Shown piece by piece: positions 1 to 64,000 of a DNA stretch of 64,000 nt (position 1 is the first letter of the stretch; every line of letters starts with the position of its first letter). The stretch is from an uncultured Verrucomicrobia subdivision 3 bacterium. Its GTDB lineage: Bacteria > Verrucomicrobiota > Verrucomicrobiia > Limisphaerales > UBA11358. The position numbers were made by a program, and so were the translations under genes. The stretch covers positions 1-64,000 of the forward strand of contig CAIRJF010000013.1 in assembly GCA_903878805.1 (NCBI GenBank). The letters are read 5' to 3'. The notes beneath the pieces are model-generated. The model was not told the origin of the DNA. It saw only the letters and a list, made by a program, of their open reading frames with translations, and ran no database searches.

Positions 1-2
1 AG

Positions 3-104
3 ATCATCTTCCAGATGGCGGAAGTGGCGGTGCCGAGAGAGTTGTTCCAGACGATTTTGGAACGGATTGGACGGCTGAGATCACCAGCTGCAGCAACCGG
101 ATGA
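3..104 (+). CDS. 3' end of a CDS cut by the window edge (IIFQMAEVAVPRELFQTILERIGRLRSPAAATG*)
   Basis: Open frame from position 3 to TGA at 102-104; too short to identify, family unknown. Confidence 0.4.
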   Translation: MIFQMAEVAVPRELFQTILERIGRLRSPAAATG

Positions 105-222
105 GGAAAAGTGGAAGGAATCACATGAAAACCACGGCAACCACGGAGGCGGTGTCTTCACCATAATAAGTTTTTACCCGACCAAAAAACTTTTGCTTTG
201 CGATTGACCGGCAACGCGGGTT

Positions 223-3200
223 ATGTCGAAAATGATAGAACATAGTAATTTTGCCCAGATGCCGAGAACGCCAATCAAAAACGGAAACGGGACGCCACGC
301 ACCGGCGCCAATAAATACGACGCACATCACAAGGTTTTGTCGCAGACCTACGGCGCTTTCGCCGACTTGCGCCGCGAACTTTCGGATTCCAAGGACACCG
401 TCCACGGGCGCGAGGACATCCTGAAAAGTTTCGCCACCTGCCCGGATTCGCAGCGCTCGTGGCTGCTGCTCGAAGATTATTTCGAAAAACTTTCGCTCTC
501 GCGCCGCGATTTTCCAGCGACCGATTGGTGGACAAAACTGCTCGCCGTCACCGGCAAAGCGCGGCTGGAAGAACTGGCATTTCTATTTCTGCGCGCCAAA
601 CGTTCCGTGCCGCCGGAATTGCAACCGCACGCCAACCCCGATCGCTTTGCGCGCGCCGAAGAAGCCGAGCAGGAATTGCAGCTCGTCAAGGAATTAGAAA
701 ACTGGCTATCACCGCCCGCGCCGCTGCACCTCGACACGCCGCGCGCCACCTTGCGCGTTGTCTGCAAACCGCAGCCGGATGAACAGGAACCGTCGCGTTA
801 CCGGCTTGCCATTCAATTTCTTTTGCTGCGGCCGCGCACCGGCGAAAAAGCGCGTTCACTGCACGACCTCGTTGACCTCGTCGTCCGCGCCGCGCACGAG
901 CAGGAACTGTTCACGCCATGGGATTGGGAATTCATCCAGTGGATTTACGAAACGCACCGCGAACGCGCGAACAACGCCACCACGCTGCTCCTTTCCGACG
1001 CCGAACTGCTACAATGGCTCGCGCGCTGGGGCAATACCGACCGCCTCGAATCTGCCGCGAACGGGAAACCCATTTTTTTCCACGGCCACATCGTCGCGCT
1101 GACACCGCACTTGGAAAACGGCACGCAGGAACTTTCTTTTACGCATCGCATTGCGTTGCCGGATGGAAACAATCATTCCGTCGCGGACGCAAAATTTTTC
1201 AACCGCCAGTCGCCGGTCGCGCTCGTCGGCAATGAATTTTTTCTTTTACGCAACGCACCGCCGACCGGCGTGCTGAAATTTCTTGCGCAAAAACCGTCTG
1301 TGCCGGTGCGTAAGTTGAGCCATCGTTTGCTGCTTCATTTGCGCAAGACGCAGACGAAGCACGGCGTTGATTGGGAGCAGCTGTGCGTCGCACACGCCGC
1401 CGCGCCGCAGTTTGTTTTTGAATTGCTCGATGACACCGTGCGCCTGCGTTTGCTCGCGACGAGCGCGCGCGACAAGAGCACCTGGGTTTGGAGCGGACAC
1501 GAATGGACACCGCATAATCGCTTTATAAAATCAGGCGAAAAACCAGAAATCCTCGACGACGCGCGGCTGGATCCCGCCATTCAATGGCTGCGTAAATTGG
1601 ATTGGTTCATGCAGGAACCCGGTTTGTGGATTGGCGACGCGAATGAAAATTTTCTCGGTTCGCTCGCCGACGCGTGGGCGTCCAAACCGCACGATGCAGA
1701 ATTTCTCGGCAACAGCGCGTTCCACCGTTTGTTCCTTACACCGCGCTCTCTCAAGCCGCGGCTCGTTGTCAAAGGCAGCGGCATTGACTGGCTGTCGGTT
1801 TCCGCCGAATGGGAAGCGGAAGGACTCAAACTTTCCAAGGCCGATTTGGAACGGCTCGCCGCCGCGACGAGTCGCTTCGTCAAATTGCCGAACTCCGGCT
1901 GGGTCGAACTCGATACGCACGCCGTGCAAGGCGCGCACGAGGCGATGGCTGACATGGGCGTGGATGGATTGATTGCCGTGCCGCAAAAAGTCGGTCTTGA
2001 ACACGTTGCGCATCTCGACGAAAACGGATTGCAACGCTTCGTGGATTCGCCCGAAGCGATGGCCTTGCGCGAACGCGTCCGCGATTTCAAAGGTGTGCCA
2101 TCGGCGGAATTACCGAAGTCGTTGCAGGCGGAATTACGCCCGTATCAAAAGGACGGATTCGATTTTCTTGCGCATCTGGTTCAGGTCCGTCTCGGCGGCA
2201 TTTTGGCCGACGACATGGGTCTTGGCAAAACACTGCAGACACTGACGTGGCTGGCGTGGTTGAAAGAACAGAACAAAAAAAATCCCAAGCCGTCGCTGGT
2301 GATTTGTCCCGCGTCGGTGCTGCACAATTGGCGGCGCGAGGCGGAGAAATTCACACCGGACATGAAGGTGCTCGTGCTGGAAAGCGGCGCGGCGCGGCAC
2401 AATTTGCGGAAACAAATTCCCCAGCACGACATTATTGTCACGAATTACGCGTTGCTGCGGCGTGATCTAGAAGAATTTCACAAGTTCAGTTTTCGCGCCG
2501 TCATTCTTGACGAAGCGCAGTTCATCAAAAATCCCGGCGCGCAGGTCACGCAGTCGGTGAAGCAGTTGAAGTGCGAAAATAAAATCGCACTCACGGGCAC
2601 GCCGTTGGAAAATCGTCTGCTCGATTTGTGGAGCATCGTGGATTTCATCCAACCCGGTTACCTCGGCAATCAGGAACAATTCCTCGACACTTACGAACCG
2701 AAAGGCGGCGAAAATGCCGAGGCCGAACAACGCATCGCGCGGCGGCGCTTGTCCGCGAAGTTGCGCCCGCTGCTGCTGCGCCGCTTGAAGAAACACGTCG
2801 CGAAAGATTTGCCCGACCGCATCGAGGAGCGCCGCGATTGTCCGCTCGGCGAAGATCAGCGGATGCTTTATCTCGCCGAACTGCGCCGTAGCCGCGATCA
2901 GGTAATGAAAGCGGTCGAGACGCAGGGTTTGAACAAGTCCAAGATGCATGTACTTGCCGCGCTCACGCGTTTGCGTCAAGTTTGTTGCCATCCCGCGCTC
3001 GTCGGCAACGACACGGCGTCCGGCAAGACTGACACACTATTTGAATTGCTCGATCCGCTCATCGCGGACGGCCAAAAGGTTTTGGTATTCTCGCAATTCG
3101 TGCAGATGCTCGAACTGTTGCAGAAAGAATGCAAGGCGCGCAATATCCACACGCACGTTCTCACCGGCCAGACGAAAGATCGGCAGTCCGTCGTCAACGA

Positions 3201-3528
3201 ATTCCAGAAAGAAAGCGGTGCGTGCGTTTTCCTGTTGAGTTTGCGCGCGGCCGGAACGGGTTTGAATTTGACGAACGCCAGCTACGTGGTGCTTTACGAT
3301 CCGTGGTGGAATCCGGCGGTCGAAGCGCAGGCGATTGACCGTTCACATCGCATTGGTCAAACGCAAACCGTCAATGCTTACCGACTCATCGCGCCCGGCA
3401 CGGTCGAAGAGAAAATCTGGGAATTGCAACAGAGCAAAGCGAAAACTATCGCGGACGTGCTCGGCGAAGAAGGTTTCGCTCGCAGCCTCACGGCGGTGGA
3501 TTTGGAATACTTGTTTGCGGAGGATTAA
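223..3528 (+). CDS. SNF2/RapA-type DEAD/DEAH helicase
   Basis: 1101 aa; LADDMGLGKTLQTL (Walker A), DEAQFIKN (DExx), LTGTPLENRLLDLWSI, SLRAAGTGLNLTNASYVVLYDPWWNPAVEAQAIDRSHRIGQ. Confidence 0.93.
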   Translation: MSKMIEHSNFAQMPRTPIKNGNGTPRTGANKYDAHHKVLSQTYGAFADLRRELSDSKDTVHGREDILKSFATCPDSQRSWLLLEDYFEKLSLSRRDFPATDWWTKLLAVTGKARLEELAFLFLRAKRSVPPELQPHANPDRFARAEEAEQELQLVKELENWLSPPAPLHLDTPRATLRVVCKPQPDEQEPSRYRLAIQFLLLRPRTGEKARSLHDLVDLVVRAAHEQELFTPWDWEFIQWIYETHRERANNATTLLLSDAELLQWLARWGNTDRLESAANGKPIFFHGHIVALTPHLENGTQELSFTHRIALPDGNNHSVADAKFFNRQSPVALVGNEFFLLRNAPPTGVLKFLAQKPSVPVRKLSHRLLLHLRKTQTKHGVDWEQLCVAHAAAPQFVFELLDDTVRLRLLATSARDKSTWVWSGHEWTPHNRFIKSGEKPEILDDARLDPAIQWLRKLDWFMQEPGLWIGDANENFLGSLADAWASKPHDAEFLGNSAFHRLFLTPRSLKPRLVVKGSGIDWLSVSAEWEAEGLKLSKADLERLAAATSRFVKLPNSGWVELDTHAVQGAHEAMADMGVDGLIAVPQKVGLEHVAHLDENGLQRFVDSPEAMALRERVRDFKGVPSAELPKSLQAELRPYQKDGFDFLAHLVQVRLGGILADDMGLGKTLQTLTWLAWLKEQNKKNPKPSLVICPASVLHNWRREAEKFTPDMKVLVLESGAARHNLRKQIPQHDIIVTNYALLRRDLEEFHKFSFRAVILDEAQFIKNPGAQVTQSVKQLKCENKIALTGTPLENRLLDLWSIVDFIQPGYLGNQEQFLDTYEPKGGENAEAEQRIARRRLSAKLRPLLLRRLKKHVAKDLPDRIEERRDCPLGEDQRMLYLAELRRSRDQVMKAVETQGLNKSKMHVLAALTRLRQVCCHPALVGNDTASGKTDTLFELLDPLIADGQKVLVFSQFVQMLELLQKECKARNIHTHVLTGQTKDRQSVVNEFQKESGACVFLLSLRAAGTGLNLTNASYVVLYDPWWNPAVEAQAIDRSHRIGQTQTVNAYRLIAPGTVEEKIWELQQSKAKTIADVLGEEGFARSLTAVDLEYLFAED

Positions 3529-4532
3529 TCGACCGACGGATCAAGCCGTTTGTCCGGCACGAGATACTTGCGGACGTAATCGTGCACGGCATTTTCCAGC
3601 GACGTGACGGGCGCGGCGTAACCCGCACCGCGCAGCCGCAGTAGATTCGCCTGCGTGAAGTATTGATACTTGTCGCGAATCACTTCCGGCATCTCGATGA
3701 ATTTTATGACTGGACGTTTTTTTGTCGCGGTAAAAACCGCATTCGCCAAATCAATCCACGTCCGCGCCTGACCGGAGCCGATGTTGAACAGGCCATTCGC
3801 GCGCGGCGTCGCTGCCAAATGCAGCGTCATCGCCACACAATCTTTGACGTAAAGAAAATCACGCTTCGACTCGCCGTCCTTGTAATCTTTGCGATAACTC
3901 TTGAACAACTGAATGACGCCCTTGCTTTGCACCTGCGCAAAACTTTTGTGGACAAGTGAGCGCATGTCGCCCTTGTGATCTTCGTTTGGTCCGAAAACGT
4001 TGAAAAATTTCAGGCCGCAAATCTTGTTCAGAAAACTGGCGCGCTTGGCGTGTAAATCGAAAAGATGTTTCGAGTAGCCATACATATTCAGCGGACGCAA
4101 CGTGTCGAGCGCGGCCTCGTTATCTTCCATGCCTTGCGAACCGTCGCCATAAGTTGCGGCGGAGGACGCATAAACGAAGCGCGCCTTATTTTCCAAAGAC
4201 CAATGCGCGAGGTCTTTCGTGAACTGGTAATTATTTTTGGCAAGAAACGTCGCGTCTTTTTCTGTCGTGGCCGAGCAAGCGCCCATGTGCAGAACCAAAT
4301 CAAATTTTCCCAATGCGCCGCTTTGCAAACGCGATTGCAAATCCGCAGCCTCGACGTAATCAGCGAAGCGCAGCGATGTGAGATTGCGCCATTTTTCGTC
4401 CGTGCCGAGAACGTCACAGACTACAATGTTGTCGCAGCCGCGCCGGTTCAGCGCCCACACGAGTGCGCTGCCAATGAAGCCCGCGCCGCCGGTCACCAGC
4501 ACGCGCGCGTCGGAAAAGTCGTTCGGTTTCAT
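3525..4532 (-). CDS. hldD: ADP-glyceromanno-heptose 6-epimerase
   Basis: Rossmann VTGGAGFIGSALVWALN; YGYSKHLFD YxxxK; FFNVFGPNEDHKGDMRS; typical HldD length. Confidence 0.88.
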   Translation of the reverse strand: MKPNDFSDARVLVTGGAGFIGSALVWALNRRGCDNIVVCDVLGTDEKWRNLTSLRFADYVEAADLQSRLQSGALGKFDLVLHMGACSATTEKDATFLAKNNYQFTKDLAHWSLENKARFVYASSAATYGDGSQGMEDNEAALDTLRPLNMYGYSKHLFDLHAKRASFLNKICGLKFFNVFGPNEDHKGDMRSLVHKSFAQVQSKGVIQLFKSYRKDYKDGESKRDFLYVKDCVAMTLHLAATPRANGLFNIGSGQARTWIDLANAVFTATKKRPVIKFIEMPEVIRDKYQYFTQANLLRLRGAGYAAPVTSLENAVHDYVRKYLVPDKRLDPSVD

Positions 4533-4541
4533 GCAAAGAAA

Positions 4542-5549
4542 TTACTTGGTTGAAGCTGCCCACGCCAGCCCATCCGCACCTTTGCCGGCAGTGATGGGTT
4601 TTTCAGCGGTAAATGTTTTTAGGTTGATCGCCATCACTTGACCGCTAGCACTGCAAGAGACATAGGCGAACGCGCCGTCGGGTCGGATCAAAACTTCCTG
4701 TGGCGTCTTTGGTGCGTCGAGGACGTGGGCGATTTTCATTGTCTGCAAATCCACGATACCAACTTGGCTGACGCCGCTCATCGCCACGACCAGCCAGCGC
4801 CCATCCGGCGTGACAGCCGTGCCATAGCCGATCCCCGGCAGTTTTATCCATTTGGCGACTTCAATTTTCGCGGTGTCAATCACGGCGAGCATCGGCTTGT
4901 CTTGGTCGGCGGTGAAAACCCATTTGTCATCCGGCGAAATGGCAATGCGCTGCGTGGTCTTGCAGATGGGAATGATTTTGCGGACTTCCTTTTTCTCCAT
5001 GTCCAGCACAGAGACTGTCCCCGGCCCGACGTTCGCCGTGTAGCCTGTCTTGCCATCGCTGCTGATGGCGAGCATGTGCGACTCCATCTGGCCGGTGGGA
5101 ATTGTGCCGATGTGTTTGAACGTTTCCGGATCGATTACCGCGATGGAATTTTCCAACTCGGTCGTGACGTAGAGCAGATGATTCTTCGGCCCGATGACCG
5201 CGCAATGCGGACGAACGCCTTTGCTAAAATCCACCGTGCCGACAACGGCGTGCTTTTCCAAATCAATGACGCGGATGAGGCTGCCGTCCGTGCCGGGCTT
5301 ACCCACACCCGAATTACCGAAGATGGGCACAAACGCCAGCCGCCCATCCGGCGAAGCCACGACTTCATGGCCCGTTACGCCGTCCTCCGCGACCACCGCA
5401 AGCTGCGCGCCGTTAGTGGGATTGATGATGGAGAGCGTGTGGTCGCCTTTGTTGGCAACGAGGAGCAGGCAGTCGGAATTTTTGGAACGCGCCGCCAGCA
5501 CAAGGCTGGAGAAAACAACGACGGACAGAAAACCCCGGATTAATTTCAT
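4542..5549 (-). CDS. YVTN-type beta-propeller repeat protein, secreted
   Basis: Signal-like N-terminus MKLIRGFLSVVVFSSLVLA; repeated LLYVTTELENSIAVIDPET / VFTADQDKPMLAVIDT blades. Confidence 0.8.
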   Translation of the reverse strand: MKLIRGFLSVVVFSSLVLAARSKNSDCLLLVANKGDHTLSIINPTNGAQLAVVAEDGVTGHEVVASPDGRLAFVPIFGNSGVGKPGTDGSLIRVIDLEKHAVVGTVDFSKGVRPHCAVIGPKNHLLYVTTELENSIAVIDPETFKHIGTIPTGQMESHMLAISSDGKTGYTANVGPGTVSVLDMEKKEVRKIIPICKTTQRIAISPDDKWVFTADQDKPMLAVIDTAKIEVAKWIKLPGIGYGTAVTPDGRWLVVAMSGVSQVGIVDLQTMKIAHVLDAPKTPQEVLIRPDGAFAYVSCSASGQVMAINLKTFTAEKPITAGKGADGLAWAASTK

Positions 5550-5550
5550 A

Positions 5551-6552
5551 TCACCAGCCGAGAACGTGAGCAAAAATCAGCGGCGCAACGATGGTGGCGT
5601 CGGATTCAATGACGAACTTGGGCGTCTTCACGCCGAGTTTGCCCCAGGTGATTTTCTCATTCGGCACGGCACCGGAATAACTGCCGTAGCTCGTGGTAGA
5701 ATCGCTGATCTGGCAGAAGTAACCCCAGAGCGGCACGTTGGTGCGGCCCAAATCCTGATGCAACATCGGCACGACGCAAATCGGGAAATCGCCGGAAATG
5801 CCGCCGGCAATCTGGAACATGCCGAGCGTGCTCTTCTTGGTCGCCGTCTTCGTGTAAAACTCTGCCAGCCACGTCATGTATTCGATGCCGGTGCGGACGG
5901 TGTGGACGTTCTTCACGTCGCCGCGCATGACGGCGGCGGCATACATGTTACCAAGCGTGGCATCCTCCCAACCAGGAACGACGATGGGCAGATTCTTTTT
6001 AGCGGCCGCAAGCATCCAGGAATTTTTCGGGTCAATCTGGTAATACTTCTCATATTTGCCGGAGAGCAAAACCTTGTAGAAAAATTCGTGGGGGAAGTAG
6101 CGTTCGCCCCTTTTGTCGGCATCCGTCCAGACTTCGAGCATGGCTTTTTCCATGCGACGCATGGCTTCGCCTTCGGGAATGCACGTATCGGTGACACGAT
6201 TCATGTGGCGTTCAAGCAAGGCCTGCTCGTCCTCCGCCGTCAATGAGCGATAACCCGGCACGCGTTCGTAATAATCATGTGCAACGAGATTGAAAACGTC
6301 TTCTTCCAAATTCGCGCCGGTGCAAGTGATCAAATGAACTTTGTCCTGACGAATCATTTCGGCGAGCGAGAGACCAAGTTCCGCCGTGCTCATCGCGCCG
6401 CCGAGCGTGATCATCATTTTGCCGCCGTTGTCGAGATGCGCGACGTAACCTTTTGCGGCGTCCACGAGCGACGCGGCGTTGAAGTGACGATAATGATGCT
6501 GGATGAATTTGGAAACGGGTCCGCCGGTGGTTTGTTTGGTCTTCTTGCTCAT
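5551..6552 (-). CDS. Deoxyhypusine synthase-like protein
   Basis: MITLGGAMSTAELG, HLITCTGANLEEDVFNL, PGWEDATLGNMYAAAV, YGSYSGAVPNEKITWGKL collinear with DHS family motifs. Confidence 0.8.
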   Translation of the reverse strand: MSKKTKQTTGGPVSKFIQHHYRHFNAASLVDAAKGYVAHLDNGGKMMITLGGAMSTAELGLSLAEMIRQDKVHLITCTGANLEEDVFNLVAHDYYERVPGYRSLTAEDEQALLERHMNRVTDTCIPEGEAMRRMEKAMLEVWTDADKRGERYFPHEFFYKVLLSGKYEKYYQIDPKNSWMLAAAKKNLPIVVPGWEDATLGNMYAAAVMRGDVKNVHTVRTGIEYMTWLAEFYTKTATKKSTLGMFQIAGGISGDFPICVVPMLHQDLGRTNVPLWGYFCQISDSTTSYGSYSGAVPNEKITWGKLGVKTPKFVIESDATIVAPLIFAHVLGW

Positions 6553-6686
6553 GTAATAAAGTTTTTAGAAAGTTGCGCCGTCCACGATACAAATGTTCCA
6601 CCGTTTGCCAACTCTTAAAAATGGATTGCGCGCATCTGCGGCTTGTTTTTCGGTGCGACTCACTTCATTCTGACGCCGGAGTTTTT

Positions 6687-7571
6687 ATGTATCGAATCGG
6701 CATTGACCTTGGAGGCACAAAAATTGAGGGCGTTGTTCTCGACGCCGACGGCAAGGAAATCACCCGCAAACGCATTCTCACGGAGCGCGAGCACGGCTAC
6801 CAGCACATTCTCAACCGGCTGAAATCCATGCACGATGACTTGGTATCCGCCGTTCCCGGCCAACCGACGACGTTCGGCATCGGCACGCCCGGCGCGCTTT
6901 CGCCGCGCACCGGACTGTTAAAAAATTCCAACACCGTCTGCATGAACGGCCAGCCGGTGAAAGCCGATCTAGAAAAACTGATCGGCCGCAAAATTGAAAT
7001 TCAGAACGACGCAAATTGTTTCGCCATGGCCGAAGCGCTGCTCGGCGCGGGCAAGGGAAAGAAACTGGTTTTCGGCGTCATCATGGGCACCGGCTGCGGC
7101 GGCGGCATTGTCTACAAGGGCGAAGTTTTCACCGGCGCGCAGGCGATTGCGGGCGAGTGGGGACACATGAGCATTGATCCGGACGGCCCGCTTTGTTATT
7201 GCGGACAAAAAGGCTGCATCGAAACTTTTATCAGCGGCGGCGGACTCGAAAAAAGTTACGCAGAAAAATACGGCGTAAAAAAACCGCTCAAGGAAGTCGA
7301 GGCGGCGTATTTTGCCGGCGAACCACTGGCGGTGGAATTCATGAACTGGTTCTTCGACCGCTTTGGCCGTTCGATTGCCAACCTGATTGACATTCTCGAT
7401 CCCGACATCATCGTGCTCGGCGGCGGCGTTTCCAATTTCAAGGCGGTTTACACCGAAGGCGTCGCGCAGGTGCGCAAATACGTTTTTACCGACGAACTGG
7501 AAACACCCATCGTGCGGCATCAACTTGGCGATTCCGCTGGGGTTTTGGGTGCGGCACTCGTGGGTGTTTGA
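6687..7571 (+). CDS. ROK-family sugar kinase / glucokinase-like
   Basis: MYRIGIDLGGTKIEGVVLD; GTGCGGGIV; CYCGQKGCIETFISG ROK zinc motif; start chosen at internal ATG 6687. Confidence 0.9.
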   Translation: MYRIGIDLGGTKIEGVVLDADGKEITRKRILTEREHGYQHILNRLKSMHDDLVSAVPGQPTTFGIGTPGALSPRTGLLKNSNTVCMNGQPVKADLEKLIGRKIEIQNDANCFAMAEALLGAGKGKKLVFGVIMGTGCGGGIVYKGEVFTGAQAIAGEWGHMSIDPDGPLCYCGQKGCIETFISGGGLEKSYAEKYGVKKPLKEVEAAYFAGEPLAVEFMNWFFDRFGRSIANLIDILDPDIIVLGGGVSNFKAVYTEGVAQVRKYVFTDELETPIVRHQLGDSAGVLGAALVGV

Positions 7572-7647
7572 ACCGCAATCAAAATTTCCGTATTAAGATT
7601 AATAAAAATCTTGCGTCCGAAAACCGTTTAGCTATATTGCAAACGAT

Positions 7648-8019
7648 TTGCAACTCGTAAAGCGTCATTTCAAATCGCATGGCCAAGCGGTTCTCGCCGC
7701 GTTGCTGGTCGCACTTGTTTTGTTGTTGGACGCGATGGCGGCGTGTCCTGAGCTGCACGAACTGATTCACCAAGACGCGGGCAAAGCCGATCACGATTGC
7801 GCGGTCACGATGTTTGCCCACGGCCAAGTGGATTCTCCGGTCGCCGATGTCGCGGCCATCGTTCCGGTTTTGTCCGTTGAATTTCACCCGCTGACTGCCC
7901 CTGCCATTTTTAACTCGCCGTTAGCAACGCTTCCGCCAAGCTGCGGTCCGCCGCTTCGCTCCTACATTCCTGAAAGTTCACCGGCGCTCGCAGCCGGCTT
8001 CGTTGGTTTATTAACCTGA
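7648..8019 (+). CDS. Small secreted/membrane protein with His/Cys motif, upstream of RND efflux genes
   Basis: TTG start; hydrophobic N-terminus; HELIHQDAGKADHDCAVTMFAHG; same strand as the efflux genes. Confidence 0.55.
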   Translation: MQLVKRHFKSHGQAVLAALLVALVLLLDAMAACPELHELIHQDAGKADHDCAVTMFAHGQVDSPVADVAAIVPVLSVEFHPLTAPAIFNSPLATLPPSCGPPLRSYIPESSPALAAGFVGLLT

Positions 8020-8119
8020 TTTAGTTCGACCCTGCCCCGAGTGCGGGTCATTTGGAAAATTGTAGAATGGCTCGGCAGCAAAATTAAGCCCAAGCGGATG
8101 AAAGCCTCCGCAAGACCGC

Positions 8120-9649
8120 ATGAGCGAGTTCAAAGAAAATTTATTTATTCGAATCACTGAGCATCCGGCAGCAACGCGCGGCTGTTTTCTGGCCATCGCC
8201 GCTACCGCTTGGCTGCTGGCCGGGTGCGCGGTCGGGCCGGACTTTAAGCGGCCAACGGCTCCGGCGACCGTAGATTTCACCGGCCATCCGCTTTCGCCAA
8301 CTGCCAGCAGCACGAACATTGTTGGTGGCGAAGCCCAGCGCTTTGCGAACGGCAGTGACATCGCCGGCGACTGGTGGACGTTGTTTCATTCACAGCCGCT
8401 GAATGATTTGATTGAACTCGCGCTGACCAACAATCCCGACCTCAAGGCGGCGCAGGCGGCGTTGTCGGTGGCGCGGGAAAATGTTTTGGCGCAGCGCGGC
8501 GGATACTTTCCAAGTGTGTCGGGAAGTTTTTCCGCGAGCCGCCATCAGGATCCGTCAGCGGCGCTCGCGCCCGTGCCCAGCTCAAACGCATATCTTTACA
8601 ACCTGTTCACGCCGCAGGTCAGCGTTTCGTATTCGCCCGATGTTTTTGGCGCGAACCGCCGCTCCATGGAATCATTGAGGGCGCAGGAACAAAATGTTCG
8701 TTTCCAGATGATCGCCGCTTACACCACGTTGACGGCGAATGTGGTGGTCACGGCAATTCAGGCGGCGGCGGTGCAGGCGCAGATTGACGCGACGCACGAG
8801 CTGGTTGACCTCAATTCCAACATGGTGGAAATCCTGCGCTACCAATACACGAAAGGCTACGCCGGCCGGCTGGATGTGGTCGCGCAAGAATCGCAACTCG
8901 CGCAAGTCGTCGCCACGCTGCCGCCGCTGCTCAAACAAGCGGCGCAACTGCGAGATTTATTGGCGGTTCTGGCCGGGCGTTTTCCGAACCAGTCGCCGAT
9001 GGAAAAATTTGAGCTGTCGAGTTTGCAATTGCCGTTGGAAATTCCCGTGAGCCTGCCGTCGCAACTCGTGGCGCAGCGACCCGACGTTTTGCAGGCCGAA
9101 GCGAATCTGCACGCCGCGAGCGCGCAAATCGGCATCGCCATCGCGAACCGGCTGCCGAACATCACACTCACCGCCGATGCCGGCAGCACGGCATTGTCCT
9201 TTGACAAATTATTTTCATCCGGCACGGGTTTCTGGGGTTTGGGCGCGGCGGCGACGGCGCCGCTTTTTCAGGGCGGACAACTGTTGCACGCGGAGCGCGC
9301 GGCGAAGGCGGCTTACGTTCAGGCGGCGGAACAATATCGCAGCACGGTGCTGACCGCGTTTCAAAATGTGGCGGACACGCTGACGGCGCTGGAACAGGAT
9401 GCCGAAGGCTTGAAGGCCGCCGCCACCGCTGCGGATGATGCGCAAGAAACTTTGGATTTGTCGCAGCGTCAATGGCACGACGGCTACATCAGCTATCTGG
9501 CGTTGTTGAGCGCGGAGCAGGCCTATCAGCAGGCGCGAATCAATCTCGTGCAGGCGCAGGCCAACCGTTACGCCGACACGGCGGCATTGTTTCAGGCGCT
9601 CGGCGGCGGCTGGTGGCATCGCGCGGATTTAACCCAGGATAAAAAATGA
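8120..9649 (+). CDS. RND efflux outer-membrane factor lipoprotein (NodT/CusC family)
   Basis: Lipobox LLAGCAVGPDFKRP; DWWTLFHSQPLNDLIELALTNNPDLKAAQAAL. Confidence 0.92.
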   Translation: MSEFKENLFIRITEHPAATRGCFLAIAATAWLLAGCAVGPDFKRPTAPATVDFTGHPLSPTASSTNIVGGEAQRFANGSDIAGDWWTLFHSQPLNDLIELALTNNPDLKAAQAALSVARENVLAQRGGYFPSVSGSFSASRHQDPSAALAPVPSSNAYLYNLFTPQVSVSYSPDVFGANRRSMESLRAQEQNVRFQMIAAYTTLTANVVVTAIQAAAVQAQIDATHELVDLNSNMVEILRYQYTKGYAGRLDVVAQESQLAQVVATLPPLLKQAAQLRDLLAVLAGRFPNQSPMEKFELSSLQLPLEIPVSLPSQLVAQRPDVLQAEANLHAASAQIGIAIANRLPNITLTADAGSTALSFDKLFSSGTGFWGLGAAATAPLFQGGQLLHAERAAKAAYVQAAEQYRSTVLTAFQNVADTLTALEQDAEGLKAAATAADDAQETLDLSQRQWHDGYISYLALLSAEQAYQQARINLVQAQANRYADTAALFQALGGGWWHRADLTQDKK

Positions 9650-10839
9650 AAAAAAAATTATTTTGCAAAATTTTGCTGGCGAAACTTCCGGTTAAATTTT
9701 CGCACGCTCTTGTCTTTGCGTTCATCGCAGCGGCAATAATTTTTTCGTTCACCGGCTGTTCGTCCAAAAGTGACAGCACCGAACAAGCTTCATCCGTCAC
9801 GGCCAGCAATGTGACTTTGACGGCGGAGCAAAAACAGAAAATCCAGTTTTACACCGTCGCGCCGAGCAAGTTTCACAAGACGACGGAGACGACCGGGACG
9901 GTGGATTTCGACAACGACCAGGCCACCAGCGTGCTCGCGCCTTTCGGCGGGCCGGTGTCGAAACTGCTCGTCAATCCCGGCGACAAGGTCAAGGCCGGCG
10001 ACGCGCTGGCAGAAGTGGATTCGCCGGATTTTGCGGCAGCCATCAGCGCGTATCGCAAGGCGCTCGCCACCGCGCAGACGCTCCGGCGCGTGGCCGACAT
10101 GGACAAGGATTTGATCCAGCACAACGGCGTGGCGCAGCGCGAAGAAGAGCAGGCGCAGACCGACGCTGCCAACGCCGAGGCCGACCGCGACGCCGCGCTG
10201 CAAACGCTCGTCTCGCTGAACCTTGATCCGCAAGTCATCAAAGATTTGCAAGCGGGCCGGCCGGTTTCGCGTCCCGGCGGCCGGATTAATTCGCCCATCG
10301 CGGGCACCGTCGTGGAAAAACTCATCACGCCCGGAGAACTTTTGACGGCCGGCACCACGCCGTGTTTCACCGTGGCCGATCTGTCGCGCGTCTGGGTGAT
10401 GACGCAAATTTTCGGCTCCGATCTAGCTTCGGTCAGCGTCGGCGATTCAGCGGAAATTTTTACGGGCATCGCGACAAATAGTTTCTCCGGAACCGTGGAC
10501 AACATTTCCGCCTTGGTTGATCCCAACACGCGTTCGGTGATGGTGCGCGTGGTCGTGGAAAATCCCGGCGACATTCTGAAAAAGCAAATGTATGTCCGCG
10601 TGAAAATCCAGGCGCATCAGGAAAGCACCGGGCTGCTCGTGCCGGTCTCGGCGATTTTGCGCGATGATGTGAATTTGCCATTTGTTTATGTCGTCCAGTC
10701 CGACGGCAGTTTCGCGCGGCGGCATGTGACGCTCGGTTATCGCACCGGCGACCAATATGACATTCCCGACGGCCTGCAAGCTGGCGACCAGATTGTCGTG
10801 GACGGCGCGCTCTTCATTCAATTCATGCAAAACCAATGA
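9646..10839 (+). CDS. RND efflux periplasmic adaptor (CusB/CzcB-like)
   Basis: Lipobox FTGCSS; lipoyl and hairpin region SVLAPFGGPVSKLLVNPGDKVKAGDALAEVDSPDF...; overlaps preceding stop by 4 bp. Confidence 0.9.
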   Translation: MKKKLFCKILLAKLPVKFSHALVFAFIAAAIIFSFTGCSSKSDSTEQASSVTASNVTLTAEQKQKIQFYTVAPSKFHKTTETTGTVDFDNDQATSVLAPFGGPVSKLLVNPGDKVKAGDALAEVDSPDFAAAISAYRKALATAQTLRRVADMDKDLIQHNGVAQREEEQAQTDAANAEADRDAALQTLVSLNLDPQVIKDLQAGRPVSRPGGRINSPIAGTVVEKLITPGELLTAGTTPCFTVADLSRVWVMTQIFGSDLASVSVGDSAEIFTGIATNSFSGTVDNISALVDPNTRSVMVRVVVENPGDILKKQMYVRVKIQAHQESTGLLVPVSAILRDDVNLPFVYVVQSDGSFARRHVTLGYRTGDQYDIPDGLQAGDQIVVDGALFIQFMQNQ

Positions 10840-13800
10840 GCGAGCCATTGCCTGAAATAGAATCCGCGCCGCGAACGGCTTCGATGATGAACCGCGTTGT
10901 CGCGTCGTCGTTGCGGCAACGATTTCTCGTCGTGATTCTGACGCTCGTGCTGATCGGAGCGGGCACGCGTTCGCTCGAACGGCTGCCGGTGGATGCGTAT
11001 CCCGATTTGTCGCCGCCGATCGTCGAGATCATCACGCAATGGCCCGGCCACGCCGCCGAGGAAGTGGAACGCCTCATCACCGTGCCCGTCGAAGTCGGCA
11101 TGAACGGCATTCCGCAGATGACCACGCAACGTTCGATCACGCTTTACGGTTTGTCCGATGTCATCCTGACTTATCGCGATGGCACGGATAATAATTTCGC
11201 CCGGCAGGAAGTTTTCAACCGGTTGTCTAGCTTGAGCCTGCCGACCGGCGTGACGCCTTCGGTGTCGCCGCTATCATCGCCTTCAGGTTTGATATACCGC
11301 TATGTATTGCAAAGTTCCGACCGTTCTCCGATGGAACTGAAAACATTCGAGGACTGGATCATTGAGCCGGCTTACAAATCGCTCGCGGGCGTGGCGGATG
11401 ATTCCGGCTTCGGCGGCGGCACGATGCAATATCAAGTGCTGCTCGATCCGGCGAAAATCGCTGGCGTCGGACTGTCGGTCTTGCAAGTGGAAGCCGCGCT
11501 CGCCGCCAACAACGGCAACGCTGGCGGCGGTTTTTATTCGCAGGGCGGACAGTTTTACTACGTGCGCGGACTCGGTCGCCTGGAAACTTTGGAGGACATC
11601 GGCAACGTGGTGTTGGCGGTGAACAATGGCACGCCGGTCTTGCTCAAGAATGTCGGGCGCGTGGTCATCGGCATCGCGCCGCGACTCGGTGAGTTCGGTT
11701 TTGAGAAACAGGACGATGCCGTGGAGGGCGTCATCCTTTTGCGCACCGGCGACAAAACCCAGGACGTGCTCAAGCGCGTCGAGGCAAAAACCAAGCAGCT
11801 CAACGAGCAAATTTTGCCGAAGGATGTCAAAATCGTTCCGTTCTATGACCGCACGGATTTGATCAAGCTGACGACAAAAGTCGTCGAGCAAAATCTTTTG
11901 CGCGGCATGTTGCTCGTCGTCGTGATCCTGATTTTCTTCCTCTACGATTTTCGCGCGGGCTTGATCGTCGCGGTCACCATTCCGCTGGCGCTACTGTTTG
12001 CGTTCATCTGCCTTGATCTGCAAAAAGCTTCGGCCAATCTGCTTTCCATCGGCGCAGTGGATTTCGGCATTCTCGTGGATGGCGCGGTGGTGATGGTGGA
12101 AAATATTTTTCGCCAGATCGCATTGCGCAAAGGCACGGCGCTAAACGTCCGGGAAATAATTCAAGACGCTGCCGCCGAAGTGGATCGTCCATTGTTCTAC
12201 GCCGTCGCGGTGATCGTGGCGAGCTTTCTGCCGATTTACGTTTTGGCCGGGCCGTCCGGCACGCTGTTCAAGCCGATGGCCGACACGATGGTGTTCGCGC
12301 TGATCGGTTCGTTGATTGTCACGCTGACGTTGCTGCCGGTGCTGTGCGAGAGGTTCATGCGCGACGGCGTGCGTGAGCGGCGCAATGCCGTGTTTGAAGC
12401 CATCAAATCAGTCTACACGAAGGGTCTGGATGTTTGTCTCGCGTTTCCGTGGGTCACGACGCTGGCCTCGATGATTCTGCTCGCCGGTTCCTTGCTGCTC
12501 ATCCCGCGCATTGGCGCAGAGTTCATGCCGCAACTGGACGAAGGTGCTTTGTGGGTGCGCGCCACGATGCCTTACACCATTTCCTACGACGAATCGGCGA
12601 AGATTACGCCGCAAATCCGCGCGGTATTGAAAACTTTTCCCGAAGTCACCACGGTCGCCTCCGAGCTCGCGCGGCCCGACGACGGCACGGATCCCACCGG
12701 CTTTTTCAACGTCGAATTTTTTGTCGGCCTGAAACCTTACGCAGATTGGACGGGAGCTTATCGCACCAAGGTAAAATTAATCGAGGCCATCAACACGAAG
12801 CTCCAACAATTTCCCGGAATTATTTTTAACTACACGCAGCCCGCCGAGGACGCGGTGGACGAAGCCGAATCCGGTTTGAAAAGCGCGCTGGCCGTAAAAG
12901 TTTTCGGCTCTGATCTGGACGTGCTGGAACAAAAAGGCAAAGCCATCAAAAAAATCCTGGAGCAGGTGCGCGGCATCAAAGACGTGACGTTGGTGAAGGA
13001 ACTTGGCCAGCCCAGTCTCGACATCAAAATCAACCGCGCCACCATCGCCCGCTATGGTGTGAACGTTGCCGACGTCAACGCCCTCATCACGACGGCGATT
13101 GGCGGCGACGTGGCCACGCAAGTGCAGCAAGGAGAAAAGCAGTTTGACCTCGTCGTCCGCCTTGAACGCGAATACCGCGACAACCCAGAACAAATCGCCA
13201 ACATCCTCGTGCCCACGCCCGGCGGCCAGCAGATTCCGCTGAAGGAATTCGCGGACATCCGGGTGATGAACGGCGCGTCGTTCATTTACCGCCAGGACAA
13301 CTCGCGCTACATCGGCGTGCAATTTTCCGTGGCCGGACGCGACCTCGCCGGCGCGGTCGAAGATGCAATGCAACAGGTCAAAGAAAAAGTCGGCCTGCCC
13401 GAAGGCTATCGAACTGATTGGGGCGGCGAATACACGGAATACACCAAGTCACGCGCGCAACTGAATGTCATTTTGCCGCTGACGTTGTGTCTGATTTTCC
13501 TGCTGCTTTTCGCGCTCTACAGCAATTTGAAATTTCCATTTATCACCGTGTTAGGCGTCGTGTTGTCCGCGCCGGTCGGCGGCCTCGTCGCGCTTTGGCT
13601 CACAGGCACGCCGTTCTCGGTTTCGTCCGGCATCGGCTTCCTCGCCCTGTTCGGCGTCTCGGTGCAAACCGCCGTCGTTTATATTTCTTACGTCAACGAA
13701 CTCCGCCTCGGCGGCACCAAACTCGCCGAAGCCATCCGCGAAGGCGCGATTTTGCGGTTGCGGCCGATTATGATGACCGCGCTGGTGGCGGCGCTGGGCC

Positions 13801-13961
13801 TGTTGCCGGCGGCGCTGGCCACCGGCGTCGGCACGGACACGCAACGGCCGTTTGCATTAGTCATCGTCAGCGGACTCTTTACGCGGTTGCTGATTAGTAT
13901 TTTCCTTATGCCTGCACTTTATGCCATAGTCGCCCGTCCGAATGATCGGCTGGAAGTCTAG
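10836..13961 (+). CDS. Heavy-metal RND efflux pump (CzcA/CusA-like)
   Basis: 1041 aa; PVDAYPDLSPPIVEIITQWPGHAAEEVERLITVPVE; GAVDFGILVDGAVVMVEN; RND topology. Confidence 0.93.
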   Translation: MSEPLPEIESAPRTASMMNRVVASSLRQRFLVVILTLVLIGAGTRSLERLPVDAYPDLSPPIVEIITQWPGHAAEEVERLITVPVEVGMNGIPQMTTQRSITLYGLSDVILTYRDGTDNNFARQEVFNRLSSLSLPTGVTPSVSPLSSPSGLIYRYVLQSSDRSPMELKTFEDWIIEPAYKSLAGVADDSGFGGGTMQYQVLLDPAKIAGVGLSVLQVEAALAANNGNAGGGFYSQGGQFYYVRGLGRLETLEDIGNVVLAVNNGTPVLLKNVGRVVIGIAPRLGEFGFEKQDDAVEGVILLRTGDKTQDVLKRVEAKTKQLNEQILPKDVKIVPFYDRTDLIKLTTKVVEQNLLRGMLLVVVILIFFLYDFRAGLIVAVTIPLALLFAFICLDLQKASANLLSIGAVDFGILVDGAVVMVENIFRQIALRKGTALNVREIIQDAAAEVDRPLFYAVAVIVASFLPIYVLAGPSGTLFKPMADTMVFALIGSLIVTLTLLPVLCERFMRDGVRERRNAVFEAIKSVYTKGLDVCLAFPWVTTLASMILLAGSLLLIPRIGAEFMPQLDEGALWVRATMPYTISYDESAKITPQIRAVLKTFPEVTTVASELARPDDGTDPTGFFNVEFFVGLKPYADWTGAYRTKVKLIEAINTKLQQFPGIIFNYTQPAEDAVDEAESGLKSALAVKVFGSDLDVLEQKGKAIKKILEQVRGIKDVTLVKELGQPSLDIKINRATIARYGVNVADVNALITTAIGGDVATQVQQGEKQFDLVVRLEREYRDNPEQIANILVPTPGGQQIPLKEFADIRVMNGASFIYRQDNSRYIGVQFSVAGRDLAGAVEDAMQQVKEKVGLPEGYRTDWGGEYTEYTKSRAQLNVILPLTLCLIFLLLFALYSNLKFPFITVLGVVLSAPVGGLVALWLTGTPFSVSSGIGFLALFGVSVQTAVVYISYVNELRLGGTKLAEAIREGAILRLRPIMMTALVAALGLLPAALATGVGTDTQRPFALVIVSGLFTRLLISIFLMPALYAIVARPNDRLEV

Positions 13962-14530
13962 TGCAAATTCGTTCACAAACATTTTTTGAGTCAGGTAAAA
14001 CCCTTTGTGGTTTGTCCCTTGTATTCGCCGTGATCCTCACCGTCACGGGCTGTGTGTCGCCGCCCGGCGCCCGGCGGATCGCCAATCCGGTAATCGCGGG
14101 CAGGGCCGTCTCGCTGGAAAATATTTTGGTGGCCGTCACCAGTTCGGCAGGGGATCTGACCGCCGAAAAAAATCTGCTCGGCGACGCGCTGGTTTCCGGG
14201 CTGAACCAAACGGAAATGTTCGCCAGCGTCTCCCGGAACCGAGCCGATCTCATCGCGGGCAATGGCATAACCATCCGGGCGGACATCAAGTCCATCAAAA
14301 GAGTTTCCGACGATGCGCGGGCGTGGACGGGCGCGCTCGCCGGCAGCGCGCAACTCGTCTTGCGCGTTTCGATTGCTGACCTGCAATCGGGCCAACCCAT
14401 CGAGTTTTTTGATGTGGAAGGCCGGTCCGGCGCCTCCGCTTATGCCGGCACCACCGATGAAGCCATTCAAGAAGCCGTCAGACCCATCGTGGCGGAGGTG
14501 TTGAAACTTAATTCTCAGACGAGCCAGTAA
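13961..14530 (+). CDS. Lipoprotein of unknown function at the end of the efflux cluster
   Basis: GTG start; lipobox LTVTGCVSPPG; coupled to upstream pump gene. Confidence 0.65.
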   Translation: MQIRSQTFFESGKTLCGLSLVFAVILTVTGCVSPPGARRIANPVIAGRAVSLENILVAVTSSAGDLTAEKNLLGDALVSGLNQTEMFASVSRNRADLIAGNGITIRADIKSIKRVSDDARAWTGALAGSAQLVLRVSIADLQSGQPIEFFDVEGRSGASAYAGTTDEAIQEAVRPIVAEVLKLNSQTSQ

Positions 14531-14563
14531 GCTTGGAGCGATTCTAGTGAATTGCCGAAAAAC

Positions 14564-14597
14564 AAAACGGCGGTGGTCATCCCGACCATCGCCGTTT
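14564..14597. terminator. Bidirectional-looking hairpin between 14530 and icd
   Basis: AAACGGCGGTGGT...ACCATCGCCGTTT, one mismatch in the stem, flanked by A-rich and T-rich sequence. Confidence 0.65.
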
Positions 14598-14603
14598 GAA
14601 TTT

Positions 14604-14657
14604 TAATGTAGCGTTGAGCCCGTGGCTCAACCATCGGCACGCAGCGCCGACACTACA

Positions 14658-14660
<3 letters not shown>
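14604..14660. repeat. 57-bp cloverleaf-like palindromic element overlapping the icd stop codon
   Basis: Outer stem TAATGTAG/CTACATTA; inner hairpins GTTGAGCC-CGT-GGCTCAAC and TCGGC-ACGCAGC-GCCGA. Confidence 0.75.
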
Positions 14661-15923
<1,263 letters not shown>

Positions 15924-15941
15924 AAATGTGAGTTTAGTTGA

Positions 15942-16064
15942 TCAATTCCTTGCGCCCATGAAAATGCCGAATGCACCGAAAATCAAGGAAAGAAATGCGC
16001 CCGCCGCGATTTTCCGAAACGACGCGGCGGCTTCTTTCGGGGCGAAACAAATGAGGATGGACAT
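15942..16064 (-). pseudogene. Short ORF with N-terminus MSILICFAPKEAAASFRKIAAG; probable truncated gene remnant, copy 1
   Basis: Closely similar at DNA and protein level to the fragment at 16261-16332. Confidence 0.45.
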
Positions 16065-16091
16065 TTTTAGCCGTGGAACGGCGGAATGAAA

Positions 16092-16115
16092 GTAGCCCAC
16101 GGCGCGAGCCGTGGG
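16092..16115. repeat. Palindromic repeat GTAGCCCACGGC-GCGA-GCCGTGGG
   Basis: Perfect 8-bp stem CCCACGGC/GCCGTGGG, GTAG flank. Confidence 0.7.
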
Positions 16116-16137
16116 AAAGAAATTTTCCCGGTGTTCA

Positions 16138-16262
16138 AGCTGCGGAGCAGCGAAAGAAAATAACACGCAAAATTTCTGTCGCTCCTGCCGGAGCTTGATG
16201 GGTTGGAAAACTAAATCCCACAGTTGGCACTGTGGGCTACTATCTTGCGCTGCTCCGCAGCT
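16138..16262. repeat. Inverted repeat pair enclosing additional hairpins
   Basis: AGCTGCGGAGCAGCG (16138-16152) and exact reverse complement CGCTGCTCCGCAGCT (16248-16262); inside are GCTCC-TGCC-GGAGC and TCCCACAGT..ACTGTGGGCTAC. Confidence 0.7.
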
Positions 16263-16332
16263 AGTTGCCCGCCGCGATTTTTTGAAACGGCGCGGCTTCT
16301 TCTTTCAGGGCGAAGCAAATGAGTGTGGTCAT
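16261..16332 (-). pseudogene. 23-aa gene remnant MTTLICFALKEEAAPFQKIAAGN*, copy 2
   Basis: Stop codon lies in the inverted repeat arm; similar to copy 1 at 15942-16064. Confidence 0.45.
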
Positions 16333-16710
16333 TTATAATTTCTCCCAACAGCTTTTACAATATGTTGGATTGTCATCCCAAATTTCCTGAGGTTTGATGT
16401 GAAGCGAGTTCTGCAACTCTTCTAAAATGAAATCATGAGCTTCGTCAAATTTTGGTGAATTACTTTTGTGACGAATGAAATCCACAAAAATGAAATTTTT
16501 AACCACTCGTGCGCCCAAACCAAATCCAAATCCTTTTGCTTCAACAATTGACTTTATAGTGTCCGTTACTCGGGACTCATATGTGTTGTCGTATAAATTG
16601 AATTTATTCGTGACCGCCACGAAAATCTTTTCAACAACAGTTTTGTCAGCTTCAAGATTTTTGGATTCAATCTGAATCTGGCTTTTTCTGGATGAGGCAA
16701 GTTCGTTCAT
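16333..16710 (-). CDS. Hypothetical protein, lower GC than surroundings
   Basis: ATG overlaps stop of upstream exonuclease (ATGA); C-terminal CKSCW. Confidence 0.55.
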   Translation of the reverse strand: MNELASSRKSQIQIESKNLEADKTVVEKIFVAVTNKFNLYDNTYESRVTDTIKSIVEAKGFGFGLGARVVKNFIFVDFIRHKSNSPKFDEAHDFILEELQNSLHIKPQEIWDDNPTYCKSCWEKL

Positions 16711-17426
16711 TTTATCCCCGCCAGCCGTTCCTTCCAAATTTGATAAAGTTCCATGGTGGCTTTCACGTCGCGCAGGCAGTATTCGGCAATCTCGCGGAAT
16801 TTGCCGGCTGCCATCAAATCTTTCACGTCCATGCCGGTCACGCCCGCGCTCTTGGGCGATTCGATGCCGAAGGCTTTGCAGTAAAAATCCAGATTGAACC
16901 GCCGCGCCGCGCCGTCGCGTCCGCTCACGCTGTAAAAGGTGAATTGCTCTGCGAGGTCGCAGTGCGGTTCGGTGGCGTAACGGTAGCCGAGCCAGTTTTT
17001 TTTCGTGATCGGCACGTTGAGCAGCGCCGAGCGCAGGTAGATGAACGGCACGTCAAACCCGCGTCCGTTGAAGGTGACGATGTGGTCGTATTTCTTGGCG
17101 ACTTCCCAGAATTGCGTGAGGAGCTCGGTCTCGTCGGCGCAGGGAATGAATTTCACGGGCGCATCGGTTTCGGGCTCTTCCTCAAAATCGTCGGCGATGA
17201 ACAGGGATTGGCCGCGTTGCGATTCGGCATTGAGCATGGCGATGCAGACGACCTGCGAGGTGAACGGCCAAAGCGACATGAAGCGCGTGATCTCCTCGCG
17301 CTTGGCTTCCTTGGCGACGGCATCGCCAATCTTCTCGGTCTCGCGGAAAAGATATTCCTGCTGCGCCTCGTCGAAGTTTTCGAGCGGTTGCGCGGAGGTT
17401 TCGATGTCGAAAACGAGAGTTGCCAT
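16707..17426 (-). CDS. Predicted 3'-5' exonuclease (DEDD, RNase H-like fold)
   Basis: LVFDIETSAQPLENF; VTFNGRGFDVPFIYLR; YCLRDVKATMELYQ. Confidence 0.82.
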   Translation of the reverse strand: MATLVFDIETSAQPLENFDEAQQEYLFRETEKIGDAVAKEAKREEITRFMSLWPFTSQVVCIAMLNAESQRGQSLFIADDFEEEPETDAPVKFIPCADETELLTQFWEVAKKYDHIVTFNGRGFDVPFIYLRSALLNVPITKKNWLGYRYATEPHCDLAEQFTFYSVSGRDGAARRFNLDFYCKAFGIESPKSAGVTGMDVKDLMAAGKFREIAEYCLRDVKATMELYQIWKERLAGIK

Positions 17427-17444
17427 ACGCCCGTTTTAGAGGAA

Positions 17445-19124
17445 TCAAACCGGCTCGGCAATCAAATCGTAATCCGTGTGGCCGATGACTTTGACTTTGG
17501 TGAACTGGCCGACGGGAAGTTTACCGCCGCGAATGTAAACGCGACCATCAATGTCCGGCGCATCCGCCTCGCCGCGACCGACGAAGTAATGGCCCTTCAT
17601 CTGCGCGGTGTGCTGGTCCTTCTCGCGCATCAAACCGTGCTCCCACGAACTGACATTCGCGCTTTGCAACTGCTTGGCGTTCGCTTCGCCTTCGATGAGA
17701 ACTTTGATTTCGCGGCCAACGAAAGATTCTGAAACGGCAATCGCGACCTTGTGTTGCGCGGCCATGGCGAGTTCACGACGCTTTTGTTTCACCTTGTCGG
17801 TGAGTTGGCCGGCCATCGCGCCCGCGCGCGTGCCGTCTTCTTTGGAGTAGGCAAAAACACCAAGTCGCTCGAACTTTGTGTCGCGGATGAAATCGAGCAA
17901 CGCGTTGAAACTGGTTTCCGTTTCGCCGGGAAAACCGACGATGAACGTCGTGCGAATCGCGATGCCGGGAATGCCCGCGCGGATTTTTTTGATGAGGTCA
18001 ACGATGTATTGCCGCGAAGTCTCGCGGCGCATGCGTTCGAGCATATTCTCGTGGATGTGCTGGAGCGGAATATCAATATAGCGCGCCACCCTCTTGCACT
18101 CGGCAATCGTCTGGATGAGTTCATCCGTCCAATGCGCGGGATGCGTGTAGAGCAAACGAATCCAGAAATCGCCCTTGAGCGAATTGAGTTCGCGCAGCAG
18201 CGAACAGATTGTGGTCGCGTCTGCGGAAAGTGATTTAGCGGCGGCGCTGAATTTCTCCGGCGAAGAAATGGCACGGCTGTGGTTCGGGCGCAAATCCAAG
18301 CCGTAGTAAGTCGAGTCCTGCGAAATCAAATTGATTTCCTTCACGCCGTCGGCGATGAGCGCTTTGGCTTCTTTGACGATGTCCACCTGCGTGCGGCTGC
18401 GGTGCGTGCCGCGCATGCGCGGAATGATGCAAAAGCTGCACGGATGATTGCAACCTTCGGCGATTTTGAGATACGCGAAATGCTTCGGCGTCAGGCGAAA
18501 GCGCGGCGTCTCGAAGTCGGGAATGAAAATCGGCCGCTGCGTCACGTCGAAGACCGGCGCGCTCGGTGGCGTGACCACGGTTTTCGTTTTGCCAAATTTA
18601 TCCGTGCTGCGAATGGACTCTTCCTTTTCGTGTTCGGACAAGTCGCGATTTTTCTCCAGCTCATTCAAGCGCGAAACCACTTTGCCTTTGATGGCTTTAA
18701 CTTTGGGCGAGGAAACTTTAGTCGCGCGGCTGGCAATAGCTTTGTCCACGATGTCGCCGACTTGCGCGACTTGGTCAATCCCCATGAACGCGTCCACTTC
18801 GGGCATGAGCTTGGGCAGTTCGTCGCGAAAGCGTTGCGAGAGACAGCCGGAAACAATGACGGCCTGGCCGCGCTGGTTCGCGTCGCGTAGCTCGACGGAT
18901 TCGAGAATGGTGTCCACGCTTTCTTCCTGCGCGGAGTCAATGAACGAGCAGGTGTTGACGATGACGGCGTCCGCGCTCGCAGCGTCATTGGTGATTTCCA
19001 CGCCGCTTTTCATGAGCGAGCCGAGCATGATCTCGGCGTCCACGAGATTTTTCGCGCAGCCGAGGGAAATCATGCCGACGCGCACGGGCTTGGAACTGGA
19101 ATTTTTCTTGGTCACAGAAGTCAA
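17445..19124 (-). CDS. rimO: Ribosomal protein S12 methylthiotransferase
   Basis: Radical-SAM CNHPCSFCIIPRMRGTHRSR; N-terminal ISLGCAKNLVDAEIMLG; C-terminal TRAM-like region. Confidence 0.93.
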   Translation of the reverse strand: MTSVTKKNSSSKPVRVGMISLGCAKNLVDAEIMLGSLMKSGVEITNDAASADAVIVNTCSFIDSAQEESVDTILESVELRDANQRGQAVIVSGCLSQRFRDELPKLMPEVDAFMGIDQVAQVGDIVDKAIASRATKVSSPKVKAIKGKVVSRLNELEKNRDLSEHEKEESIRSTDKFGKTKTVVTPPSAPVFDVTQRPIFIPDFETPRFRLTPKHFAYLKIAEGCNHPCSFCIIPRMRGTHRSRTQVDIVKEAKALIADGVKEINLISQDSTYYGLDLRPNHSRAISSPEKFSAAAKSLSADATTICSLLRELNSLKGDFWIRLLYTHPAHWTDELIQTIAECKRVARYIDIPLQHIHENMLERMRRETSRQYIVDLIKKIRAGIPGIAIRTTFIVGFPGETETSFNALLDFIRDTKFERLGVFAYSKEDGTRAGAMAGQLTDKVKQKRRELAMAAQHKVAIAVSESFVGREIKVLIEGEANAKQLQSANVSSWEHGLMREKDQHTAQMKGHYFVGRGEADAPDIDGRVYIRGGKLPVGQFTKVKVIGHTDYDLIAEPV

Positions 19125-19207
19125 AGATTAGCAGAGTTTAGGTTGCTGGCAATCTTGCGCAACGGCTCGCGGGGACGCTCGCCCCACCAAATTAAACCCG
19201 CATTATT

Positions 19208-20755
19208 TCACGGCACCGCGGGCGCAACGGCGTTGGTCGGGGCGGTGTTGGTGAAAACATTTTCCGAGGCATTTGTCGTGTTGACCGTTTCCAGCAACGA
19301 GGCAGGCAGGCCGAGCTTGGTGACGAGTTCGGCGCGGGCAGAGTAGGGCACGCCGTTTTGCGGGTCGAGCAGTTGGCGCAAAACCGCGTTGTTCAGGGTT
19401 TCGTAGGGCGGCAGCGGGATGCGCTCGTTACCCCGGTATTTGGAAGTCTTGGCGGTGTAATTTTCATACACGCGGTTGGCGAGCCGCTTGAGATTTTCGT
19501 AGCGGTCGTCGTCGCCGATGGCGAGGTCATAATAGGCATGGCTCAACAAACCCTGCACGGCGGAAGTCACGCGTTCCTGCGAGGTCTCGCCGATGTCAAT
19601 CTGCACCACGGCCACGGCGTATTCGTCGAGAGTCAGGTTGCGTGGCAATGAATTGGGCTGGCCGTCCACGATGGGCTTGTCGGGATAATGGTCGCCCAGA
19701 TACTTGAACCATTTCGCTGCGTCAGCCATGCGGTTGTTCTCGTAGGAAAAATAAACGGCGTCGCGCAGAAAATTCCGGTGGGCCCGGGCGATGCCGTCTT
19801 TCTGGCCGGGGTCGGTCTCCTCGGCATAAAGATTTTCGTAGGCGGCATTGACCTGCGGCGCGAGTTCAAGGTTCGGGCCGAGCGAATAGGTTTTGCTCAA
19901 CGGATCGGGGATGATACGGCCGTGATGGAACGCCTGAAGCATGGACTGGTAGATGATGCGGCGCAATTTGATGAGGTCGTCGGGCTTGACCTTGTCGGGA
20001 TTTTCCTTCGCCGCCTCGAGGCCGCGTGCGCCCCAGTAAATCGCGTGCGCCTCCGGTAACCGCCAGTCGAACGGCCCGTATTTGGCGTCCACCTGTTTCA
20101 TGAATGCGGGAATCAGCTTGAATCTATTGGTCAAATCTTGCAGTTGCGCGGCATCGGCGGCGGTTTGCGGATTCAACAATGAATCAAAATTGGTTCCATC
20201 CGGGCCAAAAAACGGCTTCATCGCCAGCGCCCACTGGCTTTTGTAATACATATTGGCATCGTCCAGGTTCGCACCCACCTTGTGCTGAAACTGCCAGGCC
20301 AGTTCGCGGTAGATGTCCACGCTGTTCGGGTTGTAGCGCAGGCCGTCGTCGCGCAGCAGCTCGATGCCGCGCTGCACCCAGCGCCAGCGGTCGGGAAAAT
20401 CTTTGAACTTCACCGAAATGTTGTAGGACATGTTCCAGCCCTGAAAAATCCAGACGGACGGGAAGGTCGGCTCGAGCTTCGTAATCCAGTCGGCCAGTTG
20501 CGCCGCCTCGAAAAATTTGTCGTCCTGCTGCAAATCGTTGGCGCGGATCCAGAGAAAATTTGAGATTAGCCCGCGAAAGCCGCCCAGCGCGACCGTGGTA
20601 AACGCCAGCACTGGCGGTGCATTGTCCAAAGCCGCCGTGCGCGTCAGGCCAAGCGCTTCACGGTCGTGGTTCAACGACTGTTGCAACCGGCTGGAGCCAG
20701 CCAGCAGCCCCGCCGCGAGCAGCAGCAACAGAATTTTTTTCACGCGCGCGTTCAT
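19208..20755 (-). CDS. Membrane-anchored, TPR-like protein downstream of ABC genes
   Basis: N-terminal TM segment; helical repeat-like region AAQLADWITKLEPTFPSVWIFQGWNMSYNISVKF. Confidence 0.6.
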   Translation of the reverse strand: MNARVKKILLLLLAAGLLAGSSRLQQSLNHDREALGLTRTAALDNAPPVLAFTTVALGGFRGLISNFLWIRANDLQQDDKFFEAAQLADWITKLEPTFPSVWIFQGWNMSYNISVKFKDFPDRWRWVQRGIELLRDDGLRYNPNSVDIYRELAWQFQHKVGANLDDANMYYKSQWALAMKPFFGPDGTNFDSLLNPQTAADAAQLQDLTNRFKLIPAFMKQVDAKYGPFDWRLPEAHAIYWGARGLEAAKENPDKVKPDDLIKLRRIIYQSMLQAFHHGRIIPDPLSKTYSLGPNLELAPQVNAAYENLYAEETDPGQKDGIARAHRNFLRDAVYFSYENNRMADAAKWFKYLGDHYPDKPIVDGQPNSLPRNLTLDEYAVAVVQIDIGETSQERVTSAVQGLLSHAYYDLAIGDDDRYENLKRLANRVYENYTAKTSKYRGNERIPLPPYETLNNAVLRQLLDPQNGVPYSARAELVTKLGLPASLLETVNTTNASENVFTNTAPTNAVAPAVP

Positions 20756-22137
20756 TGCGTTCCCTGCGCCGTCGCCAGTTCGCGCCGGTTGAAAAAGCCG
20801 ATGCCCGCCACCGCAAAAATTCCGCCCACGAGCAGGACGATTTGTGCGAATGCCAGGCCCAGTTCACCCCAGCTGATGCTGCGGCCGTTGCTTAACGCGT
20901 CAATCGGCGAATAATTTTTCACCAGACTGATGATGGACAACAAGCCCTTGAACGACGGAATCAAAATCACATCCATCACCGAGTGGCCGAGCTGGCCGGT
21001 CTCTTCATTGCCAGCCGCGACGGAACCTGATTCCACCGAGTCCGCCAGCGTGCCGCTCGCCAGCACCACCAGCAGCACCGCCATCGCAAAAAAAGTCGCC
21101 ACCGGAAAGGACAGGAAGCTCGCCGCCATCAGGCCCAGTGCCGCCAACAATGCCATCCAGCAAAAAATAATTCCCAACCCGCGCGCAAAGTTCAGCGCAA
21201 AGCCGCCCTCGGGATACAAAACCTCCATGCCTTCATCGAGCGGAAATAGCAGCGCCGTCCCATTCGCGTTGACGAACGTGATGGTCAGTAGCCCGTTCGC
21301 GTCGAACAGGTCGGGCGGAATGGCAAATTCATGGAACGTGTCCGGCGCCAGACTCATCGGTTCGCTCTGCCATAATTTCGTCTTGTCCGGCACCCCCACC
21401 TCCCACATCGCGATGTAGGTTCCCGATGCGCTTTTTTGCGCCGCATTAAATTTAACGCGCAGTTGCAGTGGTTTTCCGGCCAGATAATTTTTGGCGAAGC
21501 CCAAGTCAATGTGCCAGATGCGCTGGTAGCTTGGCGGCACAAGCTGAAGCGCCGCCTTCACCTGCTCGCGGATTTGCCGGCGCACCTCCGGCAGATCCAC
21601 CTTTTCAATCGGGCTGGATTTCAGGCGCTCCTGCAAAGCCGTTTCCGTGTCCGCGTCAATTGCCGCCGGGTTGACCGGCTCTTTGGCCGAGCCGCGCGCA
21701 ACCAGAACTTGTTCGCGTAAAATTTTCTGCTGCGCCGCCGGCAATTTTCCCGCGCGCCACTGCAATAATCCAAAAACACAACCGCCGGAAATCACGAGCA
21801 ACGCCGCGTTGAGCGTCACGATGCCCAGCCATTTTCCAATCCAGATTTGCCAGCGCGCAATGGGTTTGGTGACGACGACCTGAATCTGACATTCTTCGAT
21901 GTCCCGCGCCAACGTGCCGCACGCCAGCCACAAGGTTGAGAGTCCGAGCAAGCCCGTAATCGCGCTCAACGTGTAGGTCAAAATGATTTGGGTGAAACCC
22001 TGCGCCGTGCCGTCATCTTCAATCACCAACGGCAAACCAACCACTGCCGCAATCAACAGCACCGCGATGACGAGGAATAATTTGAACCGCAGGGCGGCTT
22101 TCCACGTCAACCAGGCGATGGTGAGAATGCGTTGCAT
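20752..22137 (-). CDS. ABC-2-type transporter permease
   Basis: Multiple TM segments; follows ABC ATPase; DIEECQIQVVVTKPIARWQIWIGKWLGI. Confidence 0.8.
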   Translation of the reverse strand: MQRILTIAWLTWKAALRFKLFLVIAVLLIAAVVGLPLVIEDDGTAQGFTQIILTYTLSAITGLLGLSTLWLACGTLARDIEECQIQVVVTKPIARWQIWIGKWLGIVTLNAALLVISGGCVFGLLQWRAGKLPAAQQKILREQVLVARGSAKEPVNPAAIDADTETALQERLKSSPIEKVDLPEVRRQIREQVKAALQLVPPSYQRIWHIDLGFAKNYLAGKPLQLRVKFNAAQKSASGTYIAMWEVGVPDKTKLWQSEPMSLAPDTFHEFAIPPDLFDANGLLTITFVNANGTALLFPLDEGMEVLYPEGGFALNFARGLGIIFCWMALLAALGLMAASFLSFPVATFFAMAVLLVVLASGTLADSVESGSVAAGNEETGQLGHSVMDVILIPSFKGLLSIISLVKNYSPIDALSNGRSISWGELGLAFAQIVLLVGGIFAVAGIGFFNRRELATAQGTQ

Positions 22138-22149
22138 GAATCGCCGGAA

Positions 22150-23370
22150 TTATTTCTTGCCGCCGAGCAGCGACGAAAGTTTTTCGTTCGCTTTGGACAA
22201 ATCCACCGGCTTGGGCGCTTCCGTTTGCGGCGCGGCGGTTTCCGTCTTTGCTGCTGTTGCCGGAGCGGGAGATTGCGTGAGCGCAGATAATTTGCTGTCG
22301 TCCACTTTGGGCGCGGAACTTTCGGCGGTGGTGGTCACGGCTGCGGGTTGCGCCGCTTGCGGCAATGACAATTTTTCCAGAACTTTATCGGACGCGGGTT
22401 TGGCCTCGCCGCCGCGCAGATATTCGGCCACGCGCGCGCCGGATTGAGCGCCGCTGGTTTCCTTCGCCGCCAACTTGGCTTTGGCGACCACGTCGAGGAA
22501 ATAGCTTTCGAGATTCTGCGTCGGATTATCCACGCGCACTTCGCCGGTCGTGACGTCGTGACGGATGGTCGCCAAAACTTTTTCCAACGTCTCGCGCGAG
22601 AGCACTGGCGTCGTGATGCGCAAGCTGTCCGGCTTCGCGAGCAATTCCTTCAAGGTGCCGTCCGCCTGGATTTTGCCGCCGTAATAAATCACCACGCGGT
22701 CGCAAACGTCTTCCACGTCGGACAGCAAATGGCTGCTCAAGATGACCGTCTTGCCGCGCTTGGCGAGCGCGATGATCAAATCCTTCACCTCGCGGCAGCC
22801 AATCGGATCAAGGCCAGCCGTCGGCTCATCGAGAATGACCAGATCCGGATCGTTGATGAGCGCCTGCGCGAGACCGATGCGGCGTTGCATGCCCTTGGAA
22901 AATTCGCCGACCGCGCGCGTCTGCGTTTTACCGAGGCCGACCATGTCCAGCAACTGCTCCGCGCGATTATCGCGGTCCGTTTTGTTCAAATGAAACAGGT
23001 TGCCGAAAAAATCCAGCGTCTCGCGCGAGTTGAGATAGCGATACAAATAAGATTCCTCCGGCAGATAACCGATGCGCGTTTTCGTCTGCACGTGACGCGG
23101 CGAATGGCCGAAAACTTCGATGTGGCCTTTCGTAGGATTCAGCAAACCGAGCAGCAATTTGATGGTCGTGGATTTACCGGAGCCGTTCGGCCCGAGCAGC
23201 CCGAAGATTTCGCCTTTGCGGACTTCAAAATCCACGCCGTCCACCGCGCATGCTTTTGGGCGATTCCAAAAATCTTTGAACACTTTCGTCAGCCCGCGCA
23301 CGGAGACGACGACTTCCGCCGATTTAGGATTGGCGATTTGCGATTGCGGATTTAATTCGGCGACAGGCAT
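22150..23370 (-). CDS. ABC transporter ATP-binding protein with Ala/Pro-rich C-terminal tail
   Basis: GLLGPNGSGKSTTIK; FSKGMQRRIGLAQAL; VILDEPTAGLDP; ~100-aa low-complexity tail. Confidence 0.92.
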   Translation of the reverse strand: MPVAELNPQSQIANPKSAEVVVSVRGLTKVFKDFWNRPKACAVDGVDFEVRKGEIFGLLGPNGSGKSTTIKLLLGLLNPTKGHIEVFGHSPRHVQTKTRIGYLPEESYLYRYLNSRETLDFFGNLFHLNKTDRDNRAEQLLDMVGLGKTQTRAVGEFSKGMQRRIGLAQALINDPDLVILDEPTAGLDPIGCREVKDLIIALAKRGKTVILSSHLLSDVEDVCDRVVIYYGGKIQADGTLKELLAKPDSLRITTPVLSRETLEKVLATIRHDVTTGEVRVDNPTQNLESYFLDVVAKAKLAAKETSGAQSGARVAEYLRGGEAKPASDKVLEKLSLPQAAQPAAVTTTAESSAPKVDDSKLSALTQSPAPATAAKTETAAPQTEAPKPVDLSKANEKLSSLLGGKK

Positions 23371-23377
23371 GGCTTCT

Positions 23378-23773
23378 TTAATTTTGCTTTTCGGTTAACT
23401 GTTTTAAGACAGCCGCAAGGCCGTTTTTGTCCAATCTTTTTTTCGCAATTTCAATCATGGCGCGATAAACCGAGTCGTCGTCTTTTGGAAAACTCACGCC
23501 ATTTTTTCTCAAAAAAGAAATCGCGGAAGCCGCCGCCGTCCGTTTGTTGCCGTCAACAAATGACTGCGACTCGGCAATGTGAAACGCATAGGCCGCTGCA
23601 ATTTCAAAAAGCCCGCCGCGTCCATACCAAAACGCATTTTGTGCCGAACCCAAAGCAGACTCAATCAATCCGCGCTCGCGAATTCCCGCCGCGCCGCCAT
23701 AACGCTTCAATGATTCATCGTGCAAATACAAAACTTCGGCGAGAGTCAGGAATTTCGGCTCGGCCAAATTCAT
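23378..23773 (-). CDS. Death-on-curing (Doc/Fic family) toxin, Gln variant of the Fic motif
   Basis: AYAFHIAESQSFVDGNKRTAAASAISFLRKNGV. Confidence 0.88.
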   Translation of the reverse strand: MNLAEPKFLTLAEVLYLHDESLKRYGGAAGIRERGLIESALGSAQNAFWYGRGGLFEIAAAYAFHIAESQSFVDGNKRTAAASAISFLRKNGVSFPKDDDSVYRAMIEIAKKRLDKNGLAAVLKQLTEKQN

Positions 23774-23946
23774 TGGGCGAGCTTGCGAAACAGTTCGTCA
23801 TTGGTCTTGAACACCTCGTCGGCGATGCGCTTGAATTCCTCGCTGACTTCGCCGTTGTTTTCCACTTCATGAATGTAGGCAGCTACCTTTCGCTGCTCTT
23901 CGCGCGGAAGCTGCTTAAATTCCTCAATGATTTGAGCTGCACTCAT
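23770..23946 (-). CDS. Putative antitoxin of the Doc module (58 aa, absent from ORF track)
   Basis: Translated by hand: MSAAQIIEEFKQLPREEQRKVAAYIHEVENNGEVSEEFKRIADEVFKTNDELFRKLAQ*; stop overlaps toxin start (ATGA). Confidence 0.8.
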   Translation of the reverse strand: MSAAQIIEEFKQLPREEQRKVAAYIHEVENNGEVSEEFKRIADEVFKTNDELFRKLAQ

Positions 23947-23991
23947 GGCAATAAATTAGTCACAATTCCCCGCGTCAGCAAGTCCGTGAAC

Positions 23992-25995
23992 TCACGCCAG
24001 CTTGGGCGTCAGTTCACCAGCCGGTTTCGGATGCGAGCCGTGGTCGTGTTTGTCGGTGACGGCTTCGGGTTGAAAATGTTCCAGTTCTTCACCTTTGCGC
24101 ACGAGGCGGGCGCTGTTGAAAATCACAATCAACGTGCCGAACACATGCAAAATCGCCGCCGTAATCGGACCGATGATGCCGAACGCCGACGCGGACAAAC
24201 CGGCGATGATGAACACGACACCGAACGCAAAATTCTGATTGATGACCGCGCGCGTGCTGCGCGAAAGCTTCACGAGGAACGGCAAACGGCGCAGGTCGTT
24301 GTTCATCAGCGCAATCGTCGCGCTGTGAATGGCGACTTCGCTGCCCGCCGCGCCCATCGCGATGCTGATATCGCCGGCAGCAAGCGCGGGCGCATCGTTC
24401 ACGCCATCACCGACGACCGCGACTTTGTAACCCTTTGCTTTCATCGCGCGGACGAAATCTACTTTGTTCTGCGGCAGGCAATCGCCTTGCGCTTCTTCGC
24501 AACCGATTTCCGCGGCAACGCGCGTGGCGACGACGTGACGGTCACCGCTCACCATCGCGATGCGACGGACGCCCGCGTCCTTCAAATCCGCGAGAGCCTC
24601 TTTTGATTCGGCGCGCGTCTGGTCCTGCATGCCGACCCAGCCGACGCACTTGCCGTTTTGCGCGACAAAAATCAAACTCCAGCCTTCCGTCTCGTTCAAG
24701 TCCACGGATTTCTCAAAGCTCGCGTCAATGCCGTTGTCCTTGAGCCATTGCGCGCGGCCGACCAAAATTTTTGCTCCGTTGATTTCCGCCTTCACGCCGC
24801 GCCCAGCGGTTTCGGCAAAATCTTTTGGCTCAACCAGCGGAACTCCCGCTTCGCCTGCGAGCGTCGCGAGCGCTTTGGCGGTCGGATGGTTGCTGTATTT
24901 TTCGGCGGACGCGGCGAGCAATAAAAGTTCGGCGGGCTTTGTGTCGCCGATCGGCGCGAGGCGGCTGACCGCGAGTTGGCCGGTCGTGAGCGTGCCGGTT
25001 TTGTCGAAGACGAAGGCGTTGATTTTCGCCGCAAGTTCGATATCCGCGACGTTCTTGATCAAAATTCCTAAACGCGCGGCGGCGGAAAGCGCGGCGACCA
25101 TCGCGGTCGGCGTGGCGAGGATGAACGCGCACGGGCAGGACACCACGAACACCGCGATGACGCGGCTTAAATCATGCGTGAACGCCCAGACCAGCGCGCC
25201 GATGACCAGCACCAGCGGCGTGTAAAAGCCCATGTATTGATCCACGATTTTCTGGATGGGCAACTTCGTTTTTTCGGCGGCAATGATGAGTTCGCGCACA
25301 CGGCCAAGCGTCGTGTCCGTGCCGGCGCGACTGACTTTGATTTCGAGCACGCCGGTCAAATTCTGCGTGCCAGCGAAAACTTCGTCGCCTTGCTTCTTGT
25401 CGGCGGGCAAAGATTCGCCGGTGATGGTGGCCTGATTGAATGAACCCTGGCCTTGCACAATGACGCCGTCGGCTGCGACGTTGTCGCCGGGGCGAATGCG
25501 GATGACATCACCGACCGCGAGTTGACTCGCCGCGACTTCTTCTTCGCTGCCGTCCTTCAAGATGCGGCGCGCTTTCGTGGGCGTGAGTTTGATGAGCGAT
25601 TCGATGGAGTCGCGTGCGCCCTGGGCGGTGCGGGTCTCGATGATTTCGCCGGTGAGCATGAAGAAAGCGACGATGCCGGCGGTCTTGTAATCGCCGGACG
25701 CGAACGCTGCGAGCACGGCGATGGCGACGAGTTCATTGATGCTCAGATTACCGCGCCGCAAATCCCTCACGGCGGTGACGATGATGGGATAGCCGAGGAT
25801 GAGCGAGCCGATCATCGCGCTCGCGCTGGACAACATGGTGCTGGTGTCGAACAGCCAGTCCACGATGAAGGCGTTGAGGACGAAGACGACGCCGAGGACG
25901 GCCTGCCAGAGGTGCACGACGGAATGTTCGTGGTCGTGGCCGCAGCCGCAATTGTCATCGTGCTGGTGCTGGCTTAAAAGGGACGTGACTTGCAT
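23992..25995 (-). CDS. Heavy-metal translocating P-type ATPase (Zn/Cd type likely), His-rich N-terminus
   Basis: SCPCAFILATPTAM; DKTGTLTTG; GDGVNDAPAL; N-terminus HQHDDNCGCGHDHEH. Confidence 0.93.
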   Translation of the reverse strand: MQVTSLLSQHQHDDNCGCGHDHEHSVVHLWQAVLGVVFVLNAFIVDWLFDTSTMLSSASAMIGSLILGYPIIVTAVRDLRRGNLSINELVAIAVLAAFASGDYKTAGIVAFFMLTGEIIETRTAQGARDSIESLIKLTPTKARRILKDGSEEEVAASQLAVGDVIRIRPGDNVAADGVIVQGQGSFNQATITGESLPADKKQGDEVFAGTQNLTGVLEIKVSRAGTDTTLGRVRELIIAAEKTKLPIQKIVDQYMGFYTPLVLVIGALVWAFTHDLSRVIAVFVVSCPCAFILATPTAMVAALSAAARLGILIKNVADIELAAKINAFVFDKTGTLTTGQLAVSRLAPIGDTKPAELLLLAASAEKYSNHPTAKALATLAGEAGVPLVEPKDFAETAGRGVKAEINGAKILVGRAQWLKDNGIDASFEKSVDLNETEGWSLIFVAQNGKCVGWVGMQDQTRAESKEALADLKDAGVRRIAMVSGDRHVVATRVAAEIGCEEAQGDCLPQNKVDFVRAMKAKGYKVAVVGDGVNDAPALAAGDISIAMGAAGSEVAIHSATIALMNNDLRRLPFLVKLSRSTRAVINQNFAFGVVFIIAGLSASAFGIIGPITAAILHVFGTLIVIFNSARLVRKGEELEHFQPEAVTDKHDHGSHPKPAGELTPKLA

Positions 25996-25999
25996 AAAA

Positions 26000-26317
26000 T
26001 TAAAAAACTCTTTTGCCGAGAATGGGAAAATGATTCAGCCAACCTATAAATTTTGCGACCAACCATCCAAAGCACAGACTCCATGCTGCAGCAGTAACAA
26101 TAAAAAAGAGAAAAATTATTTCGTCCCGGTTTTTCAAATGAAAAGTTGTGGAGTCTAATCGATAAAAAAAATAGAGCTGCGGTTGTAACACTAAAAGTAA
26201 TTTTTCAAATCGGATTCCAGAGCGGCTGAACAACGAAAGATAAGAAGCCATTGTCATAGCAAAATGGCTGATTGCTATGACTCGTCTTTTCGATATTAAG
26301 TCGCGTGTCGCGTCCAT
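26000..26317 (-). CDS. Small hypothetical membrane protein, lower GC
   Basis: Hydrophobic segment IIFLFFIVTAAAWSLCFGWLVAKFIGWL; lies between same-strand genes. Confidence 0.45.
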   Translation of the reverse strand: MDATRDLISKRRVIAISHFAMTMASYLSLFSRSGIRFEKLLLVLQPQLYFFYRLDSTTFHLKNRDEIIFLFFIVTAAAWSLCFGWLVAKFIGWLNHFPILGKRVF

Positions 26318-26324
26318 TTTCGTT

Positions 26325-27434
26325 TTACGGATTCGCCGCGGATTTCGGCTGCGGCGGTTCGCGGTTCAACTGTAGTCTAAGTTCGCGGGGTTTGCCATCG
26401 GCGCGCTGCGGCAAAAAGATTTTGTCCTGCACGTTCGTCAGAATCTGCGTCATGGCCTTGGCCAGTTCCAGTTGCGCGAACAGGTTCGGGTTGCCCGTGT
26501 ATTTCGGCAGCAGCTCGGTGAACGCCGTCGCGTCCGACTCGATGGCGGTGACGTAGCGGGTGCGCGCGGATTCGGCGGCGTTGGTGATGGACGCGGCGGA
26601 CGCGCCGGACTGGCTGGCGATGCGGTTCTGCTCACTCAAGGCGTCGTTGATGAGCTTGTCGCGGTTCTGGCGCGCGGTGGTGACCATCGCAAAAACATCC
26701 TTCAACTGGCGCGGCGCAACGCTTTGCACCTGCACCTGATCAATCGCCACGCCGAGATGTTCGCGCTCGGCGAGTTCGCTCACGCGCTGGCTGACGGCGT
26801 CCTGAAATCCGGCGATGTCGCGCGTGAGGATGTCGTCCACATTGAAGCGCGCGGCGGTGAGAATGAGCGCGTTGTTGACGGCGTTTTGCACGGCGTTGGA
26901 AACGCCACCGAGATTGAACTGCTGATTCGTGCCGCTGGCGAAATTAAAAATCGCCGTGCGCGGGTCGTCGATGTGATAGGAAACCGTGGCGCGCGTGTGA
27001 ATGATGTTGCGGTCGGCGGTCACCACGTAGCCGTCAATCTGCGGATTGAGCGACGGACCGGCGGGCGGCTCGGTGCCCGCGAGTTCCATTTCCGGCGTGG
27101 TGAGAAACCAGCCGACGGTGGAGGAAACTTTCTGGATTTCCGTGATGGGAATGCGGATTACTTCGTCAATCGGATACGGCAGCGACCAGTGCAAGCCCGC
27201 GCCGAGCAGCATTTTCTGACCTTCGCCCTGCGGCTTGCCGAAGCGCAGAATGACGGCCTTTTCCTGCGGCCCGACGGTGAAAAATCCCGCCGCAAAAATG
27301 ATGACGACGAGCGCCACCATCGCGATTTTGACGATGACGAAACTACTGCGCAACGCCTCGGCCAGCGCCTGTGAACCGGCGTCCTGCGCCACCAGCGGCG
27401 GCTGCGAATGGTCGTGATGATCGTGGTCGCTCAT
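26325..27434 (-). CDS. SPFH/Band 7 protein, HflK-like, His-rich N-terminus
   Basis: MSDHDHHDHSQ; VGPQEKAVILRFGKPQGEGQKMLLGAGLHWSLPYPIDEVIRI. Confidence 0.88.
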   Translation of the reverse strand: MSDHDHHDHSQPPLVAQDAGSQALAEALRSSFVIVKIAMVALVVIIFAAGFFTVGPQEKAVILRFGKPQGEGQKMLLGAGLHWSLPYPIDEVIRIPITEIQKVSSTVGWFLTTPEMELAGTEPPAGPSLNPQIDGYVVTADRNIIHTRATVSYHIDDPRTAIFNFASGTNQQFNLGGVSNAVQNAVNNALILTAARFNVDDILTRDIAGFQDAVSQRVSELAEREHLGVAIDQVQVQSVAPRQLKDVFAMVTTARQNRDKLINDALSEQNRIASQSGASAASITNAAESARTRYVTAIESDATAFTELLPKYTGNPNLFAQLELAKAMTQILTNVQDKIFLPQRADGKPRELRLQLNREPPQPKSAANP

Positions 27435-27441
27435 GGCTCAA

Positions 27442-28344
27442 TCACTTGGAGTTCGCCGGCAGATTTTGGAACAGGCTGAACGGCGGCGTGCGCTCGTCAA
27501 AGATCAGCGTGGACTTCTGGTTCAGAGAACTTTTCAACGCCTGCAATTGCAGTTGGAAAATCGCCAGCTCCGGATTTTGCTGGAAAACACTCAACGTCTT
27601 CGCGGCTTCGGCCACGCCCGCGCCTTCGATGCGCGTCGCGTCGGCCTGCGCGTTGGCGATGACATCGGCGGCCTGACGTTCGGCGGCGGATTTGATTTTC
27701 GTCGCTTCGGCTTCGCCTTTGAATTGCGCCTCGCTGATCAAAACCGTCCGCTCGGATTTCATGCGGTCGAACACCGTTTGCGTCACGCTTTCCGGCAAGC
27801 CAAGTTTTTTGACGCCGAGAAATTCAATGCTGATGCCGTAATTCTGCGAGGCGAGTTCGCCCTGCACGGCAGATTTAATTTCGTTTTCGATGCCTTCTAG
27901 CTTGAGCTGCTTCGGATCAGCATTCACAAAGTCGGACAAATTATGTTTGCCGATGACCGCCGCTTTCGCGCTGCGGAGCATGGTTTCCAACTGGCGTTGC
28001 GCCGCTTCCACGGAACCGCCGGCGAACTTCGGGAAAAATTCCTTCGCGTCGGAAATCCGCCAGCCGACGTAAACGCTCGTCAGCAACATCGTGTTGTCCG
28101 ACGTGAGGTTCTCGCTGTATTTGTCCTCGAAATTTTGCACGCGCTGGTCGAAGCGATAAACCTGCTGGATCGGCCACGGCCATTTGCCGTAAATGCCAGG
28201 TTGGTCAATGTTCGCGGCGGCGGGCTTGCCGAACGTCGTCAGCACGGCGACTTCCGACTGGCGCACCTGGAAGGTGAAGAGCAGCAGCGCAAAAATCACC
28301 ACCAGCACGGCGGCGATGACGATTGTGATCAGATTTTTTTTCAT
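27442..28344 (-). CDS. SPFH/Band 7 protein, HflC-like
   Basis: VRQSEVAVLTTFGKP...GIYGKWPWPIQQVYRFDQRVQNFED. Confidence 0.88.
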   Translation of the reverse strand: MKKNLITIVIAAVLVVIFALLLFTFQVRQSEVAVLTTFGKPAAANIDQPGIYGKWPWPIQQVYRFDQRVQNFEDKYSENLTSDNTMLLTSVYVGWRISDAKEFFPKFAGGSVEAAQRQLETMLRSAKAAVIGKHNLSDFVNADPKQLKLEGIENEIKSAVQGELASQNYGISIEFLGVKKLGLPESVTQTVFDRMKSERTVLISEAQFKGEAEATKIKSAAERQAADVIANAQADATRIEGAGVAEAAKTLSVFQQNPELAIFQLQLQALKSSLNQKSTLIFDERTPPFSLFQNLPANSK

Positions 28345-30215
28345 GGCGTATTCGTGATGGAAAGGTTCAACAGGTCGTCGCGGATTTTGTCTTCGAGATT
28401 GAAGATGACGACGTCCTGCGTATTCGTGACGAGCAAAACATATTTGCGCGCGCCCTTGGTAGCATCGGCAAAACTCTGCAGATACAGGCGCTGGCGATAA
28501 ACATCCGGCGCGGCGGCAAAAGCGGGAAGCTGATTCGTAAACAGTGCGGCCTCGGCAAACTTAGAGGAAACCAATTGGACGCGTTTTGCATCCGCGACAT
28601 TCGTAATCGTGAATGCCTGCGCGCTGGAAACCGCTTCCAAACGAATCGCGCCTGCCTGCGCGTCAAGAATTTTCGCGAGCTTGGTCTGCTGCGCGCCGAC
28701 TACTTTTTCGTAAGTCGCGGCGACATCGCTGGCCGTTGGCGGATGAATGTCCTGCAAGCCGACAAAAATAATTTTTGCGCCAAGCGAACGCGCGTTGGCC
28801 GAAGATTGGATGCGGTCGCGCAAAACTTCCGCCGCCTGCAAACGGCCTTGCGACAGCACGTCGTTCAAATCAATTCCCGCGAAATACTTGATGACTTCCT
28901 GCGTCGCCAGATCTTTCAGCAACGCATCCGGCGCATCGTTTTTGTAAGCCCAGTCGGTGACATTCGTGATTTGAAATTGAATCGGAATGCTGACGGTAAT
29001 TAAGCCGACCGCCTGCGCCTTGTTCGAATCATTCGTGCCGCTGCTCGCCGTCGCGGAGGTAACGGTGGCACGATTGGCGACGAGAAAATTTTCTTCCTTG
29101 TTGTGGCTGACCGTCCAGAGAATCGTGTTCACTGCTTCGCTTTGCGGGTCGGGCGTGTAGCCGACGGCGAACGACTGAATCTGCTCCGTGCGGAAGCGGT
29201 AAATCTTATCCATCGGCCACGGCAATTTGAAATGCGCGCCGGGATTGAGCGTCGCCACCGGCTTGCCAAAATGTTCCAGCACGGCTTGTTCGCCGACATC
29301 TACAAATACAATCGTCGTGGACAAAATCAGCGCGGCAAATTGGATGAGCAGCAGTGTCGCGAGATTTTTTTGCGCCGCCTGAAAAAACCATGTTTCGGAA
29401 ACTTTGAAGCCAAATTGATAATCCAAAGTTTGCGCCGCCGTGGTGAACAAACTTTCCGGCTGCGCGAAAATGCCGACGACGCGGCTTTCGTAAAGCGGAC
29501 GGGCAATCTTGCCCTTCACGCGCGGACGGTAAATTTCCAGCAGCAACGTCAGCAGATTTTCCAACGCCATCAAAGCGAGCAGACCGCACAGGCCGCGCGC
29601 GACCCAGAAATCCGCGCGCGGAAATTTGGCTTCGACGCCCGCGATAGCGAGAGACGTAAGTGCGCAAACGTAAGCGCCGGCCAGCAGAAAACTCGCGCTC
29701 GGACGGAGTAGACGGTGATTTTCCAAACGCGCAATCGTCACGGAAAACCGGCCGATCAGAAACAGCAGCAGCGCAAAAATCGCGAACAGTGACAATGCCG
29801 CCGTCGCGTTGGCCGCATTGAGGCCGGCCGTGTTTTTGCCGCTCCAATTCCAGAGCAGCCACGCGCCGCCCGCTTCGAGCAGCAGAATTAAAACTGCAAA
29901 GCCCGGCACAAAATATTTTTCAAATTGCAGCCGCGCGTTCTGCGCCGGAAAACTGCCGCCGTCCTTGCTTTCAAAGAGCGATTGCCCACGGCTGCGGGCA
30001 AGTTCATCGAGTTCGAGTTTTTCCGAGCGTTCGTTTTCTTCGAGCCGCATTTGGAACCAGCTGATGCCCGCCACGATGACGCCGAGGCCGAGGAAAATGG
30101 ACGCGGCTTGACCCGCCAGCGAACCGGCGAAAACCGTCACGCCAAAGCCCGCGAGAAAAATCAGCACCGCGACCGCGAGGTTCACCAGCCCGTTTTTTTG
30201 GATGTTGCGTTCCAT
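28341..30215 (-). CDS. Polytopic membrane protein fused to a SPFH domain
   Basis: ~270-aa multi-TM N-terminal half followed by VDVGEQAVLEHFGKPVATLNPGAHFKLPWPMDKIYRFRTEQIQ. Confidence 0.85.
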   Translation of the reverse strand: MERNIQKNGLVNLAVAVLIFLAGFGVTVFAGSLAGQAASIFLGLGVIVAGISWFQMRLEENERSEKLELDELARSRGQSLFESKDGGSFPAQNARLQFEKYFVPGFAVLILLLEAGGAWLLWNWSGKNTAGLNAANATAALSLFAIFALLLFLIGRFSVTIARLENHRLLRPSASFLLAGAYVCALTSLAIAGVEAKFPRADFWVARGLCGLLALMALENLLTLLLEIYRPRVKGKIARPLYESRVVGIFAQPESLFTTAAQTLDYQFGFKVSETWFFQAAQKNLATLLLIQFAALILSTTIVFVDVGEQAVLEHFGKPVATLNPGAHFKLPWPMDKIYRFRTEQIQSFAVGYTPDPQSEAVNTILWTVSHNKEENFLVANRATVTSATASSGTNDSNKAQAVGLITVSIPIQFQITNVTDWAYKNDAPDALLKDLATQEVIKYFAGIDLNDVLSQGRLQAAEVLRDRIQSSANARSLGAKIIFVGLQDIHPPTASDVAATYEKVVGAQQTKLAKILDAQAGAIRLEAVSSAQAFTITNVADAKRVQLVSSKFAEAALFTNQLPAFAAAPDVYRQRLYLQSFADATKGARKYVLLVTNTQDVVIFNLEDKIRDDLLNLSITNTP

Positions 30216-30220
30216 TTTAT

Positions 30221-31183
30221 TCAGCTCAATTCACGATCATCAAACAGCGCCACGCCCACGGCCAGCGCCGCGCCGGCATAACAAACCGCGTAGCCGAGCG
30301 CCTTGCCGACGTAAGCCCACTGGAATGTATTTTTTCCAGTTTCGAGCGCGTCGGCGAGCCAGAAAAGCTGCCAGTTCGGGACGACCGTGTAAAGGGTTGA
30401 AGCCCACCAACTGCCTTTGGCCGCGGGCAATCCGAAGAAATAATCCGACATCAGGCCGACCAAAAAGACCGCCGAGCAGATGGCCAGCGTCGCAATCATA
30501 TCCAACCGCGTGGAACACGCGAGCGCGACGGCGGCGAGAATCCAGAGCGCGAATAAAATTAAAATTCCGGCGGGAACCAGACGCCAGTCCACCTTCGCCT
30601 GTTCGCCGAGACTTTGCATCTGGTGCGTGAATTGGAAAATGATGAAGGTCGCCAGCGTGATCATCACGACCATCGCGATGACGGCGTCGCTCACAAACGG
30701 ACGGCGCAGGAAGAAATTGCTGAAACCCGCCAGCGCGTAGGCCAGCAGAATTCCGCCGCCAAAAATTCCGATGGCCAGCAGGTTCGTCGAACCGTAGGCA
30801 TCAAACGCCATCCAGCTTGCGAGCATCACGCCGACCATGTTGACGTAAGCCAATAAGGCTAGCGCCGCCGCGAGGCCGGCGAATTTCGCCAGCAGGAATT
30901 GCGCGCGCCCGACCGGCTTGGACAAAACGGCGAGCGCCGTGCCGCTGCGGATTTCCCGCGCGAGCGAGGCCGACGCACTTAACACCGCGCCGAACAAACC
31001 GGACAGGAGCATCACGGCGAGCGCGCTCGTTTTGACGAGTTTCATTTCGTCGCCGAACGCGAAGTAATAAGGCACGGCGAGAAAAATCTCGAACAGCACG
31101 GAACCCGTCATCAGCAGCAGAAAAATCGGCTGCCGGATGAGTTCCATGAACGCGTTGACCGCAATGTTTCTAAATTGACGCAT
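30221..31183 (-). CDS. ABC-2-type transporter permease
   Basis: Multi-TM; SLAREIRSGTALAVLSKPVGRAQFLLAKF. Confidence 0.8.
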   Translation of the reverse strand: MRQFRNIAVNAFMELIRQPIFLLLMTGSVLFEIFLAVPYYFAFGDEMKLVKTSALAVMLLSGLFGAVLSASASLAREIRSGTALAVLSKPVGRAQFLLAKFAGLAAALALLAYVNMVGVMLASWMAFDAYGSTNLLAIGIFGGGILLAYALAGFSNFFLRRPFVSDAVIAMVVMITLATFIIFQFTHQMQSLGEQAKVDWRLVPAGILILFALWILAAVALACSTRLDMIATLAICSAVFLVGLMSDYFFGLPAAKGSWWASTLYTVVPNWQLFWLADALETGKNTFQWAYVGKALGYAVCYAGAALAVGVALFDDRELS

Positions 31184-31294
31184 GAACTTCCGATTAGCTT
31201 ACAAACCGCGCGCGCGTTTGCAAACGGTTAATCAGCTTGGGCAGGGAAATGGAGCGGGAAAATGCGAGTTGCGTTCAAACTTGAAAAAGAAAAA

Positions 31295-32098
31295 TTACGG
31301 CGACAAGTTTTCGTGGTGGGGTAAAAACAAAAAATCACCGTGTGAATCATGTCCGATCTGTGTTTTTTGAACGCTGTTTTCCGCAATCACATGAGGACAA
31401 TATCCCAAATCTAAAAGAATCTGTATCGAATCAAGCTGCGACATTCCGAATTTTTTCGTGTGATGACCGGAAACTTCACAGTAAATAATCGGACGAAATT
31501 TTTGAATTGCTTTGACGCCTCCGGCAAAAACAAGATTTTCCGCACCCTCGACATCTATTTTTATGAAGTCTAATTGCGTCAGATTTTCGCCACTCACAAT
31601 GGCATCAAGGGTTTTTGTCTGAATGGTAGTCCAATACACCTGTTTTCGCTCATTTGACTCAAAATAGCCTTCACATCCCGATTTGCCCATGTGAGGCGTC
31701 ACATGGTTGATCCTTTTCGATGATTTCCCTATGGGCACATAAAGCCTCTCTTCGCCGGCCTTGTTGGAAAGCGCAACAGGAAACAGCTTCACATTCTTGT
31801 GACCGCTCAAAACCGATTTTGCCAAGGTGTAATTATATTCCAACGGTTCAAAGGCAAATACTCTGCACGATCCGTTATGAATTTTTGCCAGTGCCTTGGC
31901 AAACCGTCCGTGATTTGCGCCAACATCAAAGATAACCGCATTGGGTGGAATAAACGGCGACAGTTTCTTGATAACTGGGGCGAATTTATTCCTGAACCTT
32001 GCGTTGCAATACTGTTCAAAACGGGCAATTCGTTGCCCAATTTTCTGCCCAAACGAGGGATGAATTTCTGAAAAACCTGGAATTTCTATTTCGTTCAT
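31295..32098 (-). CDS. FkbM-family methyltransferase
   Basis: VIFDVGANHGRFAKALAK; LDFIKIDVEGAENLVFAGG. Confidence 0.87.
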   Translation of the reverse strand: MNEIEIPGFSEIHPSFGQKIGQRIARFEQYCNARFRNKFAPVIKKLSPFIPPNAVIFDVGANHGRFAKALAKIHNGSCRVFAFEPLEYNYTLAKSVLSGHKNVKLFPVALSNKAGEERLYVPIGKSSKRINHVTPHMGKSGCEGYFESNERKQVYWTTIQTKTLDAIVSGENLTQLDFIKIDVEGAENLVFAGGVKAIQKFRPIIYCEVSGHHTKKFGMSQLDSIQILLDLGYCPHVIAENSVQKTQIGHDSHGDFLFLPHHENLSP

Positions 32099-32427
32099 TG
32101 CGTGTTGGCGCAAAAACTATCAAAACCCATGACACGAGGCAATACCTCGTGTTGTATTGCGGGGTTATTGAGGACGATGAAGCCGTGCCGTCACAAAAGC
32201 CAAAAGCTTGTGCCCACCGAACAAAACTCGGCGGGAACATTGTGGCTTTGCGGGGAAAAAGAAAACTGACGCAAGAACAGCTTGCCGAAAAAAACGGTGT
32301 CAGTGTGCGTTATGTGCAGAGCTTGGAAGCTGGGGAATATTTTCCAAGCCTGCCGAAGCTGGTGAAATTAAAATCAGCTTTGCGTTGTAGCTGGGCTGAA
32401 ATCTTCGACGGCTGCGAAAAAGTTTAA
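31999..32427 (+). CDS. XRE-family HTH regulator (true start uncertain, HTH about 32225-32427)
   Basis: [52 protein letters not shown]; 5' part of the ORF overlaps fkbM antisense, so a later start is likely. Confidence 0.7.
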
Positions 32428-34964
32428 GCCATCGCGCGGGCGATGGAATTCCACCAGGCGTCGTGCAATTCGGTGAGCGGGGCGGAAAATTCGCCGCTGG
32501 CGGTTTTCACCATCAGCTTGTCGCCGCCGACTTTGCCGATCTGAACTGCGGGCACGCCCATGAGCTTGGCGCGTTCGACGACTTTCACGGCATCCAGCGC
32601 TTTGCAACTGATGACGACACGCGATTGCGTTTCGCCGAAGAGCAACGCGTCCAATCGCACCGTAGCGGCGTCTCGGGAGAGCGCCGCATTCTGTTCTTCG
32701 GACTGGTCAGCGGCACTCTGCCGAGATGCCGCTACGCCGGAGAGGTCAACCGTCGCACCGATGAGGCGCGGCGTTTCGCGGGCGATGAGCTGGCTGATGC
32801 AGCTTTCCGCCAGCGCGACGGCGAGGCCGCCTTCACTACAATCGTGCGCGCTCTTCACGAGGCCGGATTGGATCAAGCCGAGGAGCGTGGTGTGCAGCGT
32901 CTTCGCGACTTCAAGGTCGCAACGCGGCGGCGAACCGGCCTTCTTGCCGTGGACGACCTGCAGATACGCGCTGCCGCCGAGCCCTTGCAACGGCGTGGCT
33001 TCCACCGCGTCGCCGAGCAGGATGATGGCGTCGCCTTCGTCCTTGAACCACTGCGTGGTGACGTGCTCCAGCTTCTCGATGAGGCCGACCACGGAAATCG
33101 TGGGCGTCGGATCAATCGGGCCGGCGGGGCTTTGATTATAGAGCGAGCAATTGCCGCCGGTGACGGGCGCGTTGAAGGCTTTGCAACCTTCCGCCAGACC
33201 GCGCACGGATTCCGAAATCTGCCAGAACAACTCGGGCTTGGCCGGGCTGGGCATGTTGAGATTGTCCGTCGCGCCGAGCGGCAAAGCACCGGAGCAGGCG
33301 AGATTGCGGCACGCTTCGGCGACGGCGGCTTTCGCGCCTTCGTAGGGATCGAGATAAACGTAACCGCCGTTGCAATCCACGGTCATGGCGATCAACTTTT
33401 CGGAAACGGTCGGGTCGCCGACTTTCGCAGCGAGTTCCGCGCTCATCACGGGCAATGAATCCGTCTTGATGCGAATGACTGCGGCGTCGCTGCCGGGCAA
33501 CACGACTGAGCCGTCGCGCACTTGATGATCGTATTGGCGATAGACCCAGTTCTTCGACGCGATGCTCGGCCAAGCGAGCAGCTTCTTCAAATCTTCGGCG
33601 GGCGTCGTAGTGTCGGCAATTCCATCCAAACGAAACGCACGCACGTCTTTCAGATACGCAGGCTCAACGGCTTCGCGCTGATACACCGGCGACTCGTCGG
33701 CGATCTTGCGCGCAGGAATGTCCACGACGAGTTTGCCACCGTGGCGCACCTTCATGTGGCCGGTGTCGGTGATGATGCCGATCTCGGACCACGGCAAATC
33801 CCACTTGTCGAAAATGCGTTTCACTTCCTCTTCGCGGCCCTTGTGGACGACGATGAGCATGCGCTCCTGCGATTCCGAAAGCATGATCTCGTAGCTGCTC
33901 ATATTCGGCGCGCGTTGCGGAACTTTGTCGAGTTCGATCTCGATGCCCGTGCCGGCGCGCGCGGCCATTTCGCAAGTGGAACAGGTCAAACCCGCCGCAC
34001 CCATGTCCTGCATGCCCGCGACGCAACCGGTGGCGAGCAGTTCCAGGCACGCTTCGCACACGAGTTTTTCCATGAACGGATCGCCGACCTGCACCGCGCC
34101 GCGCTGTTGCTCGGCGGATTCCTCGGTCAAATCTTGCGACGCGAACGCCGCGCCCGCGAGACCGTCGCGACCCGTCGCCGGGCCGACGTAAAACACGGGA
34201 TTGCCCACGCCCTTGGCCGCGCCGCGCGTGATCTGTTCGTGCCTCAGCACGCCGAGGCAGAACGCGTTCACGAGCGGATTGCCTTGATACGTCTTGTCGA
34301 AATACACCTCGCCCGCGACGGTCGGTATGCCGAAGCAATTCCCGTAATGCGCGATGCCGCTGACGACGCCGGCGAACAATCTCCGATTGTTGGCAATTTC
34401 AGCTTTTGTGCTTTGGGGATCACGCGCGCCCTCGCGCGTCGCGGACGACGCCCCGTCGTTCGCTTTTGCGGTTGACGAGGCGTCAACCGCTGCGCCCAAG
34501 GCGGGCGCGCTCCCCATTTCCGTTTTCCGTTTTCCGCTTTCCGAATTTTCTTCAGTGATCGGCCCGAACCTCAACGAGTTCACCGCGCAAACGGGACGCG
34601 CGCCCATCGTGAAAATGTCGCGCACGATGCCACCGACGCCGGTGGTCGCGCCCTGAAACGGCTCGACCGCGCTCGGATGGTTGTGCGACTCGATCTTGAA
34701 CGCGATGGCGATGCCGTCGCCGATGTCAATGATGCCGGCATTTTCCTCGCCCGCGCCGACGAGGATTTTCGGCGACTTGGTGGGGAAGGTCTTGAGCAGC
34801 GGCTTGGTGTTTTTGTAGCTGCAATGCTCGCTCCACATCACGGAAAAGATGCCGAGCTCGGTGTAGCTCGGCGTGCGGCCGAGGATTTCCACGGCGTGGG
34901 CGTATTCTTCCGGCGTGAGGTTGTGTTTGGCAACCAACTCTGGGGTGATGGCGGGTTCGGTCAT
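32424..34964 (-). CDS. purL: Phosphoribosylformylglycinamidine synthase subunit PurL with two in-frame palindromic insertions
   Basis: [69 protein letters not shown]. Confidence 0.93.
32661..32736. repeat. Palindromic element inside purL
   Basis: GTAGCGGCGTCTCGGGAGAGCGCCG (32662-32686) vs reverse complement of 32711-32735 GTAGCGGCATCTCGGCAGAGTGCCG, 22/25 identical by hand. Confidence 0.85.
34414..34550. repeat. Multi-hairpin palindromic element plus TTTTCCG-type tandem repeat inside purL
   Basis: Hairpins ACGCGCG-ccct-CGCGCGT, GCGgACGAC-gcccc-GTCGTtCGC, GCGGTTGACG-agg-CGTCAACCGC; ends TGGGG...CCCCA; then TTTCCGTTTTCCGTTTTCCGCTTTCCG. Confidence 0.85.
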
Positions 34965-35165
34965 GGAAAAATTTTTAAATTCAATTAAACTTTGCAACTC
35001 GCGCTTCAATTTCCGGGCGAAGCCAATTTCAATCTAATCAAAGTAAAACTTTCAGTCGCGCTTGGAAATCAAAAACCAAAATCAAAGCTGTCGCTGCCGC
35101 GATTGATGCGTCGCCGCAATGATTATTATGGGTCGCCACTAATTACGGATTGCCGCCTTGTTCGG

Positions 35166-35264
35166 TTAATCCCAAAGGGATTAAATCATCCAGCCCAGCG
35201 TTGACGCGCCAGCGGCTACGCTGGGTCAATGTGCCACCAATTTTTATCAACCCTGAAAGGGTTG
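35166..35264. repeat. Left REP-type hairpin set flanking the RAYT
   Basis: TTAATCCC-aaa-GGGATTAA; CCCAGCG...CGCTGGG; CAACCCT-gaa-AGGGTTG. Confidence 0.85.
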
Positions 35265-35296
35265 AATCATCCGCCCGCCTGTCGCATCATCCGGCC

Positions 35297-35752
35297 ATGC
35301 CGCAATCGCTCGCCAAAATCATTGTGCATACCGTTTTCTCCACGAAAGACCGTTGCCCATTTCTGCGCGACAAAGCCCTGCGCGAAGAATTGCACCGCTA
35401 CCTCGGCGGCATTCTTGCAAATCTTGATTGCCAGCCCGTCATCATCGGCGGCGTGGAGGATCACGTTCATATTCTCTCAACGCTGCCACGCACCGGCACG
35501 GCGGCGGAAATGGTCAAAGAGGCCAAACGCGGCTCGTCGCTGTGGCTCAAAACCAAAAGCCCGGAGCTGCAAGATTTCGCGTGGCAAAACGGCTACGGAA
35601 TTTTCTCGATTGGCTATTCGCAGGTCGAGGAGGTGCGAAAATACATTGCCGGACAGGAGGAACACCACCGCACGATTTCATTTCAGGACGAGTTTCGGAA
35701 ATTTTTGGAATGCTACGCCGTGGAATATGACGAGAGATATGTGTGGGATTGA
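35297..35752 (+). mobile_element. REP-associated tyrosine transposase (RAYT / IS200-like TnpA)
   Basis: MPQSLAKIIVHTVFSTKDRCPFL; GGVEDHVHILSTLPRT (HUH); GYGIFSIGYSQVEEVRKYIAGQEEHHRTISFQDE. Confidence 0.93.
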
Positions 35753-35754
35753 TT

Positions 35755-35850
35755 CAACCCTTTCAGGGTTGATGATTTTGTGACGCCCACCCAGGGTAGC
35801 TCGTTCCTCGCAACCCTGGGCTGAACGATTTGAATCCCGTTGGGATTCAA
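35755..35850. repeat. Right REP-type hairpin set, inverted relative to the left set
   Basis: CAACCCT-ttc-AGGGTTG (exact reverse complement of the left copy); CCCAGGGT...ACCCTGGG; TTGAATCCC-gtt-GGGATTCAA. Confidence 0.85.
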
Positions 35851-36659
35851 GGAGTGTGAATCAAACCTTCCAGCGGACGACATTTTCCGCCCTTGTGAAT
35901 CATGGCGTGGCAATTTGCACAGACAATCGCCAAATCGTCCAAGCTGGTCAGCGAAGGAGAATTTCTGTCACCAATCGGTTTCAAATGGTGAACATGAGCG
36001 AAATCTTTTCCAAGTTCACCATAAACTTTCTCAAAATCAAAGCAGCAGCCAAGAACTTCACAAATCAAACGGCCATTGTTTTTCGTCTTTGCCTGTTTCA
36101 GTTTTGCGTCGCGCAGCTTTTGTTCCCGCTTCCGATGCCGAACCAAAGCGATTCTTTCTTCACCTTCAAAAGCCGAAATTTCGTCATCAACAAAAACGTC
36201 GCCGAGACTCGAAGCCCCAATGTGTTTCGCCCAAAGGTCTTCGAGTTCGCTAATGATTTGAGGCGGAATTTGAATTCCCGACGATTGAGGCGTCCAACTT
36301 TTCTTACCGATTTTCCATCGGGGCAGCTTATTGATCGAAAGTGGAACATCAATTGTTGGATTGAGAATTCGTTCCCATTCGCACATCACAAACAAACCCT
36401 GCTTTCCTTCTGCCTGCTTTTGCACATCCCAATGCGTGTCAAAATAGGGCGGCTTGACCACCCAGCCTGAGCCAATAATTCCCTTCGGCTCAACACCCAG
36501 CCGAATCAGAAACACACGGTCGCCAACTTCAATTTGCTTTGTGTTTCCGCAACTCCATCTACCGATCACAGTTTTGCCGGCAGCGGTTTCATTCGCTTGC
36601 CTGGGCATTTCAGGTTCAGGCGAACGATTCGGATTCCACGTCAGCAAATAGGTCTTCAT
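35847..36659 (-). CDS. EVE(PUA-like)-HNH endonuclease, candidate modification-dependent restriction enzyme
   Basis: EVE-like MKTYLLTWNPNR...CGNTKQIEVGDRVFLIRLGVEPKGIIGSGWVV...SGIQIP; HNH CEVLGCCFDFEKVYGELGKDFAHVHHLKPIGDR...LDDLAIVCANCHAMIHKGG. Confidence 0.82.
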   Translation of the reverse strand: MKTYLLTWNPNRSPEPEMPRQANETAAGKTVIGRWSCGNTKQIEVGDRVFLIRLGVEPKGIIGSGWVVKPPYFDTHWDVQKQAEGKQGLFVMCEWERILNPTIDVPLSINKLPRWKIGKKSWTPQSSGIQIPPQIISELEDLWAKHIGASSLGDVFVDDEISAFEGEERIALVRHRKREQKLRDAKLKQAKTKNNGRLICEVLGCCFDFEKVYGELGKDFAHVHHLKPIGDRNSPSLTSLDDLAIVCANCHAMIHKGGKCRPLEGLIHTP

Positions 36660-36677
36660 CGCTCGAACCTGAAATTT

Positions 36678-37388
36678 TTATGCCGCTTGCGCGACGGTTT
36701 TATTTTTGAGCGCGGCGAAGATGCTTTCGAAAATCCATTTGCCGTCGTCGCTGCCGAGCAGCGGTTCGCAGGCGCGTTCGGGATGCGGCATCAGACCGGC
36801 CACGTTGCGCTTTTCATTGCAGATGCCGGCGATGTTTTGCAGCGCGCCGTTGGGATTCGCACTGTCGGTCAGGTTTCCGCTGGCGTCGCAGTATTGCCAG
36901 AGGATTTGATTGTTGGCCTTGAGCTTCGCGAGCGTTTCTTCGTCGGCAAAATAGCAGCCTTCGCCGTGGGCGATGGGCACGCGGAGAATTTTTCCCGCCG
37001 GAATCTGGCTGGTGAACGGCGAATCGTTCGTGGCGGTCTTGAGGAAAATATTTTCGCAGTGGAATTGCAGGTCGCGGTTGCGGATGAGCGCGCCGGGCAA
37101 CAGGCCGGCTTCGGTGAGGACTTGAAAGCCGTTGCAGACGCCGAGGACGAGGCCGCCGTTGTCGGCGAATTGTTTCACGGCCTGCATGACGGGGCTGAAC
37201 CGCGCGATCGCGCCGCAGCGCAAGTAATCGCCATAACTAAATCCGCCGGGCACGATGACGCAGTCGGTGTCACCGAGCGACGCATCCTTGTGCCAGACGA
37301 GCCGCGCGGAATGGCCGAGGTGTTGCAGCGCGTGGACGGCGTCCTGGTCGCAGTTGCTGGCGGGAAATTGGAGGACGGAGAAATTCAT
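36678..37388 (-). CDS. purQ: Phosphoribosylformylglycinamidine synthase subunit PurQ
   Basis: [68 protein letters not shown]. Confidence 0.93.
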
Positions 37389-37392
37389 AGTC

Positions 37393-37446
37393 GTGATGCG
37401 TGACGAGTGAAACGTGATTTGTTATTCACGCATCACTCATCACTCG
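37393..37446. repeat. Inverted and tandem GTGATGCGTGA-type repeat filling the purQ-purS gap
   Basis: GTGATGCGTGA (37393-37403) and exact reverse complement TCACGCATCAC (37426-37436), then CATCACTCGTTACTCG. Confidence 0.65.
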
Positions 37447-37689
37447 TTACTCGATTTCGAGTTTGTAATCTTCAATCACCGGATTGCTCAACAGCTTGTG
37501 CGCCGCGTCATTCAAAGCTTTGCTCGCCGCCGCCTTGTCCGTGCCGGGCGCGAGGTCGATCTCGATGTATTTGCCGATGTGGACGCCGGTGACGCCGGTG
37601 TAGCCCATGTGTTCGAGGGCGGTCTGGACGGTTTTGCCCTGCGGATCCAGCACGGCTTTCTTCGGTGTGATGATGATTTTGGCTTTCAT
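37447..37689 (-). CDS. purS: Phosphoribosylformylglycinamidine synthase subunit PurS
   Basis: MKAKIIITPKKAVLDPQGKTVQTALEHMGYTGVTGVHIGKYIEID. Confidence 0.92.
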   Translation of the reverse strand: MKAKIIITPKKAVLDPQGKTVQTALEHMGYTGVTGVHIGKYIEIDLAPGTDKAAASKALNDAAHKLLSNPVIEDYKLEIE

Positions 37690-37914
37690 GTGCGAACGGG
37701 AATGCTCCCGCGAAAAATCGAGGCGGCATGATGGCGAAATTTTTTGCGGGGGGCGAGCAGTTTTTCGCGCGTTGAAAATTATTCACGCTGGCCATTGTTG
37801 AACAGCGTTGGCCACTCTAATAAAAAATCCGGCGCGTATTTGCGGTTGAATTGTCACGCCCGGCTTTTTGGCACGGGGCAAGCTATTTTTATTTCTCATC
37901 AGAGGGTTGTCCGC

Positions 37915-38475
37915 ATGAAAAATCAGAATCAAGAACCAATAACTGTTTCCACGTCCGCCGCCATCAATGTCTGGCTGGTGGACGACAACAAAAGCATCCG
38001 CAGCGCGTTGAAAACTCTGCTCGGCCTCTGCCCAAGTGTTTGTTGCGCGGCAGAATTTCATTCGCCAAACGCGGTGTTGAGCGCTCTCGCCAGTCGGCTC
38101 GGCCCGGACGCCATCCTGCTCGACATCCAGATGGGCGAAGCGAACGGTCTTGACGCCATCCGCCCCATCAAGGCGCTCGCTCGCCACACGCAGGTGGTGA
38201 TGTTCACTACGTGCTTCGATCCCGAATCTAAGCAACGCGCGCTCATCAATGGTGCGACGGACTTTCTGCAAAAAAGCGCACCGTTCGAAAAAATTGCCGC
38301 CACGCTCGAACGCGCCACCAAAAATCCCGCACCGCACCTGAAAAATCTTCGGAACACGGCCACGGTGCGACCAGCCAGTTCTGCCGTCACCCGTCCACGC
38401 CGGTTGTTGTGGCTGGATCATTGCCTTGATTTGCTTACTGTCCGCAAACGTCCGCGAGTGCAACCGGCACGTTGA
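37915..38475 (+). CDS. Response regulator receiver protein
   Basis: NVWLVDDNKSIRSALKTLL; DAILLDIQMGEANGLDAIRPIKAL; GATDFLQKSAP; no clear output domain. Confidence 0.8.
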   Translation: MKNQNQEPITVSTSAAINVWLVDDNKSIRSALKTLLGLCPSVCCAAEFHSPNAVLSALASRLGPDAILLDIQMGEANGLDAIRPIKALARHTQVVMFTTCFDPESKQRALINGATDFLQKSAPFEKIAATLERATKNPAPHLKNLRNTATVRPASSAVTRPRRLLWLDHCLDLLTVRKRPRVQPAR

Positions 38476-38537
38476 CCTCAAATTCATCGCCCGCGCCGAA
38501 TTTTCAATTTTTTTTTGCTACCCGGCCATAAGCAGGG

Positions 38538-40124
38538 TTGAAATTCCCTGCCGTTTGCGCGAAAGTGGCGGCCATGCGAATCTTGAATTCACCCGCCAAG
38601 ACCAACGGCGGCAACGGCGACCGCAAAAACCTCGACGCGTGCTCCATCGTCATCTTTGGCGCGAGCGGCGATTTGACCGCGCGCAAGCTCATTCCCGCGC
38701 TCTATCATTTATTCAAGGACAAGCAGATGCCAGAGACGTTCCGCGTCATCGGTTTTGCGCGGCGCGAGAAGACCGACGCTTCATGGCGGCAGGAATTGCG
38801 CACGGCGCTCGACCAATTTTCCCGCACGAAACCGGTGGACGAAAAAGTCTGGGCTGCATTCGCGGAAAATATTTTTTACTGCGTCGGCGATCTGACTGAA
38901 GATGCCGCCTACGCGAAACTTGAAAAGCAATTGAGTTCATTTGGCAATCCCGCGTTGCGCGATAACTTGTTGTTTTATCTCGCGATTTCGCCCAGCCAGT
39001 TCGGCGAAGTCGTCGAACAAGTGCATCGTTCCGGTCTGTTGAGAAAAGACGGCCCCGGCTGGCAACGCCTCGTCGTAGAGAAACCGTTCGGACACGATCT
39101 CGCGTCCGCCGAGGCGCTAAACAAGGAATTGACGCGTTACGCACACGAGTCGCAGGTCTTCCGCATTGACCATTATCTCGGCAAGGAAACCGTGCAGAAC
39201 ATTTTGATGTTCCGCTTTTCCAATTCCATTTTCGAGCGCCTCTGGAACCGCGAGTCGGTAGATTCAATTCAACTTACCGTTTCCGAAAAAATCGGCGTGG
39301 GTGACCGTGGCGGTTATTACGAAGAAGCCGGTGCGTTGCGCGACATGGTGCAAAATCACATGCTGCAAGTGCTCTCGCTCATCGCGATGGAACCGCCCGT
39401 GTCGCTCGAAGCCGAAGCCGTGCGCGATGAAAAAGTGAAGTTGCTCAAATCCATTCGCCCGCTTACGCCGGAAGATGTCGCGAAGCAAGTGGTGCGCGGC
39501 CAATATTTCGCCGGCGCGGTCAACGGCGATCCGCGTCCGGGCTACCGGCAGGAAGTGAAAGTGAAGCCGGACTCAAACGTCGAAACGTTTGTCGCGTTGA
39601 AATTGCTCATTGATAATTGGCGCTGGAGCGGCGTGCCGTTTTATCTGCGCACCGGAAAAAATTTGCCGCAGAGCGCGAGCGAAGTGCGGATTCAATTTCG
39701 CCCCACGCCGAATGTTTTGTTCGCCGCGCAATGCGGTTCGCATCTCGACGCAAATGCCCTCACGTTGCGGCTGCAACCGAACGAAGGGATTTCGCTGCAT
39801 TTCAACGGCAAGATTCCCGGCCTCGCCATTGGCGTGCGTCCCGTGCGGATGCACTTCAGCTACGACGCGGAATTTGGCGCTTACACGCCCGAAGCTTACG
39901 AACGGCTTTTGCTTGAAGCCATCGCCGGCGACGCGACGCTCTTCATTCGTCGTGACGAAGTGGAAACCGCTTGGAAAATTGCCGACTCCATCCGCCTCGG
40001 CTGGGAAGGCAAGCCGCTGACGAACCGCGAATTTTACGCCGCCGGCACTTGGGGGCCGATTGCCGCCGACGATTTGCTGGCGCAAACCGGCCACGAATGG
40101 CACGAGCCGCAGGTGATTAAATAG
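38538..40124 (+). CDS. zwf: Glucose-6-phosphate 1-dehydrogenase
   Basis: IVIFGASGDLTARKLIPALYHL; RIDHYLGKETVQNILMFRFSN; true start may be the ATG at 38574. Confidence 0.95.
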   Translation: MKFPAVCAKVAAMRILNSPAKTNGGNGDRKNLDACSIVIFGASGDLTARKLIPALYHLFKDKQMPETFRVIGFARREKTDASWRQELRTALDQFSRTKPVDEKVWAAFAENIFYCVGDLTEDAAYAKLEKQLSSFGNPALRDNLLFYLAISPSQFGEVVEQVHRSGLLRKDGPGWQRLVVEKPFGHDLASAEALNKELTRYAHESQVFRIDHYLGKETVQNILMFRFSNSIFERLWNRESVDSIQLTVSEKIGVGDRGGYYEEAGALRDMVQNHMLQVLSLIAMEPPVSLEAEAVRDEKVKLLKSIRPLTPEDVAKQVVRGQYFAGAVNGDPRPGYRQEVKVKPDSNVETFVALKLLIDNWRWSGVPFYLRTGKNLPQSASEVRIQFRPTPNVLFAAQCGSHLDANALTLRLQPNEGISLHFNGKIPGLAIGVRPVRMHFSYDAEFGAYTPEAYERLLLEAIAGDATLFIRRDEVETAWKIADSIRLGWEGKPLTNREFYAAGTWGPIAADDLLAQTGHEWHEPQVIK

Positions 40125-40128
40125 GGTC

Positions 40129-40746
40129 ATGAAATTTAAACGGCTGCTCTGCGGATTGTTGGCGCTGGCGATTTCGACTGCCGTTTTTGCGCAATCGTCT
40201 GGGAATGATAAATCTGGCGCACTGAATAATGCGCTCGTTCTCATCATCCGCCATGCTGAAAAGCCCGACAGCGGTTTTGGCTTGTCCGCCACAGGCAAGG
40301 CGCGCGCCAAGGCGTATGTAAATTATTTCAAAAATTTCACCAATGCGGTGGATGGCCAGCCTTTGAAAATAAATTACATTTTTGCCGCCGCCGATTCCAA
40401 GGAAAGCCATCGTCCGCGTCTCACCATCACCCCGACCAGTCGGGCGCTGGGACTCGCGATAGACAGCCGGTTCAAGGAAAAAGATTTTCAAGGGTTGGCG
40501 AACGAGCTCCATTCCAAACCGCATGGCCGGGCGATTTTGATCGCGTGGCATCATGGCGAAATACCATCGTTGCTGCGCGCGCTGGGCGCGGATCCCGCAG
40601 CGGTCATTCCCAAGTCCAAATGGCCGGAGGACGTGTTCGGCTGGGTGATCGAGTTGCGTTACGATGCCGACGGACATTTGACCGAAACCACGCGCATCAA
40701 TGAAAAACTGATGCCCGATGATTTTAACCGGCATTCGGAAAAATAA
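40129..40746 (+). CDS. Secreted histidine-phosphatase-superfamily-like protein
   Basis: Signal peptide; LVLIIRHAEKPDSGFGLSATGKARA (RHxE); ILIAWHHGEIPSLL. Confidence 0.7.
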   Translation: MKFKRLLCGLLALAISTAVFAQSSGNDKSGALNNALVLIIRHAEKPDSGFGLSATGKARAKAYVNYFKNFTNAVDGQPLKINYIFAAADSKESHRPRLTITPTSRALGLAIDSRFKEKDFQGLANELHSKPHGRAILIAWHHGEIPSLLRALGADPAAVIPKSKWPEDVFGWVIELRYDADGHLTETTRINEKLMPDDFNRHSEK

Positions 40747-40832
40747 ATTGGCCTGACTCTTCGGCCAGCCAGACCGCGCTAATTCGCAGAAAGCAAATTG
40801 CCTGCGCGCCGGGTTTGTGTTACTGAATCGGC

Positions 40833-41660
40833 GTGCCCGAACCCAGCCTCCTGCTCCTCATTCCGGCTTACAACGAAGAAGCGCGCATCGAACCGGTGCT
40901 GCGCGAGTTCGCGGCTTTTTTCCAGAAAAATTATGCCGGCAAGTTTCAACTGGTTGTCGTCCTCAACGGTTGCCGCGACAACACGCTCGGCGTGGTGCAG
41001 CGTGTGGAGAAGGATTTTTTCAGCATCAGCCATCTGGATTTCGCCGCGCCCATCGGTAAGGGCGGTGCGCTCATCGAAGGTCTCAGGCTCGCGCCGCTCG
41101 CGGATTTGATCGGCTATGTGGATGCTGACGGTGCGACGCCGGCGCACGCGTATCTGGATTTGGTAAAAAAAATCGGCACGGCGGATTGCGTCGTCGGTTC
41201 GCGCTGGCTGCCGGGCGCGGTGATTCATCAATCGCAGACAGGCGACCGGCAGTTCGCCAGCCGCGTGTTTCATTTCATCGTGCAGACGTTGTTCTGGATG
41301 AACATCCGCGATACGCAGTGCGGCGCGAAGGTGATGAAGCGCGTCGTAGCGGAAAAAATCCATCCAACGCTGTGCATCGCGGACATGGCATTCGACATCA
41401 ACCTGCTCTATTCGATGAAGCGGGCGGGCTTCAAGATTCTGGAAGTGCCGACGGAGTGGACGGACAAGACGGGCTCGAAAGTCGCGCTGGCGCGTTCGTC
41501 GCTGACGATGTTTTTATCGGTGGTGCGGGTGCGGCTAATCTATTCGCCGTTCTACAAATTGCTGCGCCCGCTGCGTCCGCTGGAAGGATGGATTTACACG
41601 AAGTTACGCGCGCCGCAGCCACTCCGGCGTTTGCCGGATGATAAAACGAAGACGGTTTAA
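40833..41660 (+). CDS. Family 2 glycosyltransferase (dolichyl-phosphate-sugar synthase-like)
   Basis: LLLIPAYNEEARIEPVLREF; GKGGALIEGLRLA; IGYVDADGATP. Confidence 0.88.
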   Translation: MPEPSLLLLIPAYNEEARIEPVLREFAAFFQKNYAGKFQLVVVLNGCRDNTLGVVQRVEKDFFSISHLDFAAPIGKGGALIEGLRLAPLADLIGYVDADGATPAHAYLDLVKKIGTADCVVGSRWLPGAVIHQSQTGDRQFASRVFHFIVQTLFWMNIRDTQCGAKVMKRVVAEKIHPTLCIADMAFDINLLYSMKRAGFKILEVPTEWTDKTGSKVALARSSLTMFLSVVRVRLIYSPFYKLLRPLRPLEGWIYTKLRAPQPLRRLPDDKTKTV

Positions 41661-41698
41661 AAAATTTGCGGCAGAAAAACGCTGCGCCCGCCCGTCCA

Positions 41699-42994
41699 TT
41701 ATCTGGGCTCTGACGTTTGGGAGTTTTCCTTCACACCCCAGATGAACCACGCGCAGATGGCGAAGAGCAGTAGGTTGAACGCGCCGAGCGTTTGCAGCAC
41801 GACTTCGATGCGGCCTGGATAATGGTTCAGCATCCACGGCAGCGTGAAACCGTAGGCCGCCGCGAGCAGCACCATGAACGGAACCACGCCGAACCGCGCT
41901 CGTGCCAAAAGGTCGTTCACCATCACGTTCGCCAGCGCCAGCGGAACCATCGCGCCCGCATACCACGGGATGAGTTTCATCGTCGAGGCCACGTCGCCCG
42001 CGTGCGCGACGAACCGCACGACCAGCGGCCCGACCAGCCACAAGCCCGCTGCGCCGCAGATGGACAGCACCGCCGTGCCGAGGACGACGAGATTGAACAG
42101 ATTGGTTTTTTCCGACTTCGCGCGGCTTTGGACGAGCTTGGGAAACATCACCGCCGCCATCGGCAATACGAGCCACAGCAGTGCGCGCGATAGAGTTCCG
42201 GCCACGACGTAGGGCTTCATTTGTTCACCGGAAAAATATGCCGTCGCAAACATCGTGTCCGACGTGAACATGAATTGACACGCGCCAAAGCCGAACAGCA
42301 ACGGCAGCACCTGCCGCAGTAAATTTTTTCCGTCAAACCGTTCCGGTTTCAATTGCCACCAGTCTCGCGTGCGCCACACCGGAATGAGCACCGTAATGCT
42401 TACACCGATCAAGGCACCCGCCATCATGCCCGCCGCGCCCAGATGCAACGCGATCACAAAAAAAACCGCGCCCGCCAGTCGCACCACGCCGCCGAGGATG
42501 GATATCCAGCCCATCCAGAAGAAATCCTGACGCCCTTGTAGCAGGCCGGCGAACATCGGCGTCCAGAGCGAAACCAGTAGCAACGCCACCGTCACCCACA
42601 GCCCCAGTTCATTCGGCAGATGCCAGCCCGCCGCAATCTGTTTGCGGAACAAAAAAATCGCCGCCGCGCCCAAGGCCCAGACGATGAAGGATAGCAAACA
42701 CGCCAGCCGGATCAGGCCCGACAATTGCCGTTCGCGACCCGTCGCCACCGCCAACGCCGACTGCTGCGCGAACATCATCTGCAATGGCATCGTTGGTAGA
42801 CAGCCCGCCACCATCAGCAACACGCCGAACGTGGCGTATTCCGAATCAGGAATCGCCTTGTTCAAAAAATGCACGCCCCACGTCAGCGCGCCGCCCGCGA
42901 TTGCCGCAATCATCAGCCAGCCGCTCTGGCGGAAAAACGCTGCGTGCGGCTTGTGGTCAATCGTCGGAATGGATTCAGTTTTCTCGGCACTCAT
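41699..42994 (-). CDS. Polysaccharide/lipid flippase-like multi-TM protein (MVF/MATE-like)
   Basis: About 12 hydrophobic segments; adjacent to glycosyltransferase. Confidence 0.7.
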   Translation of the reverse strand: MSAEKTESIPTIDHKPHAAFFRQSGWLMIAAIAGGALTWGVHFLNKAIPDSEYATFGVLLMVAGCLPTMPLQMMFAQQSALAVATGRERQLSGLIRLACLLSFIVWALGAAAIFLFRKQIAAGWHLPNELGLWVTVALLLVSLWTPMFAGLLQGRQDFFWMGWISILGGVVRLAGAVFFVIALHLGAAGMMAGALIGVSITVLIPVWRTRDWWQLKPERFDGKNLLRQVLPLLFGFGACQFMFTSDTMFATAYFSGEQMKPYVVAGTLSRALLWLVLPMAAVMFPKLVQSRAKSEKTNLFNLVVLGTAVLSICGAAGLWLVGPLVVRFVAHAGDVASTMKLIPWYAGAMVPLALANVMVNDLLARARFGVVPFMVLLAAAYGFTLPWMLNHYPGRIEVVLQTLGAFNLLLFAICAWFIWGVKENSQTSEPR

Positions 42995-43080
42995 GAAATG
43001 AAATGTAATCCTAGCGGTGAGGCGAACGGAACACACGCAACAAAATTGTTAAATTTCCTACCGCGCAACCAGTGGTTAAT

Positions 43081-44208
43081 TTAAGGCAGCGACTGGAAAA
43101 ATCCGACCAGCAAATCCTTTGCGCGTTCAACTTCCGCCAGCGAAATCCACTCATCTGCGGTATGCGCCTGCGCGATGTCGCCCGGCCCGAACACGACGCT
43201 CGGAATGCCGCCCGCCGCCAGCACCGCCGCGTCGCAAAAATAATCCACGCCAAGCGATTTGGTTTGATTCGCCGCGCGCAAAAAACTTTGGACGAGCGGC
43301 AATTTGAAATCTGTTTCCAACGGCAGTGCCGGCGCAAGTTTTGCGTTGGAAAACTTCGCGGACAGTTTTTTTGCCTTTAATAACAAGGTGATTTCGCGGC
43401 GGACGGAACTTTCCGTTTCGCCTGGTAGCGTGCGCCGGTCAATGGAAATCACGCAACTGTCCGGCACGATGTTCGGCTGCGTGCCGCCGGAAATTCTCCC
43501 GACGTTCACCGTGCCGCAGCCGAGTAGTTTGTGTTTTCTCTTTTTCAACTGCGCCGCGTAATCCGTTTCCAAAATGTCCACGATGCGCGCCATTTCATGC
43601 ACCGCATTTTTTCCGAGATGCGGCGTCGCGCCGTGCGCCGCGCGCCCGCGCGTGGCGAGTTCCAGCCACAAGCTGCCTTTGTGGGCGGTGACGACTTGCA
43701 GTTTCGTCGGCTCGCCAACGATGGCCAGATCCGCCTTAAATTTACTTTTCACGAGCGCGCGCGAGCCGGCTTGGGCGTGTTCCTCGTCAATCAATCCGGC
43801 AAAAACAATTTCCGTTCCCTGCGGACGCGATTTCATGTTGCCGAGTTCGCACAACGCGGCGAGCATGGCTGCAACGGAACCTTTCGTGTCGCACGCGCCG
43901 CGTCCGTGCAGCCGACCGTTTTTGCGCTGCGGAATAAATTGTGTTCCGTCCGCGCCGACGGTGTCCAAATGCGGCGCGAGAAAAATGGTTTGTTTGATTT
44001 TACCCCGCGGCAACAAGCGAGCGATGACATTGGCGCGACTGGGTAGGACTTTTTGAAATTCAACTTCCAGTCCGGCGCGTGCGGCGGTGGCGGCGAGAAA
44101 ATCAGCCACTTTCTTTTCGCCTGCATTGGGATGGCGCGGCGGCAAAAAGGCGGGGTTGACGCTCGGTAAAGCGATGAGTTCGGCCAGCAATTGTTCTGTG
44201 CGCGTCAC
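43081..44208 (-). CDS. M20 peptidase (ArgE/DapE/acetylornithine deacetylase family)
   Basis: FLAPHLDTVGADG; GRGACDTKGSVAAMLAAL; FAGLIDEEHAQAGSRAL. Confidence 0.9.
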   Translation of the reverse strand: MTRTEQLLAELIALPSVNPAFLPPRHPNAGEKKVADFLAATAARAGLEVEFQKVLPSRANVIARLLPRGKIKQTIFLAPHLDTVGADGTQFIPQRKNGRLHGRGACDTKGSVAAMLAALCELGNMKSRPQGTEIVFAGLIDEEHAQAGSRALVKSKFKADLAIVGEPTKLQVVTAHKGSLWLELATRGRAAHGATPHLGKNAVHEMARIVDILETDYAAQLKKRKHKLLGCGTVNVGRISGGTQPNIVPDSCVISIDRRTLPGETESSVRREITLLLKAKKLSAKFSNAKLAPALPLETDFKLPLVQSFLRAANQTKSLGVDYFCDAAVLAAGGIPSVVFGPGDIAQAHTADEWISLAEVERAKDLLVGFFQSLP

Positions 44209-44271
44209 GGCGGCAGGATGTCACAGCCGCCGCGCGGACGAAAGGGAATTGCACCCGAACCGCAGAAAAAG

Positions 44272-44357
44272 TGGTGGTAGGTAATGGATTCGAACCATTG
44301 AAGGCGTAAGCCGACAGATTTACAGTCTGCACCCTTTAGCCACTTGGATAACCTACC
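44272..44357 (-). tRNA. tRNA-Tyr (anticodon GTA), CCA encoded
   Basis: Minus strand GGTAGGTTATCC...GCAGACTGTAAATCTGTCGG...GGTTCGAATCCATTACCTACCACCA; long variable arm, 7-bp acceptor stem. Confidence 0.93.
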
Positions 44358-44482
44358 ACGAAAGGGACGCGTATTAAGCCATGTCGCGGTGCGCTTGTCA
44401 ATCCGCGCGCTTTCAAAAATATGTTAGTGCGCAACATTCCTTTGAATTTGTGCGGCTGGCGATTTTGATTTAATCTGGCCAG

Positions 44483-45805
44483 ATGTTCGATTCGTTAAGC
44501 ACCAAGCTCCAGAACGCCTTCAAGAACCTGCGCGGCCTCGGGAAAATTTCCGAGAGCAACGTCGGCGACGCCTTGCGCGAAGTGCGTATGGCGCTGCTCG
44601 AAGCCGATGTGAATTTCAAGGTCGCGCGCGATTTTATCGAACGCGTCAAAGCGAAATCGCTGGGTGCGGAAGTCATTTCCAGCGTTCAGCCCGGTCAGCA
44701 AATCATCAAATTTGTCAGCGACGAACTGACGGATTTGCTCGGTTCACAAAATGCTGCCTTAAATTTGTCCGGCAATCCGACGCGTCTGATGATGGTCGGC
44801 TTGCACGGCGCGGGCAAAACCACTTCGTCTGGCAAGTTGGCTAAGTTGCTTAAGAAACAGGGTCGCGCGCCGCTGCTCGTCGCGGCCGACGTGTATCGTC
44901 CAGCAGCGATGGATCAATTGGAGACGCTTGGAAAACAGGTGGAAGTGCCAGTGTTTCTCAAGCGCGGTGAGACTGACGTTTTGAAAATTGCGCGCGAAGC
45001 ATTGGACTTTGCGAAGCTCAATAATTGCAACGTAGTCATCTTCGACACCGCCGGTCGATTGCAAATTGACGAGCCGTTGGTGCAAGAACTCGTGCGGTTG
45101 CGCGACCTCGTGAAGCCGCAGGAAATTTTGCTCGTGCTCGATGCGGCGACCGGTCAGGAAGCGGTGAACGTCGCGACACATTTTGACCAAGCACTGAACA
45201 TTACGGGTTCAATTTTAACCAAACTCGACGGTGATGCGCGTGGCGGCGCGGCGTTGAGCATGAAGTCGGTCACGGGTAAACCGATTAAGTTTGCCGGCGT
45301 CGGTGAAAAGCTGGACGAGTTCGAGCCGTTTCATCCTGAACGTATGGCGTCGCGGATTTTGGGCATGGGCGACGTCGTCAGTTTGGTTGAGCGCGCCGCC
45401 GAAACCGTCAACGAGGAAGACGCCAAGCGCATGGAAGAAAAAATGCGCAAAGGCGAATTTTCGCTGGAAGATTTTTTGGAGCAGTTGCGTGCGATGAAAA
45501 AACTCGGTTCACTCGAAAGCATCATGAAGATGCTGCCCGGCGGCGGCGACGCGCTGAAGCAGATGGACATCGGCAAGCAGGAAAAGGAATTCAAGCGCAT
45601 GGAAGGCATGGTCTGCGCGATGACGCTGAAGGAACGGCGCAATCCCGTAATCTTGAATGCGAGCCGCCGTCGCCGCATCGCGGCGGGCAGCGGCGTGACG
45701 GTGACGGAGCTGAACACGATGCTCAACAAATTTTTTCAGATGCAGACGATGATGAAAAAGATGGGCAAAATGGGTGGCGCGATGCCGGGGATGTTTCGGA
45801 GATAG
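44483..45805 (+). CDS. ffh: Signal recognition particle protein Ffh
   Basis: GLHGAGKTTSSGKLA; DTAGRLQID; TKLDGDARGGAALS; Met-rich M domain. Confidence 0.95.
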   Translation: MFDSLSTKLQNAFKNLRGLGKISESNVGDALREVRMALLEADVNFKVARDFIERVKAKSLGAEVISSVQPGQQIIKFVSDELTDLLGSQNAALNLSGNPTRLMMVGLHGAGKTTSSGKLAKLLKKQGRAPLLVAADVYRPAAMDQLETLGKQVEVPVFLKRGETDVLKIAREALDFAKLNNCNVVIFDTAGRLQIDEPLVQELVRLRDLVKPQEILLVLDAATGQEAVNVATHFDQALNITGSILTKLDGDARGGAALSMKSVTGKPIKFAGVGEKLDEFEPFHPERMASRILGMGDVVSLVERAAETVNEEDAKRMEEKMRKGEFSLEDFLEQLRAMKKLGSLESIMKMLPGGGDALKQMDIGKQEKEFKRMEGMVCAMTLKERRNPVILNASRRRRIAAGSGVTVTELNTMLNKFFQMQTMMKKMGKMGGAMPGMFRR

Positions 45806-45818
45806 TTTCTTTCCGCCG

Positions 45819-45862
45819 ATTGTGCCAACCGTGTCATGCGTGACGGGCGTTGGCACAATTTT
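45819..45862 (+). terminator. Intrinsic terminator downstream of ffh
   Basis: ATTGTGCCAAC ... GTTGGCACAAT then TTTT. Confidence 0.7.
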
Positions 45863-45911
45863 CTGTGCCAAAATCTTCTAGCGCAATCGCACGTTGGAAA
45901 AGCAATTCTTC

Positions 45912-45937
45912 AAAAACCATTGATTTCAATGGTTTTT
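45912..45937. promoter_or_regulatory. Perfect hairpin AAAAACCATTG-attt-CAATGGTTTTT upstream of hsp20
   Basis: 11-bp perfect inverted repeat with 4-nt loop, ~84 nt upstream of ATG 46021; could also be a terminator. Confidence 0.55.
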
Positions 45938-46020
45938 ACCACGTTTCGATGGTTGGCATTCCGCAAGCTTAAAGAAAGTTGTCCGACAACTTTAACCATT
46001 AACCGAAAGGAAAATAAAAT

Positions 46021-46449
46021 ATGAAACTGATACAGTATCAACGTCCTGTGGCTTGGCCGACGTTTGGCCGGCTGACTAACTTGCAAGACGAACTTGACCG
46101 CCTGTTTGAAGCGCCGCTGACGGCGTGGGCGCCCGCGCTTGATGTGCATGAAGACAAGGACAGCTTCAGCGTGCGCGTGGAATTGCCCGGCCTGAAGCGC
46201 GAGGACATCGAGGTCTCTCTCAACGACGGCGCGCTGGTCATCTCCGGCGAACGCAAGACGGAGACGATTCACGAGGACACGGAAGTTCACCGGCAGGAGC
46301 GCTATTATGGGAAATTCTCCCGCGCGCTTACACTGCCCGCGGCGGTTTCTGGCGACAAGGTGAAGGCGCAATACAAGGACGGCATCCTGACTGTAACCTT
46401 GCCCAAGGCTGAAGAAGCCAAACCGAAAGCCATCACTGTCAGCGAATAA
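46021..46449 (+). CDS. Small heat shock protein Hsp20/alpha-crystallin
   Basis: PALDVHEDKDSFSVRVELPGLKREDIEVSL; GDKVKAQYKDGILTVTLPKAEEAKPKAITVSE. Confidence 0.95.
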   Translation: MKLIQYQRPVAWPTFGRLTNLQDELDRLFEAPLTAWAPALDVHEDKDSFSVRVELPGLKREDIEVSLNDGALVISGERKTETIHEDTEVHRQERYYGKFSRALTLPAAVSGDKVKAQYKDGILTVTLPKAEEAKPKAITVSE

Positions 46450-46468
46450 TCATTCGCTGAAAAATCAA

Positions 46469-46504
46469 AAGGCCGGAACCGTGACTGCGGTTCCGGCCTT
46501 GTTT
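46469..46504 (+). terminator. Intrinsic terminator after hsp20
   Basis: AAGGCCGGAACCG-TGACTG-CGGTTCCGGCCTT then GTTTT; perfect 13-bp stem. Confidence 0.9.
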
Positions 46505-46515
46505 TACAATGTGAT

Positions 46516-47403
46516 TTAGACGTAAAGATAAACGTAAACCGAGAACGACACCGCCGCGAGTCCGGCTGCAGCCGCGAGCGACCACAGAAAACTTTTCTGC
46601 CGCGCCGCGATGGAGAATGTGGCGATGATCACCGCCAGTTGCGCCGCGAGCATCCCGTAGAAAAATTTTCCGCTGCGCTTGTGATGTTTTTCGGCGGTGT
46701 AATTATTCTGGCGCACCTGCAATTCATAAACGTTCGCTACGGCCTGATTTAATTTTGCCTCGGCATCGTAACGCGCCGCCGTGTAGCGCAGCCGCGCGGC
46801 GGAAAAACTGCGGAACACATTCTTGTCGCCCGCCATCAGCGCGTCGTCCAGCTTGTCCACGGTTTTGTTGACGGACTTCGTCGCGTTGTCGAAAGCATCG
46901 GCGGCTGATTTTGCCGCAACCAAAGAATCCGCCAACACCGCCGGTTTAATTTTCACGAGCGCAGCGATGGTTTCCGCTTCCGGCGCGGAACTGGCGACAT
47001 CCGCAATCGCTTTATTCACCGCCTCGTCAAATGTTGCCGGCGTGGCTGGCGGCAATTCGTTTTTCACCAGCGCCGCGACCGTTGCCGCATCAACATTAGG
47101 CAAAACTTCCGCCGTCAGCGGCGTGATGTCCACCGTCGCGGCGAGCAGATCGAGCGAATTGCGCGCCGACGCGCTGCGCAATTTCTTTGCCTGATAAAAA
47201 CTCCACTGGTCGCCCGCCTTGGACTGGAGTTGCGCCGCCGCCGAACGGTCGTATTGCGCCTTGGTCATTTCGCTGGATGCGAGACCGGCGAGCATCGTCG
47301 CGATGACCGTCATCACAATGGGCGTCGCGCCGAGCGTTTTCCCCCATTTATTTTGTGGCAAATCCTGTTTCAGTTCGTTGGGAATTTCAATTTTGGCAGC
47401 CAT
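46516..47403 (-). CDS. DUF4337-like membrane protein
   Basis: TM segments at both ends; SEMTKAQYDRSAAAQLQSKAGDQWSFYQAKKLR. Confidence 0.65.
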   Translation of the reverse strand: MAAKIEIPNELKQDLPQNKWGKTLGATPIVMTVIATMLAGLASSEMTKAQYDRSAAAQLQSKAGDQWSFYQAKKLRSASARNSLDLLAATVDITPLTAEVLPNVDAATVAALVKNELPPATPATFDEAVNKAIADVASSAPEAETIAALVKIKPAVLADSLVAAKSAADAFDNATKSVNKTVDKLDDALMAGDKNVFRSFSAARLRYTAARYDAEAKLNQAVANVYELQVRQNNYTAEKHHKRSGKFFYGMLAAQLAVIIATFSIAARQKSFLWSLAAAAGLAAVSFSVYVYLYV

Positions 47404-47503
47404 AAATTTTTACGATTTCGCGCGCAATCTACACAAAAGAAATTTTCTCCGCCAGCCTGCAAAACGCATTGCCACGCGCACTGGAAAAATTAACTATTAC
47501 GGC

Positions 47504-47968
47504 GTGAACGAACTCTGGCAAAGCGCATCCGTCATCGCCCAAACGCAAACCATCGCGCGCAGCCTGAAACATTTTACCGGCCGCGATTTGCTGCCGGGAA
47601 ATTTTTTGCCGATGGAGTTTGCTGAAAAGGTTTTCCACGTGCCTTTCGTCCTCGTTTCGCACGGCACGGAAGCTGATCCGATTTTAAATTACGGGAACGC
47701 GACCGCCCTCGCGCTTTGGGAAATGTCGTGGACCGAACTCACGCGCACACCGTCGCGCTTGACCGCCGAAGCTCCCAACCGCGAGGAACGCGCGCGGCTA
47801 CTGGAAATGGTTGGAACCCTTGGATTCATTAATGATTACTCCGGAATCCGCATCTCTAAAAACGGTCGGCGTTTCAAAATTTCCCGCGCGACCGTGTGGA
47901 ATCTGCTTTCCGAAAACGGCTCGCCGTGCGGTCAGGCCGCGCTGTTTTCGCATTGGGAATTTCTTTGA
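47504..47968 (+). CDS. MEKHLA-domain protein
   Basis: HGTEADPILNYGNATALALWEMSWTELTRTPSRLTAE; FINDYSGIRISKNGRRFKISRATVWNL; GTG start. Confidence 0.78.
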   Translation: MNELWQSASVIAQTQTIARSLKHFTGRDLLPGNFLPMEFAEKVFHVPFVLVSHGTEADPILNYGNATALALWEMSWTELTRTPSRLTAEAPNREERARLLEMVGTLGFINDYSGIRISKNGRRFKISRATVWNLLSENGSPCGQAALFSHWEFL

Positions 47969-48003
47969 ACTGCGTTCGCCGCCGTTTAACTTTCCGCCAG
48001 CCT

Positions 48004-49500
48004 GTGAACGAATCCGCCGCCCAACCTGACACGAACGAGCGCAAAATCATTTTGCTGCTGTGCCTGCTTGCCGCGGTGCATGTGTTCATTTTTTCCGCCG
48101 CGTTCCCGTTCTTCAGCAACGTGGATGAGCAGATGCATTTCGACCTCGTGGTGAATTATTCGCAGGGCAAAATTCCGCGCGCGCTTACGCCGCCGAATGC
48201 CGAGGCTTTGCCGTTCATAGTGATTTACGGATCGCCGGAAATTTTGTGGACGCCCGCATCACCCAGCATTCCGACACCGCCGTGGAAATTGCCGTTGGCC
48301 GATGTGCGCGAACAACTTCTCGCCAAATCTGACGCTTACCAAAGTCATTTTCAAAATCATGAAGCCGCGTCGCCGCCGCTTTATTACAGCGTGGCGGGCG
48401 CTTGGTGGCGGCTGGGAAAAATTCTCGGACTCGACGGCGGGAATCTTCTTTATTGGCTGCGATTCTTGAACGTGCCGTTCGTCGCTGCGCTCGTGTGGCT
48501 CGGTTGGTTCGCCGCAAAAAAAGTTTTTCCGGAGAATCATTTTATCCGCGTCGCCGTGCCTGCGTTCATCGCGTTTCTGCCGCAAACAACTTTTTACGCC
48601 ATCAACAACGACATTTTTTCGCCGCTGACTTTTGGCGCGGCGTTTGTATTGCTGCTTCATTTTTGGGAAACGGAAATTCCTTCCGCAAAACTTGCCGCCG
48701 CGACCGGTCTGGCCCTGGCCGCAACTTTTCTGACGAAAATCAGCAATCTACCGCTGCTTTTCGCTGCCGGAATTTTTATCGCGCTGAAATATTTCCGGCT
48801 GGTGCGCACGGGAAAAATGCAAGTTTCCGCTCCGGCGCTGTATTTTTTACTGCTGTGCGTGGGGCTGCCAACCATCGGTTGGATGGTGTGGTGCAAAACT
48901 AATTTCGGCGATTTCACCGGCTCGGCGGCCAAAATTCATTTTCTGAACTGGACGAGCCAACCGTTTACCGCTTGGTTCCAGCATCCGATTTTCACGCCGT
49001 CCGGCTTTTGGTTTTTTCTGAAGGGCAATCTGGCGACGTTCTGGCAGGGCGAACTCTTGTGGCATCGCGCGCCGCTGGCCAATCCGGTGATTGATTTGAT
49101 TTACGTTTTGGCGACGATGATTTTGTTGCTCTTCGTGTTGGGCATTTTATTAAGCCGACCAGTTTTATTTTCCGCTCAACAACAAACCGCCTTGTGGCTG
49201 GCGTTTGGCAGTTTTGTGGCGTTGTTGATGTTCTTCGCGTGGCTGTCGGTAAAGTATGATTTTCAGGACTGCTTTTATCCATCACACGAACATCCGTTTT
49301 TTGTTTCAGGCCGGCTGCTGCTTGGCGCATTGATTCCGTTCCTGATTTTATGCGCGACCGGTTTGGATAAATTGCTTAAGAAGTTTTCTGAACGCCGTAA
49401 GTTTTTTGTGTTCGGCGCACTGCTGGTAATCATGTTGGCCGCGGAAATTGCAACTGACTGGCAAATTTTCTCCAGCCAATATAACTGGTTTCACCTCTAA
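48004..49500 (+). CDS. Multi-TM membrane protein, DUF2142/glycosyltransferase-39-like
   Basis: FFSNVDEQMHFDLVVNYSQGKIPRAL and about 10 hydrophobic segments; GTG start assumed. Confidence 0.65.
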   Translation: MNESAAQPDTNERKIILLLCLLAAVHVFIFSAAFPFFSNVDEQMHFDLVVNYSQGKIPRALTPPNAEALPFIVIYGSPEILWTPASPSIPTPPWKLPLADVREQLLAKSDAYQSHFQNHEAASPPLYYSVAGAWWRLGKILGLDGGNLLYWLRFLNVPFVAALVWLGWFAAKKVFPENHFIRVAVPAFIAFLPQTTFYAINNDIFSPLTFGAAFVLLLHFWETEIPSAKLAAATGLALAATFLTKISNLPLLFAAGIFIALKYFRLVRTGKMQVSAPALYFLLLCVGLPTIGWMVWCKTNFGDFTGSAAKIHFLNWTSQPFTAWFQHPIFTPSGFWFFLKGNLATFWQGELLWHRAPLANPVIDLIYVLATMILLLFVLGILLSRPVLFSAQQQTALWLAFGSFVALLMFFAWLSVKYDFQDCFYPSHEHPFFVSGRLLLGALIPFLILCATGLDKLLKKFSERRKFFVFGALLVIMLAAEIATDWQIFSSQYNWFHL

Positions 49501-49512
49501 CGCGGAGCGCGG

Positions 49513-50538
49513 TCAGAACCATTTCTTCATCTTGAAATAGAGATACGTTCCCAGCGTGGAAAGAATCATACAGGTGCCGGCGATGGGATACGCGTGTTTG
49601 TAATCGAGCTCCGGCATGTCTTTGAAATTCATGCCATACCAAGTGCCGATCATCATCAGCGGCGTGGTGATAACGGTGATGAGCGTGAGCAACTTCACGA
49701 CTTCGCCGGTCTGGTTGGAGGACATGTTCAGGTAAACCTGCAGGATGCCCGTGAGCGAATCGGCGTAGCCATGCGCCATTTCACCGATGTGAAACAGTGA
49801 ATCATAAATGTCGCGGAAATAGGGCACGAGATGCGGGCGGACGAGCTTGAATTCGCCGGCGGCGAAACGTCCGAGCACTTCGCGTTGCGGGCCGATGATC
49901 TGGCGCAGGTGTAATACTTCTTTCTTCACCTGCAAAATTTTATTGAGCGTGTCTTTGCTCGGTTTTTTGAAAGCGAGCTGTTCCAGTTCCGCGATTTCCA
50001 AAGATAGTTCGTCCAGCGCCGGCTTGTAGTTATCCACGAGATTATCGAGGAGCGAATGCGCCAGCCGGTCGGGCGCGCGCGCGATGTTCATCGAGCCGTT
50101 GAGAGCCCGTTCCTCGATGTTCGTAACGCTGCGCAGCGATTCGTCGTGGTAAGTGACGAGAAAATTTTTGCCGAGAAAAAAATTAAGTTCGCTCGTGCCA
50201 AAACAGCCGTCCTTGCGGCTGTAATCCACAGCGTGAATCACCATGAACAGATATGGGGTAAACATATCTTCCTCTTTGGGTGAATATTCTTCGACCTTCG
50301 GCGACGGACTTGGCTGGACGCAGTCTTCGATGGACAGCGGATGAAAATGAAAGATTTGTTCCAGCACTTCCTTGTTTTCGAAGGCGGTGGGTTTTTCCAA
50401 ATCAACCCACAGAAAAAGATTCGTGTCCGCCAGCAGCGTCGGCATCAAAAACGGCTCCACGTCTTTCGTGTGCAGCTTGCCTTGAGTGGTGAATGCAAAT
50501 GAGCGGATCATGCGATTGATTGGCCGAACTTTTTGCAA
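49513..50538 (-). CDS. corA: CorA-type Mg2+/Co2+ transporter
   Basis: C-terminal TMs with YGMNFKDMPEL (GMN motif); upstream VTYHDESLRSV, LARxPDRLAHSLLDNLVDNY. Confidence 0.92.
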   Translation of the reverse strand: MQKVRPINRMIRSFAFTTQGKLHTKDVEPFLMPTLLADTNLFLWVDLEKPTAFENKEVLEQIFHFHPLSIEDCVQPSPSPKVEEYSPKEEDMFTPYLFMVIHAVDYSRKDGCFGTSELNFFLGKNFLVTYHDESLRSVTNIEERALNGSMNIARAPDRLAHSLLDNLVDNYKPALDELSLEIAELEQLAFKKPSKDTLNKILQVKKEVLHLRQIIGPQREVLGRFAAGEFKLVRPHLVPYFRDIYDSLFHIGEMAHGYADSLTGILQVYLNMSSNQTGEVVKLLTLITVITTPLMMIGTWYGMNFKDMPELDYKHAYPIAGTCMILSTLGTYLYFKMKKWF

Positions 50539-50645
50539 ATGCTAGGCGCAACCGGATTCAAGGCAAGTTTCGATTGCCGGGCTTGGCCGTTTTGCTTCTT
50601 GGTTTTCAGCCGCAAAATATGCTTTAATGTCCGCCGCACGTTTTT

Positions 50646-52343
50646 ATGGAAGACACGAATTCACTCATCGAACAGCGCAAGGCCAAGCTCAAATCACTTG
50701 AAGCCAAAGGCATTTTTCCGTTTGCCAATAAATTCGCGCCCGACACCGAATGCAACATCGCCCGCAGCGGCTTCGATTCCGGCACGCTGACCGAAGGCCA
50801 TCGTGTGTCCGTCGCCGGCCGCATTACCGCGCACCGCGATATGGGCAAATCCATGTTCATCGACGTGCGCGACCAGAGCGGCCGCATCCAGGTTTACGCG
50901 CAGAAAAATGTCATTGGCGATGAGCAGTTCAATATTTTCACGCATCTTGACCTCGGCGATTTCGTCGGCGTCACCGGCACGTTGTTCCGCACCAAGACCG
51001 GCGAGCCGAGTGTGAAGCTCGAAGCGTTCACCATCCTCGCTAAATCATTGCGCCCGCCGCCGGCGAAATGGTATGGCCTCGAAGACACCGAGACGCGTTA
51101 CCGCCAGCGTTACTTGGATTTGATCGCGAATCCTGACGTGAAAGACGTCATGCTCAAGCGCAGCGCGATTATCCATGAGATCCGGAATTTTTTCCACGAA
51201 CGCAAATACGTCGAAGTCGAAACGCCCGCGATGCAGGCGATTCCCGGCGGCGCGGCGGCGCAGCCATTCAAGACGTTTCACAACGCGCTCGGCTGTGAAT
51301 TTTACCTGCGCATCGCGCTGGAGCTTTACCACAAGCGGCTGCTTGTCGGCGGCATAGACAAGCTGTTTGAGATCGGAAAAAACTTCCGCAACGAAGGTCT
51401 TTCGCGCCGGCACAATCCGGAGTTCACGATGCTCGAAGCGTATTGCGCGTTCGGCGATTACAACACGATGATGGAAACGGTGGAGTCCCTTATTGTTGGT
51501 GTTGCACAAAAGGTATTGGGTAAAACAAAAATTTATTGTCCACGGAAAGAAAATTTCAAACACCAACTAAATTTCATTCACAGTGTTGCTTCCGCAAATC
51601 TTCCAACTGACAAGACCGGGGATTTTTTGACCGTTATTAAGGAATGCTTGGAACTTCAAAGTTCACAAGAAACTGAATTGATTGCGGCTAAAGCCAATGA
51701 AGCAGCTCAAAAGCTTTCAGCCAACTTCCAAGGTGGTAGTGACCAAGCCAAAATTAGCGCGGACATTTTGAAATGGATTGCTCCGTATCTTGAGAAGCAA
51801 GAAATCAACTTAGAGCGCCCGTGGCGTCGCGTGAAATACAACGACCTCATCAAAGAAAAAATCGGCGTAGACTGGTTCGACATCACACCCGCCGAACGCC
51901 GTCAGCGCGCGCATGACATGCACGCGGAGATTGGCAAGGAGTTTGAAGACTTTGAAGTCACGAACGCCGTGTTCTCCAAATTCATCGAGCCGACGCTCAT
52001 CAATCCGACCTTTGTCACACATCTGCCTAAGGAACTCGTGCCGCTCGCCAAACTTACGCCCGACGACCCGACGACCGTTGAAGTTTTTGAGTGCTGCATC
52101 AATGGCCAGGAAATTTCGCCGGGTTACACCGAGCAGAACGATCCCATTCAACAGCGCGCCACGCTGGAACATCAAGCCGGCGGCGAGCAGCAGAAGCTGG
52201 ACGAAGATTTTCTGGTCGCGCTCGAACACGGCATGCCGCCCGCCGGCGGCATCGGCATCGGCATTGACCGCCTGTGCATGATGTTGCTGGGACAAGAAAG
52301 CATTCGTGATGTAATTCTGTTCCCGCAGTTGAAGCCGAAATGA
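50646..52343 (+). CDS. lysS: Lysyl-tRNA synthetase (class II) with unusual in-frame insertion
   Basis: FRNEGLSRRHNPEFTMLEAY motif 2; GIGIDRLCMMLLGQESIRDVILFPQLKPK motif 3. Confidence 0.95.
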   Translation: MEDTNSLIEQRKAKLKSLEAKGIFPFANKFAPDTECNIARSGFDSGTLTEGHRVSVAGRITAHRDMGKSMFIDVRDQSGRIQVYAQKNVIGDEQFNIFTHLDLGDFVGVTGTLFRTKTGEPSVKLEAFTILAKSLRPPPAKWYGLEDTETRYRQRYLDLIANPDVKDVMLKRSAIIHEIRNFFHERKYVEVETPAMQAIPGGAAAQPFKTFHNALGCEFYLRIALELYHKRLLVGGIDKLFEIGKNFRNEGLSRRHNPEFTMLEAYCAFGDYNTMMETVESLIVGVAQKVLGKTKIYCPRKENFKHQLNFIHSVASANLPTDKTGDFLTVIKECLELQSSQETELIAAKANEAAQKLSANFQGGSDQAKISADILKWIAPYLEKQEINLERPWRRVKYNDLIKEKIGVDWFDITPAERRQRAHDMHAEIGKEFEDFEVTNAVFSKFIEPTLINPTFVTHLPKELVPLAKLTPDDPTTVEVFECCINGQEISPGYTEQNDPIQQRATLEHQAGGEQQKLDEDFLVALEHGMPPAGGIGIGIDRLCMMLLGQESIRDVILFPQLKPK

Positions 52344-52385
52344 GATGCGCTTGAAACCGGCGTCATTATTTGCGATAGTCTGACT

Positions 52386-52592
52386 ATGAGTGCCATTGAA
52401 GCCACCGCCGAAGTTTTTTTTACCGCGTTCAAATCCTTGAAGCCGCGCCAACGCGAGGCCGTGCTGGAACGGATGCTGGCGGATGAAGACATTTCTGCCG
52501 ACATCGCGGACACGCTTACTTTGGAATCGCGCCGCAATCAGCCGCGTCAGCCATTTCGACAGGTGATGAAAGAATTGGGCATCAAGGCGTGA
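52386..52592 (+). CDS. Putative antitoxin of RelE/ParE module
   Basis: 68 aa, stop overlaps GTG start of the toxin-like gene. Confidence 0.65.
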   Translation: MSAIEATAEVFFTAFKSLKPRQREAVLERMLADEDISADIADTLTLESRRNQPRQPFRQVMKELGIKA

Positions 52593-52846
52593 GCTGGCAA
52601 ATCGAAATCTCCCGCGACGCGCGCAAGGAACTGGCGGTTTTGCACTCGCAAATGCAGGTGCGAATTTCCAAGGCAATTCTCGCGCTCGAAAACAATCCGT
52701 TTCCGTCCGGTTGTAAAAAATTGAAGAACCGCGACGGTTTCCGCATTCGCGTTGGCGATTATCGCGTGCTGTTTTTTGCCGATACAAAAGCAAAACAGAT
52801 TGTCATCAGCGCCATCGGCCATCGTCGCGAAGTTTATCGCGATTGA
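52589..52846 (+). CDS. RelE/ParE-family toxin
   Basis: WQIEISRDARKELAVLHSQMQVRISKAILAL...KKLKNRDGFRIRVGDYRVLFFADTKAKQIVISAIGHRREVYRD. Confidence 0.88.
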   Translation: MSWQIEISRDARKELAVLHSQMQVRISKAILALENNPFPSGCKKLKNRDGFRIRVGDYRVLFFADTKAKQIVISAIGHRREVYRD

Positions 52847-52885
52847 CCGGCCGAAACTTCACTTTGGTCATTTTAGTTTTTTATC

Positions 52886-54721
52886 ATGCTTACTGTTGCC
52901 GGACTTTCTAAATCATTTGGCGGACGCGAACTGTTTGACGACGTTTCGTTGAACATCATGGCGGGCGACCGCATCGCCATCACCGGGCCGAATGGCGCGG
53001 GCAAATCCACGCTCATCAAAATCATTCTCGGCAAAGAGGAGCCGGATGGCGGCACCGTGTCGTTCATTCGCGGCACGCGCGTTGGCTATCTGCCGCAGGA
53101 AAGCGAACCCGCCGGAAACGAAACGGTGATGGAAGTCGCCGTGCCGCACGAACACGAGCACGACGGCCAGTTTATCGCGAAGGTGAAGCAGATTCTTGCG
53201 AGCCTCGGTTTCAAACAGTCGGATCATGACCGTCCGGCGCGGGAAATGTCCGGCGGCTGGATCATGCGCGCGCACTTGGCGCGGTTGCTGGCGGAAGAAC
53301 CGGACTTGCTGATGCTCGACGAGCCGACGAACCATCTGGATCTCGAAACGCTCATCTGGTTTCAGGATTATCTGAAATATTATCCCGGCGCGATTCTGAT
53401 GATTTCGCACGATCGAGAATTTCTGAACAACCTGTGCACACACATCGCGGAATTGCGAGCGGCGAAAATCATGCGTTACACCGGCAACTATGATGAATAT
53501 TTGGTGCAGCGCGCGGCGATGGAAGCGACGTTGATTGCTACAGCCAAGGCGCAGCAACGCGACATTGACCGGTTGCAATTGTTTGCCGACCGGTTCGGCG
53601 CGAAAGCCAGCAAGGCGTCGCAGGCGCAGAGCAAACGCAAGCAGATCGAGCGCATCAAGGAAGACATGGTGCAGATTCCTGACGGCCCGGAATCCACGAT
53701 GGGTTTTCGTTTTCCACAACCGCAGCGCAGCGGTCAGCGCGTCATCACGCTGGAGAAAATCAAGTTCGGTTACGGCGAAAAACTGATTTACGACGGTATC
53801 GATTTTGAAGTGGAACGCGACCAGCGCATCGTGCTCGTCGGTCCGAACGGCGCAGGCAAATCCACGTTGCTGAAACTTTTGGCGCAAGTGCTCACGCCGC
53901 AAGCCGGCGAACACAAACTCGGTCATAACGCCAAGTTCGGTTACTTCGCACAGCATCGCGCGGCGATGTTGAATCCCAAGAACACGGTTTTTCAAGAAGC
54001 GCTCGATACGCCGCAACGCATCACGGAGCAGGCGATTCGCACGGTGCTCGGCAGTTTTCTATTTCGCGGCGACGACATTTACAAACCGGTCAGCGTGTTG
54101 AGCGGCGGTGAAAAAAGCCGGCTCGCACTGGTGAAGCTGTTGCTCGATCCGCCGAATCTGTTGTTGATGGATGAGCCGACGACGCATTTGGATTTGGCGA
54201 GTGTTGATGCGCTCATTGAGGCGTTGAAGCAATATCAAGGCACGCTGGTTTTCATCAGCCACGATGTGCATTTCATCCGCGCGCTGTCCACGCACGTCGT
54301 CCGCGTCGAGGCGGGCACGCTTAAACATTTTGGCGGCGGTTACCAATATTATTTGGACAAGACGGCGCAGTCGGCACGCGCGGCGTTGACGAGCTCGAGC
54401 TTCGGCAGCGTGGTCAGCCGACCAGTCGTCGCACAGGTGGATCGCAAAGAACAGAAGCGTTTGGAAGCTGCCCAGCGACAGGCGCGCTCCAATAAAAAAT
54501 CTGAAATCCAGAAACGCCTTGCCGCGTTGGAAAAGGAAATCGCCGATCTCGAAGCGAAGGAACGCGATTACGCGGCGGAATTGGAAAAACCGGAGACGTA
54601 TCATTCCGGCGGGCGCGCGACGCAGATCAATCGCGAGTTAGCGCAGGTGACAGATCGTTTGGAAGCGGCGAATGCGGAATGGGAAAAAGCTGGTGCGGAG
54701 TTGGCGCAACTTGAAGGTTGA
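52886..54721 (+). CDS. ABC-F family ATPase
   Basis: Two NBDs: GPNGAGKSTLIKIILG and GPNGAGKSTLLKLLAQ; MSGGWIMRAHLA; LDEPTNHLDLETL; C-terminal coiled coil. Confidence 0.95.
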   Translation: MLTVAGLSKSFGGRELFDDVSLNIMAGDRIAITGPNGAGKSTLIKIILGKEEPDGGTVSFIRGTRVGYLPQESEPAGNETVMEVAVPHEHEHDGQFIAKVKQILASLGFKQSDHDRPAREMSGGWIMRAHLARLLAEEPDLLMLDEPTNHLDLETLIWFQDYLKYYPGAILMISHDREFLNNLCTHIAELRAAKIMRYTGNYDEYLVQRAAMEATLIATAKAQQRDIDRLQLFADRFGAKASKASQAQSKRKQIERIKEDMVQIPDGPESTMGFRFPQPQRSGQRVITLEKIKFGYGEKLIYDGIDFEVERDQRIVLVGPNGAGKSTLLKLLAQVLTPQAGEHKLGHNAKFGYFAQHRAAMLNPKNTVFQEALDTPQRITEQAIRTVLGSFLFRGDDIYKPVSVLSGGEKSRLALVKLLLDPPNLLLMDEPTTHLDLASVDALIEALKQYQGTLVFISHDVHFIRALSTHVVRVEAGTLKHFGGGYQYYLDKTAQSARAALTSSSFGSVVSRPVVAQVDRKEQKRLEAAQRQARSNKKSEIQKRLAALEKEIADLEAKERDYAAELEKPETYHSGGRATQINRELAQVTDRLEAANAEWEKAGAELAQLEG

Positions 54722-54790
54722 AAAGTCAGTTGCTGAAAATCCGCTGGCGGAGTTGAACGGTTTATGCGAGTTTGCGGTCACATCAAGACT

Positions 54791-55057
54791 ATGAAAACGC
54801 TCGCTATCATTGCTGGAATTATTCTTGCCGCAAACCTCACGCTGCGCGCCGATGACGCCAAACCCACGCCTGACAAGCTGACAACGTGTCCCGTGTCCGG
54901 CGAAAAACTGGGCGGCGATATGGGCGGACCGTATGTGTTCACCTATCAAGGTCAGGAAGTGAAATTGTGCTGCAAGAGCTGCAAAAAAGATTTCGATAAA
55001 GACCCGAATAAGTTCATCGTCAAGATTCGTCAGGCTGATACGGCCGGCAAAAACTGA
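54791..55057 (+). CDS. Secreted YHS-like small metal-binding protein
   Basis: LTTCPVSGEKLGGDMGGPYVFTYQGQEVKLCCKSCKKDFDKDPNKFI. Confidence 0.75.
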   Translation: MKTLAIIAGIILAANLTLRADDAKPTPDKLTTCPVSGEKLGGDMGGPYVFTYQGQEVKLCCKSCKKDFDKDPNKFIVKIRQADTAGKN

Positions 55058-55114
55058 CAGTTGAATGCCAAAAAATGTCCGGCAGAAAATTCTCGGACGT
55101 GCGATAAGTAGATT

Positions 55115-55450
55115 GTGAAGATGGCGCTGACACTCCTTTGCAGCCTGTTCCTGATGTTGGGACAGGTGGCGGCGCAGTGCACATTGGTTCCCAGCGCGAG
55201 CGTCGCGAAGCATGACTGTGGCTGCGGTGGCAAGATGAGTTGTTGCGCGGCAAAACAAGCTTCAGTTCCCCAACCGGTCGCGGCCACCGTTCCCGCTGGC
55301 TCGCAAAATGAAATCGTCTCTTCCTTTCCAGTATTATTGGTTTGGGTTTTGACGAACACAGAATCAGTTTCCATTTCTCCGAACGTCCCCGCCTCCTTGT
55401 CCGCCAGCGTTGTGCCGGTTTTCGCGCGCAACTGCGTCCGGCTCATTTGA
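55115..55450 (+). CDS. Small Cys-containing secreted protein in metal efflux cluster (ATG at 55121 also possible)
   Basis: Signal-like N-terminus, HDCGCGGKMSCCAAK. Confidence 0.55.
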   Translation: MKMALTLLCSLFLMLGQVAAQCTLVPSASVAKHDCGCGGKMSCCAAKQASVPQPVAATVPAGSQNEIVSSFPVLLVWVLTNTESVSISPNVPASLSASVVPVFARNCVRLI

Positions 55451-55592
55451 TTCTTCTTGGTTAAAGCCCGTGGTGTGCCCCGAGCAGGCGCATTGCGGAT
55501 ATTTCCTTTGTTCCACGGATTTTGTGCCCGTGAATTTTCCCTGAAATTTTCTGTCGCGCACAGACGGCAGCAACCAAAAAAATTAAATATTT

Positions 55593-55892
55593 ATGAAAAC
55601 AAAAATTATTCTTACGGTCACTTTGGCAGCGGTGTTAGGCAGCGGTTTGATGTGGTTTGCAACTAACCATGCAATGGCGGCAGACGCCGCTCCCGCCAGC
55701 CAGAAAATAGCGTATTACACTTGTCCGATGCATCCGTCGGTCAAGGCAGACAAGCCGGGCGATTGTTCGATTTGCGGCATGCATTTGGTGCCGGTCTATG
55801 TGAGCGCAAACACGAACGCTGCGGCGGCCAGCGTCGAGTCCAAAACTCCCGCGATGATGCCGGGCGGCTGTTGCTCTGGGATGAGTCATTAA
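55593..55892 (+). CDS. Stand-alone periplasmic heavy-metal-binding domain protein
   Basis: IAYYTCPMHPSVKADKPGDCSICGMHLVPVY; GGCCSGMSH C-terminus. Confidence 0.82.
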   Translation: MKTKIILTVTLAAVLGSGLMWFATNHAMAADAAPASQKIAYYTCPMHPSVKADKPGDCSICGMHLVPVYVSANTNAAAASVESKTPAMMPGGCCSGMSH

Positions 55893-55905
55893 CCGAAACA
55901 AAATC

Positions 55906-56766
55906 ATGAAACACAAAATATTTATATTTGTGTTGCTCGTGGTGGTCGTCGGTGCGGGTGTGGTGTGGATGGCCAAAAGCCATTCGCCCGCATCCACGAC
56001 GGCGGCGGCGAGCGGACGCAAAATTCTGTATTACCAGAGTTCGATGCATCCGTGGATCAAGTCCGACCAACCGGGCAAGTGTCCGATCTGCGGTATGAAT
56101 CTTGTGCAGGTTTATGAAGGTGATGCGACGGGCGACACCAACATGGTTGCGCTCAACGCCGATAGCGTCAGCGCTATCAACGTGCAGACGGAAACCATCC
56201 AGCGCCGCGCCATCACGCACACGATTCACGTCATCGGGCGCATCCAAAAAAACTCCGCGACGGCGGCGTGGTTCGTATTCGACGTTTATGAGCGCGATTT
56301 GCCTTGGCTCAAGACGGGCCAGAATCTTGAAGTCACATTGCCTGCTGTGCCGGACAAAAATTATTCGGCGCAAATCCGGCAGCACAGCTCACAGACATTT
56401 GCTGACCGCGATTTGGACGACATGAGTGATAGCACAAAAATTCGTGCGGAGATTCTTGATCCGCCGGTGGAAGTGCCGGGCTTTGAGGGAAAGGCATTCT
56501 TCAATAATCTGCACGCCGAGTCACACATCGCTGCGACGACTCCAGAAGTGTTGACGGTCCCGCGCAGCGCCGTTATTGCGCGCGACAGTAATCCGATTGT
56601 TTATGTTGAGAATAGTGCGGGCTACTACACGCCAAAAAAACTGACGCTCGGTCGCATGGGTGATAAATATGCCGAGGTGCTGGCTGGTCTCGACGACGGT
56701 AACAAAGTGGTTATCAACGGCGCGCTGCTGATTGACGCCGAGGCGCAACTCACCGCCGGACGATAA
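55906..56766 (+). CDS. Short RND periplasmic adaptor with heavy-metal-binding domain (CusB-like, central domain missing)
   Basis: ILYYQSSMHPWIKSDQPGKCPICGMNLVQVYEG; FVFDVYERDLPWLKTGQNLEVTLPA; only 286 aa. Confidence 0.82.
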   Translation: MKHKIFIFVLLVVVVGAGVVWMAKSHSPASTTAAASGRKILYYQSSMHPWIKSDQPGKCPICGMNLVQVYEGDATGDTNMVALNADSVSAINVQTETIQRRAITHTIHVIGRIQKNSATAAWFVFDVYERDLPWLKTGQNLEVTLPAVPDKNYSAQIRQHSSQTFADRDLDDMSDSTKIRAEILDPPVEVPGFEGKAFFNNLHAESHIAATTPEVLTVPRSAVIARDSNPIVYVENSAGYYTPKKLTLGRMGDKYAEVLAGLDDGNKVVINGALLIDAEAQLTAGR

Positions 56767-56770
56767 TTTT

Positions 56771-59700
56771 ATGATCAACCGCATCATCGAGTGGTCGTTG
56801 CGTAACCGCTTTCTGGTCATCTGCGGGGTTGCGTTGCTCATCGGCTTCGGCGTGCGCGCCATCTATCAAACACCTGTGGATGCCATTCCCGATTTGAGCG
56901 AAAACCAAGTTGTCGTTTTCGCCGATTGGCCGGGGCGCAGTCCGCAGGAAGTTGAAGACCAAGTGACTTATCCGCTGTCGGTGAATTTACAGGGACTCGC
57001 CGGTGTGAAAACTGTCCGTGCGAATTCCATGTTCGGCTTCTCGCTCGTCACGATTATCTTCGACGACAAAATTGACAACTACTTCGCGCGCTCACGCGTG
57101 CTTGAACGGCTGAATTATCTTGGCAGCCAGCTTCCTACCGGCGTCACGCCACAACTCGGCCCGGACGCGACCGGCCTCGGCTGGGTCTATCAATACTATC
57201 TGGACGTTGACCCGAAAAAATCTCCACACGGCGGCTATGACCTCGGCCAGTTGCGCGCGACACAAGATTGGTTCGTGCGCTATCAGCTTAATTCCGTTCA
57301 TGGCGTCGCGGAAGTGGCGACGGTTGGCGGTTTCGTGCGGCAATATCAGATTGAAATTTCCTCGCTGAAAATGCGCGATCGTAACGTGTCACTGCAAACC
57401 GTCATGGACGCGGTGAAGCAAAGCAATTTGAACGTCGGCGGAAAAGTGATTGAGGAAAACGGAATGGAATTTGTCGTGCGCGGTATTGGTCTCGTGAAGT
57501 CGGCGGGCGATTTGGAAAACATCGTGCTGCAACAAAACAGCGGCCTGCCGGTGTATCTCAAGGACATCGCGAACGTGCAGATTGGCGGCGATTTCCGGCG
57601 CGGCGCGCTGGACATTGACGGCCACGAAGCTGTCGGCGGCATCGTCGTCATGCGCACCGGCGAAAATGCGATGCAGGTCATTCGTGACGTGAAGGCAAAG
57701 ATCGCGCAAATTGCGCCGAGCCTGCCACCGGGCGTCAGCATCAAATCGTTTTACGACCGCAGTGAATTGATTTCACGCACGCTCTACACGCTCAAGCACG
57801 CGCTGACGGAGGAAGCGATTCTCGTCACGCTTGTCATCGTAATTTTCCTATTCCATTTTCGCAGCATTCTCATCGTCACGCTGCCGCTGCCGCTCTCAAT
57901 TTTATTCTCGTTCATTTTGATGAACCAGTTCGGCATCACGTCGAACATCATGTCGCTTGCTGGTATTGCCATTGCCATCGGTGTGCTGGTGGACGCAGGC
58001 ATTGTCATGGCTGAAAATGCCATCCGGCATTGCGAACAGGCGGAAGCGAAGAAAGGTTCGCGGTTGAACCAAGCCGAGTCGCTGCAAGTCACGCTCGAAG
58101 CGGCGCAACAAGTTGGCCGGCCAATTTTCTTTGCGATGGTCATCATCATTCTCGCGTTCGTGCCGGTGTTCGCTTTGAGCGGACAGGAGGGGAAACTGTT
58201 TCATCCGCTCGCTTTCACAAAAACTTTCGCGATGCTTGGCTCGACGATTCTCGCCATCACGCTCGTCCCCGCGCTGTGCGCGACATTCATTCGCGGGCCA
58301 TTTCATTCGGAAGATTCCAATCCGCTGATGAAAATGCTGCTGGCGATTTACAATCCACTTTTGGATTTGGCTCTACGCTTTCGTAAAACCGTTCTCGGGT
58401 TGGCGCTGATTTGCTTGGTCGCTGCGTTGGCACTTGCGTTTGGTGTGCCAAAACCCATTGTTGAAAAAATTCACACCTTGAACCCGCAACTTGCCGCCAA
58501 ACTTCCGCGTGGCATGGGCAGTGAATTCATGCCGACGCTCAATGAAGGTAGTTTGTTGTTCATGCCGGTGCTGTTGCCGAGCACGTCTCTGACGGAAGTA
58601 AAGCGCATCATGGCATGGCAGGACGCGGTCATCAAACAGACGCCGGAAGTCGACTCAGTCGGCGGCAAGCTGGGCCGCTCGGAAACGGCGACTGATCCGG
58701 CGCCCATCGAAATGATTGAGACGACCATCATGCTCAAGCCGGAAGCGCAATGGCGCGCGGGCATGACGAAGGAAAAACTCATCGCGGAGCTGGAGGAAAA
58801 ATTATCGAAGATGCCCGGCTACATTCCCGGCTTTTTGCAGCCGATTGAAAACCGCATTTTGATGATCAGCACCGGCATCCGCGCGCAAGTCGGCATAAAA
58901 ATTCTCGGCGACAATCTGGAAGAACTGCAAAAAAAAGCGTTCGAGGTCGAGCGCGTGGTGCGCGCGATTCCCGGTGCTGTCGGTGTTGCCGCGTCGCGCA
59001 CGCAAGGCAAGCCGTATCTTGACATCGAGGCCGACCGCGTGGCGATGGCACATCACGGTTTGCGCGCGCAGGATATTTTGGACGTGGTCGAAGCCGGCAT
59101 CGGCGGCGAAAATATTTCGATGGCGATCTCTGGCCGCGAGCGCATCCCAATTCAAGTGCGCCTCGAACGTGGCGACCGCGACGACATCGAGCGGCTTGGT
59201 GATATTTCAGTTCCCGTCGGCGACGGAAAATTTATTCCGCTCGCGCAAGTCGCCAAAATCAGCCGCGAAGTTGGTCCGAGCGAAATCGCCAGTGAAAATG
59301 GGCGTTTGCGCGTGTTCGTGCAGGCGAATGTTGAGGGTCGCGACCTTGCTGGTTTCGTGAAGGAAACACAGGCGCGAATCGCGAAGGAGATTTCTTTGCC
59401 GCCCGGCATGACAATCGAATGGAGCGGCCAATACGAAAATCAAATTCGCGCGCAGAAGACGTTGCAGGTCATCGTGCCGGCGGCGCTATTCGTGATTTTC
59501 ATTTTGCTCTTCGTCGTTTATCACAGCTTCAAGGAAGCGGCGCACGTCATTCTCGCCTTGCCGTTCGCGCTGACCGGCGGCGTATTCCTGCAATGGTGGC
59601 TCGGCTATAATTTTAGCGTGGCGGTTTGGGTTGGTTACATTGCGCTGTTCGGCACGGCGATTCAAACTGGCGTCGTGATGGTCGTCTATCTTGATGAGGC

Positions 59701-60034
59701 GGTGAAAAAGAAAATGGCCGAGCGTGGCGTAGACTATTCCTGCGCTGATTTGATTAAAGCTGTGAAGGACGGCGCGCGATTGCGGTTACGCCCGAAAGTG
59801 ATGACAGTGGCAACCATCGTTGCCGGCTTGCTACCGATTTTGTGGAGCACGCGCACCGGCGCGGAAGTCATGAAACCGCTGGCGACACCGGTGATTGGCG
59901 GTATGTTGAGCAGCTTGGTTCATATTCTCATCGTGACGCCGGTAATTTTTTGCTGGCTACGCGAGCGGGAAATGAAAAAGCTTTCGACAGCATCCGTGGG
60001 TGCTGCCGTCAACCAAACGACCACGGAGAAATAA
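56771..60034 (+). CDS. Heavy-metal RND efflux pump CusA/CzcA-like
   Basis: PVDAIPDLSENQVVVFADWPGRSPQEVEDQVTYPL; GIAIAIGVLVDAGIVMAENAIRH. Confidence 0.94.
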   Translation: MINRIIEWSLRNRFLVICGVALLIGFGVRAIYQTPVDAIPDLSENQVVVFADWPGRSPQEVEDQVTYPLSVNLQGLAGVKTVRANSMFGFSLVTIIFDDKIDNYFARSRVLERLNYLGSQLPTGVTPQLGPDATGLGWVYQYYLDVDPKKSPHGGYDLGQLRATQDWFVRYQLNSVHGVAEVATVGGFVRQYQIEISSLKMRDRNVSLQTVMDAVKQSNLNVGGKVIEENGMEFVVRGIGLVKSAGDLENIVLQQNSGLPVYLKDIANVQIGGDFRRGALDIDGHEAVGGIVVMRTGENAMQVIRDVKAKIAQIAPSLPPGVSIKSFYDRSELISRTLYTLKHALTEEAILVTLVIVIFLFHFRSILIVTLPLPLSILFSFILMNQFGITSNIMSLAGIAIAIGVLVDAGIVMAENAIRHCEQAEAKKGSRLNQAESLQVTLEAAQQVGRPIFFAMVIIILAFVPVFALSGQEGKLFHPLAFTKTFAMLGSTILAITLVPALCATFIRGPFHSEDSNPLMKMLLAIYNPLLDLALRFRKTVLGLALICLVAALALAFGVPKPIVEKIHTLNPQLAAKLPRGMGSEFMPTLNEGSLLFMPVLLPSTSLTEVKRIMAWQDAVIKQTPEVDSVGGKLGRSETATDPAPIEMIETTIMLKPEAQWRAGMTKEKLIAELEEKLSKMPGYIPGFLQPIENRILMISTGIRAQVGIKILGDNLEELQKKAFEVERVVRAIPGAVGVAASRTQGKPYLDIEADRVAMAHHGLRAQDILDVVEAGIGGENISMAISGRERIPIQVRLERGDRDDIERLGDISVPVGDGKFIPLAQVAKISREVGPSEIASENGRLRVFVQANVEGRDLAGFVKETQARIAKEISLPPGMTIEWSGQYENQIRAQKTLQVIVPAALFVIFILLFVVYHSFKEAAHVILALPFALTGGVFLQWWLGYNFSVAVWVGYIALFGTAIQTGVVMVVYLDEAVKKKMAERGVDYSCADLIKAVKDGARLRLRPKVMTVATIVAGLLPILWSTRTGAEVMKPLATPVIGGMLSSLVHILIVTPVIFCWLREREMKKLSTASVGAAVNQTTTEK

Positions 60035-60045
60035 ATACAAAACAA

Positions 60046-60243
60046 ATGAAAACAATAACAATGTTGGGAATTATTGTGGTCGCGGGATTATTCCTGACGA
60101 CGGGTTGTGCGAGCTGTTGCAAGAAAGACGCTGCCTGCGCCAAGCCGGCGATGACTTGCAATGGCAGTTGCTGCAAGGACGGCGCGACGTGTGCCAAATG
60201 CTGCACGGACGCGGCGGGTTGCGCGAAGTGCTGCAAGAATTAA
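60046..60243 (+). CDS. 65-aa Cys-rich lipoprotein
   Basis: MKTITMLGIIVVAGLFLTTGCASCCKKDAACAKPAMTCNGSCCKDGATCAKCCTDAAGCAKCCKN. Confidence 0.8.
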   Translation: MKTITMLGIIVVAGLFLTTGCASCCKKDAACAKPAMTCNGSCCKDGATCAKCCTDAAGCAKCCKN

Positions 60244-60356
60244 CCGGAACAAAATTCACCTCGCCGTGGCGATTTTCGTCACGGCGTTTTTTATTTGTTG
60301 AACGAGGAGAAATAATTGCGCCGGAAGGAATTTCAGATAAGAATCAGCGCGCGCAA

Positions 60357-61586
60357 ATGCAAACCATTTCTACCAAAGAGCTCGACGAGCTGCTGACGGC
60401 GATGATCGGCAGTGCCGAGGGGATTTCCGACCTGCTGTTCGTGGCCAACCGGCCGCCGCAGATGGAAATTCACGGAAAAATAAAACCGTTCGGCGACGGC
60501 GCGCTGGAATCCGCCCTCACGAGCGAACGCATCGAGGGGCTGGCGCGCGCCATCATCAACGGTAACCCCCGTTTGCTCGAGGATTTGGCGAACCACGGCT
60601 CGTGCGATTGCAGTTATTCGTTGCAGGACAATTGCCGTTTTCGCGTCAATGTTTACAAGCAAAATGGCAACTACGCGATGGTGTTGCGGCGGCTGCAATC
60701 CAAAATTCCTTCACTCGACGCACTGCATTTGCCGCCAGTTTTCCGCGAGGTGGTCAAGGAGAAGAACGGAATAATTTTTGTAACCGGTGGCACCGGCAGT
60801 GGCAAAACAACCACGCTGGCCGCATTGCTCAACGAAATCAATCAGCACGAGGAAATTCACGTCGTTACGCTGGAAGATCCGATTGAATTTTTGCATCCGC
60901 ACAAAAAGGCCACGTTCAGCCAGCGCGAAATGGGCCGGGATTTTTTTAATTTTCCCGACGGTCTGCGCGCCGCGCTGCGGCAGGCGCCGAAAATAATTTT
61001 TGTCGGCGAAATCCGCGACCGCGACACGATGGAAATTGCTCTGACTGCCGGCGAAACCGGCCATCTGGTTTTAAGCACGCTGCACACCATCAGCGCGAGC
61101 CAGACCATCAACCGCATTCTCGGCATGTTCACCAAGGACGAGGAGCAGCAGGTGCGCGAACGGCTCGTTGGTTCGTTGCGCTACGTCATCAGCCAGCGGC
61201 TCGTGCCAAAAAACGGCGGCGGTCGTCTGCTCGCGACGGAATTACTCGGTAGCAACCTGCGTTCCCGCGAAGCCATCGGCCTCGGTGAAAGTGAAAATCG
61301 CCGACTCGCGGACATCATTGAGGCCGGCAGCACGGCGGGCTGGCATAGTTTTGAACAATCGCTTGTGCGCGCTTACGAAAATGATTTGGTCACGCAGGAA
61401 ACGGCGCTGCTGTATTGCGTCAACAAATCCGCGATGCACCAGCGGCTCGACACCATCAACAAGCGCCGCGAAACCGTCACCAGCACGCTCGACGGCATCC
61501 GGTTGAAAATGGATCACAGCGCGACCAAGCCGCCGGTCATGCCCAAGCCCGCCGCCAAACCGGCTGGCGAAACTCCGCCGGCTTGA
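60357..61586 (+). CDS. pilT: Type IV pilus retraction ATPase-like (PilT/PilU family)
   Basis: VTGGTGSGKTTTLAALLNEIN; VTLEDPIEFLHPHKKATFSQREMGRD; GEIRDRDTMEIALTAGETGHLVLSTLHT; start set at ATG 60357. Confidence 0.88.
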   Translation: MQTISTKELDELLTAMIGSAEGISDLLFVANRPPQMEIHGKIKPFGDGALESALTSERIEGLARAIINGNPRLLEDLANHGSCDCSYSLQDNCRFRVNVYKQNGNYAMVLRRLQSKIPSLDALHLPPVFREVVKEKNGIIFVTGGTGSGKTTTLAALLNEINQHEEIHVVTLEDPIEFLHPHKKATFSQREMGRDFFNFPDGLRAALRQAPKIIFVGEIRDRDTMEIALTAGETGHLVLSTLHTISASQTINRILGMFTKDEEQQVRERLVGSLRYVISQRLVPKNGGGRLLATELLGSNLRSREAIGLGESENRRLADIIEAGSTAGWHSFEQSLVRAYENDLVTQETALLYCVNKSAMHQRLDTINKRRETVTSTLDGIRLKMDHSATKPPVMPKPAAKPAGETPPA

Positions 61587-61623
61587 TACGCAGAAATTTT
61601 TCCGCGCCCGGCGGCTTGAAAAA

Positions 61624-62604
61624 TCAATCCGCCTTCTGCGCGGGCGTTTTCAGCGGATACAAACCGGGGCAGCAGCCGAACGTTTCGTGGAATGCCGCGC
61701 TGAAATGGCTCAAGCTGTTGTAACCCACTTCCAGCGCGGTCTCGGTGACGTTGTGTTCGCCGGCCTTGAGCAGTTCCGCCGCGCGTTCCATTCGCAGTTC
61801 GCGCAAATGCTGCGTAATAGTGTGGCCGGTTTGCGCAGAAAAAATCCGGCTCAAATAAAAATGGCTACAACCGATTTTCTTACCCAACTCTTCCAGCGTC
61901 GGTGGCGTGGCGAGATTTTGCTTCAGTAAAAAAATAACCTGCTCGACGCGTTCCTGCGCGACGCGCTGCTGACGTGAACAAAACATTTCCGTCTCCGGCG
62001 GCGGCTGCAGAAAAAAAGTCACGGCGAGTTCCAGCGCCTTGCATTGATACCACAGCGGTTGCGCTGCCGCGTAAACCGGCGGCTGGCGCAGGGTGGAAAT
62101 AAGTTGTTGTTGCCCCGCCGTGAGTCGCACGGTTGCATGCGTGACCGGAGCACTAGAAGAATTTTCAATGGCCGCACGCACAACCGGATGCAACATCGCT
62201 TCCATGCCCGCGAGATGTTTCGCGAGAAACGCGGTGGAAAATTCCACCGTGAGAAACTGGTGCTGCTCATTCGCCGCGCGTTTCGCCTTCAACGGTTCAT
62301 CTTGGCGATGATAAAATCCCACCGTGCCGGGCACGAATTCGGCGCGACTGTTTTTGCCTTCCACGAAACCGTGACCGACCAAGTTCAAACACAATTCCAC
62401 GCAGCCGGGATGAAAGCTTGCGCCCCAATCAAATTCGCGCTTCGCCAAAAAATCGTGCCACTCAATGCTGTAACCTGCGCCGTGAAAACTGCCGAAGAGC
62501 GGTTGCCAGCCTTTGCCGACATCGCGCCAAGCGTCCGCTTCGGTGAACGGCGCAGCCTGACGACGAGGATTCCCGGCTGAAGCAGCGGATTTCACGGCGG
62601 ACAA
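61624..62604 (-). CDS. AraC-family transcriptional regulator
   Basis: C-terminal double HTH LEELGKKIGCSHFYLSRIFSAQTGHTITQHLRELRMERAAELLKAGEHNVTETALEVGYNSLSHFSAAFHETFGCCP. Confidence 0.92.
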   Translation of the reverse strand: MSAVKSAASAGNPRRQAAPFTEADAWRDVGKGWQPLFGSFHGAGYSIEWHDFLAKREFDWGASFHPGCVELCLNLVGHGFVEGKNSRAEFVPGTVGFYHRQDEPLKAKRAANEQHQFLTVEFSTAFLAKHLAGMEAMLHPVVRAAIENSSSAPVTHATVRLTAGQQQLISTLRQPPVYAAAQPLWYQCKALELAVTFFLQPPPETEMFCSRQQRVAQERVEQVIFLLKQNLATPPTLEELGKKIGCSHFYLSRIFSAQTGHTITQHLRELRMERAAELLKAGEHNVTETALEVGYNSLSHFSAAFHETFGCCPGLYPLKTPAQKAD

Positions 62605-62607
62605 AAT

Positions 62608-63624
62608 TTATTCGTTCGCGCCAAGCTTCTTTTCCCACGCGGCAATTTTTTTGAACAAGTCGGGCAGGCGTTGCATCGCAATCATAACGCGCTTGGCCTG
62701 TTTGTCCGGCTGCGCGGGGATGCCCAGCCATTGTTCGCCGTCGGGAATGTTGTGCATCACGCCAGACTTGGAGCCGATGGTGACTTTGTTGCCGATTTTC
62801 AGATGTCCGGCCAAACCCGCTTGTCCGGCCATCACGGTGTAGCTGCCGATTTTCGTGCTGCCGGAAATGCCCACTTGCGCGCAGAAAATGCAGTGTTCAC
62901 CGATCTCCACGTTGTGACCGACCTGCACGAGGTTATCAATTTTCGTGCCCTTGCCGATGCTCGTCGAGCCGAGCGCGGCGCGATCCACGGTAGTGTTGGC
63001 GCCAATCTCCACGTCGTCGCCGAGGATGACGTTGCCGATTTGCGGCACCTTGCGGTGAAAACTTGTGTCAAAAACATAGCCGAAACCGTCCGAGCCGATG
63101 ACCGCGCCGGCGTGGATGCGCACGCGCTTGCCGATTTGCGTGCGCGAATAAATCGTCGCATTCGGAAATAAATTAGTTTCGTCGCCGAGCACCGAATCAT
63201 CGCCGACGGAATTGCCGGATTGCAAAACGCAGTTCGCGCCAATCTTCACACGTTCGCCAATCGTGCAATGCGGACCGATGTGCGCGGTCGGATCAACTTG
63301 GGCAGACGCGGCGACGACGGCGGACGGATGAATGCCGGCGGCAAATTTTGGTTCCGGAAAAAACACCGCGAGCGCCTTGGCGAACGCGAGTCGCGGATTT
63401 GCCACGCGGATGACGGTTTTTTTTGTCGAGGTGACATCGTTGCCGGCGATGATCGCGGTGGCGGCGCTGGCTTCGGCCGCAGCAAAGTATTCCGGCGTCT
63501 CGGCAAAGGTAAGGTCGCCCGCCTTGGCCTTGTCAATCATGGCGAAGCCGGTTAGCGTGGCGTTGGCGTCGCCGAGCACTTCGCCGGCGAGCAGTTTGGC
63601 AATTTCAGCAGTGGTAAGTGTCAT
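62608..63624 (-). CDS. lpxD: UDP-3-O-acylglucosamine N-acyltransferase
   Basis: Left-handed beta-helix hexapeptide repeats; [44 protein letters not shown]. Confidence 0.95.
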
Positions 63625-63683
63625 TGACTTGATTTATTCGGCTCACTATAAAGCCGGACAGAATCTGTTCAATCCCAACTTTT

Positions 63684-64000
63684 ATGGCTAAAACATTTCG
63701 CGTCGGGCTGATCGGCTACAAATTCATGGGGCGTGCGCACTCAAACGCGTGGCGGCAGGCGCCGAAATTTTTTGATCTCAAGGCGAATATTGAGATGCAC
63801 ACCATTTGCGGACGCGATGCGGCTGCTGTGCAGGCTGCGCGCGCTAAGCTCGGCTGGCAATTCGCCGCGACCGACTGGCGCGAGGTCGTTGAGTCACCGC
63901 TGATTGACATCGTTGACATCGGCACGCCGACGTTCACACATGCCGAAATCGCCATTGCCGCGCTGAAAAACGGTAAACACGTCCTGCTCGAAAAACCCAT
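63684..64000 (+). CDS. Gfo/Idh/MocA-family oxidoreductase (3'-truncated by the window)
   Basis: MAKTFRVGLIGYKFMGRAHSNAWR; DIVDIGTPTFTHAEIAIAALKNGKHVLLEKP. Confidence 0.9.
   Translation, partial: MAKTFRVGLIGYKFMGRAHSNAWRQAPKFFDLKANIEMHTICGRDAAAVQAARAKLGWQFAATDWREVVESPLIDIVDIGTPTFTHAEIAIAALKNGKHVLLEKP

Follow-up and report, generated by a model that had tools for sequence, protein, structure and literature searches.

How does a purL gene come to carry two different blocks of repeat-rich DNA inside its reading frame, and where does such DNA originate? The gene lies in the window (the whole 64,000-nucleotide stretch of DNA that was analysed) of an uncultured bacterium of Verrucomicrobia subdivision 3, the group to which the congeners compared here also belong. 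It starts at an ATG at position 34964, within an enclosing open reading frame of 32424–35009 on the minus strand, and is the single PurL match in its genome. Between the conserved SLRFGPI and the next conserved block the protein has about 54 additional residues; in congeners the loop at the same place can be as short as LTDPAV, and the alignment to PurL of T. thermophilus (PDB 3VIU) breaks at precisely this point, after SLRFGP and before the next helix segment, which bears out the roughly 50 extra residues reported in the initial annotation. The conservation of this peptide was checked in 29 congener PurL proteins and it is not conserved. An AlphaFold model of PurL (28 close homologues) has a mean pLDDT of 34, too low for use. 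The features of the locus are the following:

32424–34964, minus strand: purL (phosphoribosylformylglycinamidine synthase) with two in-frame interruptions; open reading frame with AIRS, AIRS_C and FGAR-AT linker domains
34390–34556, minus strand: whole extra segment, SLRFGPI to NNRRLF; delimited by 29 compared congener PurL and the gap against PDB 3VIU
34390–34413, unstranded: degenerate heptamer repeat on the other side of the element (sense AAAGCTG AAATTGC); common to the element-free congeners L046–L048
34414–34516, unstranded: four-arm TGGGGA...TCCCCA hairpin element (MITE/BIME-like); fold z −5.9, covariation over 18 copies
34414–34419, plus strand: closing stem, left strand TGGGGA; fold
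34422–34439, unstranded: arm 1, ACGCGCG-CCCT-CGCGCGT; fold, covariation
34441–34463, unstranded: arm 2, GCGGACGACG-CCC-CGTCGTTCGC; inverted repeat, fold, covariation
34468–34490, unstranded: arm 3, 10-bp perfect stem GCGGTTGACG-AGG-CGTCAACCGC; inverted repeat, fold, covariation
34491–34509, unstranded: arm 4, TGCGCCC...GGGCGCG; fold, covariation
34511–34516, plus strand: closing stem, right strand TCCCCA; fold
34517–34549, unstranded: heptamer tandem repeat (TTTCCGT/C)n adjoining the element; congener L052 has heptamers without the element

The core of the extra segment consists of two inverted terminal units, each formed by a GGGGAGC tag and two hairpins, and contains no gene. Its inverted repeats comprise the 10-bp perfect pair at 34468–34490, a pair matching at 9/10 positions at 34441–34463, and the ends themselves (34414–34430 / 34500–34516). 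Three hairpins between TGGGG/CCCCA ends had been described: the 10-bp stem and the ends are real, but the arms number four and are closed by TGGGGA/TCCCCA. When folded as single-stranded DNA, 34414–34516 reaches −43.6 kcal/mol against −27.8 ± 2.7 for shuffled sequences, none of which (0/200) was as low (z = −5.9), and the sense-strand RNA likewise adopts an unusually stable fold (z = −6.3). The short tandem repeat said to follow the element is indeed present, as a TTTCCGTTTTCCG heptamer repeat of a type common among congeners.

The element could, in principle, be nothing more than an ordinary PurL loop peculiar to its lineage, or an expansion of low complexity, whose hairpins simply reflect GC-rich coding DNA. 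In keeping with this explanation, the loop varies among congeners, and many of its variants are repeats that lack transposon ends; against it, the fold lies far below that of the shuffles and the orthologous sites are empty or heptamer-only. More decisive is the behaviour of other copies. A genome-wide search for the element, proposed in the initial annotation, found no second copy in its own genome (the best other match has 21 nt); the family is, however, dispersed in congeners, at purL and at other loci. Some of these many loci are intergenic and some are in frame (PurL, AlaS and, by eye, an HrpB-like helicase), and for the five in purL, DNA identity with the copy in the window lies between about 73% and 97%. 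Across 18 aligned copies from many loci (L235 was left out of the test), 91% of cells are paired, 24 of the 42 base pairs have changed in both partners, and covariation scores 0.417, compared to 0.146 for shuffled alignments and at most 0.101 with slid partners. Searches supplied the copy numbers. When the family ends were sought with a strict pattern, 19 copies appeared in G024 and few elsewhere, as the stems vary; the counts are thus lower bounds. The same element DNA is moreover read as unlike peptides, one in PurL and GEHTRPRVSEDAPPRPS in AlaS; because it is translated in different frames, the nucleic-acid structure and not the peptide is conserved. Compensatory changes across copies, together with the dispersal of one DNA element over unrelated loci in different frames, refute the idea of an ordinary loop, which we regard as very improbable. 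Judged on its sequence, the purL element is best read as a mobile element of the REP/MITE type, and the earlier claim of an in-frame multi-hairpin repeat in the essential gene purL stands.

The contents of the loop differ widely among the 29 other PurL genes: some have a bare LTDPAV-type loop or a short heptamer-like stretch, L052 has heptamers alone, the TGGGGA element is found in L032, L037 and L040 and also in L063, and the remaining loops contain different hairpin or repeat families. The loop thus tolerates the insertion of several repeat families. At least four further in-frame repeat families occur in the loops of L033–L049, for example TGTAGCGGCGG..., GATGTAGCAGCGGACGTGAGTCCGCTC... and CCCTCTCCCCGGGGGAGAGGG..., as do heptamer repeats of the AAATCGC, AAATCCG and AAAGCGG types. 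The second in-frame insert of the window's purL, site 1 (approximately 32666–32735), is a GTAG-tagged doublet of the REP type, GTAGCGGC...GCCGCTAC (also written GTAGCGGCATCTCGGCAGAGTGCCGC...GCCGCTAC), a family distinct from that of site 2, and the striking statement that one gene contains two different repeat families, both in frame, is therefore correct. Target-site duplications are not expected for Y1 elements; when they were looked for, none was established, the purL insertion sites being filled by several repeats each.

A stand-alone RAYT/IS200-like gene (35297–35752, within the region 35168–35847) adjoins purL and is surrounded by nested inverted repeats, one of them a perfect 24-nt pair at 35246–35269 / 35750–35773. 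This gene was considered as the source of the purL element and rejected, as its flanking repeats (ATCAACCCTGAAAGGGTTGAATCA) do not match. Near the best stand-alone RAYTs of the genus there are no GGGGAGC elements, apart from one tag-like match.

The probable autonomous relatives reside in alaS. In two congeners, G046 and G006, a RAYT-like Y1/HUH transposase lies between these same ends (GGGGAGC with two hairpins, and the inverse), and the AlaS frame is open across the whole transposon unit, giving 684+ and 1180 amino acids, respectively; loci of this kind, with the same ends around an in-frame Y1_Tnp ORF, are L121 and L122. Only the outermost base of the sense-strand end TTGGGGAGCGCGCCCGCCTCGGGCGCAGC differs between the alaS transposon of G046 and the purL copy of G011. 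Pfam detects AlaS domains on both sides of the interruption and Y1_Tnp inside, and no second match to TIGR00344 passes the family cut-off, which suggests that there is no alaS other than the interrupted one. Within AlaS the genus has three insertion sites, which, depending on the genome, hold nothing, the small element, the transposon or other inserts. A predicted AlaS model (pLDDT 57), too weak for fold comparison, has disordered hairpin-coded linkers. The purL element is thus short and non-coding, with TIRs shared with the transposase-bearing alaS copies, as in a MITE; identical ends and a shared architecture make these copies its likely autonomous relatives, as far as sequence comparison can tell. 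The genome of the window has one copy of the element and no relative of the embedded transposase at E ≤ 1e-15, and so the two are tied together through congeners. These two aspects, the sharing of the PurL loop by different repeat families and the in-frame alaS transposase with the same ends, are what the initial annotation missed.

Related transposases also occur in frame within the ClpB of three genomes and within PriA and DinG. These represent a second Y1 branch (L191, L192 and L193 in ClpB, L194 in PriA and L195 in DinG) with hairpin ends of the GTAGC- or GTGGCACAGACC-type. At AlaS site II, five other loci (L243, L252, L245, L246 and L248) have unrelated inserts of ~80–123 amino acids where others carry the transposase.

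The in-frame habit extends well beyond the genus. Across 320 genomes of the order, 41 transposase matches at E ≤ 1e-15 were retrieved from 33 genomes and 19 genera, and all 41 lie in stop-free frames of 555–1540 amino acids; the hosts examined were AlaS (two sites), ThrS and PriA, sometimes with two copies in one AlaS. From a scan of GTDB representatives the best 80 loci were kept, 60 of them from Verrucomicrobiota (including one labelled Kiritimatiellaeota and one unlabelled). Among these best verrucomicrobial loci, 55/60 are in frame inside a host gene: AlaS (22), RecG (18), MetH (6, at two sites), ThrS (5), PriA (3) and an MmeI-type methylase (1), hosts being identified by BLAST (AlaS, ThrS, PriA), by Pfam for representatives (RecG, MetH, MmeI, CarB) and by shared motifs for the rest. 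The other five comprise one broken copy, in CarB, and four stand-alone ORFs; owing to the latter, the habit is not absolute. Remoter relatives in other phyla are mostly stand-alone. Since most of these genomes are MAGs, one might suspect an artefact of assembly or binning. We give this practically no credence: recurrence refutes it, the exact frame being preserved in dozens of independent assemblies, among them the named isolate Ereboglobus sp. PH5-10 (L351), a 2.7-Mb contig (L357) and a genome that consists of one contig of 4.7 Mb (G091). In the literature searched, from which most subscription journals were absent, no description of in-frame transposases was found. Quentin et al. (PMC6006769) set aside a small number of Y1 proteins of unexpected length, taking them for fusions or annotation errors, a step that could have hidden such cases.

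The embedded proteins have the hallmarks of Y1 enzymes. The HUH and catalytic tyrosine motifs form an invariant core, MPDH(V/A)H and Y(I/V/L)C.NPW, that is intact in nearly all copies, and a profile matches the TnpA-REP structure 4ER8 (E = 1.9e-4); the scores against NCBIfam NF047646 (REP-associated tyrosine transposase), 72.8–78.2 bits, fall just below the cut-off of 80. REP-type hairpins (stem of 7 or more, loop of 3–5) are present in both flanks of 28 of 29 embedded copies, compared with 7 of 2900 shuffled flank pairs. Two features nevertheless set the embedded transposases apart from classical RAYTs. The purL/alaS branch has GGGGAGC in place of the GTAG tag at the hairpin foot (the ClpB transposons have GTAGC), and all 41 order matches reside in long host frames rather than in separate genes with starts and stops of their own. 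No start or stop is conserved, and Shine-Dalgarno-like matches are occasional and chance-like, which suggests that the transposases are translated as part of the host frame.

An insert of this kind might be removed from the RNA or the protein in the manner of an intron, an IStron or an intein, so that the enzyme would never contain it. The arms do join both ends in the RNA (z −6.3), and splicing can make IS elements harmless, as reported for IStrons (PMC4227781). No Rfam intron or other RNA family matches the insert, however, Pfam reveals no intein domain in the 17 proteins scanned, and every host keeps its frame open from one end of the element to the other, something that splicing would render unnecessary; removal therefore seems distinctly unlikely.

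The embedded transposases are under strong purifying selection: dN/dS is 0.03–0.10 for those in AlaS, at or below that of AlaS itself (0.05–0.21), the exact values being rough because dS is high or saturated in many pairs. In the transposase tree they are separate from the stand-alone RAYTs sampled and cluster by insertion site and not by genome, with 10 label changes against 27.7 when shuffled; in six two-copy genomes each copy lies beside same-site copies from other genera. Selection, clustering by site and intact HUH and Tyr motifs would also be anticipated if the Y1 domains had been domesticated and were vertically inherited in the service of AlaS, ThrS, RecG and the other hosts, with the purL element an unrelated REP. 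The divergence of the transposases is nonetheless independent of that of their hosts: at AlaS site II the Spearman correlation between host and transposase identity is 0.000 (153 non-independent pairs), and one pair has a host identity of 0.61 and a transposase identity of 0.88. G046 and G029 have the closest AlaS genes, yet these sisters carry the transposon at different sites. Two copies within one AlaS, a sporadic presence (33/320 genomes), hairpin flanks and small elements with identical ends further argue against domestication, which we consider doubtful, albeit less remote than removal by splicing. Site-grouped spread that does not track host divergence appears, from these comparisons, to be a homing-like pattern that operates without splicing.

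We therefore favour, with a probability of about 0.8, the view that the purL insert is a non-autonomous element of the REP/MITE type whose autonomous relatives are RAYT-like HUH/Y1 transposons living in frame in essential genes. The transposase would be made as a domain of the host enzyme, and the embedded Y1 domain would recognise its own terminal hairpins as folded single-stranded DNA, cut them and move them; cleavage of single-stranded REP hairpins by RAYTs has been observed in vitro (PMC8266576). The purL element and other small derivatives could be moved in trans, the survivors being those insertions that leave the frame open in a protein able to accommodate a loop, so that the purL element would be translated harmlessly. 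Residence in frame in an essential gene may in turn shield the transposase from frameshifts and supply its expression. We infer catalytic activity, homing by strand transfer or recombination, and retention in the mature protein. The bolder proposition, to which we give even odds, is that this is a HUH transposon lineage that persists as an obligately translated in-frame domain of AlaS, ThrS, RecG, MetH or PriA, devoid of gene boundaries, spreading in a homing-like fashion to identical sites of other species and shedding small hairpin derivatives, of which the purL element would be an example.

Several known systems resemble parts of this picture. GTAG REPs, BIMEs and REPINs with their RAYT (TnpA-REP), as well as TIRtrons/TIRYTs, share the paired inverted hairpin units with a terminal tag, the same hairpins around a Y1 HUH transposase, small transposase-free derivatives and some REPs within ORFs; Di Nocera et al. 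2013 (PMC3733652) described both REPs inside ORFs and RAYTs flanked by REPs or other terminal repeats. Here, by contrast, the tag is GGGGAGC, the units are multi-arm, and the transposase has no conserved start or stop and sits in frame at fixed sites of essential genes. The classic in-frame palindromes are those of Rickettsia (RPEs), in which the DNA structure is likewise conserved and the peptide variable. RPEs, however, have CGTC ends, unlike the TGGGGA/TCCCCA of the purL element, and the CGTC repeats have no known transposase, whereas a transposase with the same ends exists here. As in-ORF REPs and RPEs are known, the purL element alone is a new family of an already described type. Inteins and homing endonucleases likewise insert in frame at conserved positions of essential genes, are distributed sporadically and show homing-like spread; in the present case there is no splicing domain, a HUH transposase takes the place of the endonuclease, and the insert lies in loops and appears to be retained in the protein. 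IStrons (IS605/607-type plus a group I intron; PMC4227781) are similarly single-strand-type IS made harmless within genes, but with no intron family detected here, harmlessness would stem from an open frame and not from RNA splicing.

A transposon would normally be expected to wreck its host gene, and an essential gene seems the least likely place for one. If our reading is true, the in-frame HUH lineage is a non-splicing counterpart of the intein: the essential gene appears to shelter the transposase, as frameshifts or stops that are lethal to the latter also kill the host. In-gene palindromic repeats, whose spread has been unclear, are now linked to a concrete enzyme with matching ends, and the loci described here, including one named isolate, supply testable cases. 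In Verrucomicrobiota and Planctomycetota, gene length and domain annotation may conceal mobile DNA in housekeeping enzymes. In-frame copies in Planctomycetota are found in GcvP, RarA and a Ham1/RdgB family protein. Six loci from this phylum or unlabelled (L372, L376, L381, L369, L380 and L379) have in-frame relatives in GcvP, Ham1/RdgB, RarA and methylase-like proteins, and VAQPPSA-coding repeats lie at their ends.
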